Assembly (NCBI GenBank): GCA_026400835.1
Contig: JAPLOA010000034.1
Span: forward strand, 1 to 64,000
Origin: Planctomycetales bacterium
Lineage (GTDB): Bacteria > Planctomycetota > Planctomycetia > Planctomycetales > Planctomycetaceae
Direction of reading: 5' to 3'
Length of the DNA stretch: 64,000 bases
Shown here: positions 1 through 64,000 of the stretch, piece by piece
How the letters are laid out: the number at the start of each line of letters is the position of its first letter
Position numbering within the stretch: the stretch's first letter is position 1
Position numbers and translations under genes: made by a program
The notes under the pieces: generated by a model
Databases searched by the model: none
Told to the model about the DNA's origin: nothing
Seen by the model: only the letters and a program-made list of their open reading frames with translations

Positions 1-233
1 AGTCTTTCCTCGGTGAATTGCCGGAACGAGGTTTCAACCCGGTAGCCAAGCTGAAGAGCCGCTGACAATCGCTGGTATTCGGATTCTGTAATGCCGGTGA
101 CTTGCAGATCCTCGTACGAAAGCTCGGCCAGCGTCTCAATTCGTTCACCAACCTGATCAGCAATGCGTCTGGCAATCCCCTTACGACTGACGACGGCCCT
201 GATAACGTCAACGATCGTGGTTGAAGTGTTCAT
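1..233 (-). CDS. RadC-like protein, N-terminal fragment (runs off window)
   Basis: Seventy-seven codons are visible, read leftward and open at the window edge. The start is the ATG at 233; a GAGG lies about seven bases upstream. The peptide begins MNTSTTIVDVIRAVVSRKG and contains GIARRIADQVGERI followed by ELSYEDLQVTGI. This looks like the helix-hairpin-helix N-terminus of RadC/JAB-domain proteins, in which a metal-binding JAB domain follows; that domain would lie outside the window. RadC-like genes are often found on mobile or defence islands, which fits the restriction genes next door, but the family call rests on a short, weakly conserved segment. About 170 bases without a gene separate it from the next coding region. 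Confidence 0.45.
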   Translation of the reverse strand, partial: MNTSTTIVDVIRAVVSRKGIARRIADQVGERIETLAELSYEDLQVTGITESEYQRLSAALQLGYRVETSFRQFTEER

Positions 234-402
234 TGTTCATCCTCGTGAGCAATTCCAGGAAGTCGGCTTCCATCAGGACAGTTCCTGAGTGGTGCTGACC
301 GAACCTTGAGATTCACCTTGAGGACTAAAGAGATTCGCGGAATTGTTTCCGGTGGATACAAACACCGGGGTTGGCCGGTCTATCCGCTTCTATATCCTCA
401 CG

Positions 403-1461
403 TTACTTCAGCGCTCGCTGAACATCGCGAAGAATCTTGCGCTTCGTGGTTTCGCTAAGCGCCGGCCAGGCTTCAATCAGCCCCTGCAGATCAGAATCGA
501 AACCGATTGCCCCTGCCTGTGCCCCTGGTACTTCAGAAACTGCCGTTTGCCCCGTGTTTTCTGAATTGTTTCGAGTCCTGGCCGGGTTATTCTCTACCAC
601 TTGAAGACGCTGTGATTTCTCGTTTTCAGGGGCTTCTTCGATGTCATCCGACGTAGAAAGCGACGCAGTGCCGTCGTTTGCGGATGCCTGCTGCGTCGGA
701 TTTTGCGTCGCTTTTTCAAAGTGCGAATCCGTCACGTGGAGATAGTGCTTCTGTGCGACCTTTGGGCTGTTGCCCATCCATTTGCAGACTACGTGCGTCG
801 GAAATGTTTCCTCAAGCTCGGTCTGCCTGCTGGCTCGCATGTTCTGGAACAACTTCGGCCATGGTTTCAGGCCAGCCCTTTCGATGATCTTCATTAGGGT
901 CGTCCGAAGATTTTGGCTGTCGCTTCGATATCGAGTGATCACGAACTCGGAGTTTTCCTCCGCCGTTTCCCAAGCTTCATTGAGCAGGGTCTGAAGCTCA
1001 GGGAAGAATGGGACGACTCTTGTCTCCTTCCCCTCGTATCCTTCAGTCTTTGGAGAATGGACCACAATCCGGTCTGTATCCCACAGAATATCGGTCCACC
1101 GCAGTCGCACCATTTCGGATGGGGTTCGCAAGTGCCCAATATCGTGTAACAACGCAGCAATTCGGACGACCTTCCGCCAGTATTTCTTTTCTGCAAGCTG
1201 CTCGGCAATTCGATTGTTAACATCATCCGTCACGCGTGAATCGAAAATGCTGTCGAAGATTTTCCCAGCGAATTCCATCACTCCCATGGAATGTTCAAAG
1301 CGATTGTGTACCGCCCCGGGATAAACCTGGTAGGACATCGCCAATTGATGAATGCAGCGAAGTCGCTGGAACGGACGACTGTCAATCAATCGCTTCTCCA
1401 GGATGTCAAAATGGACGAATCCATGGATTGCATCCCGCACTTCGTGTTTCAGCTTCGCCAT
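403..1461 (-). CDS. Chimeric HD-phosphohydrolase / tyrosine-recombinase protein
   Basis: Uninterrupted 352-codon frame made from two unrelated parts. Residues 1-110 match the start of COG1078-type HD phosphohydrolases (RDAIHGFVHFDILEKRLID, QRLRCIHQL, RFEHSMGV, ALLHDIGH), including the first metal-binding His and the HD pair. The sequence then switches at residue 110-112 to the catalytic half of a tyrosine recombinase: LRTPSEMVRLRW with the box-I Arg, Lys138 in SPKTEGYEGK, RASRQTEL, and GNSPKVAQKHY with the nucleophile Tyr240. The last 100 residues are the low-complexity tail usual for planctomycete integrases. The HD domain lacks its final Asp half and the integrase lacks its DNA-binding N-terminus, so neither activity is expected intact. 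The frame starts 54 bases after hsdR, with a GGAG upstream of the ATG, so the HD gene was probably the last member of that operon. It looks like a deletion or recombination product. Confidence 0.8.
   Translation of the reverse strand: MAKLKHEVRDAIHGFVHFDILEKRLIDSRPFQRLRCIHQLAMSYQVYPGAVHNRFEHSMGVMEFAGKIFDSIFDSRVTDDVNNRIAEQLAEKKYWRKVVRIAALLHDIGHLRTPSEMVRLRWTDILWDTDRIVVHSPKTEGYEGKETRVVPFFPELQTLLNEAWETAEENSEFVITRYRSDSQNLRTTLMKIIERAGLKPWPKLFQNMRASRQTELEETFPTHVVCKWMGNSPKVAQKHYLHVTDSHFEKATQNPTQQASANDGTASLSTSDDIEEAPENEKSQRLQVVENNPARTRNNSENTGQTAVSEVPGAQAGAIGFDSDLQGLIEAWPALSETTKRKILRDVQRALK
571..593. repeat. 23-bp direct repeat, left copy
   Basis: The 23-base string starting TCGAGTCCTGG and ending GGGTTATTCT is identical at 11052-11074. 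A weaker match extends about 20 bases further left (CCCCGTGTTTT in both). In both places it encodes the NNPARTR segment of an integrase C-terminal tail. The two copies are in direct orientation and bracket the restriction operon. Confidence 0.85.
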
Positions 1462-1514
1462 GGATTCACTCCAAATTCAACACTTCAATCCAAACATGAG
1501 CTGCAAAACGCCGT

Positions 1515-4442
1515 TCAATAGTACTGCACAATGTACCCATAAGCCTTGTCGAACAATTCCTGATCCGTGTGCAGCTTGTAACGTAGCAGCGTTCGCCGGA
1601 GTTCTTTCTGAACCAGCCGCTCACCGGCAGTCGTGTGCTGCCAGTCGGGGAAGCGGACTTTCTTCACGATCTCATCGATATCGTTCACGATACGTTCCAC
1701 GATGATGTGAGTCGCCGTGGACTTGGCATCCTGGAACAACTCCGTCAGAGCTTCCTTTGCTCGGTCGCGTTCCTCTTCCGGATCGGATTCGTTCTCAGCC
1801 GCCACGACCTCTTTGGCAAGCTCCAGAATCTCTTTCAGGAACTGCAGGCTATTCAGGAAGCCCTGTTCGTGCCGTTCTTTGACCTTCTCAAGTCGTTCAC
1901 CAAGAGCCTTGAACTTCGGATTCCCTTTGTGCTTCCGCAAGCGAGCGATCAGCTTGATCTCGATCTCTCTGCCGCGTTTCTCCGGATCTTTGTCGCCCAG
2001 GATTTCCTCAAGCACCTGGGCATCCAGAACCAGCGTCTCGACGTCGTCCCGCACGGAATCCAGATGCACGTTCTGATTGATCAATTCGACCGTTTTTGCC
2101 CCCAGAGCATGCCACAGCAGCTTGCCGTTGCCACTCGGAGGCTTCACGGACTCGTAAACCTGCGTCAGCCACTTGTAGTCCTTTTCGTAAGCACTCAGGA
2201 TCGAATCTGGTGACAAGGCCTCCCAGATCGTCCCCAGCACGTTGTATTCCCCAGCGAACTTATCACGGACTTCGTTGTTCGGCAGGCACTGCTGAGCCGC
2301 CATCAGGCCCTCGTAGCCTCCCACGCTGCGATCGACGCCGGAAAAGAAGGCCAGACACTTCTGAACCTGCACCGGAAGAGCCTGTCGCAGCTCTTCAATG
2401 TTGCTGACAACCTGCTGCACGGCCTTTTCGTCAAAGTCCAAGGCCTGAGCGACATCGTCGAAGATGCCGATGTAGTCGACGATCAGGCCATGAGTCTTCT
2501 CCTGACCGAACGTGCGATTTGTCCTGCAGATGGCCTGCAGGAGATTGTGATCCTTCATCGGCTTGTCGAGATACATGACCTGCAGGATCGGTGCGTCAAA
2601 GCCCGTCAGCAGTTTGCTGGTGACAATGACGAACTTCAGCGGATCAGCCGGATTGCGGAATCGGTCCAGCAGCTTCTCTTCGGCATCTTTATCGCGGATG
2701 TGGTCTTTCCATTCCGGCGGATCGTTCTGAGCACTGCTCATCACGATGGCACTGGCATCCAGGCCGATCAGTTCATCCATCACTGCCTTGTAGAGCACAC
2801 AGCATTCGCGATCGAAGACCACGACCTGAGCCTTAAAGCCATTCGGCTCAATCTTCTGCTGGAAGTGCGTGACGATGTGATTGACTACCGCACGGACTCG
2901 TTCCGGGTTCTTCACCAGCACGGCCATCTTGGCGGCTCGCTTGGCCAGGTCATCGCGATCCTGTTCGTTCAGCCGTCCGGTGATCTGACGATAGGCTTCG
3001 TCCATCGCGGCCTTGTCGATCTTCAGCTTCACTTCAGGAGCTTCAAAGTGAAGCGGCAGCGTGGCTTTGTCGCGAATCGATTCCTGGAACGAGTAGCGGC
3101 TCATATAGCCTTTCTCGTCTTCCTCCGCACCGAAGGCCCAGAATGTGTTCTTGTCGGCTCGGTTGATCGGCGTGCCCGTCAGACCGAACAGAAACGCATT
3201 CGGCAACGCTTCCCGCATCTTGCGTCCGAGATCGCCTTCCTGAGTTCTGTGAGCTTCATCGACCAGCACAATGACGTTCGAACGTTCATTCAGCTTGCCG
3301 CCCGCTTCGCCGAACTTGTGAATCGTGGTGATCAGGACTTTGCGAACATCCTGAGCCAGCAACGTCTGCAGTTCCGTGCGAGTCGCCACGCCGACCATGT
3401 TGGGTACATCGGCAGCGTTGAACGTGGCCGTGATCTGCGTATCAAGATCAATACGATCCACAACTATGATCACTGTTGGATTGCCGAGCTTCGGATGCAG
3501 TCGCAGCTTCTGAGCCGCGAAGACCATCAGCAGCGATTTGCCGCTTCCCTGGAAATGCCAGATCAGGCCTTTCTTCGGATAACCTTTGATAACTCGATCG
3601 ATCAGCTGATTCGTCGTGAAGTACTGCTGATAGCGGCAGATGATCTTGATGCGGCGATGCTTCTTGTCGGTCGCAAAGACCGTGAAGTTCTGCAGGATGT
3701 CCAGCACAACTCCGGGCCGCAGGATGCTTTCAATCGTTCGACGCACATCGGCGATGGAACCTTCAGGATCATTCTCGCGAGTTCTCCATGGTCCCCAGAT
3801 GTCGATTGGCATGCGAATGGAGCCGTAGCGAAACAACTTGCCCTCAGTCGCGAACGAAAACACGTTCGGCACAAACATCGCCGGAACCTGTTTCTCGTAG
3901 ATCTCATGCACCTGATACGCCGCATCGAACCACGTCACTGCACTGCGAGTCGGCGTCTTGGCCTCACCGATAATCAGTGGCAGCCCGTTGACCAGGAACA
4001 CGACGTCAAACCGCTTCTCGACCGAACCGGCTCGAAAAGTCCACTGGTTCGTGACCACGTAGCGATTCTGCGACAGGTTTGAAGAATCGATCAGTCGCAC
4101 GGTCACATGTTCGCCGTTGGGACCAAACGGCATGGTCTTCTCACCCCGCAGCCAGGCCATGAAGTTTTCATTGGCCCGAACCAGCCCATCGCCCTGAACT
4201 GACAGCAGGATTGCTCGCAGAGCGTAGATAACTTCGTCCGCTCGATCAGGCTGAGCTGCAATTTCGGGATTGAGACGAATCAAAGCGTCTCGTAGCCACG
4301 CTTCGACCATCACATCGCCCGGCTGCCGAGGCACCTCGATGACCGCATGATAATCCCACTTCACCGGCGTCGAAGCCGCCTCGGCCAAATCTCCACCGAG
4401 TGATCCACCCCAACCCGGTTCCGCGTCTTCGTGCAGCACCAA
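1515..4442 (-). CDS. hsdR: Type I restriction enzyme, R subunit (HsdR)
   Basis: A 975-residue protein with the full HsdR layout. The PD-(D/E)xK nuclease core is Asp146 (RFDVVF) with Glu160-Ala-Lys162. The superfamily 2 translocase has Walker A GSGKS at 299-303, DEAH at 395-398, a TGTPINR motif III and QAICRTNRTFG for motif VI. The charged C-terminal helical domain ends in YIVQYY. HsdR cuts DNA after ATP-driven translocation as part of an R2M2S1 complex. The frame can begin at TTG 4442 or GTG 4439, overlapping the end of the upstream nucleotidyltransferase by about 80 bases. The segment before the conserved LRDALIRLNP is shorter than I expect for the family, so the 5' end may have been trimmed. 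No S subunit is encoded nearby. Confidence 0.95.
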   Translation of the reverse strand: MVLHEDAEPGWGGSLGGDLAEAASTPVKWDYHAVIEVPRQPGDVMVEAWLRDALIRLNPEIAAQPDRADEVIYALRAILLSVQGDGLVRANENFMAWLRGEKTMPFGPNGEHVTVRLIDSSNLSQNRYVVTNQWTFRAGSVEKRFDVVFLVNGLPLIIGEAKTPTRSAVTWFDAAYQVHEIYEKQVPAMFVPNVFSFATEGKLFRYGSIRMPIDIWGPWRTRENDPEGSIADVRRTIESILRPGVVLDILQNFTVFATDKKHRRIKIICRYQQYFTTNQLIDRVIKGYPKKGLIWHFQGSGKSLLMVFAAQKLRLHPKLGNPTVIIVVDRIDLDTQITATFNAADVPNMVGVATRTELQTLLAQDVRKVLITTIHKFGEAGGKLNERSNVIVLVDEAHRTQEGDLGRKMREALPNAFLFGLTGTPINRADKNTFWAFGAEEDEKGYMSRYSFQESIRDKATLPLHFEAPEVKLKIDKAAMDEAYRQITGRLNEQDRDDLAKRAAKMAVLVKNPERVRAVVNHIVTHFQQKIEPNGFKAQVVVFDRECCVLYKAVMDELIGLDASAIVMSSAQNDPPEWKDHIRDKDAEEKLLDRFRNPADPLKFVIVTSKLLTGFDAPILQVMYLDKPMKDHNLLQAICRTNRTFGQEKTHGLIVDYIGIFDDVAQALDFDEKAVQQVVSNIEELRQALPVQVQKCLAFFSGVDRSVGGYEGLMAAQQCLPNNEVRDKFAGEYNVLGTIWEALSPDSILSAYEKDYKWLTQVYESVKPPSGNGKLLWHALGAKTVELINQNVHLDSVRDDVETLVLDAQVLEEILGDKDPEKRGREIEIKLIARLRKHKGNPKFKALGERLEKVKERHEQGFLNSLQFLKEILELAKEVVAAENESDPEEERDRAKEALTELFQDAKSTATHIIVERIVNDIDEIVKKVRFPDWQHTTAGERLVQKELRRTLLRYKLHTDQELFDKAYGYIVQYY

Positions 4443-5287
4443 AGGCTTGCTAGCGCCCTTGAAGCCAGTAAGCCGTTTGCACAGGTGTGCAGGGCTTGTT
4501 CCAAGTCTTCGTCACTGCTCAACAATGCTCGCAGGCCAGATCCGGCGTTCGCCGCAATCGCTTTCCATTCCAGCGGAAAGCACGCTGCAAGAGCCGCCTG
4601 CCAAGCATCGGCCCATGGGCTGTAATCATTCAAGTCCGCCAGAATCGTAATCGCAAGAACTCGTCCGAGGTCTTTGTTGCTGCGTTTGATCGCACGCTCT
4701 GCAAACAGGGAACTCATCAAGTCCGGTTTGATGATCGGATGCTCCAGGAGGTTTGCGAGAACCATGTTCACGGGCTGAGCATAACGAATTCCAAGATCAG
4801 CCACTGGAAGCGGTTGATGAGCGATGACGGAAAGAAAGCGGAATGTGGGTAATCCAAAATGTCCCTGAGGCAATTCCAGTCGGGTCCATTCTTTCCCCTT
4901 CACCTCGCTGGATTTGGGTACCGTGAGAAGTTCGAGAAACCACGCCTCGGCGGCAGTCTGTTCGACTCCCGGAGGATACAGCCTAACGACTGGAAGTTTG
5001 TCGACCGGAGTTTCCGCCGTTCCTGGTGAGGTCGCAGCCTCTCCGGCTTGCTGGGACCAGCCTGCTTCTAAGAGTTGAGCCGCAAGGTTTTGGCCGGTGC
5101 CTACAGCCGCGTGAAACGGTTCCAGCACACAGTCAATGTCCTTCGTGCGAACGGCTTTGCTGGAGTCCTTGCCAAAGAAGTGGAATCCGGCGGCAAGGCT
5201 GCCAATGATGACAATATTGGGATGACAGTCCTGTGGAACGGCCTCGGCCACGGCTTTCAGGACCTGGAATGGTGAGAGTTTGCTCAT
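4361..5287 (-). CDS. AbiEii-like nucleotidyltransferase, putative toxin
   Basis: A 308-residue protein with a minimal nucleotidyltransferase signature: Gly29-Ser30 (IVIIGSLAAGFHF) followed by Asp50-x-Asp52 (RTKDIDCVL). This is the pattern of the AbiEii/DUF1814-type proteins that act as toxins in type IV toxin-antitoxin pairs. Its ATG overlaps the stop of the winged-helix gene upstream by four bases, the tight coupling usual for such pairs. The last roughly 27 residues are read from DNA that also encodes the start of hsdR in another frame and are rich in Arg and Trp; they do not look like a native C-terminus, so the gene may have been fused to hsdR by a recombination event. Substrate and toxicity are unknown. 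Confidence 0.7.
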   Translation of the reverse strand: MSKLSPFQVLKAVAEAVPQDCHPNIVIIGSLAAGFHFFGKDSSKAVRTKDIDCVLEPFHAAVGTGQNLAAQLLEAGWSQQAGEAATSPGTAETPVDKLPVVRLYPPGVEQTAAEAWFLELLTVPKSSEVKGKEWTRLELPQGHFGLPTFRFLSVIAHQPLPVADLGIRYAQPVNMVLANLLEHPIIKPDLMSSLFAERAIKRSNKDLGRVLAITILADLNDYSPWADAWQAALAACFPLEWKAIAANAGSGLRALLSSDEDLEQALHTCANGLLASRALASLWCCTKTRNRVGVDHSVEIWPRRLRRR

Positions 5288-6342
5288 ACTTTTGTCCGCT
5301 GTTTCAAGAATGCCAAGAACTCCATGGCCTGCGATTCCATGCGTGATTCGTGAAGATCAAGCAGGCATTCGACTTCATCCGCCCACGACAACCCTACGTC
5401 GCTAGAGGTGAAGAACATTTCCTTGCGGAAGAGCACATGGACGGCTACCTGTGGAAGCTCCCGGCGAGGGACCGGCTTGAGGCCCGGATCCAGCTTTCGA
5501 ATGATCGCGGGGACGTTCTTTTGCATTCGAGCATCCACAATGAGATCCAAGCGAGGATTCCCGATCAGATCAAATGCCGGACAGTAATGTCGTGTCCCGA
5601 AGGTTCCCCCGACAGCAACGCCGGGCGGACGCAGATCACGCAGCTTGTCCATAAGCAACTCAGTGGGCCGTGAGTGACCATTGGCGACAGCAAAGCCCTG
5701 AGTTGAACGTACATCTCCACTTCGAGCCAACAGCTTGAACCATTCTTCCTGAGGGAACGACCGCAGCGAAACGCTGCGATCTGAAAAACGAAAAAGCCAT
5801 GGTTGCAGTTGGACCAGTGCCTCGGCAATTGAAGGATAACTGAATCCCGTTTGCTCGCCGAGTTCTTTGAGCTTCGTTGGGCAGGCCTTACGAAACCAAT
5901 GAATCAGGAGAACACGCAGTACGTCGGTAATCGCATCAGATGTTCGTCCTGAGGGCCGAGTTGAGCGATTGGATGCATGCTCAACCACGTACTGAAAATG
6001 CTTCTTTGCTGCAGCGGGGACGTCGCCCAACGTTGATTGCAACTCGTGCTCTTTGCTAACTATGACCGATAGACGTTCAAGGATTTCGGGTTTCAGAATG
6101 GATTTCAGCCCATCCCATTCCGTTTGAAGCTTGGCTTGGCTGATCGCGGGATCCTGAAGAATCAGCACGACGTGGCGAACATCTTTCCCAACTGCACATC
6201 GAGCAATCTCAAGACAGGCAGCTCGCAATCGCCGGACGTCCCTTGGTTCTCGAAGGACAAGAAAGAAGATATCTCCGAGCATCGCGTCAAAGCGGATGCC
6301 GGGGACATTCGTAAGGGCAATTTCGAAGAGAAAATCACTCAT
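5284..6342 (-). CDS. AbiEi-like winged-helix protein, putative antitoxin/regulator
   Basis: A 352-residue protein from ATG 6342 (MSDFLFEIALTNVPG). A TTG five codons upstream is possible, but the ATG is preferred because the upstream DNA carries operator-like palindromes. Residues 1-120 form an alpha/beta N-terminal domain I cannot name. A winged helix follows at about 137-180 (DVLRVLLIHWFRK, LGEQTGFSYPSIAEALVQL). The C-terminal region (GTFGTRHYCPAFDLIGNPRL, then ADEVECLLDLHESRMESQAM) has the order seen in AbiEi family antitoxins, which bind DNA and repress their own operon. It is coupled to the nucleotidyltransferase by a four-base overlap. Its position between hsdM and hsdR is where hsdS would be expected; nothing in it resembles a target-recognition domain. 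Confidence 0.65.
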   Translation of the reverse strand: MSDFLFEIALTNVPGIRFDAMLGDIFFLVLREPRDVRRLRAACLEIARCAVGKDVRHVVLILQDPAISQAKLQTEWDGLKSILKPEILERLSVIVSKEHELQSTLGDVPAAAKKHFQYVVEHASNRSTRPSGRTSDAITDVLRVLLIHWFRKACPTKLKELGEQTGFSYPSIAEALVQLQPWLFRFSDRSVSLRSFPQEEWFKLLARSGDVRSTQGFAVANGHSRPTELLMDKLRDLRPPGVAVGGTFGTRHYCPAFDLIGNPRLDLIVDARMQKNVPAIIRKLDPGLKPVPRRELPQVAVHVLFRKEMFFTSSDVGLSWADEVECLLDLHESRMESQAMEFLAFLKQRTKV

Positions 6343-6348
6343 GAAACA

Positions 6349-6398
6349 AAGATGCAACTTTAATTTTAAAGTTGCAACTTAATTCGAAGTTGCAACTT
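6349..6398 (-). promoter_or_regulatory. Array of three AAGTTGCAACTT palindromes (operator-like)
   Basis: Just upstream of the winged-helix gene, the perfect 12-base palindrome AAGTTGCAACTT occurs at 6369-6380 and 6387-6398. A one-mismatch copy lies at 6349-6360. The start-to-start spacings are 20 and 18 bases, so all sites lie on roughly the same face of the helix. The array begins six bases from the ATG at 6342. This is what an autoregulatory operator of an AbiEi-type repressor would look like. The binding protein is inferred, not shown. Confidence 0.6.
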
Positions 6399-6415
6399 TC
6401 GTTTTCAGGAAATAT

Positions 6416-6514
6416 TCAGGAATACTTGGGCAAATGAGCAATCCTCAATGCGAGATCCAGTTGAAAGCGGGCGGTCTCGGGAGATTCGTGATGCAGCTCA
6501 CTTCGGGTCGACAT
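6416..6514 (-). CDS. Short ORF between hsdM and the AbiE-like pair
   Basis: A 32-codon frame starts at ATG 6514, 51 bases after the hsdM stop, and reads MSTRSELHHESPETARFQL and so on to a TGA at 6416. It is too short for a motif match, but its composition is protein-like. It could be a leader peptide, a small protein, or a leftover from a deleted gene. The DNA between hsdM (ends 6565) and the operator array holds nothing else I recognise. Confidence 0.25.
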   Translation of the reverse strand: MSTRSELHHESPETARFQLDLALRIAHLPKYS

Positions 6515-6564
6515 AGGGGGTAACTTCGGGGGTTCTGACCACAATTGGCTATTGGTGGCTTAGC

Positions 6565-8061
6565 TCATTGGGAAGCTCCATCAAGGAGCTTGCTTAGAGC
6601 CGTGCGGACATCGGCAGAACTCTTCAACCATGCCGTGAGTGCTTCAGGAAGTGCTGTCGCCTGAGCAGCCGCATTGTCATCGCTAGTCTGTGTCGTTTCG
6701 GCGGAAACGTACAACGGAATGCTGAGGTTGCCGTCTTTCTCCAGGATCGCTTTGTTCGTCACGACCTTTGCAAAGCCGTCCACATCCTTGAACTTTTCGT
6801 AAGCCTTCACGATGCGTTCGATGTGGTCGTCTGTCAGGAAGCTTTGAGCCCGTTCGCGAGTCACTTCGCCGACCGCATTGATCAACAGAACCTTGTTCTT
6901 GCGAGCTTTGGGTTTACCCGTTCGGCAAACGACGACGCAGGCTTCCATCGGCGAGTTGTAGAACAGATTCGGTCCCAGGCCGAGCACGCATTCGATGACA
7001 TCGGCTTCGATCATTTTGCGACGCATCTCGGCTTCTTCCTGCCGAAACAGAACACCATGCGGAAACAGAATCGCACAGCGTCCGTTCTTCGGCGTCAGAC
7101 TGCACTGGATGTGCTGCCAGAATGCATAGTCGGCTCGGCCCTGCGGCGGCGTGCCGTAAAGATTCCGGCCCCAGGGATCAGCAGCGAATGCATCGCGATC
7201 CCACTGCTTGATCGAATACGGCGGATTTGCCAGCACCACATCGAATTGCTGCAGTTGATCTCCCGCGACAAGCTTTGGTTCAGCCAGAGTGTCACCGCGT
7301 TCGATTCGAAAATCTTCGATCCCATGCAGAAAGCAGTTCATGCGAGCGATCGAAGATGTCATCAGGTTCCGCTCCTGACCGAACAGCTTCACATTCCTCC
7401 ATTCCTTTTTCTGCTTGCGCAAATGCGTCACACAAGACAGCAGCATTCCACCTGAACCACAGGTCGGATCGTAAACCGATTCACCCGGCTGCACGTCCAG
7501 CATTTCCGTCATCAGATGTACGACAGTTCGGTTTGTGTAGAACTCCGCTGCAGTGTGTCCGGAATCGTCAGCAAACTTCTTGATCAGATACTCGTATCCC
7601 TGCCCCAGTTCATCTTCCGGCAGATTGGCAACGGTCAACTCCAGCGTTGAGAAATGCTCGACCAGGTCTCTCAACATAGCATCTGAAAGTCGGTCCTTGT
7701 TCGTCCACTGAGCGTCACCGAAGATTCCGTACAGCTTGTCCGGATTGGCCGTTTCAATCGAACGCATTGCCGACTGCAGCGCTGCCCCAACGTTCTTTGC
7801 GGCTTCCCGAACATTGTTCCAGTGCGCCGCTTCTGGAATCTGAAACCGGTGATTCTCCGGATAAGCCGCGAACTCTTCATCGCCGCCAGATTCCGTCAGA
7901 GCCGTGGCTGTTTCCTCATCGAAAACATCGCACAGACGCTTGAAGAACAACAGCGGAAAAATGAACTGCTTGTAGTCGCCCGCATCAATCGTCCCACGCA
8001 GCAGGACGGCTGCGCCCCAGAGGTAAGATTCGAGCTGTTGTTGAGTGATGCGTTGTGTCAT
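6565..8061 (-). CDS. hsdM: Type I DNA methyltransferase, M subunit (second copy)
   Basis: A 498-residue N6-adenine methyltransferase subunit. Residues 8-140 form the HsdM N-terminal helical domain (LESYLWGAAVLLRG, FPLLFFKRLCDVFDEE). The SAM-binding motif I is DPTCGSGG at 198-205 and the catalytic motif IV is NPPY at 279-282. The usual EFYTPR before motif I is EFYTNR here. The gene overlaps the upstream hsdM copy by four bases, so the two are probably co-translated. Type I systems normally use two identical M chains with one S chain; here two diverged M chains are encoded and no S. The C-terminus, which normally contacts S, is present. Confidence 0.93.
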   Translation of the reverse strand: MTQRITQQQLESYLWGAAVLLRGTIDAGDYKQFIFPLLFFKRLCDVFDEETATALTESGGDEEFAAYPENHRFQIPEAAHWNNVREAAKNVGAALQSAMRSIETANPDKLYGIFGDAQWTNKDRLSDAMLRDLVEHFSTLELTVANLPEDELGQGYEYLIKKFADDSGHTAAEFYTNRTVVHLMTEMLDVQPGESVYDPTCGSGGMLLSCVTHLRKQKKEWRNVKLFGQERNLMTSSIARMNCFLHGIEDFRIERGDTLAEPKLVAGDQLQQFDVVLANPPYSIKQWDRDAFAADPWGRNLYGTPPQGRADYAFWQHIQCSLTPKNGRCAILFPHGVLFRQEEAEMRRKMIEADVIECVLGLGPNLFYNSPMEACVVVCRTGKPKARKNKVLLINAVGEVTRERAQSFLTDDHIERIVKAYEKFKDVDGFAKVVTNKAILEKDGNLSIPLYVSAETTQTSDDNAAAQATALPEALTAWLKSSADVRTALSKLLDGASQ

Positions 8062-9692
8062 TGAAGCAGCCCTTCTCGCTTCAGGATCTGAATCAACCGA
8101 TCCTCTGCCTCAAATGCTGCCGCCGCACTTTCTTTCAGACGGTCCATCGCTTCGTCCACAGTCAAAACTTCCTGCTCGACCATTGGTTCAACATACCGCG
8201 GAATGTTCAAGTTGTTGTCATTCGCTGCGATGTCCTCCAGCGTCACGACCCGTGCGACGCCATCGACATCTTTGTAGTCGCGATACCAATGATAAATGCG
8301 GTCGACATGTTCCGGCAGAAGTTCGTTCTGGGCTCGTCCCGTCTTGAACTCCTTCGAAGCATCCAGAATGAGCACCTTCTTCTTTCGGTCTTTGGCCTTA
8401 CGCTGTCGGAAGACCAGGATGCAAGCCGCGAGGCCCGTGCCATAGAACAGATTTGGTCCGAGCCCGATCACGGCATCGAGCAGATCCATGCCGAGAATCT
8501 TCTCACGGATCTCGCCTTCTTTGCCCATGCGGAACAAGGCCCCGTGAGGCAACACGACGGCCATGCGTCCAGTCTTCGCAGCCATCGATTTGATCATGTG
8601 CTGGACCCAGGCATAGTCGCCGCTCTTTCCTGGCGGCATTCCTGCAAAGTTGCGGCCCCACGGATCGCTGGTCCAGACTTCGTCGCCCCATTTCTCCAGC
8701 GAGAAGGGGGGATTGGCAATCACGCAGTCGAACGTCGCCAGATCATCTCCTGAGAAGAACGCGGGACTGCGAAGCGTGTCACCTCGCACGACCTGAAAGT
8801 CAGATGCTCCGTGCAGGAACAGATTCATGCGAGCAATGGCCGACGTCGTCAGGTTCTTTTCCTGAGCGAACAGTTTGCCCCAGAGAGTGCGGTCGTCGCC
8901 ATGGTTCTCTTTCACGTGCTGAATCGCTTCCAGCAGCATGCCCCCAGTCCCGCAGGCCGGATCGTAGATCGATTCGCCCTCCTTTGGATCAAGAATATTG
9001 ACCATCAACTGGACAACGGAACGCGGGGTATAGAACTCACCGGCCTTCTTGTTGGTCGCGTCGGCGAACTTCTTGATCAAGTATTCATAGGACTGCCCCA
9101 GAATGTCATCCTGAGCCGCCTGATTTCCGAGATTGATCTTCGAGAAGTGTTCGATCAAATCCCGGAGCAACTTGTCCGGCAAACGCTCTTTGTTCGTCCA
9201 GGCTGCATCGCCGAAGATTCCATACAGCGTCTCCGGGTTGGCTTTCTCAATGCCTCGCATCGCTTTCTGCAATGCCTGACCGACATTAGTGGCAACTTTG
9301 CGGACGTCTTCCCAGTGGCAATCCTCGGGAATCTGAAAGCGATAGTTCTGCGGAAACAGAGCGTACTCTTCGTCGCCGTCTGATTCACTCAGTGCGGCTT
9401 GATACTCCTCATCATGGACGTCTGAGATTCGCTTGAAGAACAGCAATGGAAACACGTAAGTCTTGAAATCCGCAGCATCCACCGGCCCTCGCAGAATATT
9501 GGCCGCCTCCCAGAGGTGCGATTCCAGCGACGAGAGCGTGATTGATGCTTCGGAGATCTTCTGGCCATCTGTCGTTGATGGAAACTCCAACTGCTGCTGC
9601 TGCGTGCCACTTCTCTGGCGATTATCGCTGCTGGAGGAAGCTGATTTTGCAGATCGCTTTTTGGCCATTATCCCTACTTTTTTCACTGCCAT
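8058..9692 (-). CDS. hsdM: Type I DNA methyltransferase, M subunit (first copy)
   Basis: A 544-residue HsdM. It opens with a roughly 50-residue Lys/Ser/Gln-rich extension absent from the second copy. The N-terminal helical domain follows (LESHLWEAANILRG, FPLLFFKRISDVHDEE). Motif I is DPACGTGG at 244-251 and motif IV is NPPF at 327-330. EFYTPR is intact. It is clearly homologous to the downstream hsdM but diverged along its length, so the pair is not a recent duplication. It is the first gene of the minus-strand operon. An in-frame ATG at 9668 (MAKKRSAKS) is an alternative start. It would methylate adenine only when guided by an S subunit, which this operon does not supply. Confidence 0.93.
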   Translation of the reverse strand: MAVKKVGIMAKKRSAKSASSSSDNRQRSGTQQQQLEFPSTTDGQKISEASITLSSLESHLWEAANILRGPVDAADFKTYVFPLLFFKRISDVHDEEYQAALSESDGDEEYALFPQNYRFQIPEDCHWEDVRKVATNVGQALQKAMRGIEKANPETLYGIFGDAAWTNKERLPDKLLRDLIEHFSKINLGNQAAQDDILGQSYEYLIKKFADATNKKAGEFYTPRSVVQLMVNILDPKEGESIYDPACGTGGMLLEAIQHVKENHGDDRTLWGKLFAQEKNLTTSAIARMNLFLHGASDFQVVRGDTLRSPAFFSGDDLATFDCVIANPPFSLEKWGDEVWTSDPWGRNFAGMPPGKSGDYAWVQHMIKSMAAKTGRMAVVLPHGALFRMGKEGEIREKILGMDLLDAVIGLGPNLFYGTGLAACILVFRQRKAKDRKKKVLILDASKEFKTGRAQNELLPEHVDRIYHWYRDYKDVDGVARVVTLEDIAANDNNLNIPRYVEPMVEQEVLTVDEAMDRLKESAAAAFEAEDRLIQILKREGLLQ

Positions 9693-10865
9693 TCACTTCA
9701 TCAAGTGTGGATGGCTCAGAACTCCCGACGTGAATCCAGGATGTTAACGCGCTGCGGCGCGTTCATCAGCCAATCACAGCACCTCCCTGGGGGCGACATT
9801 GTACCTCTGCAGCTCCCCGATGCTACGCAACAAGAAACATTGAGAGGAAATCATGAACATCGCACTCGCAGTGACTGACCATCCTTCCAGAGCACGGCTG
9901 TCGTTGTTCAGCAGAGATTTGCGCAATCAAATACGATCCTGGTTCTCAAAACCGTCAATCCGGTGAGCCATTCTTCGCGTTCTGACTCAGAGAATCCGCT
10001 CTGTCTTCTGTCAGACGACTCCGGATGTATCTTCAAGAAGTGAACTCTTTTTCCACGGACAATTCGCGTTATGAGTCAAGAAAAAAGCAGTCAACGGAAG
10101 GTCAGAGCGGTCGGGACCTTAGTTCCAGACATTCTGAAGGGTGGCCGCCAAGTGATGATCTTCGGAGCATCGCATCCCCCCAAATCGGATGAAAAGCAGA
10201 AACCCACTGCTGATGAATACCTACAAGCCAATTCGCCACCAGAGTCCGAGTGATCTCAGCGTCAACCTGCGACCACAGCAGCTTCTCGCACGCCTTTGCG
10301 CAAAGAACAAGCCAAATAAGCCCCCTAAACTGCAGTTACTGGCGTGTTTTTGCGCCATTTCAGCGCTGAAATACGCCGGAAAGATCCATGTTTGACCACT
10401 CGCAGAAGAGTTCGACGACTATTCCTCGATAGACAGTCTCTCACGTCTCCAGGAAACACCTCGGAACTATTCCAGGAAGCGCTTCCTCAGTTCCTCTGGG
10501 AAACACCATTCAAACGTCTGCGAAGAAACGTTTCCCAACTTCCTCAGGAAACGCCTCGCCTTGATCGTCCGGGATAGATCCACTTCGGTTGATGACTGAA
10601 CACACTGTCATAACGTGCTTTCGGCGACTCTCCGAGATCTGTCAAAATGCTAAACGTATCGATCGCATCCAAAGCTGGCATTCTTCTCTATCCGCTGCGT
10701 CGCACTCCATCCGTCAATGTAGTGCAGCACGCCTGTCGCCACCGTGGAGGCAAGTAAACGCAACAATGCTGCCTCCATTGGATACGAATCTGATCTGCAG
10801 CAAGCTTTCCACGTTGCGGCAGAGCGGTGCCAAAGTCATTCGCCCTCGGTCATTCAGTCGATACG
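9693..10865. other. Non-coding stretch upstream of hsdM with clustered palindromes
   Basis: About 1.2 kb without a convincing gene. A possible 60-codon frame on the plus strand (10071-10253) has no recognisable motif. Between 10446 and 10560 the sequence repeats variants of a GGAAAC/GTTTCC theme, including the perfect palindromes AGGAAGCGCTTCCT (10474-10487) and GAAACGTTTC (10525-10534). This may be an eroded repeat or a binding-site cluster; it lies about 800 bases from the hsdM start. Confidence 0.4.
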
Positions 10866-11084
10866 TTATAGCGATTCCTCCAAATCGCCCAAGGCAATCA
10901 GTGACTGCCGAACCTCTGGGGACAACTCTTCGCACGCCAGAATGAATTGCCGAATGTCCGACCACTTCGGACTGTTCCGGAATCCCTTTACGTCGGATTC
11001 TGCGTCGCCTTTCTCGAAACATGCTGTATTCCCCGTGTTTTTCGCACTCCTTCGAGTCCTGGCCGGGTTATTCTGTTGATGCAA
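10866..11084 (-). pseudogene. Integrase C-terminal tail remnant
   Basis: A 72-codon open frame matches the tail of the integrase half at 403-1461: both contain NNPARTR, followed by a stretch ending in a helix (SDIRQFILACEELSPEVRQS here, SDLQGLIEAWPALSETTKR there). A GCGACGCA-AATCCGACG motif shared with the other copy is also present but in a shifted frame and different order. The catalytic domain is absent upstream, so this is a remnant of a second tyrosine recombinase or of one split by rearrangement. Confidence 0.6.
11052..11074. repeat. 23-bp direct repeat, right copy
   Basis: Identical to 571-593 and in the same orientation, inside the integrase-tail remnant. The two copies are about 10.5 kb apart. 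Confidence 0.85.
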
Positions 11085-11107
11085 AAAATTGCTGATTGAT
11101 ACTCAGA

Positions 11108-11137
11108 CCCCCGCAGAACTCTCGTATTTTGCGGGGG
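11108..11137 (+). terminator. Stem-loop with T-run, terminator-like
   Basis: CCCCCGCA (11108-11115) pairs with TGCGGGGG (11130-11137) around a 14-base loop and is followed by TTTT. It is shaped as a plus-strand intrinsic terminator, but no plus-strand gene ends just before it, so it may instead belong to the integrase-associated repeat. From here to 11359 I see nothing else. Confidence 0.35.
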
Positions 11138-11359
11138 TTTTGCATTCGCGGAATCGTGAGTCTTCGGTGCTTTCCACGGCTGCGTTCTGACGAGCCTATG
11201 GCAACTTACTTTGTTCGGTGAATTCTTTCTCAGCCACAATGGTCCTGCGGGCTGCGATGATCCACTCTCTTCACGGCCGTTCCGTGCCGCGTCGCCACTA
11301 TTTTTCATCTTTGCTTCGAACGGATACGAAAAATTCGCCCCGCACGGTAAAAGACTTCA

Positions 11360-12577
11360 CTAACGTCCCTCGAAGCGAGGTGCGCGTTTGGTGGAGAATG
11401 CATTGAGGCCTTCCTGAGCGTCAGGAAGTTCGAGACAGCGAAGATAAGCTTCGGTGTCTGCTCGATATGCCACTTTGGGCTGAGATCCTTCGTCCAGATG
11501 CACCAGTCGTTTTGTTTCCCGCAATGCGGCGGCTGGCATTTGCAACAATCTCTCGGCCAGCTGAATTCCCCGTTTCAGCAGAGCCGCACCAGAGACTACT
11601 TCGTTGACCAGCCCCCATTCGAACGCTCGGGCCGATGTGATTGGTTCGCCCATCAGACAGAGCTCTAATGCTCGCGATTTGCCGACCAGTGCGGTGAGTT
11701 GAGCGATCCCGTAACCCGGTGGCCAGCCCAGTCGAATCTCCGGCATTGCGAATCGAGCACTGTGCGTCGCGATGCGAAGATCGGCGGAGTAGGCTGCGAC
11801 ACAGCCTCCACCAAAAGCATCGCCATTGATCAGGGCTACCACCGGCTGCGGCAAACGCTCGAAAGCCAGATACATTTCTGCCTGACGGAGGCTTAACGTT
11901 CTTGCCGTGTCAACTGAGAGTGACTTCAACTCCTTCACATCGTCGCCTGCGCAGAAAGCAACACCAGCCCCGGTCAACAGCACGACGCGCACCTCTTGCG
12001 GATGGCCCAGGAGCCATCCCACGAGCATTTCAAGCTCACTGGTCATCTCCACGTTGACAGCATTCAGTGATCGAGGCCGGTTCAGGGTGACAGTGGCAAT
12101 GCGATTCGCAACAGTGACCAGCAACGTTTTGAATTCCGGCAGCGAACCGGTATTGGCCCGAAGCGTCATCGCGCGTCCTGTATCTTCTGTGGTCTTCTGA
12201 AGATTTTCGATAATGCGGCTGACCTGAACCAACGCACGAGTATGAGTTCCGCGGCCAAGAAGTCGATCTCCGGCCCACGCTTCAATATCGAAACTGATGC
12301 GGCGGCCGTCGATTTGGGTGACGATCGCTTTCCCGATCACAGCCGCCCCGATGCCAGCTCCGCCAACGTGCTGAATGTTGACTTCTGTGCCAACGGACTC
12401 TTCACCGGGCTCAAGAAACGGCCGCAGAGCTTCTCGCCCCGCGCGTTCCATGAGCAGAATCATATTGGGAGTTGAGAACACGGTTGCTCGCGAGTCTCCT
12501 CCGAGCGTGATCACCATGGAAGCGTCGACGATCCATGTCAATGTGCCAACGGCCCCAATGCTCAAACCAGGTTTCAT
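11360..12577 (-). CDS. Hotdog thioesterase fused to enoyl-CoA hydratase/isomerase
   Basis: A 405-residue two-domain protein. Residues 1-130 are a FlK-type hotdog thioesterase. Thr36, Glu44 and His70 (STPNMILLMERA, VNIQH) keep the spacing of the FlK triad Thr42/Glu50/His76. Residues 148-405 are a crotonase domain: the oxyanion-hole segment AFCAGDD, then NGDAFGGGCVAAYSADLRIA and FAMPEIRLGWPPG. The Glu usually found after GGGC is absent, while the Glu in MPEI is kept, so activity may be isomerase- or hydrolase-like rather than hydratase. The fusion suggests processing then hydrolysis of the same acyl-CoA. The substrate is unknown. It is a single gene, 43 bases downstream of the membrane-protein gene on the same strand. 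Confidence 0.85.
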   Translation of the reverse strand: MKPGLSIGAVGTLTWIVDASMVITLGGDSRATVFSTPNMILLMERAGREALRPFLEPGEESVGTEVNIQHVGGAGIGAAVIGKAIVTQIDGRRISFDIEAWAGDRLLGRGTHTRALVQVSRIIENLQKTTEDTGRAMTLRANTGSLPEFKTLLVTVANRIATVTLNRPRSLNAVNVEMTSELEMLVGWLLGHPQEVRVVLLTGAGVAFCAGDDVKELKSLSVDTARTLSLRQAEMYLAFERLPQPVVALINGDAFGGGCVAAYSADLRIATHSARFAMPEIRLGWPPGYGIAQLTALVGKSRALELCLMGEPITSARAFEWGLVNEVVSGAALLKRGIQLAERLLQMPAAALRETKRLVHLDEGSQPKVAYRADTEAYLRCLELPDAQEGLNAFSTKRAPRFEGR

Positions 12578-12620
12578 AAACGAAGAGTCTCAGATTGATG
12601 CGACGATTGGCCAGACGGAA

Positions 12621-13265
12621 TCAGTATCTGGAATCTACCGACGATGCGGTCGCGGAGTCCAGATCAGCCCAGTCGGGCGGAGTATAGCGAATCGTATCGG
12701 TATCTGTCTTCGTTCGCAGGTACATCCATGTCGCCAGAGCACCTCCGGGCATTCCGAAGCAGGCGGCCATTGCCCCGAACAACAGTGAGTCGGCCCGAAA
12801 TCCACTGAGCAACGCCACTGAAAGGAAGCCTGAGAGGCCTCCGCAAAACGCCGCGAGGCCCACCACCGTCGATTTCCTGATGGTTCGTCCGTGCGCCAAT
12901 CTCACGACGTTTAACACAAACACCGAAACGGGGATTGAGCTTAGCAGGGCCAAAATAAATCCGAACACGGTGCCGATGATTGGGAAGAGGAATGTCCCGA
13001 AGATCGCGCCGGAGACCGCTGTGCCAGCAATACAGCTCATCGCGGCTCGCATCAATACTCCTCGCGGTACCGTATTCGACGGAGTCTCAACAACCTGACT
13101 AAAGGAGGCAGGAATCTCATAGGGGTTCCCGCCAACACTCGAACCGCCAATACTCTCACCAAAGTGAGAACTTTCTTCCAGCGTCGTTTCGTGCCGCATG
13201 CGACTGGCTCCATCAGGGACCATTGATGCCTGAACTACTTGAGGCAACCTCTTAGGCCACCTCAC
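12621..13265 (-). CDS. Small multi-pass membrane protein, unknown function
   Basis: A 214-residue protein with a hydrophilic N-terminal 65 residues, then about four hydrophobic segments rich in Gly and Ala (around 72-95, 97-117, 130-150 and 153-175). It ends in a short polar tail (TKTDTDTIRYTPPDWADLD). No family was recognised. The start is uncertain; later ATGs within the polar leader (MVPDGAS, MRHETT) are possible. It lies upstream of the thioesterase-crotonase gene on the same strand with a 43-base gap, so they may be co-transcribed. Confidence 0.6.
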   Translation of the reverse strand: MRWPKRLPQVVQASMVPDGASRMRHETTLEESSHFGESIGGSSVGGNPYEIPASFSQVVETPSNTVPRGVLMRAAMSCIAGTAVSGAIFGTFLFPIIGTVFGFILALLSSIPVSVFVLNVVRLAHGRTIRKSTVVGLAAFCGGLSGFLSVALLSGFRADSLLFGAMAACFGMPGGALATWMYLRTKTDTDTIRYTPPDWADLDSATASSVDSRY

Positions 13266-13436
13266 GTTGCGAACCGCTGGTGTCCAGGCTGATTAACGCA
13301 AAACGTTCAAGAGAGCTTGAAGGACCAACGTGCTGAATACAGAACGATGGCGGAACGATTGTGGATGTAAACTCAATTCGCAGCGCCCACCTCTGTCGGC
13401 TTTCTTGTCCACCTTCACAAGTGAATGCTGGCTAAG

Positions 13437-13640
13437 AACCAGTGCCGAAGTACGTTCCCAAAATCACAAACCGACGCGTCAGTTTTGAAGTTTCGCATTT
13501 GTGACTATCCCAACCCGCTGCGTCAGCAAGGGATTGCGTTTCGCGGTTTACGCAGGGTTGCCGGGAATCCCTCACTGACGTTTCGGGTTGTGATTTCTCG
13601 TTGCAGTAAAAGCAGGTTATTCTTTCGGGACTGTTTCTAA
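13437..13640. repeat. Dispersed inverted repeat, locus A
   Basis: An inverted-repeat element in the gap 13266-13657. Left arm at 13507-13536 (ATCCCAACCCGCTGCGTCAG, then AAGGGATT); right arm at 13566-13594 (AATCCCTCACTGACG, then TTTCGGGTTGTGAT). The flanks TTTTGAAGTTTCGCATTTG and a CCGAAGTACGTTCCC segment recur at the other loci. Translated, such elements give the N-P-K-R-Q-R-G-like peptides common in planctomycete intergenic DNA. The rest of the gap holds no gene. Confidence 0.8.
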
Positions 13641-13657
13641 AGCCGGCCCTACACACG

Positions 13658-13693
13658 AAAGAAGCCCGGTTCGATAAAGAACCGGGCTTCTTT
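13658..13693 (-). terminator. Intrinsic terminator of the Hsp70 gene
   Basis: AGAAGCCCGGTTC (13660-13672) pairs perfectly with GAACCGGGCTTCT (13679-13691) around a six-base loop. Flanking A and T runs extend the stem and provide a T tract in both directions. It lies about 57 bases beyond the stop of the Hsp70 gene on the minus strand. Confidence 0.8.
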
Positions 13694-13749
13694 AAGTTCA
13701 GAGACTTCACGCGACGTTTAACCGTCGCAGAGCCAGCACGCGGGGAAGG

Positions 13750-15327
13750 TTATTCCACGTCGTACTCGTTCTGCAGAGTTGAAAGAGCGTCGGTGATCTG
13801 GCCTTCATTCAAACCGCTGTCGCGAACGATTTCGGCACTGGCCTGATTGTTACCAGTCAGTTCCTTCGCTGTAGCGCTGATTCGGCCGGAGGCGTCATAA
13901 GAATACGTGATCTCGATCGGTGATCCCTTTGGCAGGCTTTGCGGAAGATTGGTGATACGGAAGTCACCAATCAGTTCGCAGGCTGCTGGATCGATGGCAT
14001 CGCCTTCGAGAATTTCGACGTGAATTCGTTGCTGACCATCGGTGTTGGTCCCGAATCGCTGCTTCACGTTGTGAGGAATCGGGGAGTTCTTCGGAATCAT
14101 GATATGGTTGATCTTGCGAGTCTTGTCCTTTGGATCGCTGATCTTGATACCAAGTGAGTGCGAGTTGACGTCGGTCGTCTTGACGGAGTTCAGACGCTTC
14201 TGAACCACATCCACGATGCCGCCAGTGTTGACACCATTTCGAGCCTGCAGAATGGCGGCGTGAATCGCGGCACCTTCAGCAACGGCTCGTTCAGGAGCCA
14301 GAGCACGCGAAGGTTCCCGCTGGCAGATCTCGCGAAGCATCTGCTCAACGACCGGCATGTAGGTCGAACCTCCGACAAGCACCAGTTCGTCCAGAGTTCC
14401 CGGAGCCACACCAGACTGCTGCAACACGAGTTCAGTCGTGTCTTTTGTTCGCTGCAGCAGGTCGGCTGTCATGCGTTCGTATTCAGTTCGAGTCAGCGAT
14501 ACGGACAAGGTGTTGCCCTTGTAGTAGACGCTGATCGGAACCTGCATCTTGGAGCTGAGGTCGCGCTTGGCGTCTTCCGCTTCCTGATGGAAGGTCAGCA
14601 TGGTTTCCGGATCTTCGCTTGGATCAACACCAAACTTACGCTTGAACTGCTCGACCAGATGGTCAGACAGTCGCTTACTCCAGTCAAGACCTCCCAGCAT
14701 CACGTCACCGTCTGTCGCCAGAACGCGGAAGCTGGTTGGAGTGTATCGAACGACGGTCACGTCGAAAGTACCGCCCCCAAGGTCGTAAACCAGAATGGTT
14801 CGTTCTTCGGCCTTCAAATCAGCTCGTCCCAGCTCGCCCTTGCTCCAGGCATAGGCCAGAGTCGCAGCCGTTGGTTCGTTGATAATGTCAATGACATTAA
14901 GGCCAGCGATACGACCAGCGTCCTGAGTCGCCTTGCGCCGCACGTCGTTGAAGTAATAAGGGACAGTGATCACAGCATTGGCGATCGGTCCGATGATTTT
15001 CTCGGCGTCCTGTTTCATCTTCTTCAGAATCAGGGCGGAGATGAACTCCGGGGTCAGTTTCTTGTTCTGATAGACCACGTAGAAGTTCTTGTTGCCCATC
15101 TCACGCTTGATGGCTTCAACGATTGAATCCGGATTGGCGACCGAAATTCGCTCAAATGATGGCCCCACGACAACTCGGTCCTCGTCCAACAGTACTACTG
15201 ATGGAGTGATGTCTCGACCGTCGGCATTCTGAAGGACCTTTGGATTTCCATCGTGGTCCAGCATTGCGATCGCGCTGTACGTGGTTCCTAAATCGATGCC
15301 GACTGTATGTCCCTCAAGAAACTTCAT
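13750..15327 (-). CDS. Hsp70-family protein lacking the C-terminal lid
   Basis: A 525-residue Hsp70 homologue. The nucleotide-binding domain has the phosphate-1 motif GIDLGTTYSAIA (residues 10-21), NAVITVPYYFNDVRRKAT, INEPTAATLAYA, phosphate-2 VYDLGGGTFDVT and LVLVGGSTYMPVV. A beta-rich substrate-binding domain follows (about 385-500). The protein then ends, without the roughly 100-residue helical lid and the EEVD-like tail of canonical DnaK (about 640 residues). The usual IDLGTTNS is IDLGTTYS, as in other specialised Hsp70s. No dnaJ or grpE is adjacent. It is probably a specialised rather than the housekeeping chaperone. A strong terminator follows. Confidence 0.9.
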   Translation of the reverse strand: MKFLEGHTVGIDLGTTYSAIAMLDHDGNPKVLQNADGRDITPSVVLLDEDRVVVGPSFERISVANPDSIVEAIKREMGNKNFYVVYQNKKLTPEFISALILKKMKQDAEKIIGPIANAVITVPYYFNDVRRKATQDAGRIAGLNVIDIINEPTAATLAYAWSKGELGRADLKAEERTILVYDLGGGTFDVTVVRYTPTSFRVLATDGDVMLGGLDWSKRLSDHLVEQFKRKFGVDPSEDPETMLTFHQEAEDAKRDLSSKMQVPISVYYKGNTLSVSLTRTEYERMTADLLQRTKDTTELVLQQSGVAPGTLDELVLVGGSTYMPVVEQMLREICQREPSRALAPERAVAEGAAIHAAILQARNGVNTGGIVDVVQKRLNSVKTTDVNSHSLGIKISDPKDKTRKINHIMIPKNSPIPHNVKQRFGTNTDGQQRIHVEILEGDAIDPAACELIGDFRITNLPQSLPKGSPIEITYSYDASGRISATAKELTGNNQASAEIVRDSGLNEGQITDALSTLQNEYDVE

Positions 15328-15759
15328 CGTTGCCCTCGGACTCTAAGCGAATTGAAAGATACTGACCTTGTGGACACCTTCCCTGGAACTACAGTCTGGC
15401 ATGAAATCCGGTCGTTGCACCAGAATGCTGCTCAGACAACCTGAATTTGGTTGTTCCGGAACTCTACTGTCCTGTTTTCCGGAAGTCATGGATTCTGTCA
15501 CCCGTCGCGTCATGATTCAAGCGGCAGTCGTGGCGAAATGCGCACTCCGGGAAGACCTGTACCGATTTTTAGGCTTTTTGAAGCCTGTGCCGTTCGAAAA
15601 AGATGCTTTTTGACCACATCCCCTCCCAGGCAGGCCCGCGTTCCTGTCTGAAATAGCAGTTTGGGAACCGTCCCGAAAGAATTTCCGGAGGGAGCGGAAT
15701 GGCCCAGGCGGATTGTTGATCTCATGCGTTTTCACAACCCAAAGCTTCATTTTTTTTAA

Positions 15760-15990
15760 GTTGCGCATTTGTCTCTATCCCAACCCGCTGCGTAAGCGAG
15801 GGATTGCGTTTCGCGGTTTACGCAGGGTTGCCGTAAATCCCTCGCTGACGCTTCGGGTTGTGATAAATCCCAGTGTTTCTCCGCAAGTGAACAACCTCAG
15901 CGCCGACACGCGCAACTTCAAGACGCGTCAGCGAGGGATTGTGTTGATGTGCAAAATCCCTCGCTGACGCTTCGGGTTGGGATTTCAAGG
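15760..15990. repeat. Dispersed inverted repeat, locus B (double)
   Basis: Two inverted-repeat pairs in tandem within the gap 15328-16103. The first is ATCCCAACCCGCTGCGTAAG with its AATCCCTCGCTGACGCTTCG partner; the second is GACGCGTCAGCGAGGGATT with AATCCCTCGCTGACGCTTCG. The GAAAGAATTTCC segment at about 15676-15690 resembles the flank of the other loci. No gene was recognised in the rest of the gap. Confidence 0.8.
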
Positions 15991-16103
15991 CATGGAAACA
16001 TCCAGAAGTGAATTTGGGACTGTTACCAAGGGGACAGGAAGCGGGGCAACCGCCAGCACTGAAAACTCGAATGGAACCGAAACCGTCCCGTAAATCTGAG
16101 CAG

Positions 16104-16457
16104 TCAGCCGATAACTGGACGCCAACCGGCCAAGCCATAGAACAACCGCCGATACATGATAGCCACCCCCAACTCATGGTACGCCCTGACAATCGTGTTT
16201 GGTGTGACTGTCAGTTGCTCAGCCAGAGTCCTGACGACGGGCCGTTCCTGCTCCGTCTTCAATTGCCCGGACGCAATCAGACACCTGATCTGATTGCTGA
16301 TCTGCCGATAAATCGGCATTCCGTTATGAGGCTGTATTTCAAAACGGACGCTCGCCTCCTTCGACTGAATCAGGCTATGCATACTGTGAGACAGTATTCC
16401 GGATCGTGAAGCGAAATCAAACGAAGGATCTGCCAGGTAGTCGAAGTCGATATGCAT
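16104..16457 (-). pseudogene. Truncated GntR-family regulator
   Basis: Residues 38-95 match the winged-helix domain of short GntR regulators of the YtrA type (RFEIQPHNGMPIYRQISNQI, then RTLAEQLTVTPNTIVRAYHE). The next expected segment, the wing with a G-L-V-x-x-R-x-G-x-G-T-F-V pattern, is missing: after AYHELG the frame runs into unrelated residues (VAIMYRRLFYGLAGW) and stops. This points to a 3' truncation. The 37 residues before the conserved start are also unlike the family, so the true start may be the internal ATG at about residue 26. It may still bind DNA but is probably a relic. Confidence 0.6.
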
Positions 16458-16736
16458 CCTGTCTCGAGCGATTTCGATGTGGCGGCCGACGGCAGCGCAT
16501 TGTTTCAGGATAGGACAGCCTCAAGATGGGACAGCCTGTAGACCAGCAACACGCGGGCACACCAATTGGCACCAAAAATGGTGTGCCCGCGCTCCGCTTG
16601 TCACACTCTGCAAAACACTCAGATTCAATAAGTGCATTGCCGTGTGTGGCGACCCGGGGGCGATTCAACACTGACCGGATTCCGCTAAGCTACGCCCGGA
16701 GTGAGTTTCTTTCATTTGTCTGACGAGGTGTCATCA

Positions 16737-17303
16737 GTGGCCAACATTCTTGTGCTTTATCATTCCAACAGCGGGAATACTCGCCGCATGGCCGAGCTTG
16801 TGGCGGAAGGCGCAAGGCAACTTGTCAGCACCGAGGTCAGGCTGCGGGATATCTCAGAGGCCAGTCATACCGACCTGGAATGGTGCGATGGCATTGCGTT
16901 GGGTTCGCCGACCAACTATGGCACTGTGAGCTGGCAGATGAAGCATTGGTGGGATCAGCAGCCGATTGAGAACTGGGGAAAGCGAGACGGTAAAATCGGC
17001 TGCGTATTCAGTTCGGCGGGAGCGTGGGGCGGCGGTCAGGAATGGACCTGCATGACTCTGCTGGCCATTCTGATGAACTATGGGTTTCTCGTCTTCGGTC
17101 TCACCGATTATACCGGTGTCAAATTCTCTGCCCACTATGGGGCAATCATGGCTGGTCCGCCGGTGGCTGATCGGGAGCAGGAAGCCTGTCGACGTCTGGG
17201 GCTCCGACTTGCCGAATGGGCCGCAACGATGATTGAAGGCCGCAAGGACGCGCATCCGCTGAACCAGTCCTATGAACGCTTCTCAGACCTTGGCAAGTCG
17301 TGA
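16737..17303 (+). CDS. WrbA/flavodoxin-like NAD(P)H:quinone oxidoreductase
   Basis: A 188-residue flavodoxin-fold protein. The FMN phosphate loop is YHSNSGNTRRMAE near the N-terminus. GSPTNYGTVSWQMKHWWDQ and FSSAGAWGGGQEWTCMTLLA match the WrbA pattern of flavin-contacting loops. Such enzymes carry out two-electron reduction of quinones. The GTG at 16737 (VANILVLYHSNSG) is preferred over the GTG at 16701 because homologues begin right at this strand and a GAGG lies just upstream. The tip of the second loop has Trp-Thr-Cys instead of the usual Glu-Thr-Thr, so the substrate may differ. It is a single gene flanked by repeats. Confidence 0.85.
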   Translation: MANILVLYHSNSGNTRRMAELVAEGARQLVSTEVRLRDISEASHTDLEWCDGIALGSPTNYGTVSWQMKHWWDQQPIENWGKRDGKIGCVFSSAGAWGGGQEWTCMTLLAILMNYGFLVFGLTDYTGVKFSAHYGAIMAGPPVADREQEACRRLGLRLAEWAATMIEGRKDAHPLNQSYERFSDLGKS

Positions 17304-17310
17304 GTCACTA

Positions 17311-17635
17311 AGGACCAGTCCCGAAATACGTTCCCGAAATCACAACCCGACGTGTCAGTTTTGAAGTTGCGCATTTTTGGTCATCCCAACCCGAAACGTA
17401 AGTGAGGGATTGTGCTTTTGCGTTTTACGCAGGGTTGCCGGGAATCCCTCGCTGACGCTTAGGGTTATGATAAATCCCAGTGTTTCTGCGCGAGCGAACA
17501 ACCTCAACGCCGAAACTCGCAACTTCAAAACGCGTCAGCGAGAGATCGGTGCCTGGCAGAGAAATCCCCCACTGACGTTTCGGGTTGTGATTTCTTGCCG
17601 CAGTAAAAACGGCATGTTATTTCGGGACTGCTTCT
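17311..17635. repeat. Dispersed inverted repeat, locus C (double)
   Basis: Directly after the WrbA-like gene. It contains CAGTCCCGAAATACGTTCCC, TTTTGAAGTTGCGCATTT, the left arm CATCCCAACCCGAAACGT, a right arm with AATCCCTCGCTGACGCTT, a second AAACGCGTCAGCGAGAG arm, and a closing CCCCCACTGACGTTTCGGG. The order is the same as at locus B. Confidence 0.8.
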
Positions 17636-17678
17636 TCGTGGCCGAGTGATTTGGCGGCCGAAGCGACTGATCAGCGTA

Positions 17679-17834
17679 TTAATGTCCGGGAGTTGGTCCC
17701 GGCCCCATCACCATCCAACTGACGTTGAATTTGTCGGTCAGCATTCCAAAGCAAGGTGACCAGAATGAGCTGACCAACGGCATCATGATGCTGCCTTCGT
17801 TCGCCAGTGCATTGAATGCCGGTTGCGCTTCTGC
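17679..17834 (-). pseudogene. PhnB-like (VOC superfamily) gene fragment
   Basis: Read on the minus strand, the DNA gives AEAQPAFNALANEGSIMMP, then VSSFWSPCFGMLTDKFNVSW and a stop at 17679. This is the C-terminal quarter of PhnB/3-demethylubiquinone-methyltransferase-like VOC proteins. An in-frame TAA lies at 17835-17837, immediately upstream of the conserved part, and no N-terminal half is visible further up, so it is a decayed fragment. From 17838 to 18080 I see no gene. Confidence 0.6.
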
Positions 17835-18080
17835 TTAGCTGGCTACGGATCGTGCCAGCCGAAAACCGTCGAATTTTGATTGGTGGTCACATCCATCAGA
17901 CGCCATCATGGTGATCAAGCCGCACACTTCCCGCAACGTCAGAGGGATCTGAACCAGACGATCGATGGCAGGATGGCAACATGCGTATGCTGAGTGCTCG
18001 CGGTGGAATTCTTTGGCATAGTGGAAAGACGCGCCACGAAAATGCCCTGGGCGTTGGCTCTTCCATCTCAGTGAGTCTGT

Positions 18081-18785
18081 TTATTTTTCTGACTTCTGTT
18101 CTTCCGCTTCGCTGGCGTAGCGAATGGCTCCCGGTTCTTTCGGGGCAGGCGCGTCGAATGCAACGGTCGTCGGCAGGCGATTGGTTCTCATCCCATGCGG
18201 AATTCGGGCCGCCGTATCCACATCCTTTTCCAAAGATCCGCTTTGGTGAACATTAACTCCGAACGCATACCAGTTATTGTCATCAGACCTGGCCATGGAT
18301 AGTCCACCATCGCCCAGCACTTCTTTCGTCTTTGCGTCGTAGAGCACCATGCCCAGTTTCGCATAGGCAAACTGGGACTTGCGTTGCGTGAGCCGAACTT
18401 CGGGAAGAGTCAGCATTCCAGGCAACGTAATCTCGGGAATACCAACGAAGGAATCATTCGTATCGGTGCCCACACCGCCGCTGCGGACTTCCATGACAAC
18501 ATCCGCTCCATCAGCGGCCGCTGAGATGTTTCCACCAGCTTTCATTACTCGATGACGGATCGAACCAATGATGTACGGCTTGTCCACGCACTCCAGATAC
18601 TTCTCTTCTATAAAGACGTTCTGTCCGTAGAGCGGTGTGAAGTCGACCTTATCCAGCGACTGATCCACAGAGTTCGACAGCAACATCTGCTCCTTCGCAG
18701 TTCGCGCTGTGTTCGACGTGGATGTTGCTGTGCAGCCGGTTGTGATGAACACAAAGATCGTACAAATCAAGAATGAATGGCGCAT
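18081..18785 (-). CDS. Lipoprotein of DUF6655-like type
   Basis: A 234-residue protein from ATG 18785. The signal peptide MRHSFLICTIFVFITTGC ends in a lipobox (ITTGC), so it should be lipid-anchored. The mature part has a conserved-looking core (NSVDQSLDKVDFTPLYGQNVF, then GADVVMEVRSGG, RKSQFAYAKLGMVLYDAKT) typical of planctomycete lipoproteins annotated as DUF6655. The function is unknown. A longer frame upstream to 18848 lacks signal-peptide character and is not used. The tail is charged and rich in Glu and Lys. Confidence 0.7.
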   Translation of the reverse strand: MRHSFLICTIFVFITTGCTATSTSNTARTAKEQMLLSNSVDQSLDKVDFTPLYGQNVFIEEKYLECVDKPYIIGSIRHRVMKAGGNISAAADGADVVMEVRSGGVGTDTNDSFVGIPEITLPGMLTLPEVRLTQRKSQFAYAKLGMVLYDAKTKEVLGDGGLSMARSDDNNWYAFGVNVHQSGSLEKDVDTAARIPHGMRTNRLPTTVAFDAPAPKEPGAIRYASEAEEQKSEK

Positions 18786-19130
18786 GACGTCGTCCTGAGA
18801 AGTCTTCCGAAACGATCGACTGAGTCTATGGACTCGCAGGAAAATCACTCAATCCGGAAACACGTCGGAAATGACAAGATCCTGACGTGATGCGTCAACA
18901 CTCAACGCCCGAAGCCCAAATAACACCCGCGCATCGGCAGAATCCGCATCTCGGGTGGCATGTTGTCGTAATCGCGTGGACGTCGGTACTCCGCTGCTGT
19001 CCGATGCCCCTCCTCTCAAGCAGGTTTCGCCACGATGGTGGCCAGAATCTTTGTTGGGCTCTGAACTGTTCTTGATCACAGCTCGGCGAGGACAGGCCCG
19101 AACCTGCTTTGATCTTAGCGGTCTCAAAGG

Positions 19131-19292
19131 AACAGTCCCGAAATAAGGCCCGTTTATCACGACCTCGAAGCGTAAGTTTTGAAGTTGCGCGTTTGCGACT
19201 ATCCCAACCCGAAACGTCAGAGAGGGATGATCCGGGAAGAACTGCCCATATGCGAAATCGCAATCCCTCACTGACGTTTCGGGCTATAACAA
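19131..19292. repeat. Dispersed inverted repeat, locus D
   Basis: In the gene-free stretch 18786-19357. It shows CAGTCCCGAAATAAGGCCCG, TTTTGAAGTTGCGCGTTTG, the left arm ATCCCAACCCGAAACGTCAG and the right arm AATCCCTCACTGACGTTTCG. The remainder of the gap holds no recognised gene. Confidence 0.8.
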
Positions 19293-19357
19293 TCAGGCTT
19301 ATATCGGGAAGGTTCCGAAGCGGCCATTCGTGGCGGGCGGTACCCGGAGTTTACTCC

Positions 19358-22300
19358 CTACTCTGATGGAGAGTGACTACCGCCGAATGCGAGCCCAGAG
19401 TTTCGAAAGTGAGCGGCCAATTCGTCCAGCTCCAGCCTCAACACACCGCGATGTCCCTGACGCAGGAGATACAGGTCGCCATCCTGCGAGAATTGCATGC
19501 TCTGAATCGGTGACTTACTGGCAGTCATCTCGAACAGTAATTCCAGCTGATCCGGATGTCGCTTCCAGAATTTTAATGCTCCGTCAGCATCGGCCGATGC
19601 GAGGAACTGCCCGTCGTCCATGATCGCGAGGGCAACAATCTCACGTGGATGAGCATCCGTGACGAAAGTCGGAGCCCCGGTCTTCTTCATCAGATCGTAA
19701 AGCTTGATCTGACCTCGTAACGTTCCCACAGCAGCGAGATCAACGCTGTCAGCAAGGGCCGTCGCCAGAACTCCGTCGCGAGAATCATAGCTGCCCTTTT
19801 CCGTATGGGCTCCCTCGATTAAATCCTGGCTGCCGTCCGGATTGACGATGGCGACAAGTCCGGAATCAGTGCCCACGAAGTGACCAGGCTGAGCCCTCGA
19901 AAGCCCCCGGATATCTTCCTCATCATTGTCCGCGTCACGCCATGGGGCGCCATTGACGGCTGATAAATCCGAACTCCATTGATGCAGTGTCCAGCTCTCG
20001 ACAACGGCCGCTAATCCTCCGTCGTCGCGAGATGACAGTGGCCCCAGCCGCAAGGGAAAAACGGGAGCGGTTTTCCCTCGCTTGAGTCGCTTCCACGGGA
20101 TCAGATACAAGTCCCCGAGAAAGATCGACAACTCATCGGCAGATCCACGGTCACCAGACTTCATTGCAAAGTTCATTGCTGATTGCTCGAGAGTCGCTTC
20201 CACTCGCCACTTTCCCGTAACATATTTCCCCTCAATTTCGTTGAGCATAATCAAGTGCCATCCGGACGAGACCAGATGCCGATCGGTGAGTTCATATTGC
20301 AGTGTGGTCTCACCCATGATGAGCCGGAGAATCAGACGTTCGTTCGCCTGAGACAGACCGCGGGGAATTTTCAATGCAATGGCCGCGCGAGATCCTGCGA
20401 CGTCGGAACCGACTGCGACCTCTCCACCGTCCCACCGAACGGATTTGGACGACTCAAGGGTGGCTGTTTGTCTGGTCACATCAATGCCGACGCCTGAAGG
20501 AAATTCAAATCCGGCCTCCGAAACGACAGCAATATTCCCCACCGCTGGGGTCGTGAAGGCGATCTTTTGATCATCGTCCATAAACGTGACGGCGTCGCCT
20601 TCCGATAGAATGTTTCGATTCTCCCCTGAGTGCAGCAACAGACATGTCCAGCGGTCCGTTTCTGTACTAGTGCGAGTGTTGAGCTTTCGTAATTGGGCTC
20701 GATAACCCTCTGGAATTGTCTGCAGTCCCTGCACGGACGCTGTTTCCACGACGGCGAGATGTTGCTCATCATCACTTAAGGCAAAGCTGGCGATTCTTTG
20801 TGCGCTGGGAACAACAGCTGCCAACGGTGAAGGAACACCCGCGAGACTTGTCGCCGATTCATTCACATGCAAAATCGATTGAGCACAACGAAGCTGATAA
20901 GCAAGCATACTCACAGTTGAGTAGACATAAACGCGATCGCGTTCATTTCCGACACAGACCAATGGGGGTTCGTAACCGGAATATGAGATTTCGACTGCTT
21001 TCTTTCCCGAAACAGCGTCCCACATCCTGATATTTTGTGGCTCCACGGCGGCTATCACAAGTGTTGAATCGGCGGCGAAAGCGAGATCCCGCGGGCGGTT
21101 CGGAGCTAAGGGCGAATGTTGCAGAACAAGCGTCTTACCGCCAGTGCCTGAGTCCATCAGCACGGGCGGATCTGTCCCCACGATCGCCAATGAAAGTCTG
21201 CGATCTGTCCCCAGAAGGTCGAGAGATCCGCCCGCCTCCACGAGTTGAATCGGCTCCATCGAATCCGTGGTTGTTGCTCGGAAGATATGTCCTTCGTGAC
21301 TGGTAAGAATTCTGCCATCCGGAAGCATGCCGAAATTGACGTTTCCATCGTAGTGAATCACACGATCAGTTTGATCATCCACATTGAACACTCTTAAAGC
21401 CGGAGGCATCCGATACTCGACAATGAGTTGATGTCCATCCGGACTGTAGCGAATGCGATTGACATTCTTCTCCGGAAAGCGATGGTCGAAAAACATACGA
21501 GGCGGGTCGCAATCAATCTGCCAGATCGTGATATTGCCGTTGCGAGTACCGACCGCGATCTGTTTGTCATCGGGAGAGAAATCCAGCGCCCACATTCCTT
21601 CACTGTTAATCGAGCCGGACCAAAGACCATGATCGGTCAGTTCTGACTGAATTCCGTCCAGCGTCGTATCAACCGAGCATTCACGAAACAGTTCAAAATT
21701 AACATACGGACGATTGCTGTCATTAAGCGTTGTGTGGATCCGATAGATGCGAACCCGACTTGGATTGCCGGCATAGTCTCCGGCTGCCAGAAGTTTTCCG
21801 TCGTGACTAACAGCAATTGCGTGCGTGTTGGGCACGCCATCAATTCGCCCGATTTCACGCATATCCGGAGTCACAAGCGTATCCGCGATCAGTGAACGTA
21901 ATCCGACCGGATCTTTACCATCAGCATCTGAGGCCGCCGCTTTCTCCAACAGATCCAAAGCCTCCCACGTCCAGCCGGCTTTGGGTTCCGGCTGCATCCG
22001 CATCTCACGGACTTTCATGATGGAAACAAAGTACTCCTGCGTTGCCGCTCGGGCTGCATTTGCGGCCGCCAACTTTTCAGCCTGTTTGCGATTCTGCACT
22101 TCAGCCTGACGGGCAGACTCAGCCTTTCCCCTGGCATCAAGGTCATGCTGCCGCTGCAGCTCTGCGTATTGGAGCCTTTTCTGCTGCAGCAGGATCAGTG
22201 GAATCGCCGCCGCTATCACCGTCAGCAGCATGACCCCCATAAGAATAGACGCGGCCGATGCCGGCCTGCGAAGACACCATCGCCATGCTCGTCCAACAGC

Positions 22301-23506
22301 ACTGATCGGACGCGACTGAATCGGCTCCCGATTGAGATAACGATTGAGTTCCGCAGCCAGCTCACCCGCTGTCTGAAATCTTCGAGATGGTTCCTTATCG
22401 AGACACTTCAAGCAAAGCGTTTCAATCTCAACATCGACTTCCTGATTCAATCTGCGCGGTGAGACAGGCTCGTCTTCGTTAAGTTGCCGCAGTACTTCAA
22501 TCGTGGTGCTCGCCTGAAACGGAGGACGGCCCGTCACGCAGCGATACAGTGTCGCACCCAGCGAATACACATCGATCGTGGGTTCGACCACGGCGCGAAG
22601 TCCCCGAGCCTGCTCCGGGGCCATGTAAGCCGCAGTGCCCATAACTTGCCCTGTGCCGGTCAGATCCTGATTCGCGTCAATCAGCTTAGCAAGTCCGAAA
22701 TCCATGAGCCGCGGTTTGCCTTCAGGTCCGATCAGCACATTGTGCGGCTTGACGTCGCGATGAATGACGCCATTTTGATGAGCATACTCCAGAGCTTCCG
22801 CGAGATCCCGACAAATGGTCGCCGCCTCGCGACAGGAAAGAATCTGCTCGCGAGCTTTCATTTCCAGATTCGGGCCATCGACAAATCCCATCGAGAAATA
22901 GTGCAGTCCGTTGCATTCTCCCACGTCGTAGACAGGCACGATTCCGTGATGATTGAGTCTTGCGGCCGCAGCCGCCTCGCCCTGAAAGCGTCTGACTTGT
23001 TCTGATCCGGCCAAATGAGGAGCGTGAAGTGTTTTCAACGCGACAAGACGTCCGGCTCGAATCTGCCGAGCCTTATAAACAATCCCCATACCGCCTCGCC
23101 CGAGTTCCGACAGAATTTCGTAACCGTCGATCTCCGGCTTTCCGATTCTGGCGTCGAGCCTTACCGTAACGCGGTCATGTTCTTTGGCTGCAGCGATATC
23201 GTGATCACCGACTATCGGAGTTTGTACGCCAGCCGTCATCCAGGTAACTTCTTCTGACATCTGCCGCAGTTCGCTCGGGTCGACGTTTAGCAATGCCGCA
23301 TACTCATCAAGACTCGGCACCGCCCCATCACGTGCCCGACGATACTCGGCATCAACCGCCAGCAAATGAGGCAGTGCCATCCGTCGCAAATCATTTTCAA
23401 CCTGCGATGCATAGAATGAACCAATATCCGGATCAGCCCCCGACCTCCACGCCTGTTCGAACGTATCACAAACCGCATCAAGTCTTGCAGCAACTTCAGG
23501 ATTCAT
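19358..23506 (-). CDS. Membrane Ser/Thr protein kinase with WD40-like sensor
   Basis: A 1382-residue protein. Residues 1-100 are a helical N-terminal domain common on planctomycete kinases. The Hanks-type kinase spans about 128-395: glycine loop GRGGMG (136-141), Lys158, HRD at 249-251 (HRDVKPHN) and DFG at 269-271. All catalytic residues are present. A single transmembrane helix lies at about 417-440, followed by a coiled coil rich in Ala, Glu and Gln (445-490). The remaining 900 residues contain WD40/beta-propeller-like repeats (LLAAGDYAGNPSRVRIY, KQIAVGTRNGNITIWQ, FLASADADGALKFWKR), presumably outside the cytoplasm. It probably senses a ligand through the propeller. No partner gene is adjacent. 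Confidence 0.9.
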   Translation of the reverse strand: MNPEVAARLDAVCDTFEQAWRSGADPDIGSFYASQVENDLRRMALPHLLAVDAEYRRARDGAVPSLDEYAALLNVDPSELRQMSEEVTWMTAGVQTPIVGDHDIAAAKEHDRVTVRLDARIGKPEIDGYEILSELGRGGMGIVYKARQIRAGRLVALKTLHAPHLAGSEQVRRFQGEAAAAARLNHHGIVPVYDVGECNGLHYFSMGFVDGPNLEMKAREQILSCREAATICRDLAEALEYAHQNGVIHRDVKPHNVLIGPEGKPRLMDFGLAKLIDANQDLTGTGQVMGTAAYMAPEQARGLRAVVEPTIDVYSLGATLYRCVTGRPPFQASTTIEVLRQLNEDEPVSPRRLNQEVDVEIETLCLKCLDKEPSRRFQTAGELAAELNRYLNREPIQSRPISAVGRAWRWCLRRPASAASILMGVMLLTVIAAAIPLILLQQKRLQYAELQRQHDLDARGKAESARQAEVQNRKQAEKLAAANAARAATQEYFVSIMKVREMRMQPEPKAGWTWEALDLLEKAAASDADGKDPVGLRSLIADTLVTPDMREIGRIDGVPNTHAIAVSHDGKLLAAGDYAGNPSRVRIYRIHTTLNDSNRPYVNFELFRECSVDTTLDGIQSELTDHGLWSGSINSEGMWALDFSPDDKQIAVGTRNGNITIWQIDCDPPRMFFDHRFPEKNVNRIRYSPDGHQLIVEYRMPPALRVFNVDDQTDRVIHYDGNVNFGMLPDGRILTSHEGHIFRATTTDSMEPIQLVEAGGSLDLLGTDRRLSLAIVGTDPPVLMDSGTGGKTLVLQHSPLAPNRPRDLAFAADSTLVIAAVEPQNIRMWDAVSGKKAVEISYSGYEPPLVCVGNERDRVYVYSTVSMLAYQLRCAQSILHVNESATSLAGVPSPLAAVVPSAQRIASFALSDDEQHLAVVETASVQGLQTIPEGYRAQLRKLNTRTSTETDRWTCLLLHSGENRNILSEGDAVTFMDDDQKIAFTTPAVGNIAVVSEAGFEFPSGVGIDVTRQTATLESSKSVRWDGGEVAVGSDVAGSRAAIALKIPRGLSQANERLILRLIMGETTLQYELTDRHLVSSGWHLIMLNEIEGKYVTGKWRVEATLEQSAMNFAMKSGDRGSADELSIFLGDLYLIPWKRLKRGKTAPVFPLRLGPLSSRDDGGLAAVVESWTLHQWSSDLSAVNGAPWRDADNDEEDIRGLSRAQPGHFVGTDSGLVAIVNPDGSQDLIEGAHTEKGSYDSRDGVLATALADSVDLAAVGTLRGQIKLYDLMKKTGAPTFVTDAHPREIVALAIMDDGQFLASADADGALKFWKRHPDQLELLFEMTASKSPIQSMQFSQDGDLYLLRQGHRGVLRLELDELAAHFRNSGLAFGGSHSPSE

Positions 23507-23889
23507 AACACCGGCTCACGGAGATTCATCGTCACGCATCTTCCTGCTTAGGGTAACAGGGGAGTTCTGGTTTCCCAACCCTGGCTCGACCGATCCAGGG
23601 CCTGTCGGGGTCGAATCACAGGGACAAGGCTGGAGGCGATGCGGCAGTGTGGAACCAGCCACGAACTTCGACACAACATCGCTGAAACCGTCCTCCGTTC
23701 TGCCCATGTCGTCAACAGAAAATGATCGCGGATCAAAGCATGAGCTTGATTAAACAGCAGTAATTATCGGCCAGATTATTGACGTGATCGTCCGCCCTGA
23801 AGGAAAACAACTCACCGCTTTCAAAGCAGGTTTATTGGAGACAAGTTGGATGCGACTATCAACTTCGCTGGACAGCGCCATGTCACCCT

Positions 23890-24140
23890 CGCTGCATCAG
23901 TTTTGAAGTTGCGTCTTTCAAGACTGGGGGAGATCAACGGTGCGAAAAAAAAGGGAATAATCATTACCCGACGCGTCAGCGAGAGATTTACGGAGACACG
24001 TGTAAAACAGCACAGCGCAATCCCTCACTGACGTTTCGGGTTGGGATGGAAGCAAGCCCGCAACTTCAAAATCCGTCAGCGAGGGATTGCTGTTGAAAAC
24101 GCGGCAACAATTATCCCTCACTGACGTTTCGAGTTGTGAA
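23890..24140. repeat. Dispersed inverted repeat, locus E (double)
   Basis: Within the gap 23507-24328. It contains CAGTTTTGAAGTTGCGTCTT, GACGCGTCAGCGAGAGATT, a right arm AATCCCTCACTGACGTTTCG, a second left arm AAATCCGTCAGCGAGGGATT and a last right arm ATCCCTCACTGACGTTTCG. The gap 23507-23889 has no gene I can support. Confidence 0.8.
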
Positions 24141-24328
24141 AACGCAGTCAAACTAAAGCCTGCCAGAGCAGACGGGCCACAACGTCGATTTGGATTTCGG
24201 ATGACAATTGCCGTCGAGACGCGGAGAGAATTGTGATCCGGCCGGTTTGTTTTTGGGGCATCACCTCGTAAAAAGGGAGACAATTCATTCTCGGTTTGTG
24301 TTCCGTTGATCTGTGCAGGGAGCAAGAA

Positions 24329-25945
24329 ATGACGAAGCCCGATGAGAACACAACACCTTCGAATCTTTCCGCCGCAGATGCCCACATCGTCAGTTCATTA
24401 TCACGGAAACAGGCGTTTCCCGTCTCGGTTGATTCCGTTGAGGTGCGGCAAACGCATATCTCAGAAGTTTTTCTCGGCGATAACGTCGTCTACAAAGTCA
24501 AGAAGCCGGTCAAACTTCCGTTCCTTGATTTCTCAACCGTGGAGCTGCGACATCACTTCTGCCAGGAAGAAGTTCGCATCAACAGTCCCTGGGCTCCGGG
24601 GATTTACCTGGGCGTTGTGCCGATCACGAATGATGCTGACGGTTATCGATTCGAGGGCGAGGGGCCGGTCGCAGACTGGGCGGTCAAGATGCGGCGTCTG
24701 CCGGAATCCGTGACGCTGCGGTCTCGTCTGAATCGAGGCGATCTCAGCAAACACGACTGCGAGAGGGTTGCTCGTCGTATTGCCGAGATTCATCGAACAT
24801 CAACTCCTGCGTTCGGCAATGACGCAACAAACGCGGTCGCGACGTTTCGCTCTCAGTTCAATGATAATTGGCAATTTGCGGAACAACTTCGAGGCGACAT
24901 TGTTGATCGTAAAGTGATGGAAAGAATTCGAAGCCTCTCCGATAAGTGGCTGGACCGTGCCGGCGATCTTTTGCAAACACGTGCGAAGCAGGGTTTGATT
25001 CGAGACGTGCATGGCGATCTGCGTCTTGAACACGTCTTCTATTTTCCTGAGACTTCGCCGCCGGGAGATATTGTGATTCTCGATGGGATTGAGTTCGACC
25101 CCGGACTTCGACTCATCGACGTGGTAGCGGACATCGCATTTATGACGATGGAGTTATCGTTCGTGGGGCGACGCGATCTGGCCGAGGCATTTGCAGACGC
25201 TTACTTCACGGCATCGGGTGACTCGACTGGACGAGACGTTCTGCCACTCTTTGCCGCCTATCGATCTGCCGTGCGAGCGAAAGTTGCGGCGATCCTGGCG
25301 ACTGAGCCGGAAGTCCCTGAGGTTGACCGCAGCCGAGGATTGGCACGGTCTCGATCTCATTGGTTGTGGTGTTTGTCAGAACTGGAAACGCCGGGAATGC
25401 GTCCTGCACTGGTCCTCGTGTCAGGACTTCCGGGAACAGGCAAGTCAACGCTGGCTCGTTCGCTGGCGGAGCAGGCCCATTTCGAAGTCATTCGGTCCGA
25501 TGTGATTCGTAAGGAAATCTTTACGGTCGGGACTTCAGAGCAGACTGGTTCGTTGTATACGTCTGACAGAACGCAGCGTATCTATGACGAATGCCTCGAG
25601 AGGGCTCGTCGATTGCTTCAAGCCGGTAAACGCGTGATTATTGACGCGACATTCCAGCATGATCAGGATCGTCAGACTTTTCTCCAGTTAGCGATCGATT
25701 GTGGATCTCGCGCGATATGGCTTGAATGTACGGCACCAGCGGAGATCACCAGGCAACGCATTGATGCACGCCATGGCGATGCGTCTGATGCAGACTGGTC
25801 GGTCTATCAATTGGTCAGTTCACGCTGGCAACCAGCATCGGAGCCGACGGAGCGTTTTCATCAACGAATCGAGACGGGGGCGTCCGGTGAATCGCCCTGT
25901 GACGCCGCGATGATCGTTCTGAGACAGTCAGGGATCGTTGATTGA
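24329..25945 (+). CDS. Aminoglycoside-phosphotransferase-like / AAA kinase fusion
   Basis: A 538-residue fusion from ATG 24329, with a GGGAG upstream. Residues 1-340 form an APH-like kinase (COG2187): VYKVKKPVKLPFLDFSTVEL with a likely ATP-binding Lys, RDVHGDLRLEHVF as the catalytic loop (HGDLRLEHV) and LDGIEFDPGLRLIDVVADIA as the metal-binding segment. Residues 360-538 form a P-loop kinase (COG0645): Walker A SGLPGTGKST, RSDVIRKE, and VIIDATFQHDQDRQTF. The two-domain order is a known conserved arrangement, but its substrate is not known to me. It is a single gene, 66 bases upstream of the acyltransferase-like gene on the same strand. Confidence 0.85.
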   Translation: MTKPDENTTPSNLSAADAHIVSSLSRKQAFPVSVDSVEVRQTHISEVFLGDNVVYKVKKPVKLPFLDFSTVELRHHFCQEEVRINSPWAPGIYLGVVPITNDADGYRFEGEGPVADWAVKMRRLPESVTLRSRLNRGDLSKHDCERVARRIAEIHRTSTPAFGNDATNAVATFRSQFNDNWQFAEQLRGDIVDRKVMERIRSLSDKWLDRAGDLLQTRAKQGLIRDVHGDLRLEHVFYFPETSPPGDIVILDGIEFDPGLRLIDVVADIAFMTMELSFVGRRDLAEAFADAYFTASGDSTGRDVLPLFAAYRSAVRAKVAAILATEPEVPEVDRSRGLARSRSHWLWCLSELETPGMRPALVLVSGLPGTGKSTLARSLAEQAHFEVIRSDVIRKEIFTVGTSEQTGSLYTSDRTQRIYDECLERARRLLQAGKRVIIDATFQHDQDRQTFLQLAIDCGSRAIWLECTAPAEITRQRIDARHGDASDADWSVYQLVSSRWQPASEPTERFHQRIETGASGESPCDAAMIVLRQSGIVD

Positions 25946-26011
25946 TCAATATCAAATGCGGATCCCTCAAGCCTTGCCGAGATTCATTGAAGCCTGTTAC
26001 GATCGGGACGT

Positions 26012-27592
26012 ATGCAAGCGAAGTGGATTGGAGATCACGGTCGACTTTTCCCTGCACTCGATGCTTATTCGCACTTTGATGTTGGGATACATCTCTTGCC
26101 TGCTTCAGACGGACACGCGAAAACGCCAACTCTGAACTCCGTGTTTCCGTTGCCGTTGTCTGACTTTGAATATTACATGTTGCTGGATGATCGGCCGACT
26201 CATCCGATGGTCTTTGTCATGGTGTTGGATGTCAGCGGGGAGTTGCGTCAAGCTTCCTTACGGGAATCATTGAGCCAGCTGATTCAGTCGCATCCGTTGC
26301 TGAACTGTCGAGTTGAGAAGCGTGCGCAAGCGGGTTGGTGCTGGGTTCCCTTTTCGACACAGCCTTCTGTTCTGAACTGGGAGAATGTCACCGCGGATGC
26401 AGTGCGTGAATTTGTGCCTGCGGTTCGAAGTCTGGATATCCACTCGTCGCCGGGAATTCACTTGCACGTGAAAGCTGCGGAATCCGCTGCTCGCATTGTC
26501 CTTTGGTTGCATCATGCGTGCTGTGATGGCATTGCGGCGCTGCAGCTTGTCGGCGAATTGATGGCTCGCTACGGACAACACACGGCAGAACCCGGCGCAA
26601 AGCAGCCCGAGTTTCCACCTGTCGATGTTCACAAGTTGCGGGAGCGGGAAAATTACGAAACGGGCGACGCAGCCGCGCGACGGCAAAAGCGATCTCTGGG
26701 ACGCATCATCGGGAAAGTTTCACGACTCCTGTTGCGAGCACCAGTGATCCTCGCCGGGTCCGCAGATCTGGCCAGCAGACCCTTGCCGGGTTTATCAAAT
26801 GATGCGATAAGCTCTGTTGCTGGCTCCGCGGGATCATTGCTGTGCGCTATCAACAGTGCAGTGATCTCAAAGACAACATACCGTGCGTTGCGGGCCGTCG
26901 CGGCGCAGCAGGATGCTTCTATCAATGATCTGTTTATCAGAGAAATGATTTTGCAGATTCGTCAATGGAATCGACGCGGCGGAGTATCGTTCGGCCGACG
27001 CTGGATCCGTCTTGCGATACCGCTCAGCATGCGAACCAATGTGCATGACAATATGCCAGCCGCGAATGTGGTGAGCTATGCTTTGGTCACCCGCCGGGAA
27101 AAAGATTGCGACGATCCCGCTGCACTGCTGCGATCAATCCATCAACAAACCAGCGACGTGTTGTACAACCGCGAGGGAATTGTTTGTCTCAAACTGTTCA
27201 GGATCCTGCGCAAAATTCCGGGAGCGATGAAAGCGTTTCTGAGCTTCAAAACGGTGCTGAGTACGATGGTGCTGGCCAACGTCGGGGATGTTCGCAAGCG
27301 GTTCAGCGGTCGATTTCCCCTCCTGCGGGGCAAATGGGTCGCTGGTAACATTATCGTGGAACAGATTCACGGTGTCGCACCCGTACGCCCAAATACTCGA
27401 ATCTCGATGTCGATCGGCGATTACGCAGGTGAGCTTTCGATCAGTCTGCGAGCAGACAGTCTCGCCATCGACGCCCAGCACGCGAACGAGTTTCTTTGTG
27501 AGTATGTCTGCCGTCTTCAGGATCTAGCGACCATCTCAGCATCAGCGACGCCAGATGCATTAGCGACGCCAGATGAAGTCGACGCCGGATAA
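26012..27592 (+). CDS. Condensation/wax-ester-synthase-like acyltransferase
   Basis: A 526-residue protein with the acyltransferase motif HHxxxDG at 167-173 (LHHACCDGIAALQL), where the second His is the catalytic base in condensation domains and WS/DGAT enzymes. The N-terminal half starts with a substrate-tunnel-like segment (PLSDFEYYMLLDDRPTHPM). The C-terminal half has IRLAIPLSMRTN and NVGDVRKRF, which fit the second lobe. There is no carrier-protein or adenylation domain, so it is a standalone enzyme acting on CoA thioesters or a free carrier protein. The start ATG at 26012 leaves about 40 unusual leading residues. A short tandem (A-T-P-D-A-L-A-T-P-D) ends the protein. Confidence 0.75.
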   Translation: MQAKWIGDHGRLFPALDAYSHFDVGIHLLPASDGHAKTPTLNSVFPLPLSDFEYYMLLDDRPTHPMVFVMVLDVSGELRQASLRESLSQLIQSHPLLNCRVEKRAQAGWCWVPFSTQPSVLNWENVTADAVREFVPAVRSLDIHSSPGIHLHVKAAESAARIVLWLHHACCDGIAALQLVGELMARYGQHTAEPGAKQPEFPPVDVHKLRERENYETGDAAARRQKRSLGRIIGKVSRLLLRAPVILAGSADLASRPLPGLSNDAISSVAGSAGSLLCAINSAVISKTTYRALRAVAAQQDASINDLFIREMILQIRQWNRRGGVSFGRRWIRLAIPLSMRTNVHDNMPAANVVSYALVTRREKDCDDPAALLRSIHQQTSDVLYNREGIVCLKLFRILRKIPGAMKAFLSFKTVLSTMVLANVGDVRKRFSGRFPLLRGKWVAGNIIVEQIHGVAPVRPNTRISMSIGDYAGELSISLRADSLAIDAQHANEFLCEYVCRLQDLATISASATPDALATPDEVDAG

Positions 27593-28012
27593 GAGTTCGG
27601 ACGGCGTGGCGGAATGAGCCGGTATGGGGCGAGTTTTGCAGGCCGAAGCAATTTCTCAACATTTATTTGACGCACCGCATCCTCGACCTATGTTTCTCTG
27701 GCTGACGCGGAAATCGACTCACGGAGTGCAAGCGATGACCACAATGACAGCAAAGAAATATCATTCGACTTAACAGCGCGGTAAGGAAAGCTAGGAGCTT
27801 TGAGGGGACCTTGCCGCGCTGTTGATTTTTTTGCGCGCCAACCGATTTCAAGCTGCAAATCCCCCCGATTGTTAGAATACGTCAACTGAACTGACTTTTC
27901 TGATTTTTCCGTAAAGTCCGACTTTGACGTTTGCCGATGACGACCGAGAGGCGATCCTGCGCCATCAGTTTTCTGCAGGATCGAAGACCGCTCTCCTGCC
28001 GGCGAAACACGG
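27593..28012. other. Intergenic stretch, no feature seen
   Basis: About 420 bases between two plus-strand genes. Frames on the minus strand are open but lack any motif and have unlike composition. I see no clear promoter, hairpin or repeat. Confidence 0.5.
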
Positions 28013-30649
28013 ATGAACGCTAACAACTCGTTCCGAACATCAATCACCGTACTGACTGTCGCAACGATCGTCGGCTGTGTCGTGATTCTGTTGAGTGGCC
28101 TTTCGAAGTTTCGACTTCGCTCGTTCACCGATGATAAAGCGATGGTCTCTTCTGCAGATCAGAAGCTCCGAAATCGCTTTGGTGAATTCTACCCTGTTGA
28201 ACGCCGACTTCCGGTCGCTGAATCCGGCTTTGCCGCAACGTCGAGCAACAAATCGGCTCAAAAAATTATCCACAGTGCTTCCCAGATCAGCACCTTCAAC
28301 GAAGTCGTCACGACGACACCAGATGACGACAGATCTGAATACGAGAGCGCTGAAGTATTGACTTCATGGACTTCCGGAACATCAGCCGGAACGCCTCAGG
28401 TTTCCGTGCCGGTGACTGTCAACGTCAATAACGGCGATCTGATGGCGACGCTGATTGAGACTCGGGAAAAGCTGGCCGAAATGAAGGTGCAGCAGTCCGC
28501 ACTCCGAGATGACCAGAGAGTTTTCTCTTATCAAGTGCACAAGAGCGGATCGAATACTGTCACAAGTTCCGGCATTGGTGCTGCCGTCGCAGGGTCATCA
28601 GTAGTCCGTGCCACAAGTTCCGAAAGTAGCGTCCCAGAACCATTAACGTCGCCATCCGTAAAGGCTGAAGTTAAGACGGGAGGGAACTCTTCACCGACTC
28701 CGAAAACTCCTGATTCGAACATCGAGGAAGATGTCTCGTTTGAACCCATCGCTCCACCTCAGATGCCTGCTGCGGAAGCGGACGATGACACGACAGTGCC
28801 AGTGATCGAACCGATCAGCTACTTCGTCGAAGAGAGAGTCGATGAATCGGCTCGCGGGACACATTCGACGCGAGCCACTGAATCGGCTCGAGTAAGACAG
28901 GCAGCCATTGTTTCAGAAGAGACCGTCGTGCAGTTTCCTCCGCTGGATGAAGTCGAGCCGGACTCCGAGGCGCCGGCTTCACTACCGGAACTGAACTTTG
29001 AGCAGTCGTTGCCAGAGGAATCTTCCGATGTTCCTGTACTGAGCATCGAGAGCAAAGCCATAGCCATCGAAGCCAGCAAAAGCGATGCGGTAACGACCAA
29101 CTCAAAAGAGACATCCGCCGAACCGACTCTCTCCGACTTTTTTGCTGCTGATACCAATCCGGCTTCTGTGCAGAACGTAGCAGCGGCGGGCCATCCCGAA
29201 CAATCATCGACCACTGAAACATCGACCACTGAATCATCGGCTAAAGAATTCTCGGCTACAGAATTCTCGGCCATCAGATCCGCACGAACACGCGAGGAGC
29301 TTTCAAAGACTTTTGCGGCTGTGCGAGGGCTACCGCCAGAAGATTTGTTCAGTGACCGAGAAACGGCATTTGTAAAGCCGATGGACCCCGCTGAGCCTGT
29401 TCCGCAAACGCCGGTGCCGGAAGTGCCCTCTACTGAAGTGCCAATGCCACCCGTCACTCCTGAGAGTTCGGGTTTGGCATCGACTGCAGACTCCCCCGAC
29501 GATGAGAAAGCCTCCACGACCACTCCTCCGACGATATCATTTATCGAATCGGCGGGTGATCGTTTGGTGGTTCGAGCAACAAGCGCGGCATCTCCAGTGG
29601 AGCTGGAGTTTGGTGAACCCTCCGCCCCGAGCCCGGGGCTGTCTCAGAGCGAGAACCCTGGTAGCCCGACGACACCGTCGATGCCGCTTGCAGATCAGAA
29701 GCCGGAACGCTGGCTCAAGTATCGCTCTCGGATCCATGAGAAGTATGGTTCTTCCCCTTCGACACCTGTGCCGCCGATTCCTGAAATTGCAGTCAGCGAG
29801 ATGCCTGAACTGCCCGGTTCGTCGATCATGGAGCCCGCACTGGTCCCGCCCGTCATCGACAATTCATTGGCCGAATCGGGACTGGATAGTTCTGACATTG
29901 GCAACACGATCACTGATTCTCCATTGATGATTCCGGATGAAGATGGAACAACTGAGATTGCACAGAATAGTGACTCCGAGAAACTCAGTTCGTCATCGCT
30001 GCCGCCAATTCCTGAACTGGCTCCGGTTCCGGTGCCGGGAGAGAAGTCCACTCATGCGGGGAATAAGGCCCAGGAAAGTTTGGTCTATGAACCACAGCCC
30101 GTAATGGACCGAATCAATGAGATCCATTCGGAAATGAATTCAGCACCGTCGCCGATGGTCTCATCCGCGTCACCGATGATGGCTCCGCGCGCGATGCCGC
30201 AGAAGTCCGGGAGCAACTTGCCGTTTGCGACAACGTTTCGAAGAATCCATAAGCGAGTCGCATGGATGTCAGATGCAATGCATTCGCCGGAGAAGAAAAC
30301 GGCGCAACATAGCCCCAACGGGACAAGCTCTCCGACAACGAAACGCAATCAGCCAGGTATTCCCCGGGCGACTCAGAAGCATGGCCCGGCCGTGGCGAAG
30401 AAGTCTTCACCTTCGCAGCCGATGCAACTACCAAAATTGACGCTGCCAAAGTTCACCGTTCAGAATTTTGCTTTGCCAAAGGTCAATTTCCAGCCCATAC
30501 AGGCCCCGTCGCTTCAGATGCCGATGCTGGATACTCCTGACTGGCTGGCTTGCCCGCCTGACGTATTCGCCCCGGTCCGCAATTCGACCGCATTACACCG
30601 AGTGATGTCGACAGTGCAGTTTGCGGGACAGCCGCAGGTTCTGAAGTGA
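28013..30649 (+). CDS. Long disordered protein with N-terminal membrane anchor
   Basis: An 878-residue protein. A single hydrophobic segment at about 9-30 (ITVLTVATIVGCVVILLSG) would anchor it, leaving nearly all of the chain outside the cytoplasm. The rest is rich in Pro, Ser, Glu and Thr with no domain I can name. Short motifs recur, such as PPIPE (three times), EFSATEFSA and runs of VPVP/VPPV. A short helical segment lies near 148-165 (TLIETREKLAEMKVQQSAL). The last 70 residues are Lys/Pro-rich and then more ordered (LPKLTLPKFTVQNFALPKV, DTPDWLACPPDV). It may be a spacer or envelope-spanning protein. Although its composition is biased, the very long frame and clean start support it as a gene. 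Confidence 0.7.
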   Translation: MNANNSFRTSITVLTVATIVGCVVILLSGLSKFRLRSFTDDKAMVSSADQKLRNRFGEFYPVERRLPVAESGFAATSSNKSAQKIIHSASQISTFNEVVTTTPDDDRSEYESAEVLTSWTSGTSAGTPQVSVPVTVNVNNGDLMATLIETREKLAEMKVQQSALRDDQRVFSYQVHKSGSNTVTSSGIGAAVAGSSVVRATSSESSVPEPLTSPSVKAEVKTGGNSSPTPKTPDSNIEEDVSFEPIAPPQMPAAEADDDTTVPVIEPISYFVEERVDESARGTHSTRATESARVRQAAIVSEETVVQFPPLDEVEPDSEAPASLPELNFEQSLPEESSDVPVLSIESKAIAIEASKSDAVTTNSKETSAEPTLSDFFAADTNPASVQNVAAAGHPEQSSTTETSTTESSAKEFSATEFSAIRSARTREELSKTFAAVRGLPPEDLFSDRETAFVKPMDPAEPVPQTPVPEVPSTEVPMPPVTPESSGLASTADSPDDEKASTTTPPTISFIESAGDRLVVRATSAASPVELEFGEPSAPSPGLSQSENPGSPTTPSMPLADQKPERWLKYRSRIHEKYGSSPSTPVPPIPEIAVSEMPELPGSSIMEPALVPPVIDNSLAESGLDSSDIGNTITDSPLMIPDEDGTTEIAQNSDSEKLSSSSLPPIPELAPVPVPGEKSTHAGNKAQESLVYEPQPVMDRINEIHSEMNSAPSPMVSSASPMMAPRAMPQKSGSNLPFATTFRRIHKRVAWMSDAMHSPEKKTAQHSPNGTSSPTTKRNQPGIPRATQKHGPAVAKKSSPSQPMQLPKLTLPKFTVQNFALPKVNFQPIQAPSLQMPMLDTPDWLACPPDVFAPVRNSTALHRVMSTVQFAGQPQVLK

Positions 30650-30835
30650 TGCAAATCGAAGAACGGTCTCGTTGACCGCGAAATTGCAGGAAATTTCCAT
30701 CGTGATCACTCCCGCCGCAGTGTTCTCAGTGTCGGGATGGGCGAGCCGCCTCTGGAAATAGTTTCCCGTCCGAACTACGATCTTCTCCCTGTCTAGCCAA
30801 CGTCCTGTGTCGCTGAAGCATGAGAGCCCGCTGCA

Positions 30836-31198
30836 ATGCCAAAGGTTAAGTTTGTCAACGAGAAAGTCACGGTTGACGCAAACCAGGGAGATGACCTCCG
30901 GACGGTCGCCCGTAAGAATGGTGTTCAGCTTTATTCAGGGCCGCACAAGATTGTGAACTGCATGGGCATGGGAACATGCTGCAGTTGCAACGTGATCATC
31001 ACCAAGGGCAAAGAGAACGTCTCGAAGAAGGGCGTTCTGGAGATGCTTTGGAAATGGTTGAATCCTCTGCTTGGGCTGAAGATCTTCAGCAACCCGGAGA
31101 AGGAAGTTCGCCTGGCCTGTCAGACTCGCGTGTCTGGTGACGTTGAGGTTGAAACTCATCCTCCGATCAACTGGCACGGCGAAAAATTCTGGAACTAA
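30836..31198 (+). CDS. [2Fe-2S] ferredoxin-like protein
   Basis: A 120-residue protein with a beta-grasp ferredoxin outline. The cluster ligands follow the adrenodoxin spacing C-x5-C-x2-C in NCMGMGTCCSCNV, with the fourth Cys in LACQTRVSGDVEV. An insert of about 20 residues (KKGVLEMLWKWLNPLLGLKI) lies between the third and fourth ligands, longer than usual, and adds hydrophobic residues that could form a docking surface. It would pass single electrons. The ATG at 30836 is clear. No redox partner is encoded in the same direction next to it; the Lut operon downstream converges on it. Confidence 0.85.
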   Translation: MPKVKFVNEKVTVDANQGDDLRTVARKNGVQLYSGPHKIVNCMGMGTCCSCNVIITKGKENVSKKGVLEMLWKWLNPLLGLKIFSNPEKEVRLACQTRVSGDVEVETHPPINWHGEKFWN

Positions 31199-31370
31199 TG
31201 CTCCGCCTGAATAATGAGTTCCGGTGGGATGTTGCGGTTCTGAGCTTGAAAGCGCTAGGTTAGAGATTGAGTTTTCTGTCCCGCATGTGGCAAGAACGCG
31301 AAACCATCGATCGTTCTTCTTCACTGAGTAAGCCGGTTTGTAAGCTTCGTGATTCATCTGTGTTCTCTGT

Positions 31371-31415
31371 GCTATCTGTGGTGAAAATGCGACTCTGTTT
31401 TTGACCACAGATAGC
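31371..31415. repeat. Inverted repeat in the ferredoxin-lutC intergenic region
   Basis: GCTATCTGTGGT (31371-31382) and ACCACAGATAGC (31404-31415) are perfect inverted arms around a 21-base loop. It sits between two convergent genes and might stop transcription, though a clean T tract is missing. The rest of 31199-31690 shows no gene. Confidence 0.5.
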
Positions 31416-31690
31416 GGAGATTTCACGGATAAGGTTGCAGTCAGAGCGTCACTCGAAGCCTGAGCATCTGGGCCAATATCGCGCTGTCCTCACTGACCGG
31501 GGTTGATCCGAATTAAGGGCCGGTCCCGGAATAACTTCCGGCTTGCCTCAATTGGCGACTCAATCGTTGCGACAAGTTCGCGCTGGCGGACGCAGGCACA
31601 CCACAGACGGAAGTTGTTTCGAGCCAGTTTCTAAGGGCTCAGTATCAACTTATCGCACGGTCCTGGTTGAATTGATTCCGAACTTGAGCT

Positions 31691-32311
31691 TCAAAGTTCG
31701 TCAATCAGGTAGACCGTCAAAGACCGAGCCCCGTGAGCACCAATCACCAGAGATTGCTCGATATCAGCGGTCTTGGATGGGCCGGAGATGAATCCCGCGA
31801 AACGATGCTCGCCGATCCTGATGCGAGCGTACGCTTCGTGCATGTTGTTGACGATCTGCGAGGCCGGAACCACCAGAGAAATGTGCTGTGGGATAAAGTA
31901 GAGCACTCGATGATGGACGGTATCGTCCGTCACCCAGATCGCTCCATTCTCTGCCACACAGAAGTGACCTCGCAGAACCGCGTAATCGACGTTCTCCAAC
32001 TGATGAGGATCGTTAATCGCTTTCAGATCGAACGTCGTGTCACCAAGTCCCGGAACCATCGTGCAGCGAACCTTGCCCTTCGCCCACGGCTCCAGAGTTC
32101 GCAAATGAGCATCGGCTTCGGCGACCGTTTTCACATGCACCGTCTGACCGCCGACGAACTTCAGGACTTCTGAAAACCGAGCTTCTCGATCCTCAAATGT
32201 CTGCCATGGCCCGGTCGCTTCCAGCTCCGGCAATGGGGCAGACTGTGGCAGCGCAGCGCGGATTTTGGCGAGGATTGTTTCACGAGAAGATTTGGGGGCT
32301 TTTGCAATCAT
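31691..32311 (-). CDS. lutC: LutC-like lactate utilisation protein (LUD domain)
   Basis: A 206-residue LUD-domain protein. LutC, with LutA and LutB, forms the iron-sulphur L-lactate oxidation system. The conserved core is visible in ENVDYAVLRGHFCVAENGAI, LYFIPQHISLVVPASQIVNN and GPSKTADIEQSLVIGAHGAR. The start MIAKAPKSS at 32311 overlaps the lutB stop by four bases, so the longer upstream frame is not used. It is the last gene of the aminotransferase-lutA-lutB-lutC operon on the minus strand. Confidence 0.9.
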   Translation of the reverse strand: MIAKAPKSSRETILAKIRAALPQSAPLPELEATGPWQTFEDREARFSEVLKFVGGQTVHVKTVAEADAHLRTLEPWAKGKVRCTMVPGLGDTTFDLKAINDPHQLENVDYAVLRGHFCVAENGAIWVTDDTVHHRVLYFIPQHISLVVPASQIVNNMHEAYARIRIGEHRFAGFISGPSKTADIEQSLVIGAHGARSLTVYLIDEL

Positions 32312-33690
32312 GACTTTCCACCGCCCTTCTGTTTCTGTCGTTCGGCGTACTGTTGCCGGAATGATTGCTTCGGAGCATCCGGAAGGTCGCGTTGCTTGCC
32401 CCACGCATTGAGCGGGTTATAGATCAGGAATCGCGGCATGAAACGCAGCGAGGCTCGAGCGATCCCTCCGAGCAGATTGAAGAGCCATGTCCGCGACATG
32501 ACTCCCGAGACAACCTTCATGGACAGCTTCTTGGAGGTTCCGATCAGGCGTTTGTTGTCAAGCAGCTCGCGCAACGTAAACAACTGCTGATGAAGATCGA
32601 TTTTTACCGGGCATACGTCAGTGCACGATCCACAAAGTGTACAGGCAAACGGCAGCGTATTGTGTTTTTCCGGAGTTTGGAGCGGAGTCAGAATCGATCC
32701 GATTGGACCAGGCACTGTGGCTTCGTAACTATGGCCTCCGCTACGACGATAGACCGGACACGTATTCATGCAGGCTCCGCAGCGAATACAGTCGAGGCTG
32801 CGACGAAACTCGGGAGATTTCAGGATCTCACTGCGACCGTTGTCAACGATCACAACATGCATCTCACAGCCGGGCTGCGGACCATGAAAATGCGACGAGT
32901 ACGTGGTCACCGGCTGACCGGTGGCCGAACGAGCCAGCAGCCTCAGGAACACGCTCAGGTCTTTTGCTCGAGGAAGCAGTTTTTCCATGCCCATGCAGGC
33001 GATATGAATCTTCGGCAGACCAACTCCAAGGTCTGCGTTGCCCTCGTTGGTGCAGATCACGATGCCGCCAGTTTCAGCAATGGCGAAGTTGACGCCGGTC
33101 AGTCCTGCATCCGCCCGGCAGAAACGTTCCCGCAGGTGATTTCGAGCCGCTTCAGTGAGATAGTTCGGATCCGAGGCGCCCTTTTCTGTTCCCAGATGCT
33201 CATGAAAACATTCGCCGACTTCTTCTTTGCGAATGTGAATCGCAGGCAGCACAATGTGGCTGGGAGTTTCCTTGCGAAGCTGCACGATGCGTTCACCAAG
33301 GTCTGAGTCGACCACATCAATTCCGTGTTCTTCCAGAAACGGATTCAGATGACACTCTTCGGTCAGCATCGACTTACTTTTGACCAGTCGCTTAACACTG
33401 TGACGCCGCAGAATACTGAGCACAATCTCGTTATGTTCATGAGCATCCGCGGCCCAGTGCACCACGATCCCATTCTTCGTCGCATTCGCTTCGAACTGTT
33501 CCAGATACTCGGCCATACGCGACTGGGTATGACGCTTGATGTTTGAGGCTGTTTCGCGAAGCAGTTCCCACTCCGGAACGCTGGACGCCATGCGGTCGCG
33601 TTTCTCACGCACAAACCACAGCGCCTTATCGTGCCACTGCGCACGTTCGCGGTTGTCGACAAATGCCTGAGCTAGAGCGGGATGTGCCAT
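32308..33690 (-). CDS. lutB: LutB-like iron-sulphur protein
   Basis: A 460-residue protein. The N-terminal two-thirds is a LUD domain (VHWAADAHEHNEIVLSILRR, AETGGIVICTNEGNADLG). Two [4Fe-4S] motifs follow: CIRCGACMNTCPVYRRSG and CTLCGSCTDVCPVKI. A C-terminal amphipathic region may associate with the membrane. This is the usual LutB/YkgF order. It would relay electrons from lactate oxidation. It overlaps lutC by four bases and is separated from lutA by about 110 bases that hold a palindromic element. Confidence 0.92.
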   Translation of the reverse strand: MAHPALAQAFVDNRERAQWHDKALWFVREKRDRMASSVPEWELLRETASNIKRHTQSRMAEYLEQFEANATKNGIVVHWAADAHEHNEIVLSILRRHSVKRLVKSKSMLTEECHLNPFLEEHGIDVVDSDLGERIVQLRKETPSHIVLPAIHIRKEEVGECFHEHLGTEKGASDPNYLTEAARNHLRERFCRADAGLTGVNFAIAETGGIVICTNEGNADLGVGLPKIHIACMGMEKLLPRAKDLSVFLRLLARSATGQPVTTYSSHFHGPQPGCEMHVVIVDNGRSEILKSPEFRRSLDCIRCGACMNTCPVYRRSGGHSYEATVPGPIGSILTPLQTPEKHNTLPFACTLCGSCTDVCPVKIDLHQQLFTLRELLDNKRLIGTSKKLSMKVVSGVMSRTWLFNLLGGIARASLRFMPRFLIYNPLNAWGKQRDLPDAPKQSFRQQYAERQKQKGGGKS

Positions 33691-33740
33691 GGTGATGGTT
33701 CAGAAACGGTGAGTAATAAGATCGTGGCAGAAACAGCAAC

Positions 33741-33791
33741 CCGTCGACGGAGCGACGGGCGTACCGTACACCCGTCGCTCCGCCGACGGGA
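33741..33791. repeat. 51-bp palindrome between lutA and lutB
   Basis: Arms CCCGTCGACGGAGCGACGGG and CCCGTCGCTCCGCCGACGGG differ at one position when folded, with a GTAC-containing centre. A near-identical element lies at 34597-34647. Both sit in gaps of the same operon, like mobile REP-type elements or RNA-processing hairpins. Confidence 0.85.
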
Positions 33792-33800
33792 ATTCAATCT

Positions 33801-34565
33801 TCAGGTCGCAACTTTTGTAACGCCAATCGCCTCCGCCATGATCTCGGCGAAGTGCATGACTCGCATTGGGATCTTACGCCGGCGAATAATGCCTTCGAGG
33901 TGCATCAGGCAGGACATGTCGCCCGCTGTCAGAACTTCCGTCCCGGAACTGACATGGTCGTTCACGCGATCGTCGCCCATCATGCACGAGATCGCTTCTT
34001 CGGCGACAGCAAATGTTCCACCGAATCCGCAGCATTCGTCACGACGAGATAACTTCGAGAAGCGAATCCCCTCAAGCCCCGTCAGCAGCGATTCCATCAT
34101 GCTGTCGCGAGGCTTCATGACTTCAGAAGACGGCCCCAGCCGAAGCTCACGCAGCCCATGGCAACTTTGATGCAGCCCAACCTGATGAGGAAACCGGCCG
34201 GGTACATCGGCAACCTTCAGCACGGTCGTCAGAAACTCACTCAGCTCCAGAGTTCTGCGGCGTACCGTGGCTGAGCGTTCATCGTGATGATCACACAAAT
34301 GGTCATAATGATTGCGAACCATCGAAACGCAACTGCCGGACGGTGCGACGACGTATTCATAACCATCAAACGTGTTGACGAATTTTTCGGCCAGCGGGCG
34401 AGCTTCATCCATGCAGCCGCTGTTCGCCATCGGCTGCCCGCAACACGTCTGCGCTTCGGGGAATTCCACCTCGACGCCGAAATGCTCCAGCACCGCCACC
34501 GTTGCCATCCCAACATTAGGATAGAACTGGTCGATATAACACGGGATGAACAACGCGACTTTCAT
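33801..34565 (-). CDS. lutA: LutA-like CCG-domain oxidoreductase subunit
   Basis: A 254-residue protein from ATG 34565 (MKVALFIPCYIDQFYPNVG). It contains two CCG-type iron-sulphur motifs, TCCGQPMANSG and RRDECCGFGGTFA, which in LutA/GlpC-like subunits bind an unusual cluster. This is the size and start usual for LutA. The longer frame upstream includes the palindromic element and is rejected. It lies downstream of the aminotransferase gene and upstream of lutB on the minus strand. Confidence 0.9.
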   Translation of the reverse strand: MKVALFIPCYIDQFYPNVGMATVAVLEHFGVEVEFPEAQTCCGQPMANSGCMDEARPLAEKFVNTFDGYEYVVAPSGSCVSMVRNHYDHLCDHHDERSATVRRRTLELSEFLTTVLKVADVPGRFPHQVGLHQSCHGLRELRLGPSSEVMKPRDSMMESLLTGLEGIRFSKLSRRDECCGFGGTFAVAEEAISCMMGDDRVNDHVSSGTEVLTAGDMSCLMHLEGIIRRRKIPMRVMHFAEIMAEAIGVTKVAT

Positions 34566-34596
34566 TCGATGTGCTCGAAACCCATTTCGGGCTAGT

Positions 34597-34647
34597 CCCA
34601 TCGGCGGAGCGACGGGTGTACCGTACACCCGTCGCTCCGCCGACGGG
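34597..34647. repeat. 51-bp palindrome between aminotransferase and lutA
   Basis: Nearly perfect inverted repeat: the arms CCCATCGGCGGAGCGACGGG and CCCGTCGCTCCGCCGACGGG differ at one position, and the stem continues to a one-base centre (GTGTAC, C, GTACAC). It is a second copy of the element at 33741-33791. Confidence 0.85.
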
Positions 34648-34674
34648 ATGAATTCTTCAGGCCAGAACCGCCAC

Positions 34675-35847
34675 TTAAGCCAGATAAACCCCGTTCGCCG
34701 CGGCAACACCAGCACCCGGAGACGGCTTCACACCCTGCTTGTTCAGACACTGTTCCAACGCCGCAAGGAAGACCAACACATTCGACTTCTTCGCAGCTTC
34801 ACCCATCAAACCGATACGCCAGGTTTTGCCCTTCATCGGACCAAGCCCGCCACCGATTTCGATCCCGAATTCATTCAGCAACTGTCCCCGCACCGCCGCA
34901 TCATCAACGCCGTCCGGAATCAGCACCGAATTCAGCATCGGAAGAGACACGTCGGCAGCGACGGAATAATGAATTCCCATGGCATTCACGCCGGCCTTCA
35001 ATGCCGAGTGATGCAGATGATGACGCGCGTAACGCGTTTCCAGACCTTCCGCCAAAACCAATCGCAATGCCTGATGCAATGCGTAATTCATGTTGATCGG
35101 AGCAGTATGATGGTAGGCTCGGTTGTTACCCCAGTAATTTCTCAGCAGACCAATGTCCAGGTACCAACTGGACACTTTCTTCTTGCGATTGTCCATCGCC
35201 TCAAGAGCCTTCGGCCCGAAGGTCACCGGTGACAATCCCGGAGGACACCCGAGGCACTTCTGTGAACCACTATAGGCCGCATCGATCTGCAGACGATCAA
35301 CCTCGACCGGAATTCCCGCCAACGAAGTCACACAATCGACCAGCAGCAGCGCTCCAGCGTCATGAACGATTTTGGCGATCTCCTCCAGAGGCTGCCTCGC
35401 TCCGGTGCTGGTTTCGGCATGAACGACGCCAACGACTTTGGGCTGCGACTTTTTGATCGCGGCGGCGAATTCTTCCGGAGAAAAGACTTCTCCGAAAGGC
35501 CGCTCGATCTTCGTCACTTCCGCCCCCACGCGTTCCGCGACTTCCGCCATGCGACCACCAAATACGCCGTTCACACCAACAACCATACGGTCGCCGGGTT
35601 CGATCAGATTCACGACGCAGGTTTCCATCCCGGCACTGCCTGTGCCGCTGATGGCCATGGTCATGTGATTGGTCGTCTGGAACACCTCCCGCAGCATGGA
35701 CTGTACTTCGTCCATAATTTTCAGGAAATACGGATCAAGATGTCCCACAGTTGGCGCGGCCATCGCCGCCAGAACGCTCGGGTGAATATCGCTGGGGCCG
35801 GGCCCCATGAGAACTCGCTGAGGTGGACAGATTTGTGGGAAGGTCAT
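34675..35847 (-). CDS. PLP aminotransferase, alanine-glyoxylate type
   Basis: A 390-residue class V aminotransferase. [15 protein letters not shown] and a GHLDPYF stretch are the N-terminal signature of alanine-glyoxylate/serine-glyoxylate aminotransferases. Lys197 in [13 protein letters not shown] is the PLP Schiff-base Lys, and [10 protein letters not shown] holds the Asp that contacts the pyridine ring. The C-terminus has [16 protein letters not shown]. It converts glyoxylate and an amino donor to glycine and a keto acid such as pyruvate. As first gene of the operon with lutABC it may link glyoxylate and pyruvate/lactate metabolism. The last 15 residues are unconserved. Confidence 0.9.
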
Positions 35848-35971
35848 CGAGAAAACTCGGTCAGGAGGTGTGGACGTTTCAAAAAAGGGATCTCTCGGTC
35901 AGAAACCGAGGATAACATGCTGCCGGCCATCAACAAGCGATTCCCGAAACGTTGTCAGGAATTCGCCTGGC

Positions 35972-36505
35972 TCAGAAATCGTAGTTTTCCCCATCAGTAA
36001 TAAGCATTCTGACCGAACCACGCAGGTCAACCAGAAAGCAACGCACGTTCAGATCCCAAAGCTCCGGCTTTCCGCCCTGAGCTTTGCGAAGTTCGCAGTG
36101 TTCGATAATCTCATCGCGTAGCAATCCGGCATATTTCCGATGCGCTTCCTCCTCGGCGTTCTGCCCTTCCTGCGTATCCGAGAACTCAAACTGTGGTCCC
36201 AGAAAATGCGCATAAGCCCCGCAATTTCGGTGTTCCATGATATAAACATCATGAATATCGTGAAGCTGGACCGCGATATCCAGATGCTGAAAAAAAACCT
36301 CTCGCCACGCGACATGAGTCGGCTGCATGACACCCAGGGCGGCTCCCGCAAAAACGAGTTGGTCGTAGCGATTGATAAGATTATCGCCCTCCATAAACTG
36401 GCCAAGGTCGTCAATCAGCCGCAAGTCCATGCAACTAAGCATCAGCACGTTTTTTCGAGGAGCTGGATAGGGGCGACGTTCCGGACCTCGACGATGAATT
36501 TCCAT
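35972..36505 (-). CDS. Beta-class carbonic anhydrase-like protein
   Basis: A 177-residue protein from ATG 36505 (MEIHRRGPERRPY). The zinc ligands of beta-carbonic anhydrases are in place: Cys25 and Asp27-x-Arg29 in LSCMDLRL, and His92/Cys95 in IMEHRNCGAY. The YDQLVFAGAALG segment matches the usual glycine-rich substrate loop in part. It should interconvert CO2 and bicarbonate, though several family members have other roles. The C-terminus (RCFLVDLRGSVRMLITDG) is unlike housekeeping Can. It is transcribed away from the ferredoxin operon; the 145 bases between them would hold both promoters. Confidence 0.75.
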   Translation of the reverse strand: MEIHRRGPERRPYPAPRKNVLMLSCMDLRLIDDLGQFMEGDNLINRYDQLVFAGAALGVMQPTHVAWREVFFQHLDIAVQLHDIHDVYIMEHRNCGAYAHFLGPQFEFSDTQEGQNAEEEAHRKYAGLLRDEIIEHCELRKAQGGKPELWDLNVRCFLVDLRGSVRMLITDGENYDF

Positions 36506-36650
36506 GTTCAGCTTTCTGCGGGATAACTTCGTGCAAATGTGATACTCTTCCCAATAACACGGGCACAATCCTGTCTATTCAAGGGAAGTTTGTGCGGAGT
36601 ATCGGTTAGTCACTATACCAATTACGAACTTCCTGCAGGAGAATTTTGAT

Positions 36651-36887
36651 ATGGTCTGCGATCACCTGAAAGAACTATTTGAGCTATGTGAAACTCATCA
36701 GCTCAAAATTGCCGGACCCGATCTGATCCGCATCGTCTGCAAACAGTGCGACAAGCATGAAGTCTGCCCTTCGATGCTGATGGACGAGTATGATGCGCGA
36801 TACGAAGAGGAGTCGGGCTCACCGAAAAACGTCCAATTGACAATCCCGCCTGCTCGTTCAAACAGCGAATCTCAGGACAAGGCATGA
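36651..36887 (+). CDS. Small Cys-rich, probably zinc-binding protein
   Basis: A 78-residue protein with CDHLKELFELCETHQLKIAG and IVCKQCDKHEVCPSM. Three to five Cys and two His are placed as in small zinc-binding modules. Its stop overlaps the start of the GcvH-like gene by four bases (ATGA), so the two are translationally coupled. The second half is acidic and flexible. No family was recognised. It opens the three-gene operon with a GcvH-like protein and a ferredoxin. Confidence 0.65.
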   Translation: MVCDHLKELFELCETHQLKIAGPDLIRIVCKQCDKHEVCPSMLMDEYDARYEEESGSPKNVQLTIPPARSNSESQDKA

Positions 36888-37342
36888 CTGAACCACTGCA
36901 TTTTATGATGGGCCAGTTCAAGGCTCCAATTCCTCAGGATCGCTTTTATTCGCCGCGGCATCTGTGGCTGAAGGAAATCACGCCCGGACGTTTTCAAGTC
37001 GGCTTCACGGCTTATTCGCTTCGGCTGCTCCAGGATATTTATTTCCTTGAATGGTCAATTGACCCTGAGACGATCGTTCGCGACAAACAGGAGATCGGGG
37101 AAATCGAAAGCGCAAAGGCCGTGTCGTCGATGTTTCCTCCGTTCGCCGGTAAAGTCGTAGCTTTTAATCCGCGGCTTTTGATTGATCCTTCCGGGATAAA
37201 CGCGGACAATTACGGGAACGGATGGCTGTATGAGTTCGAAACGAACCAGACTCCGCTTTCCGCGGCCGGGTACATTGAGTTTTTGAATTCCGCCTGGGAT
37301 GATGCGCAGAAGACAATCAAAGGGCAGGTTAACGAGTCATAA
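36884..37342 (+). CDS. GcvH-like lipoyl carrier protein
   Basis: A 152-residue protein similar to glycine cleavage H protein. SPRHLWLKEITPGRFQVGFT is the N-terminal strand, and EIGEIESAKAVSSMFPPFAG carries the lipoyl-type Lys (Lys78) in the ESxKAVS context. NADNYGNGWLYEFE corresponds to the GWL segment near the end. No gcvT or gcvP lies nearby. It sits in an operon with a Cys-rich protein and a two-cluster ferredoxin, so it may be a lipoyl carrier for a redox or sulphur pathway rather than glycine cleavage; that is inference from context. Confidence 0.8.
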   Translation: MTEPLHFMMGQFKAPIPQDRFYSPRHLWLKEITPGRFQVGFTAYSLRLLQDIYFLEWSIDPETIVRDKQEIGEIESAKAVSSMFPPFAGKVVAFNPRLLIDPSGINADNYGNGWLYEFETNQTPLSAAGYIEFLNSAWDDAQKTIKGQVNES

Positions 37343-37366
37343 AGGCCGTTATAGTGCAGGGATCAA

Positions 37367-38407
37367 ATGGCAGGCAGCAAAGTTACCGTCGTTATCAGCC
37401 AGGCGCAGGGACGCAATCCGATCAAGCGTCAACTTGAAGAGGATATTGCGACCGCTCTCATCGCAGAACCTGGTATTGATGTTTCGCTGGTTCCTCATCT
37501 CTATGACATGTCGCAGGATCACTCCGGCATGCTGTTTCTGCGTTCCGTCCCGGGCAACGTGGTGGTTCTTGGCTGGCTGTATGAACGAGCGATCCGGTGG
37601 ACTCTGGATCGAGCAAACATTCGCGGCAAGGACGGGATGACTCTGCTGAAGTCGGCTGATGAAGAATCGGACGACGACGAAGAAGAAGAGGATACTCGCC
37701 AGTACAACGGAATCGGCAGTGTCAATGTGCCAAATCGCCGCGTTTACTGTATTGATCTGCGAGCCTCCGTGAGTGCTGACGCGTTTGTCCGCGAGATTCG
37801 TCGCATCTCAGAAGAGAACTCGGTGCAGACCGTCGATCTCATGAGCTGGATTGGCGGGTCTCCTCAACCTGAACAGCTTCAACGTTACCTGCAGCCCGAG
37901 CGTCTTCTGGAAGCACGCCGCGCGTTTGATAGTGGCTCAGCGACACACGTCGATAAGGCGACTCTGCCGGAAGACACAGGTCGTCGCTGGTATCCGGTGA
38001 TTGATTATAGTCGCTGCACAAATTGCATGGAGTGTATCGACTTCTGCCTGTTCGGCGTTTACGGCGTCGACGCTCTTGATCGCATTCTGGTTGAACAACA
38101 GGACAACTGTAAAAAAGGCTGTCCGGCTTGTAGTCGAGTTTGCCCGGAAAATGCCATCATCTTTCCACAGCACAAACAACCGGCGATTGCGGGTGCGGAA
38201 GGCGAAGTCAGCGGCCTCAAAATTGACCTGACCAAACTGTTCGGTGGCGACAGTGGCGAATCGGCCGTTGAAATGGCCATCAAAGAGCGCGACCGCGAAC
38301 TCATTCTGGATGGTCGCGAAGCCGTCGGCATGTCGGTCGGCATCAAGCAGAAGGTCCGCGAAGAAATGGACCAGTTGATCGCGGATCTGGATGCGCTGGA
38401 GTTTTAG
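37367..38407 (+). CDS. Two-cluster [4Fe-4S] ferredoxin-domain protein
   Basis: A 346-residue protein. Residues 1-185 form an alpha/beta domain I cannot name, interrupted at 96-111 by an acidic run rich in Asp and Glu. The ferredoxin domain follows: C217-x2-C-x2-C-x3-C227 ([11 protein letters not shown]) and C248-x3-C-x2-C-x3-C259 ([12 protein letters not shown]). The second motif has an unusual three-residue first spacing. The C-terminal 80 residues are helical and charged. It starts 24 bases after the GcvH-like gene and is clearly part of the same operon. It is probably the electron-transfer partner of an unidentified enzyme. Confidence 0.8.
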
Positions 38408-38683
38408 TGCTTCGTCAAGTCTTCATTGTTGGCCAGGATGGGCACTCTTGCCCGTCGCAAGCATGTCGGACAAGAATGTCCAACGTACGTTTCCGGGCCT
38501 GACAGAGCACCAGGTCTGGCTTTCATTTAACGGCAAGCCGCAGGCGTCAGCGTCTTCGCTTGACGCTGAATTTCGAGCCTCGTCAATCGCGATCGATCGA
38601 GCCATCAACGCTCACAGACTATTTACCGTGCGGTTCGCGCCGTTTCGCTTCAAGAGCACAGCCCCCACAGGAAATCGCCACTC

Positions 38684-40141
38684 ATGAGTAAACTGATTCT
38701 GGGACTGGATATGGGCACCACCAGCATTTCGGCGGTGGCTCTGCATGAATCTGGTCGAGTTATCCACGCGGTGACTCAAACTCATCACGCAGCAATCGAC
38801 GGACTGCCAAGTGATTACGCGGAACAAAATCCGGAACGTATTCGTGCGACGGCGTTCGCGGCGTTGAAGAATCTCAGCGAACTCTGCCGGGGTTCTGAGT
38901 TCCGGGCGATTGCTTTGACCGGGCAAATGCACAGCACCGTGATCATTGACGACAATGGTAAAGTATCAGGCAACGTCATCACATGGCAGGATCGCCGCTC
39001 CGTCTCTGAAGGTGCACAAAAATCCTTGCTGACGGAACTGCAACAGCGTGCGACCGATCAGGCGATGCTCAGCACGGGTTGTCGTTTATCTCCCGGATAT
39101 CTGGGCACAACGCTCTTCGCACTCCGCCGACTGAAGCAATTGCCGAACAACATCGGATCGGTCTCTTTCGTCGCCGACTGGATTGGAAGCTGCCTGACCG
39201 GGAACGCGCCGGTGACAGAGAGATCCCATGCCGCATCATCCGGCTTGTTTGATCTCGTCGCCGACGACTGGAGCGACGCGATATTGCAGGCCGCCGAGAT
39301 TCCTCGCGAATGGTTGCCGCAAGTGGCCGACAGCGGAGCCATTGTGGGGACGCTAAGTTCTTCAGTCGCTTCCGGACTTGGTTTGCCAGCGGCACTGCCC
39401 GTGATCAACGCAATCGGTGACAATCAGGCTTCCGTGTTAAGCGCTTTACCAGATCAGGACGGTTCAGTGCTGATCAACATTGGAACGGGCGGACAGATCG
39501 TCTGGCGAATCCCGCAGTTTAGTCGGCAACTGCCGCTCGATACTCGCATCCTGCCTGGCAATCCGGATCCCCTGACAGGGAAGGCCACACCGCAGTTTAT
39601 GATTGTCGGCGCCGGCCTGTGTGGCGGCGATGCGATCGCCTGGGTCAATCGCACCATTCGCCGCTGGCTTTCGGATTTTGGTACGATCGTCAGCGAAGAA
39701 GCGATTTGGGACCGACTGCAGCAATTGGTGGCTCAGGAGACGCCTTCTCCGGAACTCATTTGTGAACCGTTCTTCCGGGGAACTCGCTATGAGCCTGATC
39801 GTCGCGGTGTGATCAAAGGAATCAACGTCGACAATCTGAGCCCCGCTCATCTGCTGGCCAGTGTGCTCACCGGGATCGCTCAATCGATGTCCGATGTCTG
39901 GTCGACATCGCCGCAGAGTTCCGCATGTCCTCTGCAACGAGTCGCCATGGCGGGCAACGCGGTTAAGCACAACCCGTTACTGGTCGATGCCGTGCGAAAG
40001 CATTTCGGGGTTCCTGTCCAGGTTGCTCGCCATTCAGAAGAGGCCGCAACAGGTGCCGCAATGCTGGCGGGAGTTCACCTGAAAACATGGAGAACCATCG
40101 AAGACGCGCGACAGGCGGTTCAACGCTCTACCGAATCCTGA
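38684..40141 (+). CDS. FGGY-family sugar kinase (sedoheptulokinase- or xylulokinase-like)
   Basis: A 485-residue FGGY kinase. The N-terminal phosphate loop is GLDMGTTSISAVAL. Further landmarks are ALTGQMHSTVIIDDNG, VITWQDRRS, a GDNQASVL segment with the catalytic-base Asp, and INIGTGGQIVW. The C-terminal ATP site has RVAMAGNAVKHNPLL and EEAATGAAMLAG. The IGTGGQ pattern and length fit sedoheptulokinase-type members better than xylulokinase, but this is weak evidence. The xylose isomerase gene is about 15 kb away on the other strand, so they are not one operon. The 276-base gap upstream contains a short inverted motif but no gene; the 287 bases downstream show no convincing gene either. Confidence 0.8.
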   Translation: MSKLILGLDMGTTSISAVALHESGRVIHAVTQTHHAAIDGLPSDYAEQNPERIRATAFAALKNLSELCRGSEFRAIALTGQMHSTVIIDDNGKVSGNVITWQDRRSVSEGAQKSLLTELQQRATDQAMLSTGCRLSPGYLGTTLFALRRLKQLPNNIGSVSFVADWIGSCLTGNAPVTERSHAASSGLFDLVADDWSDAILQAAEIPREWLPQVADSGAIVGTLSSSVASGLGLPAALPVINAIGDNQASVLSALPDQDGSVLINIGTGGQIVWRIPQFSRQLPLDTRILPGNPDPLTGKATPQFMIVGAGLCGGDAIAWVNRTIRRWLSDFGTIVSEEAIWDRLQQLVAQETPSPELICEPFFRGTRYEPDRRGVIKGINVDNLSPAHLLASVLTGIAQSMSDVWSTSPQSSACPLQRVAMAGNAVKHNPLLVDAVRKHFGVPVQVARHSEEAATGAAMLAGVHLKTWRTIEDARQAVQRSTES

Positions 40142-40428
40142 GCCGCCAGCGCGTTCCGGATAACGTTTTCAACAGCCTCATGAGGAGACGATCTTCATGC
40201 AAAGAAATAGTCTCGGAAAACAATCCTTGCTTCACAGCAATCCTGTTCAGAAAGCAGCCGGCACACTCCGCGTGCCGCCCGCTCATTGCTCAAGAGGCTT
40301 TGCTTTCAGAGGGTGACGGCACATGGAATATCCCGACTACTATTCGTCGTTGAACGGTCCTCGGGTTAAATGAGATATTCAACCGATCCGAAGCCCACGA
40401 GCAACTGATTCACACGGCATCGTGGTTC

Positions 40429-40779
40429 TTATCGCACATGCTCCACGGGCTGATCATCAATCGGACGCGGCCATGTTCGCTGGCGATTGACCACCATCTT
40501 GCGCTGAGCCGCCTCGATCAACTGTAACGGGGAAATTCCCGCGCGTCGGGCGGCGTCCAAAATCAGCAGAAAACAGTCTGCATACTCCTCGATATCGTCC
40601 GGAGCCGCCTGAGTTTCCACGGCTTCCTTCTCCAGATGTCGCAACGCTCCCAATGGACCACGTTCCTGATCCGTACCGAACGTAGCTTGCGACCATTCTG
40701 ATTGATCCTGAGCCAGGGACGACAGCAGTTCGCCCAGAGTCGTGTTATTGTCTGATCCTGGCATGAGAATCGAATCCAT
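40429..40779 (-). CDS. MazG-like nucleotide pyrophosphohydrolase (DUF550-type)
   Basis: A 116-residue protein. EWSQATFGTDQERGPLGALR, then LEKEAVETQAAPDDIEEYAD and MVVNRQRTWP match the dATP/dGTP pyrophosphohydrolase-type MazG relatives found in phages and bacteria. The acidic helix pair EKEAVE/EEYAD provides the metal-binding E-x2-E and E-x-x-D residues. It would cleave nucleoside triphosphates to monophosphates. The start is uncertain: ATG 40779 and ATG 40761 both precede the conserved part, and neither has a clear ribosome-binding site. Confidence 0.8.
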   Translation of the reverse strand: MDSILMPGSDNNTTLGELLSSLAQDQSEWSQATFGTDQERGPLGALRHLEKEAVETQAAPDDIEEYADCFLLILDAARRAGISPLQLIEAAQRKMVVNRQRTWPRPIDDQPVEHVR

Positions 40780-40945
40780 GAAAGGTGATGATGATCTGTG
40801 TGCGATCAAGCTGAGCCCGAATGGCGTGGACTTAAGCAATTCATTGATGTCCAGCGTTCTTCCGTCGAGCTTGTCTCGTGGGAGGACACAACTGGCAGCT
40901 ACGATTTGAGACGAATCGCGCCAAGGCGCTCCGTTTCGGGTTGTG

Positions 40946-41159
40946 TTTCGCAGCGTAGCTGCGGCAGCATTTAGCCCCAGGCTTCAGCCTGGGGTGGGAT
41001 GCGAAAACACGATCCATCAGCCGTGAAACGGCGACAGCGATGTTTTTTTAACGATATCAACACATTTCTGTCTCCGTTTCACGGCTAAATCTTCATTTTC
41101 AAACGTCTTCCCCCAGGCTAAAGCCTGGGGCTAACTGCTGCCACCTCTACGAGGCGAAA
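40946..41159. repeat. 214-bp nested inverted repeat with three hairpins
   Basis: Outer arms 40946-40995 and 41111-41159 are inverted copies (GGCAGCATTTAGCCCCAGGC against GGCAGCAGTTAGCCCCAGGC). Each arm itself folds (CCCCAGGCT-TC-AGCCTGGGG; CCCCAGGCT-AA-AGCCTGGGG). An inner pair AGCCGTGAAACGG (41019-41031) and CCGTTTCACGGCT (41074-41086) forms a third hairpin. It is shaped like a non-autonomous mobile or REP-derived element. It lies in the gene-free gap 40780-41350; a weak AAAGCTCCGAC/GTCGGGCTTT hairpin at 41315-41342 ends the gap. Confidence 0.8.
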
Positions 41160-41350
41160 TTAGAACGACAGTTGTCCCACTAAATCTCGTTGCAGTACCA
41201 AAGTTTTCTCACCTCAGGACAAGCCACATTGTGGCAAGTCGAGCTTAAGTCCACGCCATTGAGGCTGAGCCCTGAGATGACGCCACGTGGGTCAACTTGA
41301 ACAACTGAGGCCGCAAGGTCCTGAAAGCTCCGACAAAGTCGGGCTTTCTT

Positions 41351-44300
41351 TTATCGTCCCATACTTTGTCCGGATGGCTTTCGCGACTTAGTCGCTTTCA
41401 AATCGTAATTGTCTTCACCAACAATCTCCGCCAGCGCCGTCAACAGTTCCGGGCCGATGTTGACTTTGCATTCGTTGCTGGTGGTCAGAATATATCGCAG
41501 CCGTGAACCGGCTCCGGAATCGTTCTCAGACTTTTCGTCGCTCGATGCCGAGCCATCGTCCTGACCAATGCCAGCGTCGTTTCTTGCCCCGTTACCACCG
41601 GCCGTGCCATTCGCATAAAGATTTCGGATCTGATCGGCCCACGAATCCACAAGCAGAATCACATCGGTCGATCCGGGGAAACGCGAAATCACATTGCGAA
41701 CTCGCTGCACGTCTTCGTGCGAATGCAGCCCCTTTTCAAACTTAATTGCGACCTGCGAAGTAAATTCTTTGTCGGCCTGATCGAGCGTATAAATGCGGTT
41801 GACCACAAGGTTTGGCTCACGTCCCCGGCGATCCACTTTGCCCGCCACAATGATGACGCTTTCAGCTTTGATCAGTTCTTCATAACGAGCATAATCTTCC
41901 GGCCACGCGATGCACCGCATGATCCCGGACGGGTCTTCCAGGTCGAAGTTGGCGTACTTTGTGTTGCCGTTGCGGCTTGGCTTTTTCGCATTGGCCAGTT
42001 TGATCGCGGAAATCATCCCGCCAACAACGACCTGCGCACCGTCTTCCATCTCGGCTAGTTCCGCATTGCGATTGGCGGCATAGCGTTCAATGCGTCTCGA
42101 GTGCTGCGTCAGCGGATGCGATGTCAGATAGAAGCCAATTGTCTCCTTTTCCCAGGCAAGCTTCTGCGAATGCGTCCAGTCCGGTACATCCGGAAACGAC
42201 ATCGAAACGGCCGTACCTGATGCATCATTCTCCTCGTCGTCATCGCCACCGAACAGACTCTTCTGCCCGCGAGCTTTATCTTTCTGACGCGACAACGCTG
42301 ACTGGACAGCCCTTTCAACGACTGCGGTTTGCTGCGGACGTGTCCCCGGCATACTGTCGAACACGCCAGCCTTAATCAACGTTTCCAGAGTTCCCTTCGT
42401 CAGCACCTTCGGGTCAACTCGTTCCGTCAGATTAAAGATATCTTTGTACGGGCCATTCAGGCGTCGTTCAGCCACGACCGCATGCACCACGTTTTCTCCG
42501 ACACCCTTCAACGCAGCCAGTCCGAATGTGATGCGGCCGTCGATAAATCCAAAGTCGACCTCGGAGCGATTAATGTCCGGCCCCATGATTTCAATTTTCA
42601 TACGGCGAGCATCATCGACGTGTTCACTGATTCGTTCGGTGCTCTCCATTTCGCAGCTCAACAGAGCCGCCATAAACTCAACGGGATAATGAGCCTTCAA
42701 AAAGGCCGTTTCGTAGGCAATCAAACCGTAAGCCGTCGAGTGCGATTTGTTAAAGCCGTAACCCGCAAACGCAACGATCAGGTTCCAGAGTTCCTCGGCG
42801 ATGTTTTCCGCAATCCCATTCGACACAGCACCAGCCACGTATTCCGCATGGAAGCTGTTCATCACGTCGGCCAGCTTCTTGCTGATCGCTTTGATGCACT
42901 TATACGACTTGGACAGTTCGATGTTGCCCACTCGATTCAGAATGCGCATGACCTGTTCCTGGTAGACCATCACACCGTAGGTCTCAGCCAGAACTTCATC
43001 CACCACCGGATGAACCTTGCGGGGCGGCTTGCGTCCGTTCTTCACGTCGACGTATTCCATCACCATCCCGCCTTCCAGCGGACCCGGGCGATAGAGAGCG
43101 GACGTCGCGATAATGTCCGCGAAGCAGTCCGGCCTCATCTTGGTCAGCAGGTCCCGCATCCCGCCGGACTCGAGCTGAAATACGCCCTTCGTCTCACCTC
43201 GCTGCAGCAGAGCAAAGGTTTTGGCGTCGGTGAGATTATTCTTGACCTCTTCAAGGTCGAAGCCTGGGTTCGATCGCTTTACGTTCTGAACGGCCTTGTC
43301 CAGAATCGTCAGGTTTCGCAGGCCCAGAAAGTCCATCTTCAGCAGGCCGACTTTTTCAACGGTCGGTCCGTCCCACTGAGTAATGATGTCGTCTTTGCCC
43401 GTGATCGTCTGCAAAGGCAACACAGTGTCCAGCGGAACGTCAGCAATCACCACGCCGGCCGCGTGAGTTCCCGCACTGCGCGCCAAGCCTTCGACCGCCA
43501 TGGCATAGTCGAGCAGTTCTTTCGCCAGCGGATCGATATCATACGCCGCTTTCAAGTCCGCACTTTCCGCCAGCGCGTCTTTCAGTTTGATGTTGAGAGT
43601 ATCCGGGACGAATTTTGCCAGTTCGTTGACTCGAGCCAGCGGCACATTCAGCGCGCGGCCGACGTCGCGGATCGCGTTCTTGGCTTTCAGAGTTCCATAC
43701 GTACCAATCTGAGCAACGTTGCGAGCCCCATATTTTTGCTTCGTATAGTCAATAACCATCTGCCGACGATCGCGGCAGAAGTCGATATCGATATCGGGCG
43801 GTTCTGTTCGGCTGGGGTCCAGAAAGCGTTCGAACAGCAGGTCATATTTCAGCGGGCAAACATCACCCAGTCGCAGCAGATAGGCCACGATCGCTCCGCA
43901 CGCCGAACCTCTCGCTCCGCAGGGAATGCCGTTGCGGCGAGCAAACTCGACGAAGTCCCATACGATCAGGAAGTAGCTCGCATAACCCTTGGATTCGATA
44001 ACGCTCAGTTCATATTCCAGACGCTTCCAGTGCCGTTCAGTCAGCTCTTCACCATAGCGTTCATGCATGCGCTGCTTACAGAGATCTCGCAGGTAATCAA
44101 TGTCGGTCTGCTGATTTGGTGGCCGAAACACAGGATAGAGCTTGCGATCACCCAGCTCGATGTTGACTCTGTTCGCGATTTCCTGCGATCGCGCCACAGC
44201 ATGATCCAGCCCTGGGAAGCACGCATACATTTCATCCGGAGTACACACGTACAGCCCATCGTGCTCCATCTTCATGCGTTTTTCATCGTCGCGAGTCGTC

Positions 44301-45025
44301 CGCGTATTCACGCACAACATGACGTCCTGAACCTTGGCGTCCTCCTTGCGAAGATAATGAGCATCATTCGTGGCGACGAGCGGCAGTCCCACGCGATTGG
44401 CAAGGTCCACCGTCAGCTCCATGCAGTCTTTCTGGATCTGAAAGCCTGCGTTCTGGATCTCCATATAGAAACGATCGCCGAAGACGCGTGAGTACCACTC
44501 CACGAGCTTCTTCGCCTCATCCTGATCGTCGGCCAGCAGGAGGCGAGACAGTTCCGAAGACGCGCAGCCGGAGAGGCAGATGATTCCCTCGTTGCACTCT
44601 TCCAGGATCTCACGATCGATACGCGGCTTGTAATAGAATCCTTCCAGATACGCGGTGGAGGAGAGACGAATCAGGTTATCGAAGCCCTTGCGATTCATCG
44701 CCAGCAATGTCAGGTGCGAGGACGCTTCTTTCTGACGGCTGGAAGTTCGATCAGACCGTCGCCCGGGAGCGACGTAGGCTTCGTAGCCAAGAATGGGTTT
44801 GACGCCGCCCTTTTTGCACCCGTTGTAGAATTCAATCGCGCCGTAGAGATTTCCATGGTCCGTAATGGCGATCGAGTCCATGCCTGATGCTTTGACATGC
44901 TTCACGAGCTCCGGAATGCGGTTGACGCCGTCCAGAAGGCTGTAATGAGTATGACAATGCAGATGGGCAAAAGGGCGAGTTGAGACAGGGGCTGCCGGAG
45001 TCGGGGCAGCAGGGGCGTCAGCCAT
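41351..45025 (-). CDS. dnaE: DNA polymerase III alpha subunit
   Basis: A 1224-residue replicative polymerase from ATG 45025 (MADAPAAPTPAAP, a flexible Pro/Ala leader). The PHP domain begins HLHCHTHYSLLDG and includes AITDHGNLYGAIEF with its metal-binding His residues. The polymerase active site is the D-I-D-I-D at about 410-414 (PPDIDIDFCRDRR). SAGTHAAGVVI and the helix-hairpin-helix region near LAALKGVGENVV follow. A C-terminal OB domain (VVVGGMISAIKLANAKKP, VIIVAGKVDRRGREPNLVV) is complete. Length and order are those of DnaE1. The last 100 residues include a Gly/Asp/Ser-rich linker before a final module. It stands alone. Confidence 0.97.
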   Translation of the reverse strand: MADAPAAPTPAAPVSTRPFAHLHCHTHYSLLDGVNRIPELVKHVKASGMDSIAITDHGNLYGAIEFYNGCKKGGVKPILGYEAYVAPGRRSDRTSSRQKEASSHLTLLAMNRKGFDNLIRLSSTAYLEGFYYKPRIDREILEECNEGIICLSGCASSELSRLLLADDQDEAKKLVEWYSRVFGDRFYMEIQNAGFQIQKDCMELTVDLANRVGLPLVATNDAHYLRKEDAKVQDVMLCVNTRTTRDDEKRMKMEHDGLYVCTPDEMYACFPGLDHAVARSQEIANRVNIELGDRKLYPVFRPPNQQTDIDYLRDLCKQRMHERYGEELTERHWKRLEYELSVIESKGYASYFLIVWDFVEFARRNGIPCGARGSACGAIVAYLLRLGDVCPLKYDLLFERFLDPSRTEPPDIDIDFCRDRRQMVIDYTKQKYGARNVAQIGTYGTLKAKNAIRDVGRALNVPLARVNELAKFVPDTLNIKLKDALAESADLKAAYDIDPLAKELLDYAMAVEGLARSAGTHAAGVVIADVPLDTVLPLQTITGKDDIITQWDGPTVEKVGLLKMDFLGLRNLTILDKAVQNVKRSNPGFDLEEVKNNLTDAKTFALLQRGETKGVFQLESGGMRDLLTKMRPDCFADIIATSALYRPGPLEGGMVMEYVDVKNGRKPPRKVHPVVDEVLAETYGVMVYQEQVMRILNRVGNIELSKSYKCIKAISKKLADVMNSFHAEYVAGAVSNGIAENIAEELWNLIVAFAGYGFNKSHSTAYGLIAYETAFLKAHYPVEFMAALLSCEMESTERISEHVDDARRMKIEIMGPDINRSEVDFGFIDGRITFGLAALKGVGENVVHAVVAERRLNGPYKDIFNLTERVDPKVLTKGTLETLIKAGVFDSMPGTRPQQTAVVERAVQSALSRQKDKARGQKSLFGGDDDEENDASGTAVSMSFPDVPDWTHSQKLAWEKETIGFYLTSHPLTQHSRRIERYAANRNAELAEMEDGAQVVVGGMISAIKLANAKKPSRNGNTKYANFDLEDPSGIMRCIAWPEDYARYEELIKAESVIIVAGKVDRRGREPNLVVNRIYTLDQADKEFTSQVAIKFEKGLHSHEDVQRVRNVISRFPGSTDVILLVDSWADQIRNLYANGTAGGNGARNDAGIGQDDGSASSDEKSENDSGAGSRLRYILTTSNECKVNIGPELLTALAEIVGEDNYDLKATKSRKPSGQSMGR

Positions 45026-45410
45026 TTTCGTCGATCCGTCCGAACGAGTGATTTCAGGGAACAATTTCCCGGCAGAGTATACCCGGCTGCCCTGCGATCG
45101 AGAATCGACCGCGATGTTCTGACTTTAACGGTCGTAAGGGTCGTGATTCTGCTTGACGCCGCCAGATTTCCACTTTTAGCATATCTGGTCAGGAATGGAG
45201 AGATGCGACGGGTGTACTTGTCAGGTAAGCTGTTCGTATTCTGGCAGGATGATCGAGGGGATTCTGGACGGTCCTGATTCGTCGGGGCGACGTGTACCAA
45301 GTCGAGTCGAAATTCGGCCGAAGTTTAGAAATGAGATTTCAGCAGATTCGCCGGGGGATTCTCCGCGCGGTCTCCACCGGATTCAGGTGAGTGTTCTCGG
45401 AGCGTCTTCA
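45026..45410. other. Intergenic region upstream of dnaE and the anchored protein
   Basis: A divergent gap of 385 bases. One frame runs into it from the plus-strand gene but lacks gene-like features before the signal anchor. TTGACG (45153-45158) and TAGCAT (45177-45182) with an 18-base spacer could be a plus-strand promoter; this is weak. Confidence 0.3.
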
Positions 45411-46355
45411 ATGAGCAGGTTGGGGCTGGTTTGTCTGATTCTGGTTCTCCTCGGACTGGGCGCGGAATCGTACATTGCTGCTAAGCTTGGCCTGCGTCGG
45501 GGCGAAGTCGAAGATCAGCTGCGCAAGGCCATTGCCGATAGCGAAACGGCCACGACCGCCCTTGCAAAAGCAAAAGTGGAGCTGGGAGATTCGCAGCAAA
45601 AGCTTCAATCCGTCAAAGTTGGCTGGGGCTATGAATGGAACTTCCCGGCTGGCGGAAATGTAGGCTCTGTTCAGGTTGTCCAGGGGCGACTCGCAGTTAC
45701 GGGACTTGGCACGTCTTTTGGTGCAGCCCGGGGCTTGGCTCGCCGTCAGATTACCGACGCAACCGGCCAGGCTCGCGAATTGGCTCCCGTTGTTCATGTC
45801 TTCACAGATAATGGTCAGGGTGGCTCACGTTACATTGGTGAATTTTCCGCCGACATCAGCCCGAATGGACTCAATGAAACCACTTGCGTGCTGATCCCGA
45901 CTTGGGCCGCTTCACCTGAAGAGCAGCAGACATGGAACTTTGCTGGCGCCGTGCGAATGCGTTCACAAACTCCGGCTGGAGAGCGATCAGCAGTCGAACA
46001 CCTGCATCAGACGATTCAATTGACGTACTCGCAGATCACGCAGACCGGGCTCCGTACAGAGGAACAGAAACGACTCACCACTGCAGCAGAAGAAGCGCTG
46101 CAAGCTCGCAAAAACGAACTGCTGGGAGACTCCGCTGCGGCTGAGAACCCTGATCATCCTGAGTATAAGCTTGGTTTGGTCCAGACGCTGGTTGATGTGG
46201 AAGAAGAACGAAACGCGGTTCAGTTTGCGGTCGATGAACTTCGTCGACAACTGAAAGTGGCCAGCGAATTCCGAACACAGCAGTTGGATGCTCTTAAGCA
46301 GATCGCCGCCAAGCTGTCTTCACCCGAAACCAAGGTTTCGCAGCGCACGAAGTAG
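45411..46355 (+). CDS. Membrane-anchored coiled-coil protein, unknown function
   Basis: A 314-residue protein from ATG 45411. MSRLGLVCLILVLLGLGAES is an N-terminal anchor or signal. Residues 30-75 form a coiled coil (EVEDQLRKAIADSETATTAL). A central beta-rich domain (WGYEWNFPAGGNVGSVQVVQ, HVFTDNGQGGSRYIGEF) follows, and a second coiled coil lies at 210-300. The longer upstream frame is not used, since it precedes the anchor and lacks coding character. The next gene starts six bases after its stop, so the two form an operon. No known family recognised. Confidence 0.65.
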   Translation: MSRLGLVCLILVLLGLGAESYIAAKLGLRRGEVEDQLRKAIADSETATTALAKAKVELGDSQQKLQSVKVGWGYEWNFPAGGNVGSVQVVQGRLAVTGLGTSFGAARGLARRQITDATGQARELAPVVHVFTDNGQGGSRYIGEFSADISPNGLNETTCVLIPTWAASPEEQQTWNFAGAVRMRSQTPAGERSAVEHLHQTIQLTYSQITQTGLRTEEQKRLTTAAEEALQARKNELLGDSAAAENPDHPEYKLGLVQTLVDVEEERNAVQFAVDELRRQLKVASEFRTQQLDALKQIAAKLSSPETKVSQRTK

Positions 46356-46361
46356 AACTCT

Positions 46362-46946
46362 GTGCGTAAGATTAGTCGAAAGTACGCGGATCCTGTCGAC
46401 CTGATCTGGCTGCATGCGGCTGCTCAGATGGGCATGCGAATTGAACGCAGTGCGGAAGTGAATGCGTCGTGGGACGGCCAGGGCGTGCTTACCATCGGCA
46501 CCCCGGAAACGCTGGATCCGGACGACTGCCTGGCTCAGATGATCCTGCACGAATCGTGTCACTCACTTTGCGAAGGTGAGCAAAGTCTGCTCAAGCCGGA
46601 CTGGGGATTGGAAAGTTTCAATCCCTACAAGAAGGTTCGTGAACATGCCTGCCTGCGACTGCAGGCAATGTTTGCAGATCGCTACAACATGCGATCCTTC
46701 TACGCCGCCACGACGGTATTTCGTCGCTACTACGATCAATTGCCCGCGGACCCTCTCGGCGATGGTGACGACCCGGCCATTGAGATTGCTCGCGAAGCAT
46801 GGGACCGCGCGAACAGAGGACCATGGGCTCAGCCACTCGATGAAGCACTCCGTCGCACCGCGTTAATCGCCGACGTGTTGCGCGACATTGCCGACGTCGC
46901 CTCTATCTGGCATGGCGCTGTCAGACTGCCCACGGCGACGCAGTAG
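46362..46946 (+). CDS. HExxH-motif protein, putative metalloprotease-like
   Basis: A 194-residue protein starting at GTG 46362. DDCLAQMILHESCHSLCEG holds an HExxH zinc motif (HESCH) in a helical context; no third ligand is certain, though acidic residues follow at 85-100 (KVREHACLRL). It is cytoplasmic by sequence. It begins six bases after the anchored coiled-coil gene and probably belongs with it. No family was identified; the motif suggests a peptidase or a zinc-binding fold derived from one. Confidence 0.6.
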   Translation: MRKISRKYADPVDLIWLHAAAQMGMRIERSAEVNASWDGQGVLTIGTPETLDPDDCLAQMILHESCHSLCEGEQSLLKPDWGLESFNPYKKVREHACLRLQAMFADRYNMRSFYAATTVFRRYYDQLPADPLGDGDDPAIEIAREAWDRANRGPWAQPLDEALRRTALIADVLRDIADVASIWHGAVRLPTATQ

Positions 46947-46964
46947 CGGGAACGTCAGAATTTC

Positions 46965-47100
46965 TCTCTACCGCGTTTTGAAGTTGCGTGTTTGCGACCA
47001 TCCCAACCCGAAACGTCAGTGAGGGATTGCGATTTCGCGTTCGGACAGTCATCCCAAAAATCCCTCGCTCACGCGTCGGGTTGTGATGGACTCCTGCAGT
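46965..47100. repeat. Dispersed inverted repeat, locus F
   Basis: CGTTTTGAAGTTGCGTGTTTG, then the left arm ATCCCAACCCGAAACGTCAG and the right arm AATCCCTCGCTCACGCGTCG. It lies between two convergent genes and is the only clear member of this family right of 25 kb. Confidence 0.75.
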
Positions 47101-47193
47101 TTTGCATGATTCGATCCGTTCGTGTCACCAAACACGCAACTTCACAACTGCGGCTGCGGGTTCGTATGACTTTCAATCAAGCCGCCATCGATC

Positions 47194-47871
47194 TCAGGAG
47201 GCAAAATTCCGATAAGCATCCGGGACCCGCAGTAGATCGGCGTCGGGAAGGATCAACGAACCATCCAGCAGTTTTGTGTCGTGGTTAACGAGACCCGGAT
47301 AACGGATTCCCGGGACGACTCGCACGGCGAAAATTTCCTGCACGGCATCTTCGAATTTGACGAAGCCGAGGATCTGTCCGGTCTGGATATGGATCGCCCA
47401 GACTCCGCAGGTGCGTTCCTGTTTTCGCTCGGTAATCGGGATCCCGCTGAAGACGGCCGATTCACGAACCTGCGACAATCCAACGAACGCAACAGGCCCG
47501 CAGAAATCCACGCCGCGAGTAAACCCGGGCACTTCAGCGATCGGAGTGTAAGCTCGGTTGGCAATATCCACGTGGCCAATCGTGCCAGCCCCGGATTCCA
47601 GAACCCATAGTTTGTCGTCATACCAGCGAGGCGAATGAGGCATCGCGAGACCGTCAAGGAGGATCTCATTCGTGGTCGTATCCATAACGACGCCGCCATC
47701 CTTCTTTCGTTTTCGCCAGCCGGCCGCTTCATCGCTTTGCCCCAGAGCTGTGACATAACGAATCTTGCCGTCCCGCAGGCCAAGCCCGTTCAGATGACAG
47801 CGGTCTTCGAGAGATAGTACGAAGTGTGCCGCCACAAAAAGGAAAATGAGTTCATCGGAAGGCTCAACCAA
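47194..47871 (-). pseudogene. TIGR03032-like protein, N-terminally truncated
   Basis: The conserved part starts at EDRCHLNGLGLRDGKIRYVT and runs through GVVMDTTTNEILLDGLAMPH, DKLWVLESGAGTIGHVDI and CGVWAIHIQTGQILGF, the pattern of TIGR03032/DUF4915 beta-propeller-like proteins. These are normally about 330-350 residues; here the first third is missing and replaced by about 20 hydrophobic residues (DELIFLFVAAHFVLS) without similarity. The remaining frame is clean, so it is a 5'-truncated gene rather than a frameshifted one. It converges on the dispersed repeat at 46965-47100. Confidence 0.6.
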
Positions 47872-48041
47872 TCAACGACTAAGCGAGAATCCATTGTTTC
47901 GCTGTTGCCTCCAACACGCCTTCTACAGAGAATCCCCAGCGAGTGTTTCTTTCGCCGTCTCCTATCAGGCGGGACGAAAGCGGTAGACGTACACCCGTAC
48001 CGTTACCGTCATGCCCGCTTTTTCTTCCCGCGATCTATTTG

Positions 48042-51000
48042 ATGCCCATTCAAAACTGGTTGAAAACGGTGACTTTGGATCCTTCACGACGATCTGCCAG
48101 CCGAGAACGCCGAAAAAAAAGAACATCGTCAGGGCAAGTCGTGCTCATGCGGGAGGAATCCTTGAATTCTCCGATGGTGGAGACGCTGGAGCCCCGGACT
48201 TTGTTGTCGGTGGATCCGGTTCTCGTGGCGGACCTTGTGATCGGGGCAGGCGGATCGAATCCGTCTCAGTTCGTCAACGTGAGCGGAACGCTGTTCTTCC
48301 GCGCCAATGACGGCGTGAGCGGTGATGAGTTGTGGCGAAGTGACGGCACGTCTGCCGGAACCACACTCGTCAAAGATATCGTCACAGGAAGCGGCAGTTC
48401 GAATCCGAGTTATCTGACGAACGTGAACGGGACACTGTTCTTCCGCGCCAATGACGGCGTGAACGGTGATGAGTTATGGCAAAGTGACGGTACTTCCGCC
48501 GGAACCACACTCGTCAGAGATATCGTCACAGGAAGCGGCAGCTCGAACCCGCTTTTTCTGACGAATGTGAACGGGACGATGTTTTTCAGTGCCAATGATG
48601 GCGTGAACGGTGATGAGTTGTGGCAAAGTGACGGCACGTCCGCTGGAACTACACTCGTCAAAGATATCGTCACAGGCAGCGGCGGTTCGAATTCGTCTCA
48701 CTTCGTGAACGTGAGCGGAAAGCTGTTCTTCAGCGCCAATGACGGCGTGAACGGTTCTGAGTTGTGGCAAAGTGACGGCACGTCCGCGGGGACCAAAATT
48801 GTCAAAAATATCCGCAGCGGCAGCAGCGGTTCTTATCTGAGTTATCTGACGAACGTGAACGGCACACTGTACTTCCGCGCCTTTGATGATACGAACGGTT
48901 TTGAGTTGTGGCAAAGTGACGGGATGTCCGCGGGGACCGCACTCGTCAAAGATATCCGCAGCGGCAGCAGCGGTTCGTCGCCGGGTTCTCTGACGAACGT
49001 GAACGGGAAGCTGTTCTTCCGCGCCAACGACGGCGTAACCGGTGATGAGTTGTGGCAAAGTGACGGCACGTCCGCTGGAACTACACTCGTCAAGGATCTC
49101 GTCACAGGAAGCAGCAGTTCGTATCCGAATTATCTGACGAACCTGAACGGAACGCTGTTCTTCAGCGCCAATGACGGCGTGAACGGTTATGAGTTATGGC
49201 GAAGTGACGACATGTCCGCCGGGACCACACTGGTCAAAGATATCCGCAGCGGCAGCATTGGTTCGTCTCCGGGGTCTCTGACGGACGTGGACGGGACGCT
49301 GTTCTTCAGCGCGGACAACGGTACGAACGGTCGTGAGTTGTGGTCAATACCCTCGAATGCAATACCCGTGAATTCACGGCCGCAGTTGACGGCTTTTGCG
49401 GCTGCTGTAGAAACCACTCCTGAAGATACGGAAGTCGAACTGACGTTTTCCGAATTGGTGGCTCAGGGTGATGAATCCGATGCGGATGGCACGGTCGATG
49501 CGTTTATCGTAAAGGCAGTTACGAGCGGAACCCTGAAGATCGGCACAAGTGCAGTCAGTGCCATCGCGTTCGCGGTTGGTTCGAATGACAGAATTGACGC
49601 AACAAAGAAAGCCTACTGGACTCCAGCGGCGAACAACAGGGGCAACGACATTGCCGCGTTCAGCGTGCTCGCTCAGGATAACATGGGTGACAATTCTCTC
49701 CTGCCTGTCACAGCGACTGTCAATGTCAATGCAGTGGCCGACACGCCGAGCGTGACCAATGCGGCGACTCTTGCGAACACACAGACAACGTCAGGTCTGG
49801 TGATCTCACGCAACGCCGCTGACGGAGCGGAAGTGACGCACTTCAGGATCACGAGCATCACGGGCGGGACGCTGTTCCAGAACAATGGCACGACGGCCAT
49901 CAGTAACGGTGCCTTCATCACTGCGGCTCAGGCTAATGCCGGTCTCAGGTTTATTCCTGCACAGAACTCGCTGGTGACCGGGCATTTCTCCGTTCAGGCC
50001 TCGACAGGTAACAGCGACTCCGGACGGGGCGGCAGCCTCGTCGTGGCGAACATTACAATCACGCCAGCTCCGATCGGGACAGCGGGTAGTGATGCGTTTG
50101 TGCTGACGTATTCCGGGGCAGCTCCAACCGCGTCGGTCAGCGTCACGATTTCCACCAATGGTGGAGCTGCGACGGCGTTCGGGACCTTTGCCATGAACGC
50201 TCCAATGACGATTAATGGTCTGGGTGGAACTGATTCGGTTCGCGTTGTGGGTACCGCCGGTGCTGACACGATAGCAGTCAACAGCAGTACGGGCCTGACG
50301 GTTAACGGGGCGAGTTTGATTCTGATGAGTATCGAAAACCGCACTCTGGCTGGAGGGGCGGGAAGCGACGTCTACAAGTTCGACGCTGATTCTGTGTTGG
50401 GCCTGTTCACGCTGGATGAATCGGGTGGCGGAGCGGACACGGTGGATTTTTCACCGACGACCACAGTCGGCGTGGTGTTGAATTTGGCAACCCCTGGAAC
50501 TCAGCCAGTCCATGCGACCAACTTGAGTCTGATTCTTGGCTCCGCCGCTACGATTGAAAATGCAACCGGTGGAGCGGGTGCTGACACGCTGTTCGGCAAC
50601 GGACTGGGTAATACTCTGGCCGGCGGAGCCGGGGACGACAGGCTCATTGGTGCAGGAGGCAGCGATTTACTGCTCGGCGGCGCCGACAACGACCGCTATG
50701 ATTTCTTCCCGACCACTGTGCTCGAAGCCGACCAGGTGACGGAGAATGCCAACGAGGGCATCGACACTCTGAACTTCGCCTTTCTGACGACCAGTGTCGT
50801 TGTGAATCTCGCGTCGACGTCGATTCAGCCGGTGCATACAAATCGCACGTTGAAGCTGAATTCCGGGACGGTGCTTGAAAACACCGTCGGCGGTAGCGGT
50901 GCTGACAAGCTGTTTGGCAATAGTCTGGACAATAATCTGACTGCTGGTGCCGGTGACGACCAACTTATTGGAGCCGGTGGTAACGACTTGATGCTCGGCG

Positions 51001-51989
51001 GGGCTGACAATGACACTTACGTATTTGTTCCGGCCACCGTCGCCGAAGCCGATACGGTGAGTGAGAATCTGAACCAGGGCACGGATACGCTGAGCTTCGC
51101 CTTTCTGACGACCAACGTCATTGCGAATCTCGGCTCAACGTCGGTTCAGACTGTGCATACGAATCGCACGTTGAAGCTGAATTCCGCTGTTGTCTTTGAG
51201 AACACTCTCGGTGGTAGCGGTGCAGACACTCTGTTCGGAAATACTCTGGACAATACTCTGACTGGCAATGCCGGCGACGACAAACTACTTGGGGCTACGG
51301 GTAGTGACTCGTTGCTCGGTGGTGCCAACAACGACACCTACATGTTTGTTCCGACCAATGTCGCCGAAGCCGATCAGGTGACGGAGAATGCGAACGAAGG
51401 CGTTGACACACTGAACTTTGCTTATCTGACGACCAGCATCATTCTGAATCTCGGATCGACTTCGATTCAGTCGGTGCATACGAATCGTACGCTGAAGCTG
51501 AATTCTCTGAGCACATTTGAAAACGCGGTGGGTGGCACGGGCAGCGATACGCTGTTGGGCAATGCTGTCGAGAACCGCCTGACGGGTGGCCTGGGGGATA
51601 ACATTCTGGTCGGCATGGAGGGTGGCGATATTCTGGAAGCCGGCAGTGGTCGGGATATCCTGATCGGCGGCTTGGGGCTGGATATTCTGAAGGGCGACGC
51701 CGGCGATGACATCCTGATCGCGGGACGTACGACGAGCGATACCAGTGTGAGCAATCTCAACACGCTTCGCACGCAGTGGATTTCCGGCAACGCTTATGCA
51801 GCTCGGGTCACCAATCTGCGAGCCGGCGTCGGCAGTCCGGTGGTTTCACTGAAGACCACCATCAACGTATTAAACGATGCCGGTGAGGATGATAAGGTGG
51901 CGGGTGGAACCGGCACCGACTGGTTCTTCCGAGCAGTCGACGATGTCATCGCCGACCTGTTCGCTGGAGAGTTGATCGACGTCCTGTAA
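48042..51989 (+). CDS. Giant secreted repeat protein (ELW and RTX-like repeats)
   Basis: A 1315-residue protein from ATG 48042. The N-terminus is basic and ends in VETLEPRTLLSVDPV, the LEPRxLLS motif common at the start of planctomycete secreted proteins. Eight copies of a 47-residue repeat follow, each with (D/S/F/Y)ELW-x-SDGTSAGT. Next are a Ca-binding cadherin-like segment (around 480-620) and about four copies of a 107-residue block, each with RTX-like nonapeptides such as GGAGDDRLIGAGGSDLLLGG. The protein has no transmembrane helix. It is probably a cell-surface or extracellular adhesin. The DNA of both repeat regions is strongly conserved. The frame upstream of 48042 is not used. Confidence 0.85.
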   Translation: MPIQNWLKTVTLDPSRRSASRERRKKRTSSGQVVLMREESLNSPMVETLEPRTLLSVDPVLVADLVIGAGGSNPSQFVNVSGTLFFRANDGVSGDELWRSDGTSAGTTLVKDIVTGSGSSNPSYLTNVNGTLFFRANDGVNGDELWQSDGTSAGTTLVRDIVTGSGSSNPLFLTNVNGTMFFSANDGVNGDELWQSDGTSAGTTLVKDIVTGSGGSNSSHFVNVSGKLFFSANDGVNGSELWQSDGTSAGTKIVKNIRSGSSGSYLSYLTNVNGTLYFRAFDDTNGFELWQSDGMSAGTALVKDIRSGSSGSSPGSLTNVNGKLFFRANDGVTGDELWQSDGTSAGTTLVKDLVTGSSSSYPNYLTNLNGTLFFSANDGVNGYELWRSDDMSAGTTLVKDIRSGSIGSSPGSLTDVDGTLFFSADNGTNGRELWSIPSNAIPVNSRPQLTAFAAAVETTPEDTEVELTFSELVAQGDESDADGTVDAFIVKAVTSGTLKIGTSAVSAIAFAVGSNDRIDATKKAYWTPAANNRGNDIAAFSVLAQDNMGDNSLLPVTATVNVNAVADTPSVTNAATLANTQTTSGLVISRNAADGAEVTHFRITSITGGTLFQNNGTTAISNGAFITAAQANAGLRFIPAQNSLVTGHFSVQASTGNSDSGRGGSLVVANITITPAPIGTAGSDAFVLTYSGAAPTASVSVTISTNGGAATAFGTFAMNAPMTINGLGGTDSVRVVGTAGADTIAVNSSTGLTVNGASLILMSIENRTLAGGAGSDVYKFDADSVLGLFTLDESGGGADTVDFSPTTTVGVVLNLATPGTQPVHATNLSLILGSAATIENATGGAGADTLFGNGLGNTLAGGAGDDRLIGAGGSDLLLGGADNDRYDFFPTTVLEADQVTENANEGIDTLNFAFLTTSVVVNLASTSIQPVHTNRTLKLNSGTVLENTVGGSGADKLFGNSLDNNLTAGAGDDQLIGAGGNDLMLGGADNDTYVFVPATVAEADTVSENLNQGTDTLSFAFLTTNVIANLGSTSVQTVHTNRTLKLNSAVVFENTLGGSGADTLFGNTLDNTLTGNAGDDKLLGATGSDSLLGGANNDTYMFVPTNVAEADQVTENANEGVDTLNFAYLTTSIILNLGSTSIQSVHTNRTLKLNSLSTFENAVGGTGSDTLLGNAVENRLTGGLGDNILVGMEGGDILEAGSGRDILIGGLGLDILKGDAGDDILIAGRTTSDTSVSNLNTLRTQWISGNAYAARVTNLRAGVGSPVVSLKTTINVLNDAGEDDKVAGGTGTDWFFRAVDDVIADLFAGELIDVL

Positions 51990-52021
51990 CGGCCCCATTC
52001 CCCGCGGCGAAATAATGAACT

Positions 52022-52109
52022 CGGCGAGCGGCAGGGCGATGTGGGGATTGCAGGTTGCGTTCAATCAAAAATCGGCAAAAAAATCGGCAATCAAAAATGC
52101 CGCTCGCCG
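52022..52109 (+). terminator. Long-loop hairpin after the giant gene
   Basis: CGGCGAGCGGCA (52022-52033) pairs with TGCCGCTCGCCG (52098-52109). The loop is 64 bases and contains AATCAAAAATCGGCAAAAAA-type repeats. It is 33 bases past the stop, so it could serve in termination, but no T tract follows. It may be a repeat remnant. Confidence 0.35.
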
Positions 52110-52188
52110 CTGTTGTGTGCGATTTGGCAGCATTTGCACAATGCTGAAATAAGCCGTCCTCGACTCCAAACAAGGCCGAGACATTGTT

Positions 52189-53052
52189 ATGTTGGCGTCT
52201 ATGAGCACTGCCGCCATTCGTACAATGACTGAGAAAGATCTGTCCGTCGCATTGATGCTCAGTACATCAGTGGGATGGAATCAGATCGCGGCCGACTGGA
52301 AGCGAATGCTGCTGCTGGAACCTCGCGGATGTTTTGTTGCGGAGCTGAACGGCAAAGTTGTCGGCACAACACTGTGTTGCCTATTCGGGCCAGTGGCATG
52401 GTTAGCCATGGTGATCGTCCGCGAAGATCAACGAGGCTGCGGATTGGGTCGAGAACTCGTTCGGACCGGGCTGGAGTATGCTCAAAAGCAAGGCGTAAAA
52501 ACGGTTCGACTCGATGCGACTCGCCTGGGAGAAGCGGTTTATTCGAAACTTGGATTTGTTCCTCAATTTGAACTCGCAAGGATGGGAGGAACCGTCTCGC
52601 CTTCGGCTGAGTCCTCTTCGACGACTCACCGGATTCTGAGTGCAACGGCAGCCCAGTTCGAGGAGATCATCGCTCTGGATCAGGACGGCACACGGACCGA
52701 ACGAGAGAAGCTCTTGCGACGGCTTTTCAGCGAATGGAGCCCCTTGATTGCCATCTCATCGACTGAGCAGATCGAAGGATTTCTCGCATCACGACAAGGC
52801 CGACTCTCGACGCAATATGGCCCGATGTCCGGCACCGATGCCGCGGCCGTGGATCTATTGAGGCATGCCCTGACGAACTCCTGCGGTCAGCCAGTGATCG
52901 CCGATATTCCCATGCATCGCGAATCTTTGCTGCAAGTGGCTCGCGAGTTTGGACTGACCCAACAGCGAACATTGCTCCGAATGTGCTTTGGTGATCCGGT
53001 TGAAGAATCACCACAACGTTTTCATTTAAGTTACGGCGGAGAGTTTGGTTGA
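52189..53052 (+). CDS. GNAT-family N-acetyltransferase
   Basis: A 287-residue protein. Residues 1-140 are a GNAT domain: GCFVAELNGKVVGTTLC, the acetyl-CoA loop VREDQRGCGLGRELVRTGL (R/Q-x-x-G-x-G-x-x-L type), and DATRLGEAVYSKLGFVPQF. A C-terminal half of similar size (TAAQFEEIIALDQDGTRTER) resembles a second, weaker GNAT-like or YitH-type domain. The start may be ATG 52189 or 52201. The substrate is unknown. It is a single gene. Confidence 0.85.
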   Translation: MLASMSTAAIRTMTEKDLSVALMLSTSVGWNQIAADWKRMLLLEPRGCFVAELNGKVVGTTLCCLFGPVAWLAMVIVREDQRGCGLGRELVRTGLEYAQKQGVKTVRLDATRLGEAVYSKLGFVPQFELARMGGTVSPSAESSSTTHRILSATAAQFEEIIALDQDGTRTEREKLLRRLFSEWSPLIAISSTEQIEGFLASRQGRLSTQYGPMSGTDAAAVDLLRHALTNSCGQPVIADIPMHRESLLQVAREFGLTQQRTLLRMCFGDPVEESPQRFHLSYGGEFG

Positions 53053-53245
53053 GGTGTGTCGGATGGTCAGGAAATCGCGGAGATCATTCTCATTGACGTC
53101 GTGAACACGGAGGAATTAGCACCGGATCGACTCATAGCAATGAGGATCGTTGCGGCCTCAATCGTGCTTCCCGGCGAGATACAGTTCTCTTCGGAGTAGC
53201 TTTGCAACAGCTCCCTGCGTCGATAACCGGAGAAGAATCCCGAAT

Positions 53246-53311
53246 GCAGCCCCGTTCTCAACCTGAATTCCCGGACTGCTTAGACCGAAAATCGTTTAAG
53301 AACGGGGCTGC
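53246..53311. repeat. Inverted repeat between convergent genes
   Basis: GCAGCCCCGTTCT (53246-53258) and AGAACGGGGCTGC (53299-53311) are perfect 13-base arms with a 40-base loop. It lies in the gene-free 53053-53393 between two convergent genes and could terminate both or be a mobile-repeat remnant. Nothing else is seen there. Confidence 0.5.
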
Positions 53312-53393
53312 AAACTGATCTCAACAACCCAGTGCCGCAGCAGATTGCTCCGGCCACTGACAGGCCACTGCTTTTAGAAGTCATCAAGCACTT

Positions 53394-53837
53394 CTAACGC
53401 CGCCAGACGCGTACCATCTTGCCCTGGTAATTAGCTTCAGCCACCAGAGTTCCGCTGCCCATGCATGTCATCCCGCAACCAACGCCCACAAAGTGCCCGA
53501 CCGGAGCCGAACGAATGTGACCGCATGTGCCGCGTTCAGCCATCATTCTCGCCTCGTCTTCCGCCCACGCCTGCATCGAACCATCGTGGACCGCAGAGGA
53601 TCCCGTTGCGCTCTGATAGCTGACCTGCTGAATTGGAGACTGAGACGACTGCATCCCTGCTTGCGATACTACGATGTTCGACGGAGTCGAATACGACAGT
53701 GGACGTGAATACCGCACAGGATTGTGCGTTTGCATTGTCCGACCTGAACTGCGCGAGGAACGATTTCGTCCGCGAGCTTCCGAAACATCAACCATCAGGC
53801 CAACAAGTACCAACGCAAGGAACCAGAACCGAATCAT
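53394..53837 (-). CDS. Small secreted protein, unknown function
   Basis: A 147-residue protein. MIRFWFLALVLVGLMVDVSE is a signal peptide, probably cut after SEA. A Ser/Arg/Gln-rich stretch follows, then a compact C-terminal part with AWAEDEARMMAERGTCGHIR, VGVGCG and MGSGTLV, which resembles small planctomycete secreted proteins with two Cys pairs. No enzymatic motif is seen. Convergent with the acetyltransferase gene. Confidence 0.65.
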   Translation of the reverse strand: MIRFWFLALVLVGLMVDVSEARGRNRSSRSSGRTMQTHNPVRYSRPLSYSTPSNIVVSQAGMQSSQSPIQQVSYQSATGSSAVHDGSMQAWAEDEARMMAERGTCGHIRSAPVGHFVGVGCGMTCMGSGTLVAEANYQGKMVRVWRR

Positions 53838-54275
53838 CCTTAACCCTCCCTGAAACTTAAAAGGCCGCAGAACAACCCACGACCACCGGGAGGAATTTTA
53901 GCGGTGCCTTTCCGAAGTCCAGCTCCCGCCAGAAAAGTCAGTGCACTTTGCCCAGACTCACGAATTCCGGTTGATTTTCGGGAAACCACCGTTACGGATC
54001 ACTCACAGACTGGAGTTAACCACGAAATTGCATTCGCCTAAAACGTGGACCAGACATGTCGCAGCCAGCAGGAGAGTCGCTGTCGAACACAAATTCGAAC
54101 AATTGAACAGAGGGAAACGAAAGAGATAAAGCTCTTCCGGATGCGTTCCCCTCCGGAACTTCGGCCCCCTGTGTTGCGTTCCTGCTGGTGATTGTTCCAG
54201 AACCGACGGTATCAGCGCCGAATTCGCAGAGCCAACACCTATTCTTCGCCTTCCGGTGCCCGAGACAGAAGGGCA
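53838..54275. other. Intergenic stretch, no feature seen
   Basis: About 440 bases between two minus-strand genes. Plus-strand frames here are short and without motif. No clear repeat or hairpin is seen. Confidence 0.4.
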
Positions 54276-54500
54276 CTACTGCTGAACGCGAATGAACACA
54301 ACAAGCATCCCCAGTTGCAGGAGACACGCGATTGGATACACAAGGAGTCCGTTCATAAACTGCCCTTGAGCAATGGCGGAAGAGGCGAAACCTCCCCTGG
54401 TATTGCGGTTGTAGCCGGACGCAGGGAAGTCGTATCCGCAATGCGGGCACACAATTTCTGTTGCTGACATTTCGCCTTTACACTCAGGACAATACGCCAT
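54276..54500 (-). CDS. Small zinc-ribbon membrane protein
   Basis: A 74-residue protein. Two CxxC knuckles (MAYCPECKGEM and IVCPHCGYDFP) form a zinc ribbon at the N-terminus. A polar linker follows, then a single hydrophobic helix near the end (GLLVYPIACLLQLGMLVVFI). This ribbon-plus-helix layout is found in many small membrane proteins. Function unknown. The initiator ATG at 54500 is immediately followed by the first CxxC knuckle, which supports it. Confidence 0.7.
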   Translation of the reverse strand: MAYCPECKGEMSATEIVCPHCGYDFPASGYNRNTRGGFASSAIAQGQFMNGLLVYPIACLLQLGMLVVFIRVQQ

Positions 54501-54707
54501 TGTCCGTCAACCTGCTCAGAGATTTGATCAAGGTGTCCACAGAAACGACTTTGATCTGAAGAGGCCAACAATCGGTGCCGCGAAATCTACCCGTGTTTCA
54601 CGCGGCAGAGTGCATCCATCATGAACACACTCTGCCCGCAGCGAACAACGTCAGCGTCTCCCCTGGGATCAGGCATCAGGCCAACCGGGGCAAGGGCTCA
54701 GCTCTGG

Positions 54708-56021
54708 TTAGATGTAGCGGTTGATGAGGTTCTCGAGCATTTCCTGGCGACCGCTGGTATTGGCCGTCAGGCTGGTGCTTTCCTGAATGTAGGTGTCCAG
54801 TTCATTCAGAGAAACCGAGCCCGCTTCGATGCGACGCCCCATTCCGTTGTCGTAAGTGCTGTAACGCTGACGAACGAAATCGTTCAGCACGCCATCAGCA
54901 CGAATCGCAGCGGCGATTTTCAGACCGCGAGCAAACGCGTCCATACCGCCAACATGAGCATGAAAGAGGTCGATCGGGTCGATGCTTTCGCGGCGTACCT
55001 TCGCGTCGAAGTTCGTGCCACCGGAATGCAATCCGCCCTGCTTCATCAGCACCAGCATGATCTGTGTTGTCAGGTAGATATCCGTTGGGAACTGGTCAGT
55101 ATCCCAACCCAAAAGCAGGTCGCCGGTGTTGGCGTCAATACTTCCCAGAACTCCCTGGATTGAAGCGTACTCAAGTTCATGCATCATCGAGTGACCAGCG
55201 AGCGTCGCATGATTCGTTTCGATGTTCAGCTTCACAACATCCATCAGACCGTACTGACGCAGGAAGTTGAGACATGCGGCCGCGTCGAAGTCATACTGGT
55301 GCTTGGTCGGCTCTTTTGGCTTTGGCTCAAACAGGAACTGCCCCTTAAAACCGATCGACTTCGCATGCTCGTGAGCCATGTGCATGAAGCGAGCCAGATG
55401 GTCCAGCTCGCGCTTCATGTCAGTATTATATGAGCACATGTAGCCTTCGCGACCGCCCCAGAATACATAGTTCTCGCCACCCAGTTCATAGGTAACTTCG
55501 AGAGCCTTCTTAACCTGAGCACCAGCGTAAGCAAACACATCTGCATTCGGGCTTGTTGCCGCTCCATGCATGTAACGCGGATGTGAAAACAGGTTCGCCG
55601 TACCCCACAGAAGTTTGATACCTGTTGAACGCTGAGCTTCCTTCAGCTTGCGAGCAACCGCATCCAGGTTAGCATTGCTTTCTCGCAAAGTCGCCCCTTC
55701 AGGAGCCACATCGCGATCATGAAAGCAGTAGTATGGAACTCCCAGTTTGGTCATGAATTCGAAGGCGACATCGACGCGACGCAGTGCATTGTCAAGAGAA
55801 TCAGTTCCGTCGTCCCATGGCCGCATCAGCGTTGGAGCACCGAAAGGATCAGAACCGGTTCCTCGGAACGTGTGCCAGTAACAGACGGCGAAGCGCAGCC
55901 AGTCGTTCATCGTCCGGCCTTCGACAATCTCGGACGCGTTATAGTGCCGGAAGGCAAGAGGATTGCGGGACGATGTTCCTTCGAACTGGATCTTGTCAAC
56001 TTCCGGGAAATACGTGGTCAT
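54708..56021 (-). CDS. xylA: Xylose isomerase
   Basis: A 437-residue protein from ATG 56021 ([15 protein letters not shown]). [13 protein letters not shown] holds the catalytic His and its Asp pair, [17 protein letters not shown] the metal-binding Glu and the adjacent Lys, and [20 protein letters not shown] further metal ligands. The C-terminal [10 protein letters not shown] and [13 protein letters not shown] are those of class II xylose isomerases. It converts xylose to xylulose (and glucose to fructose) with divalent metals. A longer upstream frame of 17 residues is not used. No xylose transporter or regulator is adjacent. Confidence 0.96.
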
Positions 56022-56178
56022 TCTATCTGCCTTCGCGATCAAAACGCCGTAGTGTGGGAGAAGTCCGGGCACTCAATGACAGAACTGTCACATCAGAATA
56101 AAGTGCGCGGTCTACTGCTCTGGCGTGAAACATGCATTTTAGCGTTCTTTCAACGGGATTGAAGGCCGCCCCACGAAC

Positions 56179-56559
56179 GTGGCTGAGTTGGATCAAAAGA
56201 CGATGAGATTTGAAAAAAAATCACAGCCGTTGGCCGAGCGGGCCCATTTTTTGCTGCGGCTGTCTCTCTACGGAGTTGTATCCGCAGTTATAATCGGGGC
56301 GAGCCTGGGAATCGGCATTCTTGGCTATCGCTGGTTCGGTGGATTACAGTGGATCGACGCTCTGCTGAACGCGTCAATGATTCTGACGGGAATGGGCCCG
56401 GTCAACCCGATGACAACAACCGCAGGCAAATTGTTTGCATCGTTCTATGCCTTGTTCAGCGGTGTCATCTTCCTCAGCGCTACGGCGGTGATACTGACTC
56501 CAGTCTTTCACCGCGTGATGCACCGTTTTCATCTGGCAGAGGAAGAGACTGGTGAATAG
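56179..56559 (+). CDS. Two-helix channel-like membrane protein
   Basis: A 126-residue protein starting at GTG 56179 (ATG 56203 is an alternative). Hydrophobic helices at about 26-52 (LLRLSLYGVVSAVIIGASLG) and 85-108 (LFASFYALFSGVIFLSATAV) flank a loop NASMILTGMGPVNPMTTTAG. This pattern recalls the two-helix pore unit of potassium channels, but the selectivity sequence TVGYG is not present; TGMGP takes its place. It may be a relative that does not select K+. Divergent from xylA, 157 bases apart. Confidence 0.6.
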   Translation: MAELDQKTMRFEKKSQPLAERAHFLLRLSLYGVVSAVIIGASLGIGILGYRWFGGLQWIDALLNASMILTGMGPVNPMTTTAGKLFASFYALFSGVIFLSATAVILTPVFHRVMHRFHLAEEETGE

Positions 56560-56750
56560 CCTCATAAACTGCACAGGCTGAAACGCAGAATGGGACGACT
56601 CATCACGGCGAAGCCTTCAGATCCAACGCCCAACCTAAATGCTCACCGCTGCCGTCCTGAAACGATCATCAAGATGCTGAGCCAATCCATTCATCCGGTA
56701 GTCGCCACTCAGATCCAGAGACGGGAACGCGTACCGTTTTGTTGTGCGTG

Positions 56751-59036
56751 CTAAACCAGTGTAAACGCAACAGTATTGCTGACTGCCGTCGCATTGCCGC
56801 TACTATCGAACGCTCGAATCCAGGCTCGCCACACTCCTGCGGCCAGTGGAACTGCAGGCTGATACTGATTCCCCGTGAGGTTGCTGAGGGTAATCTGCGG
56901 GACCAGAGAAGCATTGGCGAAGACGAGTTCGTAGCGAACAGCCCCGGCGACAGTGATCCAACTGAATAATGGCCGGCCAGCGAGGGTCATATCTGCCAAC
57001 GTCAGGGGAGTTGCACTATTGAGCACAAACGCGGCAGGTGCTGATGCTGCATAAGTCCTGTTCGCGGAGTCGATCGCTCTGACGACGGCAGTGTAGGATC
57101 CAGGTGTCAACGTTGGCATCGCCAGGCTTGTACCAACGACATTGACATTGCGAATGACCTGACTCACCCCGGTCGTCTGATTGTCGACTTGTACGTCATA
57201 CCGTACAGCCCCGTTCACAGCATCCCAATTCAGCGTCGCGGCCGAGCGAAAATCAGCGGCGTTAAATCGCACGCCAGCAGGCTGAATACTAACGGTCAAG
57301 AGGGCGGCAATGCTCCAGCCCGACGCCATTCCAGGTGCCAGTGCTCTGACACGAACTTGATACAGGCCAATCGGAAACTCACTGACGACAAGCGAGTTCG
57401 TCGGGACGGCCCCGTTCCTTAAGAACCCCCGAGTTTGCGATGTCAGCCGATCGACCACAATGTCATAGCTGGTGGCTCCAGGAACTGAAGCCCAGCGGAT
57501 CGTGAACGTTCCGGAAGTTTCAGTACGGCCGGGTCCTTCCACAGTAGTCAAAGGACGCGAGCGAATCATCTGGATCGGCCCCCACGGACCGAATACTCTC
57601 GCGGAGGTGATTGCTCGAAGGCGGATATAAAAGGTCCCCATTGGCAAGTCGATGGGCATCGTGTACGACGTGGATGTAATCCCCGCCTGTCGATGAAAAA
57701 CAGAAGATGCCGTAGTGATCTGTACGACAAGAATCTCGTAACTGGCCGCATTGGAAATGCCAATCCAGGAGAACGTCGGCCTGAGTGTCGTGGTCACAAC
57801 GTCAAAAACAGTGAATGTAGGCGCTGTCGTATCGGCCACACTGATACTTCGATTGACTGCGACCGCACCAACAGCAGAGGCCTGCACGGAAGCAGTCTGT
57901 GTACCGTCGATGAGACCGTCATCGACCGCCGTGACGGTGAAGTTTACGGAACTCTGTCCGTCAGGGATAAGAACACTGACCGGAACAGAGAGTTCTGAAG
58001 TGTCGTTGGAATTGAGATTAACCGTGAGTGCCCCGGTCAAGCTGCCGGCTCGAGTGACCGTAAACTGCATGGTGGCTGAAGTTCCGGTCTCCGTCATTGA
58101 GACTGCTGGCGATGACAGCGCAAGACTTACTGTAACAGCTGCCGTGGCATCAAAATCAACCTTCACGTTGTCGGCGGACACGGTCACATTGGAGGACATG
58201 GAAACCGGAATACCGTTCCGCGTGAACGCGGCGGTAACCACATAGCTTCCGGCAGGAACAATCAGACCATACCCACCCGATGTGCCAATTGTCTCCGTAA
58301 AGGTCGCGCCGTCACTGACGCGACGTGCAGTGATGGTGCCGCCACGAACCGCTTCGCCAATATCGTAGAAGTCAGAATTATTCGTGTCTGAATACACGAC
58401 CCCGGTAATGATCGGGTTCAGGTCGCGTCGTCCAAAGTTTTCAGTGACGAGGGTCGCGTTTCCTCCCGATGGTATGAAGGCTCCGCTACGAATGCCGACG
58501 CCGATCTCCTCCACTTCAGGCATCATTATGTTCGTGCGATGGCCGGCACTTTTGAACAGCAGGTCGTGAGCCTGACGTGAGTTCGCATTGATGTCGGGAC
58601 TGCCGAAGTATCCGATGTACGCGATGTTCTCAGCAATGGTCGACCAGTTATACCCGGCTGCCGTCGCTCTGGCGCTGGCAGTTACTCCGCTCGGATTCGT
58701 ATGAGCGAAGAAGTCGCGATTAATCATGTCCACAGAATGCCCGACGGAAGCGTTCTGCAGTTGCTGATTCGGGGCGAGTGGCTGCTTGGGAACCGCGCTG
58801 ATCGTCCCCGCTGGCAAACTGGCGTTCAGTGAAATACCCAGTCGGGTCGCTTCGGCTTCGGGATTGGCCCGAGCGCGATTAATCAATTCCAGAATCAATT
58901 GCTCTTCATCGGCAAGATTCACCGCGGCCAGCAGGACTCGCGTCTCAAGCGTGTCAACGATTCCAGCCGTGGCTGACGGAGTAGACCGACGTCGATTTCG
59001 ACAATAACGACCAAACAAGCCGGCAAAGAGGCGCAT
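56751..59036 (-). CDS. Secreted CAP-domain protein with Calx-beta and FN3-like domains
   Basis: A 761-residue protein from ATG 59036. The N-terminus carries VDTLETRVLLAA, a variant of the planctomycete secretion-associated L-E-x-R-x-L-L motif. A CAP/SCP domain follows at about 45-190 (LELINRARANPEAEATRLGI, HSVDMINRDFFAHTNPSG, AENIAYIGYFG, GHRTNIMMPEV). Then comes a SdrD-like B-domain (GVVYSDTNNSDFYDIGEAVRGG), a Calx-beta-like segment (about 300-400) and about four FN3-like repeats to the end, each with a F-x-W-x3-x-A-x-Y-x-(I/V/L) core. No enzyme active site is clear beyond the CAP fold. Probably extracellular. The residues before ATG 59036 are not used. Confidence 0.85.
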   Translation of the reverse strand: MRLFAGLFGRYCRNRRRSTPSATAGIVDTLETRVLLAAVNLADEEQLILELINRARANPEAEATRLGISLNASLPAGTISAVPKQPLAPNQQLQNASVGHSVDMINRDFFAHTNPSGVTASARATAAGYNWSTIAENIAYIGYFGSPDINANSRQAHDLLFKSAGHRTNIMMPEVEEIGVGIRSGAFIPSGGNATLVTENFGRRDLNPIITGVVYSDTNNSDFYDIGEAVRGGTITARRVSDGATFTETIGTSGGYGLIVPAGSYVVTAAFTRNGIPVSMSSNVTVSADNVKVDFDATAAVTVSLALSSPAVSMTETGTSATMQFTVTRAGSLTGALTVNLNSNDTSELSVPVSVLIPDGQSSVNFTVTAVDDGLIDGTQTASVQASAVGAVAVNRSISVADTTAPTFTVFDVVTTTLRPTFSWIGISNAASYEILVVQITTASSVFHRQAGITSTSYTMPIDLPMGTFYIRLRAITSARVFGPWGPIQMIRSRPLTTVEGPGRTETSGTFTIRWASVPGATSYDIVVDRLTSQTRGFLRNGAVPTNSLVVSEFPIGLYQVRVRALAPGMASGWSIAALLTVSIQPAGVRFNAADFRSAATLNWDAVNGAVRYDVQVDNQTTGVSQVIRNVNVVGTSLAMPTLTPGSYTAVVRAIDSANRTYAASAPAAFVLNSATPLTLADMTLAGRPLFSWITVAGAVRYELVFANASLVPQITLSNLTGNQYQPAVPLAAGVWRAWIRAFDSSGNATAVSNTVAFTLV

Positions 59037-59446
59037 GATGTTTCCTGTCTGTTGATGAATCATCACCCTACCTTACCTTCTCGTTTTGAAAGAAGCAGCA
59101 GGCGACCAACGATCAACACGGTGACTTACAGACTGAACTGTGCGTCGAAAACGAATGCAACATCTTTACAGTGGTGACTTTCCGCAACATAGCGCCAATC
59201 TAAGCATTGCAAAACATTGAACGATTTCAGCGTGGCCGAATTCAGGTATTACCGCCGGACGAGACCCTGAATGAATCAGGCTCAGATGACACGTCTGGCC
59301 GACTGTCGTCGACAATTCGTGTCACCTGAGCCTGAATGCTGTTCTGTACGCGGCCACCAGCAAGATAATAAGACATCCGGCGAGCACTCGGCCTGAATTC
59401 ATGCGGCTCGAAGAATATCCCTTCGGCAACTGCCGTACGGACGTCT
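59037..59446. other. Gap with imperfect hairpin, no gene
   Basis: About 410 bases between two minus-strand genes. CAGGCTCAGATGAC (59277-59290) and GTCACCTGAGCCTG (59321-59334) are near-perfect inverted arms about 110 bases past the stop of the M13 peptidase gene; it may be part of its terminator. A short minus-strand frame there has no motif. Confidence 0.35.
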
Positions 59447-61486
59447 CTACCAGATCTGAATTCGCTCAGCCTTTGGTTTAAAGAGTTTGTCACCCGGCTT
59501 CACATCGAATGCTTCATAGAATTCGTCCAGATTACTGACCGGACCATTCGCTCGGTATGTTGAGGGAGAATGAGGATCGATGACCAGGCGACGTACAAGT
59601 TCATCGTCTCGATACTTGCGACGCCAGATCTGCCCCCAGCCCAGGAAGAATCGCTGGCTGGCGGTCTTCCCGTCAATGACCGGACCTTCCGAATTTCCCA
59701 GCGAAAGCTTGTAAGCCTTGTAAGCGATCGCCATGCCGCTGAGGTCGGCGATGTTCTCTCCGAGTGTCAGCTTGCCGTTCAGCTTGCGCCCCGGAAGTGG
59801 TTCATAAGATTCATACTGAGCGACGAGGCGGCCTGTGAGTTCATCGAACGCCTTGCGGTCTTCCTCAGTCCACCAGTTTGTGAGATTTCCATCCCCATCA
59901 TACTTGCTGCCCTCATCGTCAAAACCATGGCTGATCTCGTGGCCGATCACAGCGCCGATGCCACCGTAGTTGGCCGCATCATCCGCCTCGGCATCAAAGA
60001 ATGGAGGCTGCAGAATGGCAGCGGGAAAAACAATCTCGTTCATGCTGGGGTTGTAGTAAGCATTCACAGTTTGCGGAGTCATGCCCCACTCTTTGCGATC
60101 GACTGGTTTATGCAGTCGATCGATCTGCCGAAAATGCTCTGCACGTGCGGACCGCATCATGTTGCCCAGCAGATCGCTCTCCGAAATTTCGAGCCTGGAA
60201 TAATCTCGCCATTCGTCCGGATAACCAATCTTGGTCGTGATCCTGCTGAGTTTCTCCAGAGCCTTCACCTTGGTCGCATCCGTCATCCACTTCAGGCCAT
60301 GAATGCTCTGTTCAAACGTCTTCATCAGGTTGCCAACCAACTTTTCCATGTGGCGACGTGACTCCGCCGGAAAATGTTTCTTTACGTATAGCTGGCCAAG
60401 TGCTTCGCCAAGGACACCGAAATCACCCGCCCCGGCACCGGAGGTCGCATCCACAGCTCGCTTCCAGCGCGGCTTCTGTTCGGGGACTCCGGCAATCGTA
60501 CGCGCATGCAGTTCGAAATGAGCAACCGCAAAGGCCCTGGGCAGATATTCCGCCGCCGAATCCAGCACCTGAAAGCGAGCATACTGCTGCCAGGTCGTAA
60601 CCGGGGTCTGCTCAATAATCGTCTCCAACCCCTCGAAATAGCTGGGGGTCACGACATTCACTTCTGTGAGATCAGAGACTCCGGACGCCTTGAAGAATGT
60701 GGCCCATGGCAACGTCGCTGCCAGTTCGCTGAGCTTCTTAACCTCGTACAGGTTGTAGCGTTTCTCGGCATCTCGCAGCTCGGTCCGAGACCACTGAATC
60801 TTTGCGAGGGCTGTTTCCAGTGCCAGCAGATCCTTCGCGGCCTGATCACCATGAGGAATCTTCGCGAGTTCAAACAGCGTGGTGATGTAGGCTTGCAGAG
60901 CCGTCCGCGCCTTCGCGTAGTTCTCATCGTCCTTCAGATAGTAGTCTCGATCCGGAAGTGTCGTGCCGCTCTGAGCAACCCCGGCGAGATACCGGGACGA
61001 ATCTTTATCGTCGGTACTGATGAAGAATCCAATCGGCCCGCCGATGCCGATAATTCCAGCCTCACCAAAGTATCGAATCACGTCTTCGGAGGTTTTGATC
61101 TGATCAATCGCCGCAAACTGAGCCTTCAGAGGATCCAGACCATTCTTCTCGATCAACTCTTCATTCATATAGCTGCGATAAAAATCGCCGACCTTTTTGG
61201 CGATCGGATCGTTCGGGTTCTTCGCCGCCTCTTCAATGATCGCTCGAATATTCTCTCGAGCAGCATCGTCGAGAGCCGTGAATGACCCATAGTTGGATTT
61301 GTCGGCCGGAATCTCAGTCGACAGCAGCCAGCGACCATTCACATGCAAAAACAAATCGTCCTGCGGTCGAACCGCGTTATCAAAACCGTCCGGATCAATT
61401 CCGGAATGCCGATCCGCAGCGAACAACGACAGTGATGACAACGCCAGAACTACGCTCAACAAGCCAGATGGAACAAGAGATCTCAT
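59447..61486 (-). CDS. M13-family zinc metallopeptidase (PepO-like)
   Basis: A 679-residue protein from ATG 61486. MRSLVPSGLLSVVLALSSLS begins a signal peptide that ends near FAADRHSG. The mature protein has the M13 N-terminal helical domain (NAVRPQDDLFLHVNGRWL, DKSNYGSF). The catalytic domain has NAYYNPSMNEIVFPAAILQP, the zinc-binding VIGHEISHGFDDEGSKYDGD (HEISH near 515) and ENIADLSG with the third ligand Glu near 577. Length and order are those of neprilysin/PepO enzymes, which cleave oligopeptides. It is probably periplasmic. The frame further upstream is not used. Confidence 0.95.
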   Translation of the reverse strand: MRSLVPSGLLSVVLALSSLSLFAADRHSGIDPDGFDNAVRPQDDLFLHVNGRWLLSTEIPADKSNYGSFTALDDAARENIRAIIEEAAKNPNDPIAKKVGDFYRSYMNEELIEKNGLDPLKAQFAAIDQIKTSEDVIRYFGEAGIIGIGGPIGFFISTDDKDSSRYLAGVAQSGTTLPDRDYYLKDDENYAKARTALQAYITTLFELAKIPHGDQAAKDLLALETALAKIQWSRTELRDAEKRYNLYEVKKLSELAATLPWATFFKASGVSDLTEVNVVTPSYFEGLETIIEQTPVTTWQQYARFQVLDSAAEYLPRAFAVAHFELHARTIAGVPEQKPRWKRAVDATSGAGAGDFGVLGEALGQLYVKKHFPAESRRHMEKLVGNLMKTFEQSIHGLKWMTDATKVKALEKLSRITTKIGYPDEWRDYSRLEISESDLLGNMMRSARAEHFRQIDRLHKPVDRKEWGMTPQTVNAYYNPSMNEIVFPAAILQPPFFDAEADDAANYGGIGAVIGHEISHGFDDEGSKYDGDGNLTNWWTEEDRKAFDELTGRLVAQYESYEPLPGRKLNGKLTLGENIADLSGMAIAYKAYKLSLGNSEGPVIDGKTASQRFFLGWGQIWRRKYRDDELVRRLVIDPHSPSTYRANGPVSNLDEFYEAFDVKPGDKLFKPKAERIQIW

Positions 61487-61758
61487 ATCGTTTCCCAAAG
61501 TGCAGCAAATCGCTGACAGGAACAAAACAGAGGGCACGATGCCCAAAGTTGGCGGCACGCCGACATGGCTGCATTCTGTCGCACAGGCGATGATTTTTCC
61601 AACCACGCAGACGACTTCGTCACCACGGTTGTCGTCGCATATTTCTGTAGGTCCGCCTGCCGGGCACATCTCTACCCACATTTCCCGCTGAGGAACCAGT
61701 CCAGTGTGGTTGAGACATCGAAGAATCCAACGCGAGGAATACTGCGATTCAACCCGGT

Positions 61759-61829
61759 ACGGGGTCTTACAACAAAGCCTGGGGTGCACCGTTGTCACGG
61801 CGACCCCAGGCTTTGTTGTAAAACCCCGT
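61759..61829. repeat. 71-bp inverted repeat
   Basis: ACAACAAAGCCTGGGGT (61769-61785) and ACCCCAGGCTTTGTTGT (61803-61819) are perfect arms; ACGGGG outside pairs with CCCCGT. It lies in the gene-free 61487-62015. It resembles the CCCCAGGC hairpins of the element at 40946-41159, so the two may be related. A GC-rich hairpin at about 61963-62005 follows the DUF1553 gene. Confidence 0.75.
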
Positions 61830-62015
61830 TGGGGTTGAGATGCCTATAGTTCCCAAACCATGGCAGCACTGGCGTGAAGCCGACCTCGGCCGGATCCCTT
61901 TGCAAGGAATCGCTCCTGGACTCCGTGATCTCCAGAGCAAAGCATAACCATGTCTCCTTTGCCTCGCATGACGCCCCGCGGTGGGGCGGTGACGCCATAA
62001 CGAGGGGAAGGAAGA

Positions 62016-64000
62016 TCATCGTTTCAGGAACATCTCATCAAGGTTCAGCAGCACGTTGCTGACAACCGTCATTGTGGCGGCCTGCACGGCATCCACATTC
62101 TGCGGCAGCGGTCCCAACGGATCTGTCGCAAGCTTCATGGCGCTCTCGGGATTGGCAGCAAGCTCCTTCTGAGTATCCTCATACAGAGTCGTCAGCGCCG
62201 ACAATTCATCGCTGGTCGGTGCCCGCAGAACACAGCGTCGGAATCCAAAATGAATCTGTTCCTGCAGAGTTCCACCCTGAGCCAGCATCAGGCGGCCCAG
62301 AGCCTGCGCCGCTTCCACGTAAACGGGATCGTTCATCGTCACCAACGCCTGCAGCGGCGTGTTGGTTCGATTGCGTTTGAGAGTACAGACTTCGCGGTTT
62401 GGTGCATCGAATGTCGCCATGGACGGATACGGATTACTACGCCGCCATGTTGTGTACACAGCTCGCCGATATCTGTCTTCGCCCATGCTGGTCTGCCAGT
62501 CAGTTGAACTTCCGAATGCTGCCGACAAACCGGAGCTTGGTTGCGGTGGCTTCACAGGGGCCCCGTACATTTTTCGGCTCAACAATCCAGAGGCCAACAA
62601 GGCCTGATCTCGCACCATTTCAGCACTAAGACGAACACGTGGTCCGCGAGCCATCCAGCGATTATCCGGATCGGAAGCGGCGGTATCCGGACTGACTTTG
62701 GCCGACTGACGATATGTCGCCGACGTCACAACCATACGCAGCAGCGCCTTCGTGTTCCACTGCGATTCCATCAGCTCTCGTGACAGCCAATCCAGCAGCT
62801 CCGGATGAGTCGGCAGGTCACCTTGTGAACCAAACTCTTCGCTGGTTGACACAATCCCGCGACCAAACAAGTTTTCCCAGTAGCGATTCACGACGACTCG
62901 CGCAGTCAATGGGTTTTCTTCATTGACCAGCCACTTTGCAAACGTCAGCCGATTGACAGGTTCACCGGCGGGAATCGGCGGAAACACGGCCGGTACACCT
63001 GCGTGAACTTCATGCCCTTTGTCCAAATAATTGCCTCGAAACTGAAACAGCGTCTTGCGACGTTGCTCACTGGCCAGTTCACGCAGAACAGGCACGGAGG
63101 TGTCTGGCTTCATCGTGTTGTACTCGGCACGCATTGTATCGCGTTCTTTGCGTTCCGCGGCTAACTCCGGAGCCAGCTTGTCGCGATACCAGGCGGCAAG
63201 TTGCTTCTGTTCCTCCACGCTGCGCTGGTCTGCAGCTTTATCGATGATCGCAACGATATTCTGAGGTAATCCGGCTCGTTCGATGACCGCTGCATCATCG
63301 GTCGTATTGACCTGAAACCGTCCCAGCAGATGATTGGCGTACGGAGAATTCTGCTCAACAATCAGTCGAAGGATGGTGTTCTCTTTGACTTCAATCGCGG
63401 CTGAAGGAACAAGAGTCAAGCGGTGACTTTGTCCCACGCTGCCGCCGATAGCCCAGCCATTCTCAGGCTCAGTCTTTCCGTCAAAGACTTCTTCCGGAGC
63501 AAAGCCGTCCTGCTGGAAGTCGGCCAGCCCGGCGACAAAGCTGATATCGCGGGTGTTGCTCGGAGAGTACTCGGCCGACAGATTTGGAGGTTCGGCAACA
63601 TTCTGACTCCAAAGGACGTTCCGATTCGCATCCAGCATCGACAGGCGAAAACCTTCAAGTCGCTTATACAAACTCTCACCGGCGCGGTTCCAGATCACAA
63701 TTCGATCGATCGCAGAATCTTTGGTCAGATCAAGCTCCCACCAAGGATTGTCAGAAACCGCCGTATGAGTCACCGACATCTTCTCGTACTGGCCGTCCGT
63801 GTTCCCATCAATCGCGTATTCCGGCGGTCCGGCATAATCCGTTGAGCTTTGAGTCGCCCTGCCGGACGTTGCGATATTCTGCCCAGCTGAAAAGACCTGA
63901 ACTTCGGCCAATGACAGCATCTTCTGCTGTCCAGGAATATCGACGCGCACAAACCGGGCGACAGGTGCCTGGCTGTCCTGCGGAACAAGCTGAGCTTTCA
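62016..64000 (-). CDS. Planctomycete DUF1553 (PSD1)-domain protein, C-terminal part
   Basis: At least 661 codons, read leftward; the frame stays open to the right window edge, so the N-terminus is missing. The first visible 150 residues are discoidin/F5-8C-like (SGRATQSSTDYAG, NPWWELDLTKDSAIDRIVIW). A linker with a helical stretch follows, then the DUF1553 domain: NRLTFAKWLVNEENPLTARV, VNRYWENLFGRGIV, THPELLDWLSRELMES and a C-terminal LKRNRTNTPLQALVTMNDP. Such proteins often also carry a cytochrome-like PSCyt1 and a DUF1549 domain, which would lie beyond the edge. The function is not established; they are thought to be surface-associated and to accompany DUF1501 proteins and sulfatases. Confidence 0.9.
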   Translation of the reverse strand, partial: KAQLVPQDSQAPVARFVRVDIPGQQKMLSLAEVQVFSAGQNIATSGRATQSSTDYAGPPEYAIDGNTDGQYEKMSVTHTAVSDNPWWELDLTKDSAIDRIVIWNRAGESLYKRLEGFRLSMLDANRNVLWSQNVAEPPNLSAEYSPSNTRDISFVAGLADFQQDGFAPEEVFDGKTEPENGWAIGGSVGQSHRLTLVPSAAIEVKENTILRLIVEQNSPYANHLLGRFQVNTTDDAAVIERAGLPQNIVAIIDKAADQRSVEEQKQLAAWYRDKLAPELAAERKERDTMRAEYNTMKPDTSVPVLRELASEQRRKTLFQFRGNYLDKGHEVHAGVPAVFPPIPAGEPVNRLTFAKWLVNEENPLTARVVVNRYWENLFGRGIVSTSEEFGSQGDLPTHPELLDWLSRELMESQWNTKALLRMVVTSATYRQSAKVSPDTAASDPDNRWMARGPRVRLSAEMVRDQALLASGLLSRKMYGAPVKPPQPSSGLSAAFGSSTDWQTSMGEDRYRRAVYTTWRRSNPYPSMATFDAPNREVCTLKRNRTNTPLQALVTMNDPVYVEAAQALGRLMLAQGGTLQEQIHFGFRRCVLRAPTSDELSALTTLYEDTQKELAANPESAMKLATDPLGPLPQNVDAVQAATMTVVSNVLLNLDEMFLKR

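Follow-up and report, generated by a model that had tools for sequence, protein, structure and literature searches.

The restriction operon at the start of the window (the whole 64-kb stretch of DNA analysed) is very likely a remnant m6A/m4C type I operon that carries an AbiE/MenAT-like guest pair, WH-NT, and whose hsdS gene was lost by deletion. This S-less operon does not look like a new kind of enzyme; rather, it resembles a known system that has decayed and that hosts a little-known guest module. On this reading, the puzzle of a restriction operon without S resolves into an identifiable loss event.

Gene content and class of the operon

Five genes were confirmed, all on the minus strand and in the order hsdM1, hsdM2, WH, NT, and hsdR, and hsdS is absent (Table 1). 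The head-to-tail arrangement with four-base overlaps at three junctions, described by an earlier sequence-only reading of this DNA, was borne out: four bases are shared by M1 and M2 and by WH and NT, and the NT/hsdR overlap is also of four bases, provided that hsdR starts at GTG 4364 (82 bases with TTG at 4442). Its statement that no frame in the island bears two target-recognition domains holds as well, with zero Methylase_S matches in the island. WH probably starts at ATG 6342, because TTG 6357 falls within a repeat of the putative operator described below.

Table 1. Features of the operon in window coordinates.
Feature	Coordinates	Strand	Description
hsdM1	9692-8058	-	544 aa; HsdM_N + N6_Mtase; m6A-type M1
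hsdM2	8061-6565	-	498 aa; HsdM_N + N6_Mtase; m4C-type M2
M2-WH spacer	6358-6564	-	207 bases
Triple operator, putative	6349-6398	-	three copies of AAGTTGCAACTT
WH (winged-helix) gene	6342-5284	-	352 aa from ATG 6342; ORF open up to TTG 6357
NT (nucleotidyltransferase) gene	5287-4361	-	follows its family over residues 1-276; residues 277-308 are hsdR read out of frame
NT/hsdR junction	4456-4466	-	meeting point of NT codon ~276 and hsdR codon ~21
hsdR	4364-1515	-	949 aa from GTG 4364; TIGR00348, REase_I

M1 carries AGEF at 217 and NPPF at 327, and M2 carries AAEF at 171 and NPPY at 279; in non-canonical type I enzymes, these motif pairs belong to the m6A and the m4C subunit, respectively (PMC9613975). 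The best PDB matches of M1 and M2 were 7vru_A and 7vru_B, respectively, the M chains of the PacII M1M2S complex. Enzymes of the m6A/m4C type I class are normally built with two diverged M chains, which act with one S (PMC9613975). Therefore, the two diverged M chains in the window need no new explanation, because their motifs and PDB matches fit the PacII type. Like PacII M1M2S (PMC9613975), the window combines an M1 with AGEF and NPPF, an M2 with AAEF and NPPY, and an HsdR, in which nuclease and motor motifs are present (GEAK 133, GSGKS 273, DEAH 369). In contrast to PacII, the operon has no hsdS, and its hsdR is devoid of the start seen in the relative L035. Of the features of the m6A/m4C type I class, the M1, M2, and HsdR motifs were all found, and an HsdS in the operon was not. 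Judged from its gene content, we regard the operon as a remnant and not as a working member of this class as it stands, because the island has no S; an enzyme without S would neither methylate nor restrict.

M1, M2, and hsdR show no decay, with long open frames and intact motifs. Compared with the same-genus copies, dN/dS was 0.066 for M1, 0.031 for M2, and 0.056 for hsdR, and compared with the genome G013 it was 0.118 for WH and 0.082 for NT, at a dS of 1.7-2.0. These ratios indicate that the parts were under purifying selection until recently, and therefore that the S loss may be young or the remaining parts may still be of some use.

hsdS in related operons

Of the 394 relatives confirmed in a scan with M2, the best 80 were retained; together with the same-family loci L128-L131 and the window, they form a set of 85 loci, with probable near-duplicates (L058/L059, L090/L130, and L108/L109). 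Two further loci were fetched outside this tally, L132 (G098, contig cut) and L116 (the hsdR contig of the same-genus genome G127), and HsdR matches at 33-37% identity were left out of the comparison. M2 and hsdR are both present in 59 of the 85 loci (best 80 of the 394 M2 relatives included), and S is found in 58 of these 59, as a separate gene in 44 and fused to M2 in 14. The window is the sole S-less exception. The earlier suggestion that S was lost is borne out. S was undetected in 11 of the 85 loci, and the 10 besides the window are also devoid of hsdR; their contigs mostly end soon past M2, and L047 and L112 have neither S nor hsdR despite 9.0 and 5.8 kb to the right. Plain M-M-S-R operons are found in annotated plasmids of Streptomyces hirsutus and Exiguobacterium aurantiacum.

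Candidates for naturally S-less M2-hsdR operons (L053, L068, L072, and others) were ruled out, as they proved to be M2::S fusions. Such fusions occur in 17 of the 85 loci (best 80 of 394 included), titled as bacteria and as archaea, and the complete ones are single M2-HsdS polypeptides of 876-957 aa (L053, L068, L071-L073, L079-L082, L087-L089, and L091).

The nearest relative among the best 80 of the 394 is L035, which by its coordinates is contig C41 of G127; its M2 and M1 are 97% and 91% identical to those of the window, and its order is M1-M2-DUF4062-SLFN-hsdS-start of hsdR. It stands outside the 59 loci because its longer hsdR sits on another contig (C18), and the window hsdR is 94% identical to the G127 hsdR. 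The sequence-only reading had named hsdS in the same gene order of close relatives as a finding that would refute it, and L035 has it, although this hsdS (12568-13776) contains an in-frame stop at about codon 79. The 5' part of the G127 hsdR was found twice, on two contigs (L035; L116:1-500), beside a stretch that appears repeat-like by eye. Taken together, the hsdS stop and the duplicated hsdR 5' part are best read as a second, separate lesion, unless there is an assembly error there. In the same-genus survey of 18 genomes, the M1M2 system was present only in G000 (the window's own genome, included in the 18) and G127.

The break between NT and hsdR

The DNA homology between the window and L035 spans M2 and ends 9 bases past the M2 stop codon; beyond those 9 bases, the M2-WH spacer has no clear match in L035 as far as the operator, and the homology resumes at window 4462, within codon 21 of the L035 hsdR. 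The homology of NT to its family ends at residue 276 (window 4460), after which 32 residues are hsdR read in another frame; the aligned NT relatives extend 26-39 residues further, and the native C-terminus of the window NT is lost. The broken ends of NT and hsdR meet without an unassigned base between them. Most simply, one deletion would account for the missing NT end, hsdS, and hsdR start. The ancestral operon would have been an M1-M2-S-R operon of the PacII type, in which WH-NT occupied the space between M2 and S as a guest; a deletion, most simply a single one, would have removed the NT end, the whole of hsdS, and ~20 codons at the start of hsdR. We found no genome with the direct pre-deletion state of this WH-NT, and among the 18 same-genus genomes WH is found in G000 only. 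A remnant of an SLFN gene in the M2-WH spacer was also considered, but it amounts to a 17-base match (E 0.028) and is not claimed.

WH-NT as a guest of the M2-S slot

In the order, 3 of 170 genomes have WH matches, and in the phylum 13 of the 392 genomes sampled; both counts include the genome of the window. At the 15 other WH places, some of them on short contigs, the stretches that were read contain no ORF similar to M1 or M2; two of these places show weak similarity to HsdR (identities of 20% and 25%), and at the four WH places whose neighbours were scanned these are ordinary genes or without family (lactate racemase, TPR, DUF6528, and LRR). In G013 (L006), the homologous DNA (73%) extends from the operator as far as NT codon ~271, and its surroundings are unrelated. 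There, NT forms the N-terminal portion of an ORF of 1518 aa (L006:5955-10511) whose C-terminal region is TCAD9/APH-like, with TCAD9 just below cut-off. WH was not found in plasmids, in genome contigs by a single-sequence scan, or in viral contigs by a one-pattern scan; these scans miss distant relatives, since L050, L078, and L083, which are on genome contigs, surfaced through M2.

In M1M2 operons, WH-NT is present at 4 of the 85 loci (the window, L050, L078, and L083; best 80 of 394 included). The order in L050 and L078 is M2-WH-NT-S, with a full-length S behind NT, and in L083 the pair is followed by an S ORF of 132 aa. The L083 copy appears itself broken, because its M2 is split in two ORFs, its S ORF is short, and no hsdR is seen in the stretch. 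As WH-NT sits upstream of S in all three loci, we interpret the pair as a guest of the M2-S slot beside which S was lost, not as a substitute for S. Therefore, of the previous idea that S was replaced by an addiction module, the loss of S stands and the replacement does not.

The slot counts are approximate, one cluster containing mis-tagged S and M fragments: the M1-M2 slot is occupied in 33/79 cases, M2-S in 45/58 (window counted), and S-R in 25/58 (best 80 of 394 included). The m6A/m4C type I operons can accordingly be viewed as carriers with three cargo slots. Other guests of the M2-S slot, according to Pfam, are DUF4062, SLFN/AlbA_2, HNH, HipA, HTH-M78, AAA, and DUF6088, and several guests have no match. 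AbiEii lies in this slot in L103 and in L039, in the latter behind a protein that clusters with the DUF6088 protein of L038. Genuine AbiEii genes and WH-NT therefore share the same place, and the M2-S slot repeatedly hosts genes of the nucleotidyltransferase toxin-antitoxin type. Proteins clustering with the SLFN/AlbA_2 member are found in 24 loci and in all three slots (best 80 of 394 included).

A putative triple operator upstream of WH

Upstream of WH, the 12-bp palindrome AAGTTGCAACTT occurs exactly at 6387-6398 and 6369-6380 and with one mismatch at 6349-6360 (periods of 18 and 20), and no further copy at up to one mismatch exists in the 64 kb of the window, where 0.12 would be expected by chance. 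A near-identical repeat sequence with the same layout is present in G013 (L006) and L078. Upstream regions, taken as the 180 bases preceding the start plus the 20 bases beyond it, were scored for triple palindromes at 17-21 bp against 300 shuffles, the window and L006 being tested from the ATG nearest the repeats; 5 of the 19 WH places had no usable start and were left out (L025, L026, L031, L033, and L034). The score exceeded all 300 shuffles at 10 of the 14 WH regions, and at the remaining ones the number of shuffles at or above it was 1 (L032), 4 (L029), 11 (L024), and 27 (L022). Among 477 ORF upstream regions in 15 loci, WH genes included, nine reached a score of at least 38, namely six WH starts, two regions in which those repeats are read on the opposite strand, and a single tandem repeat rich in GC. 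The repeat sequence varies among distant members and the layout is constant, as expected if WH binds this putative operator. WH may repress its own promoter through the triple operator, and the pair may be regulated independently of the RM genes. The RptR type I RM system likewise has a TA module inside a type I RM operon and three repeats at a promoter. Nevertheless, the 9-kDa RptR represses the island as a whole, and its repeats span 9 bp around a 6-bp palindrome, whereas the 12-bp palindromes of the window lie directly before the guest pair.

Families and predicted folds of WH and NT

Neither WH nor NT belongs to a Pfam or NCBIfam family at cut-off. The WH model (mean pLDDT 83, pTM 0.60) and its fold matches predict an N-terminal alpha/beta domain, a winged helix, and a C-terminal NTase-like domain; against PDB profiles, WH matches MarR-type winged helices (best E 1.6e-4, plus weaker ones). 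The predicted fold of NT (pLDDT 86, pTM 0.86) is nearest to MenT/AbiEii, with low Foldseek TM-scores to TglT (0.29-0.34) and a single chance-level match to PDB profiles. Alignments of 10 NT (A1) and 13 WH sequences (A2) were used for profile comparisons, leaving out fused, broken, and partial copies. At E up to 0.1, Pfam AbiEii (PF08843) was found in 0/10 NT members and AbiEi-type or DUF6088 in 0/13 WH members; a single NT member gives a marginal match (E 0.044) to DUF6036, a nucleotidyltransferase whose function is unknown. NT and AbiEii were not joined by profile alignment (hhalign probability 0.9%), hhalign gave the WH-NT pair no profile link to AbiEi/AbiEii, and the C-terminal part of WH did not align with NT. 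No AbiEi structure stood out among the WH fold matches, in which most VIA rows span residues 132-216 only. A sequence kinship of WH-NT to AbiEi/AbiEii was therefore rejected, as neither Pfam nor hhalign found any. As for the PADLOC candidate PDC-M21, NT matches PDC-M21B weakly in 4/10 members (best E 0.0036), and no PDC-M21 model matches WH in 13 members.

The pair resembles the AbiE/MenAT type IV TA systems (PMC7725324) in having the regulator first and the NTase second, a 4-base overlap, and repeats upstream; in addition, the predicted fold of NT is nearest to MenT, and true AbiEii genes use the same operon slot. In contrast to these systems, WH-NT has no AbiEi/AbiEii Pfam match, the profiles do not align, and WH is extended by an additional domain at its N-terminus and ends in an NTase-like domain. 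By analogy with AbiE/MenAT, NT could be a growth-arresting nucleotidyltransferase held in check through WH. Tentatively, and with considerable doubt, WH-NT might represent an undescribed nucleotidyltransferase effector module, in which a three-domain regulator (a nuclease-like remnant, a winged helix, and an NTase-like domain) reads iterated palindromes, and which was recruited, like true AbiE pairs, to guard m6A/m4C operons from the M2-S slot and here outlived the recognition gene. The family, which has no name in Pfam or NCBIfam, and its putative triple operator together make a testable module.

Alternative explanations

The main rival reading, conceivable although unlikely, is that WH-NT entered by recombination replacing hsdS itself, with NT truncated on entry and no later deletion. 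The operator-WH-NT block does move, since G013 has the same block (73% DNA identity) in an unrelated context, and the same-genus operon L035 holds other cargo in the M2-S slot. However, L050 and L078 have WH-NT in the same slot and keep S, and the breaks of NT and hsdR coincide without unassigned bases. We consider a misjoining of two pieces at the NT-hsdR junction during assembly very improbable: the window lies at a contig start (its first base is the first base of JAPLOA010000034.1) and the G127 copy is split over two contigs, but the sequence shared at the junction is of a few bases only, and the junction is located 4.4 kb inside a contig of 153.6 kb.

The possibility of an unlinked hsdS, for which the sequence-only reading had advised a search of the whole genome, leads to contig C68. 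The only two PF01420 matches in the genome are both in one gene of this contig, which belongs to a second type I system (L008, G000:C68:270000-289500) with an HsdM of 964 aa with NPPF, an HsdS of 432 aa, and an HsdR of at least 963 aa, truncated where the stretch ends. An orphan S for M1M2 elsewhere in the genome was therefore rejected, as this single gene adjoins its own hsdM and hsdR. That M1, M2, and R, which are intact, work in trans with the C68 HsdS is quite improbable. This HsdS is 36-38% identical (over 266-300 aa) to those of L066, L067, and L074, about the level among the S proteins of the M1M2 class (median 36%, local matches >150 aa). Nevertheless, it is only 21-27% identical to the other class S proteins listed, its neighbouring hsdM is 35-40% identical to M1/M2 and its hsdR 29% identical to that of the window, and a single M1M2-class S used as query (L131) retrieved nothing significant from the genome (best E 0.22). 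Finally, the earlier proposal that M1, M2, and WH form an S-independent complex, which would recognise DNA and set off NT upon failure of modification, found no support and seems to us scarcely credible. All that favours it is that the genes share one strand, have open frames, and show no decay; against it, WH occurs at the 15 other Planctomycetota places without an M1- or M2-like ORF in the stretches read (some short contigs), co-occurs with S in M1M2 operons, and has its own putative operator, and two M chains normally act through S (PMC9613975), in line with the 58 of 59 operons that keep S (best 80 of 394 included). A decayed operon with a guest pair, whose hsdS was lost by deletion, thus remains our preferred reading.

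Sequences flanking the island

Adjoining the island, window 403-1461 (minus strand) holds a 352-aa ORF in which an HD domain (residues ~1-110) is in frame with the catalytic half of a tyrosine recombinase; it looks like another deletion scar. A 59-bp stretch (83% identity) flanks the island on both sides, at window 536-593 and ~11016-11074; the left copy lies within the recombinase part of this ORF, and the right copy lies near an ORF ending in a similar peptide.
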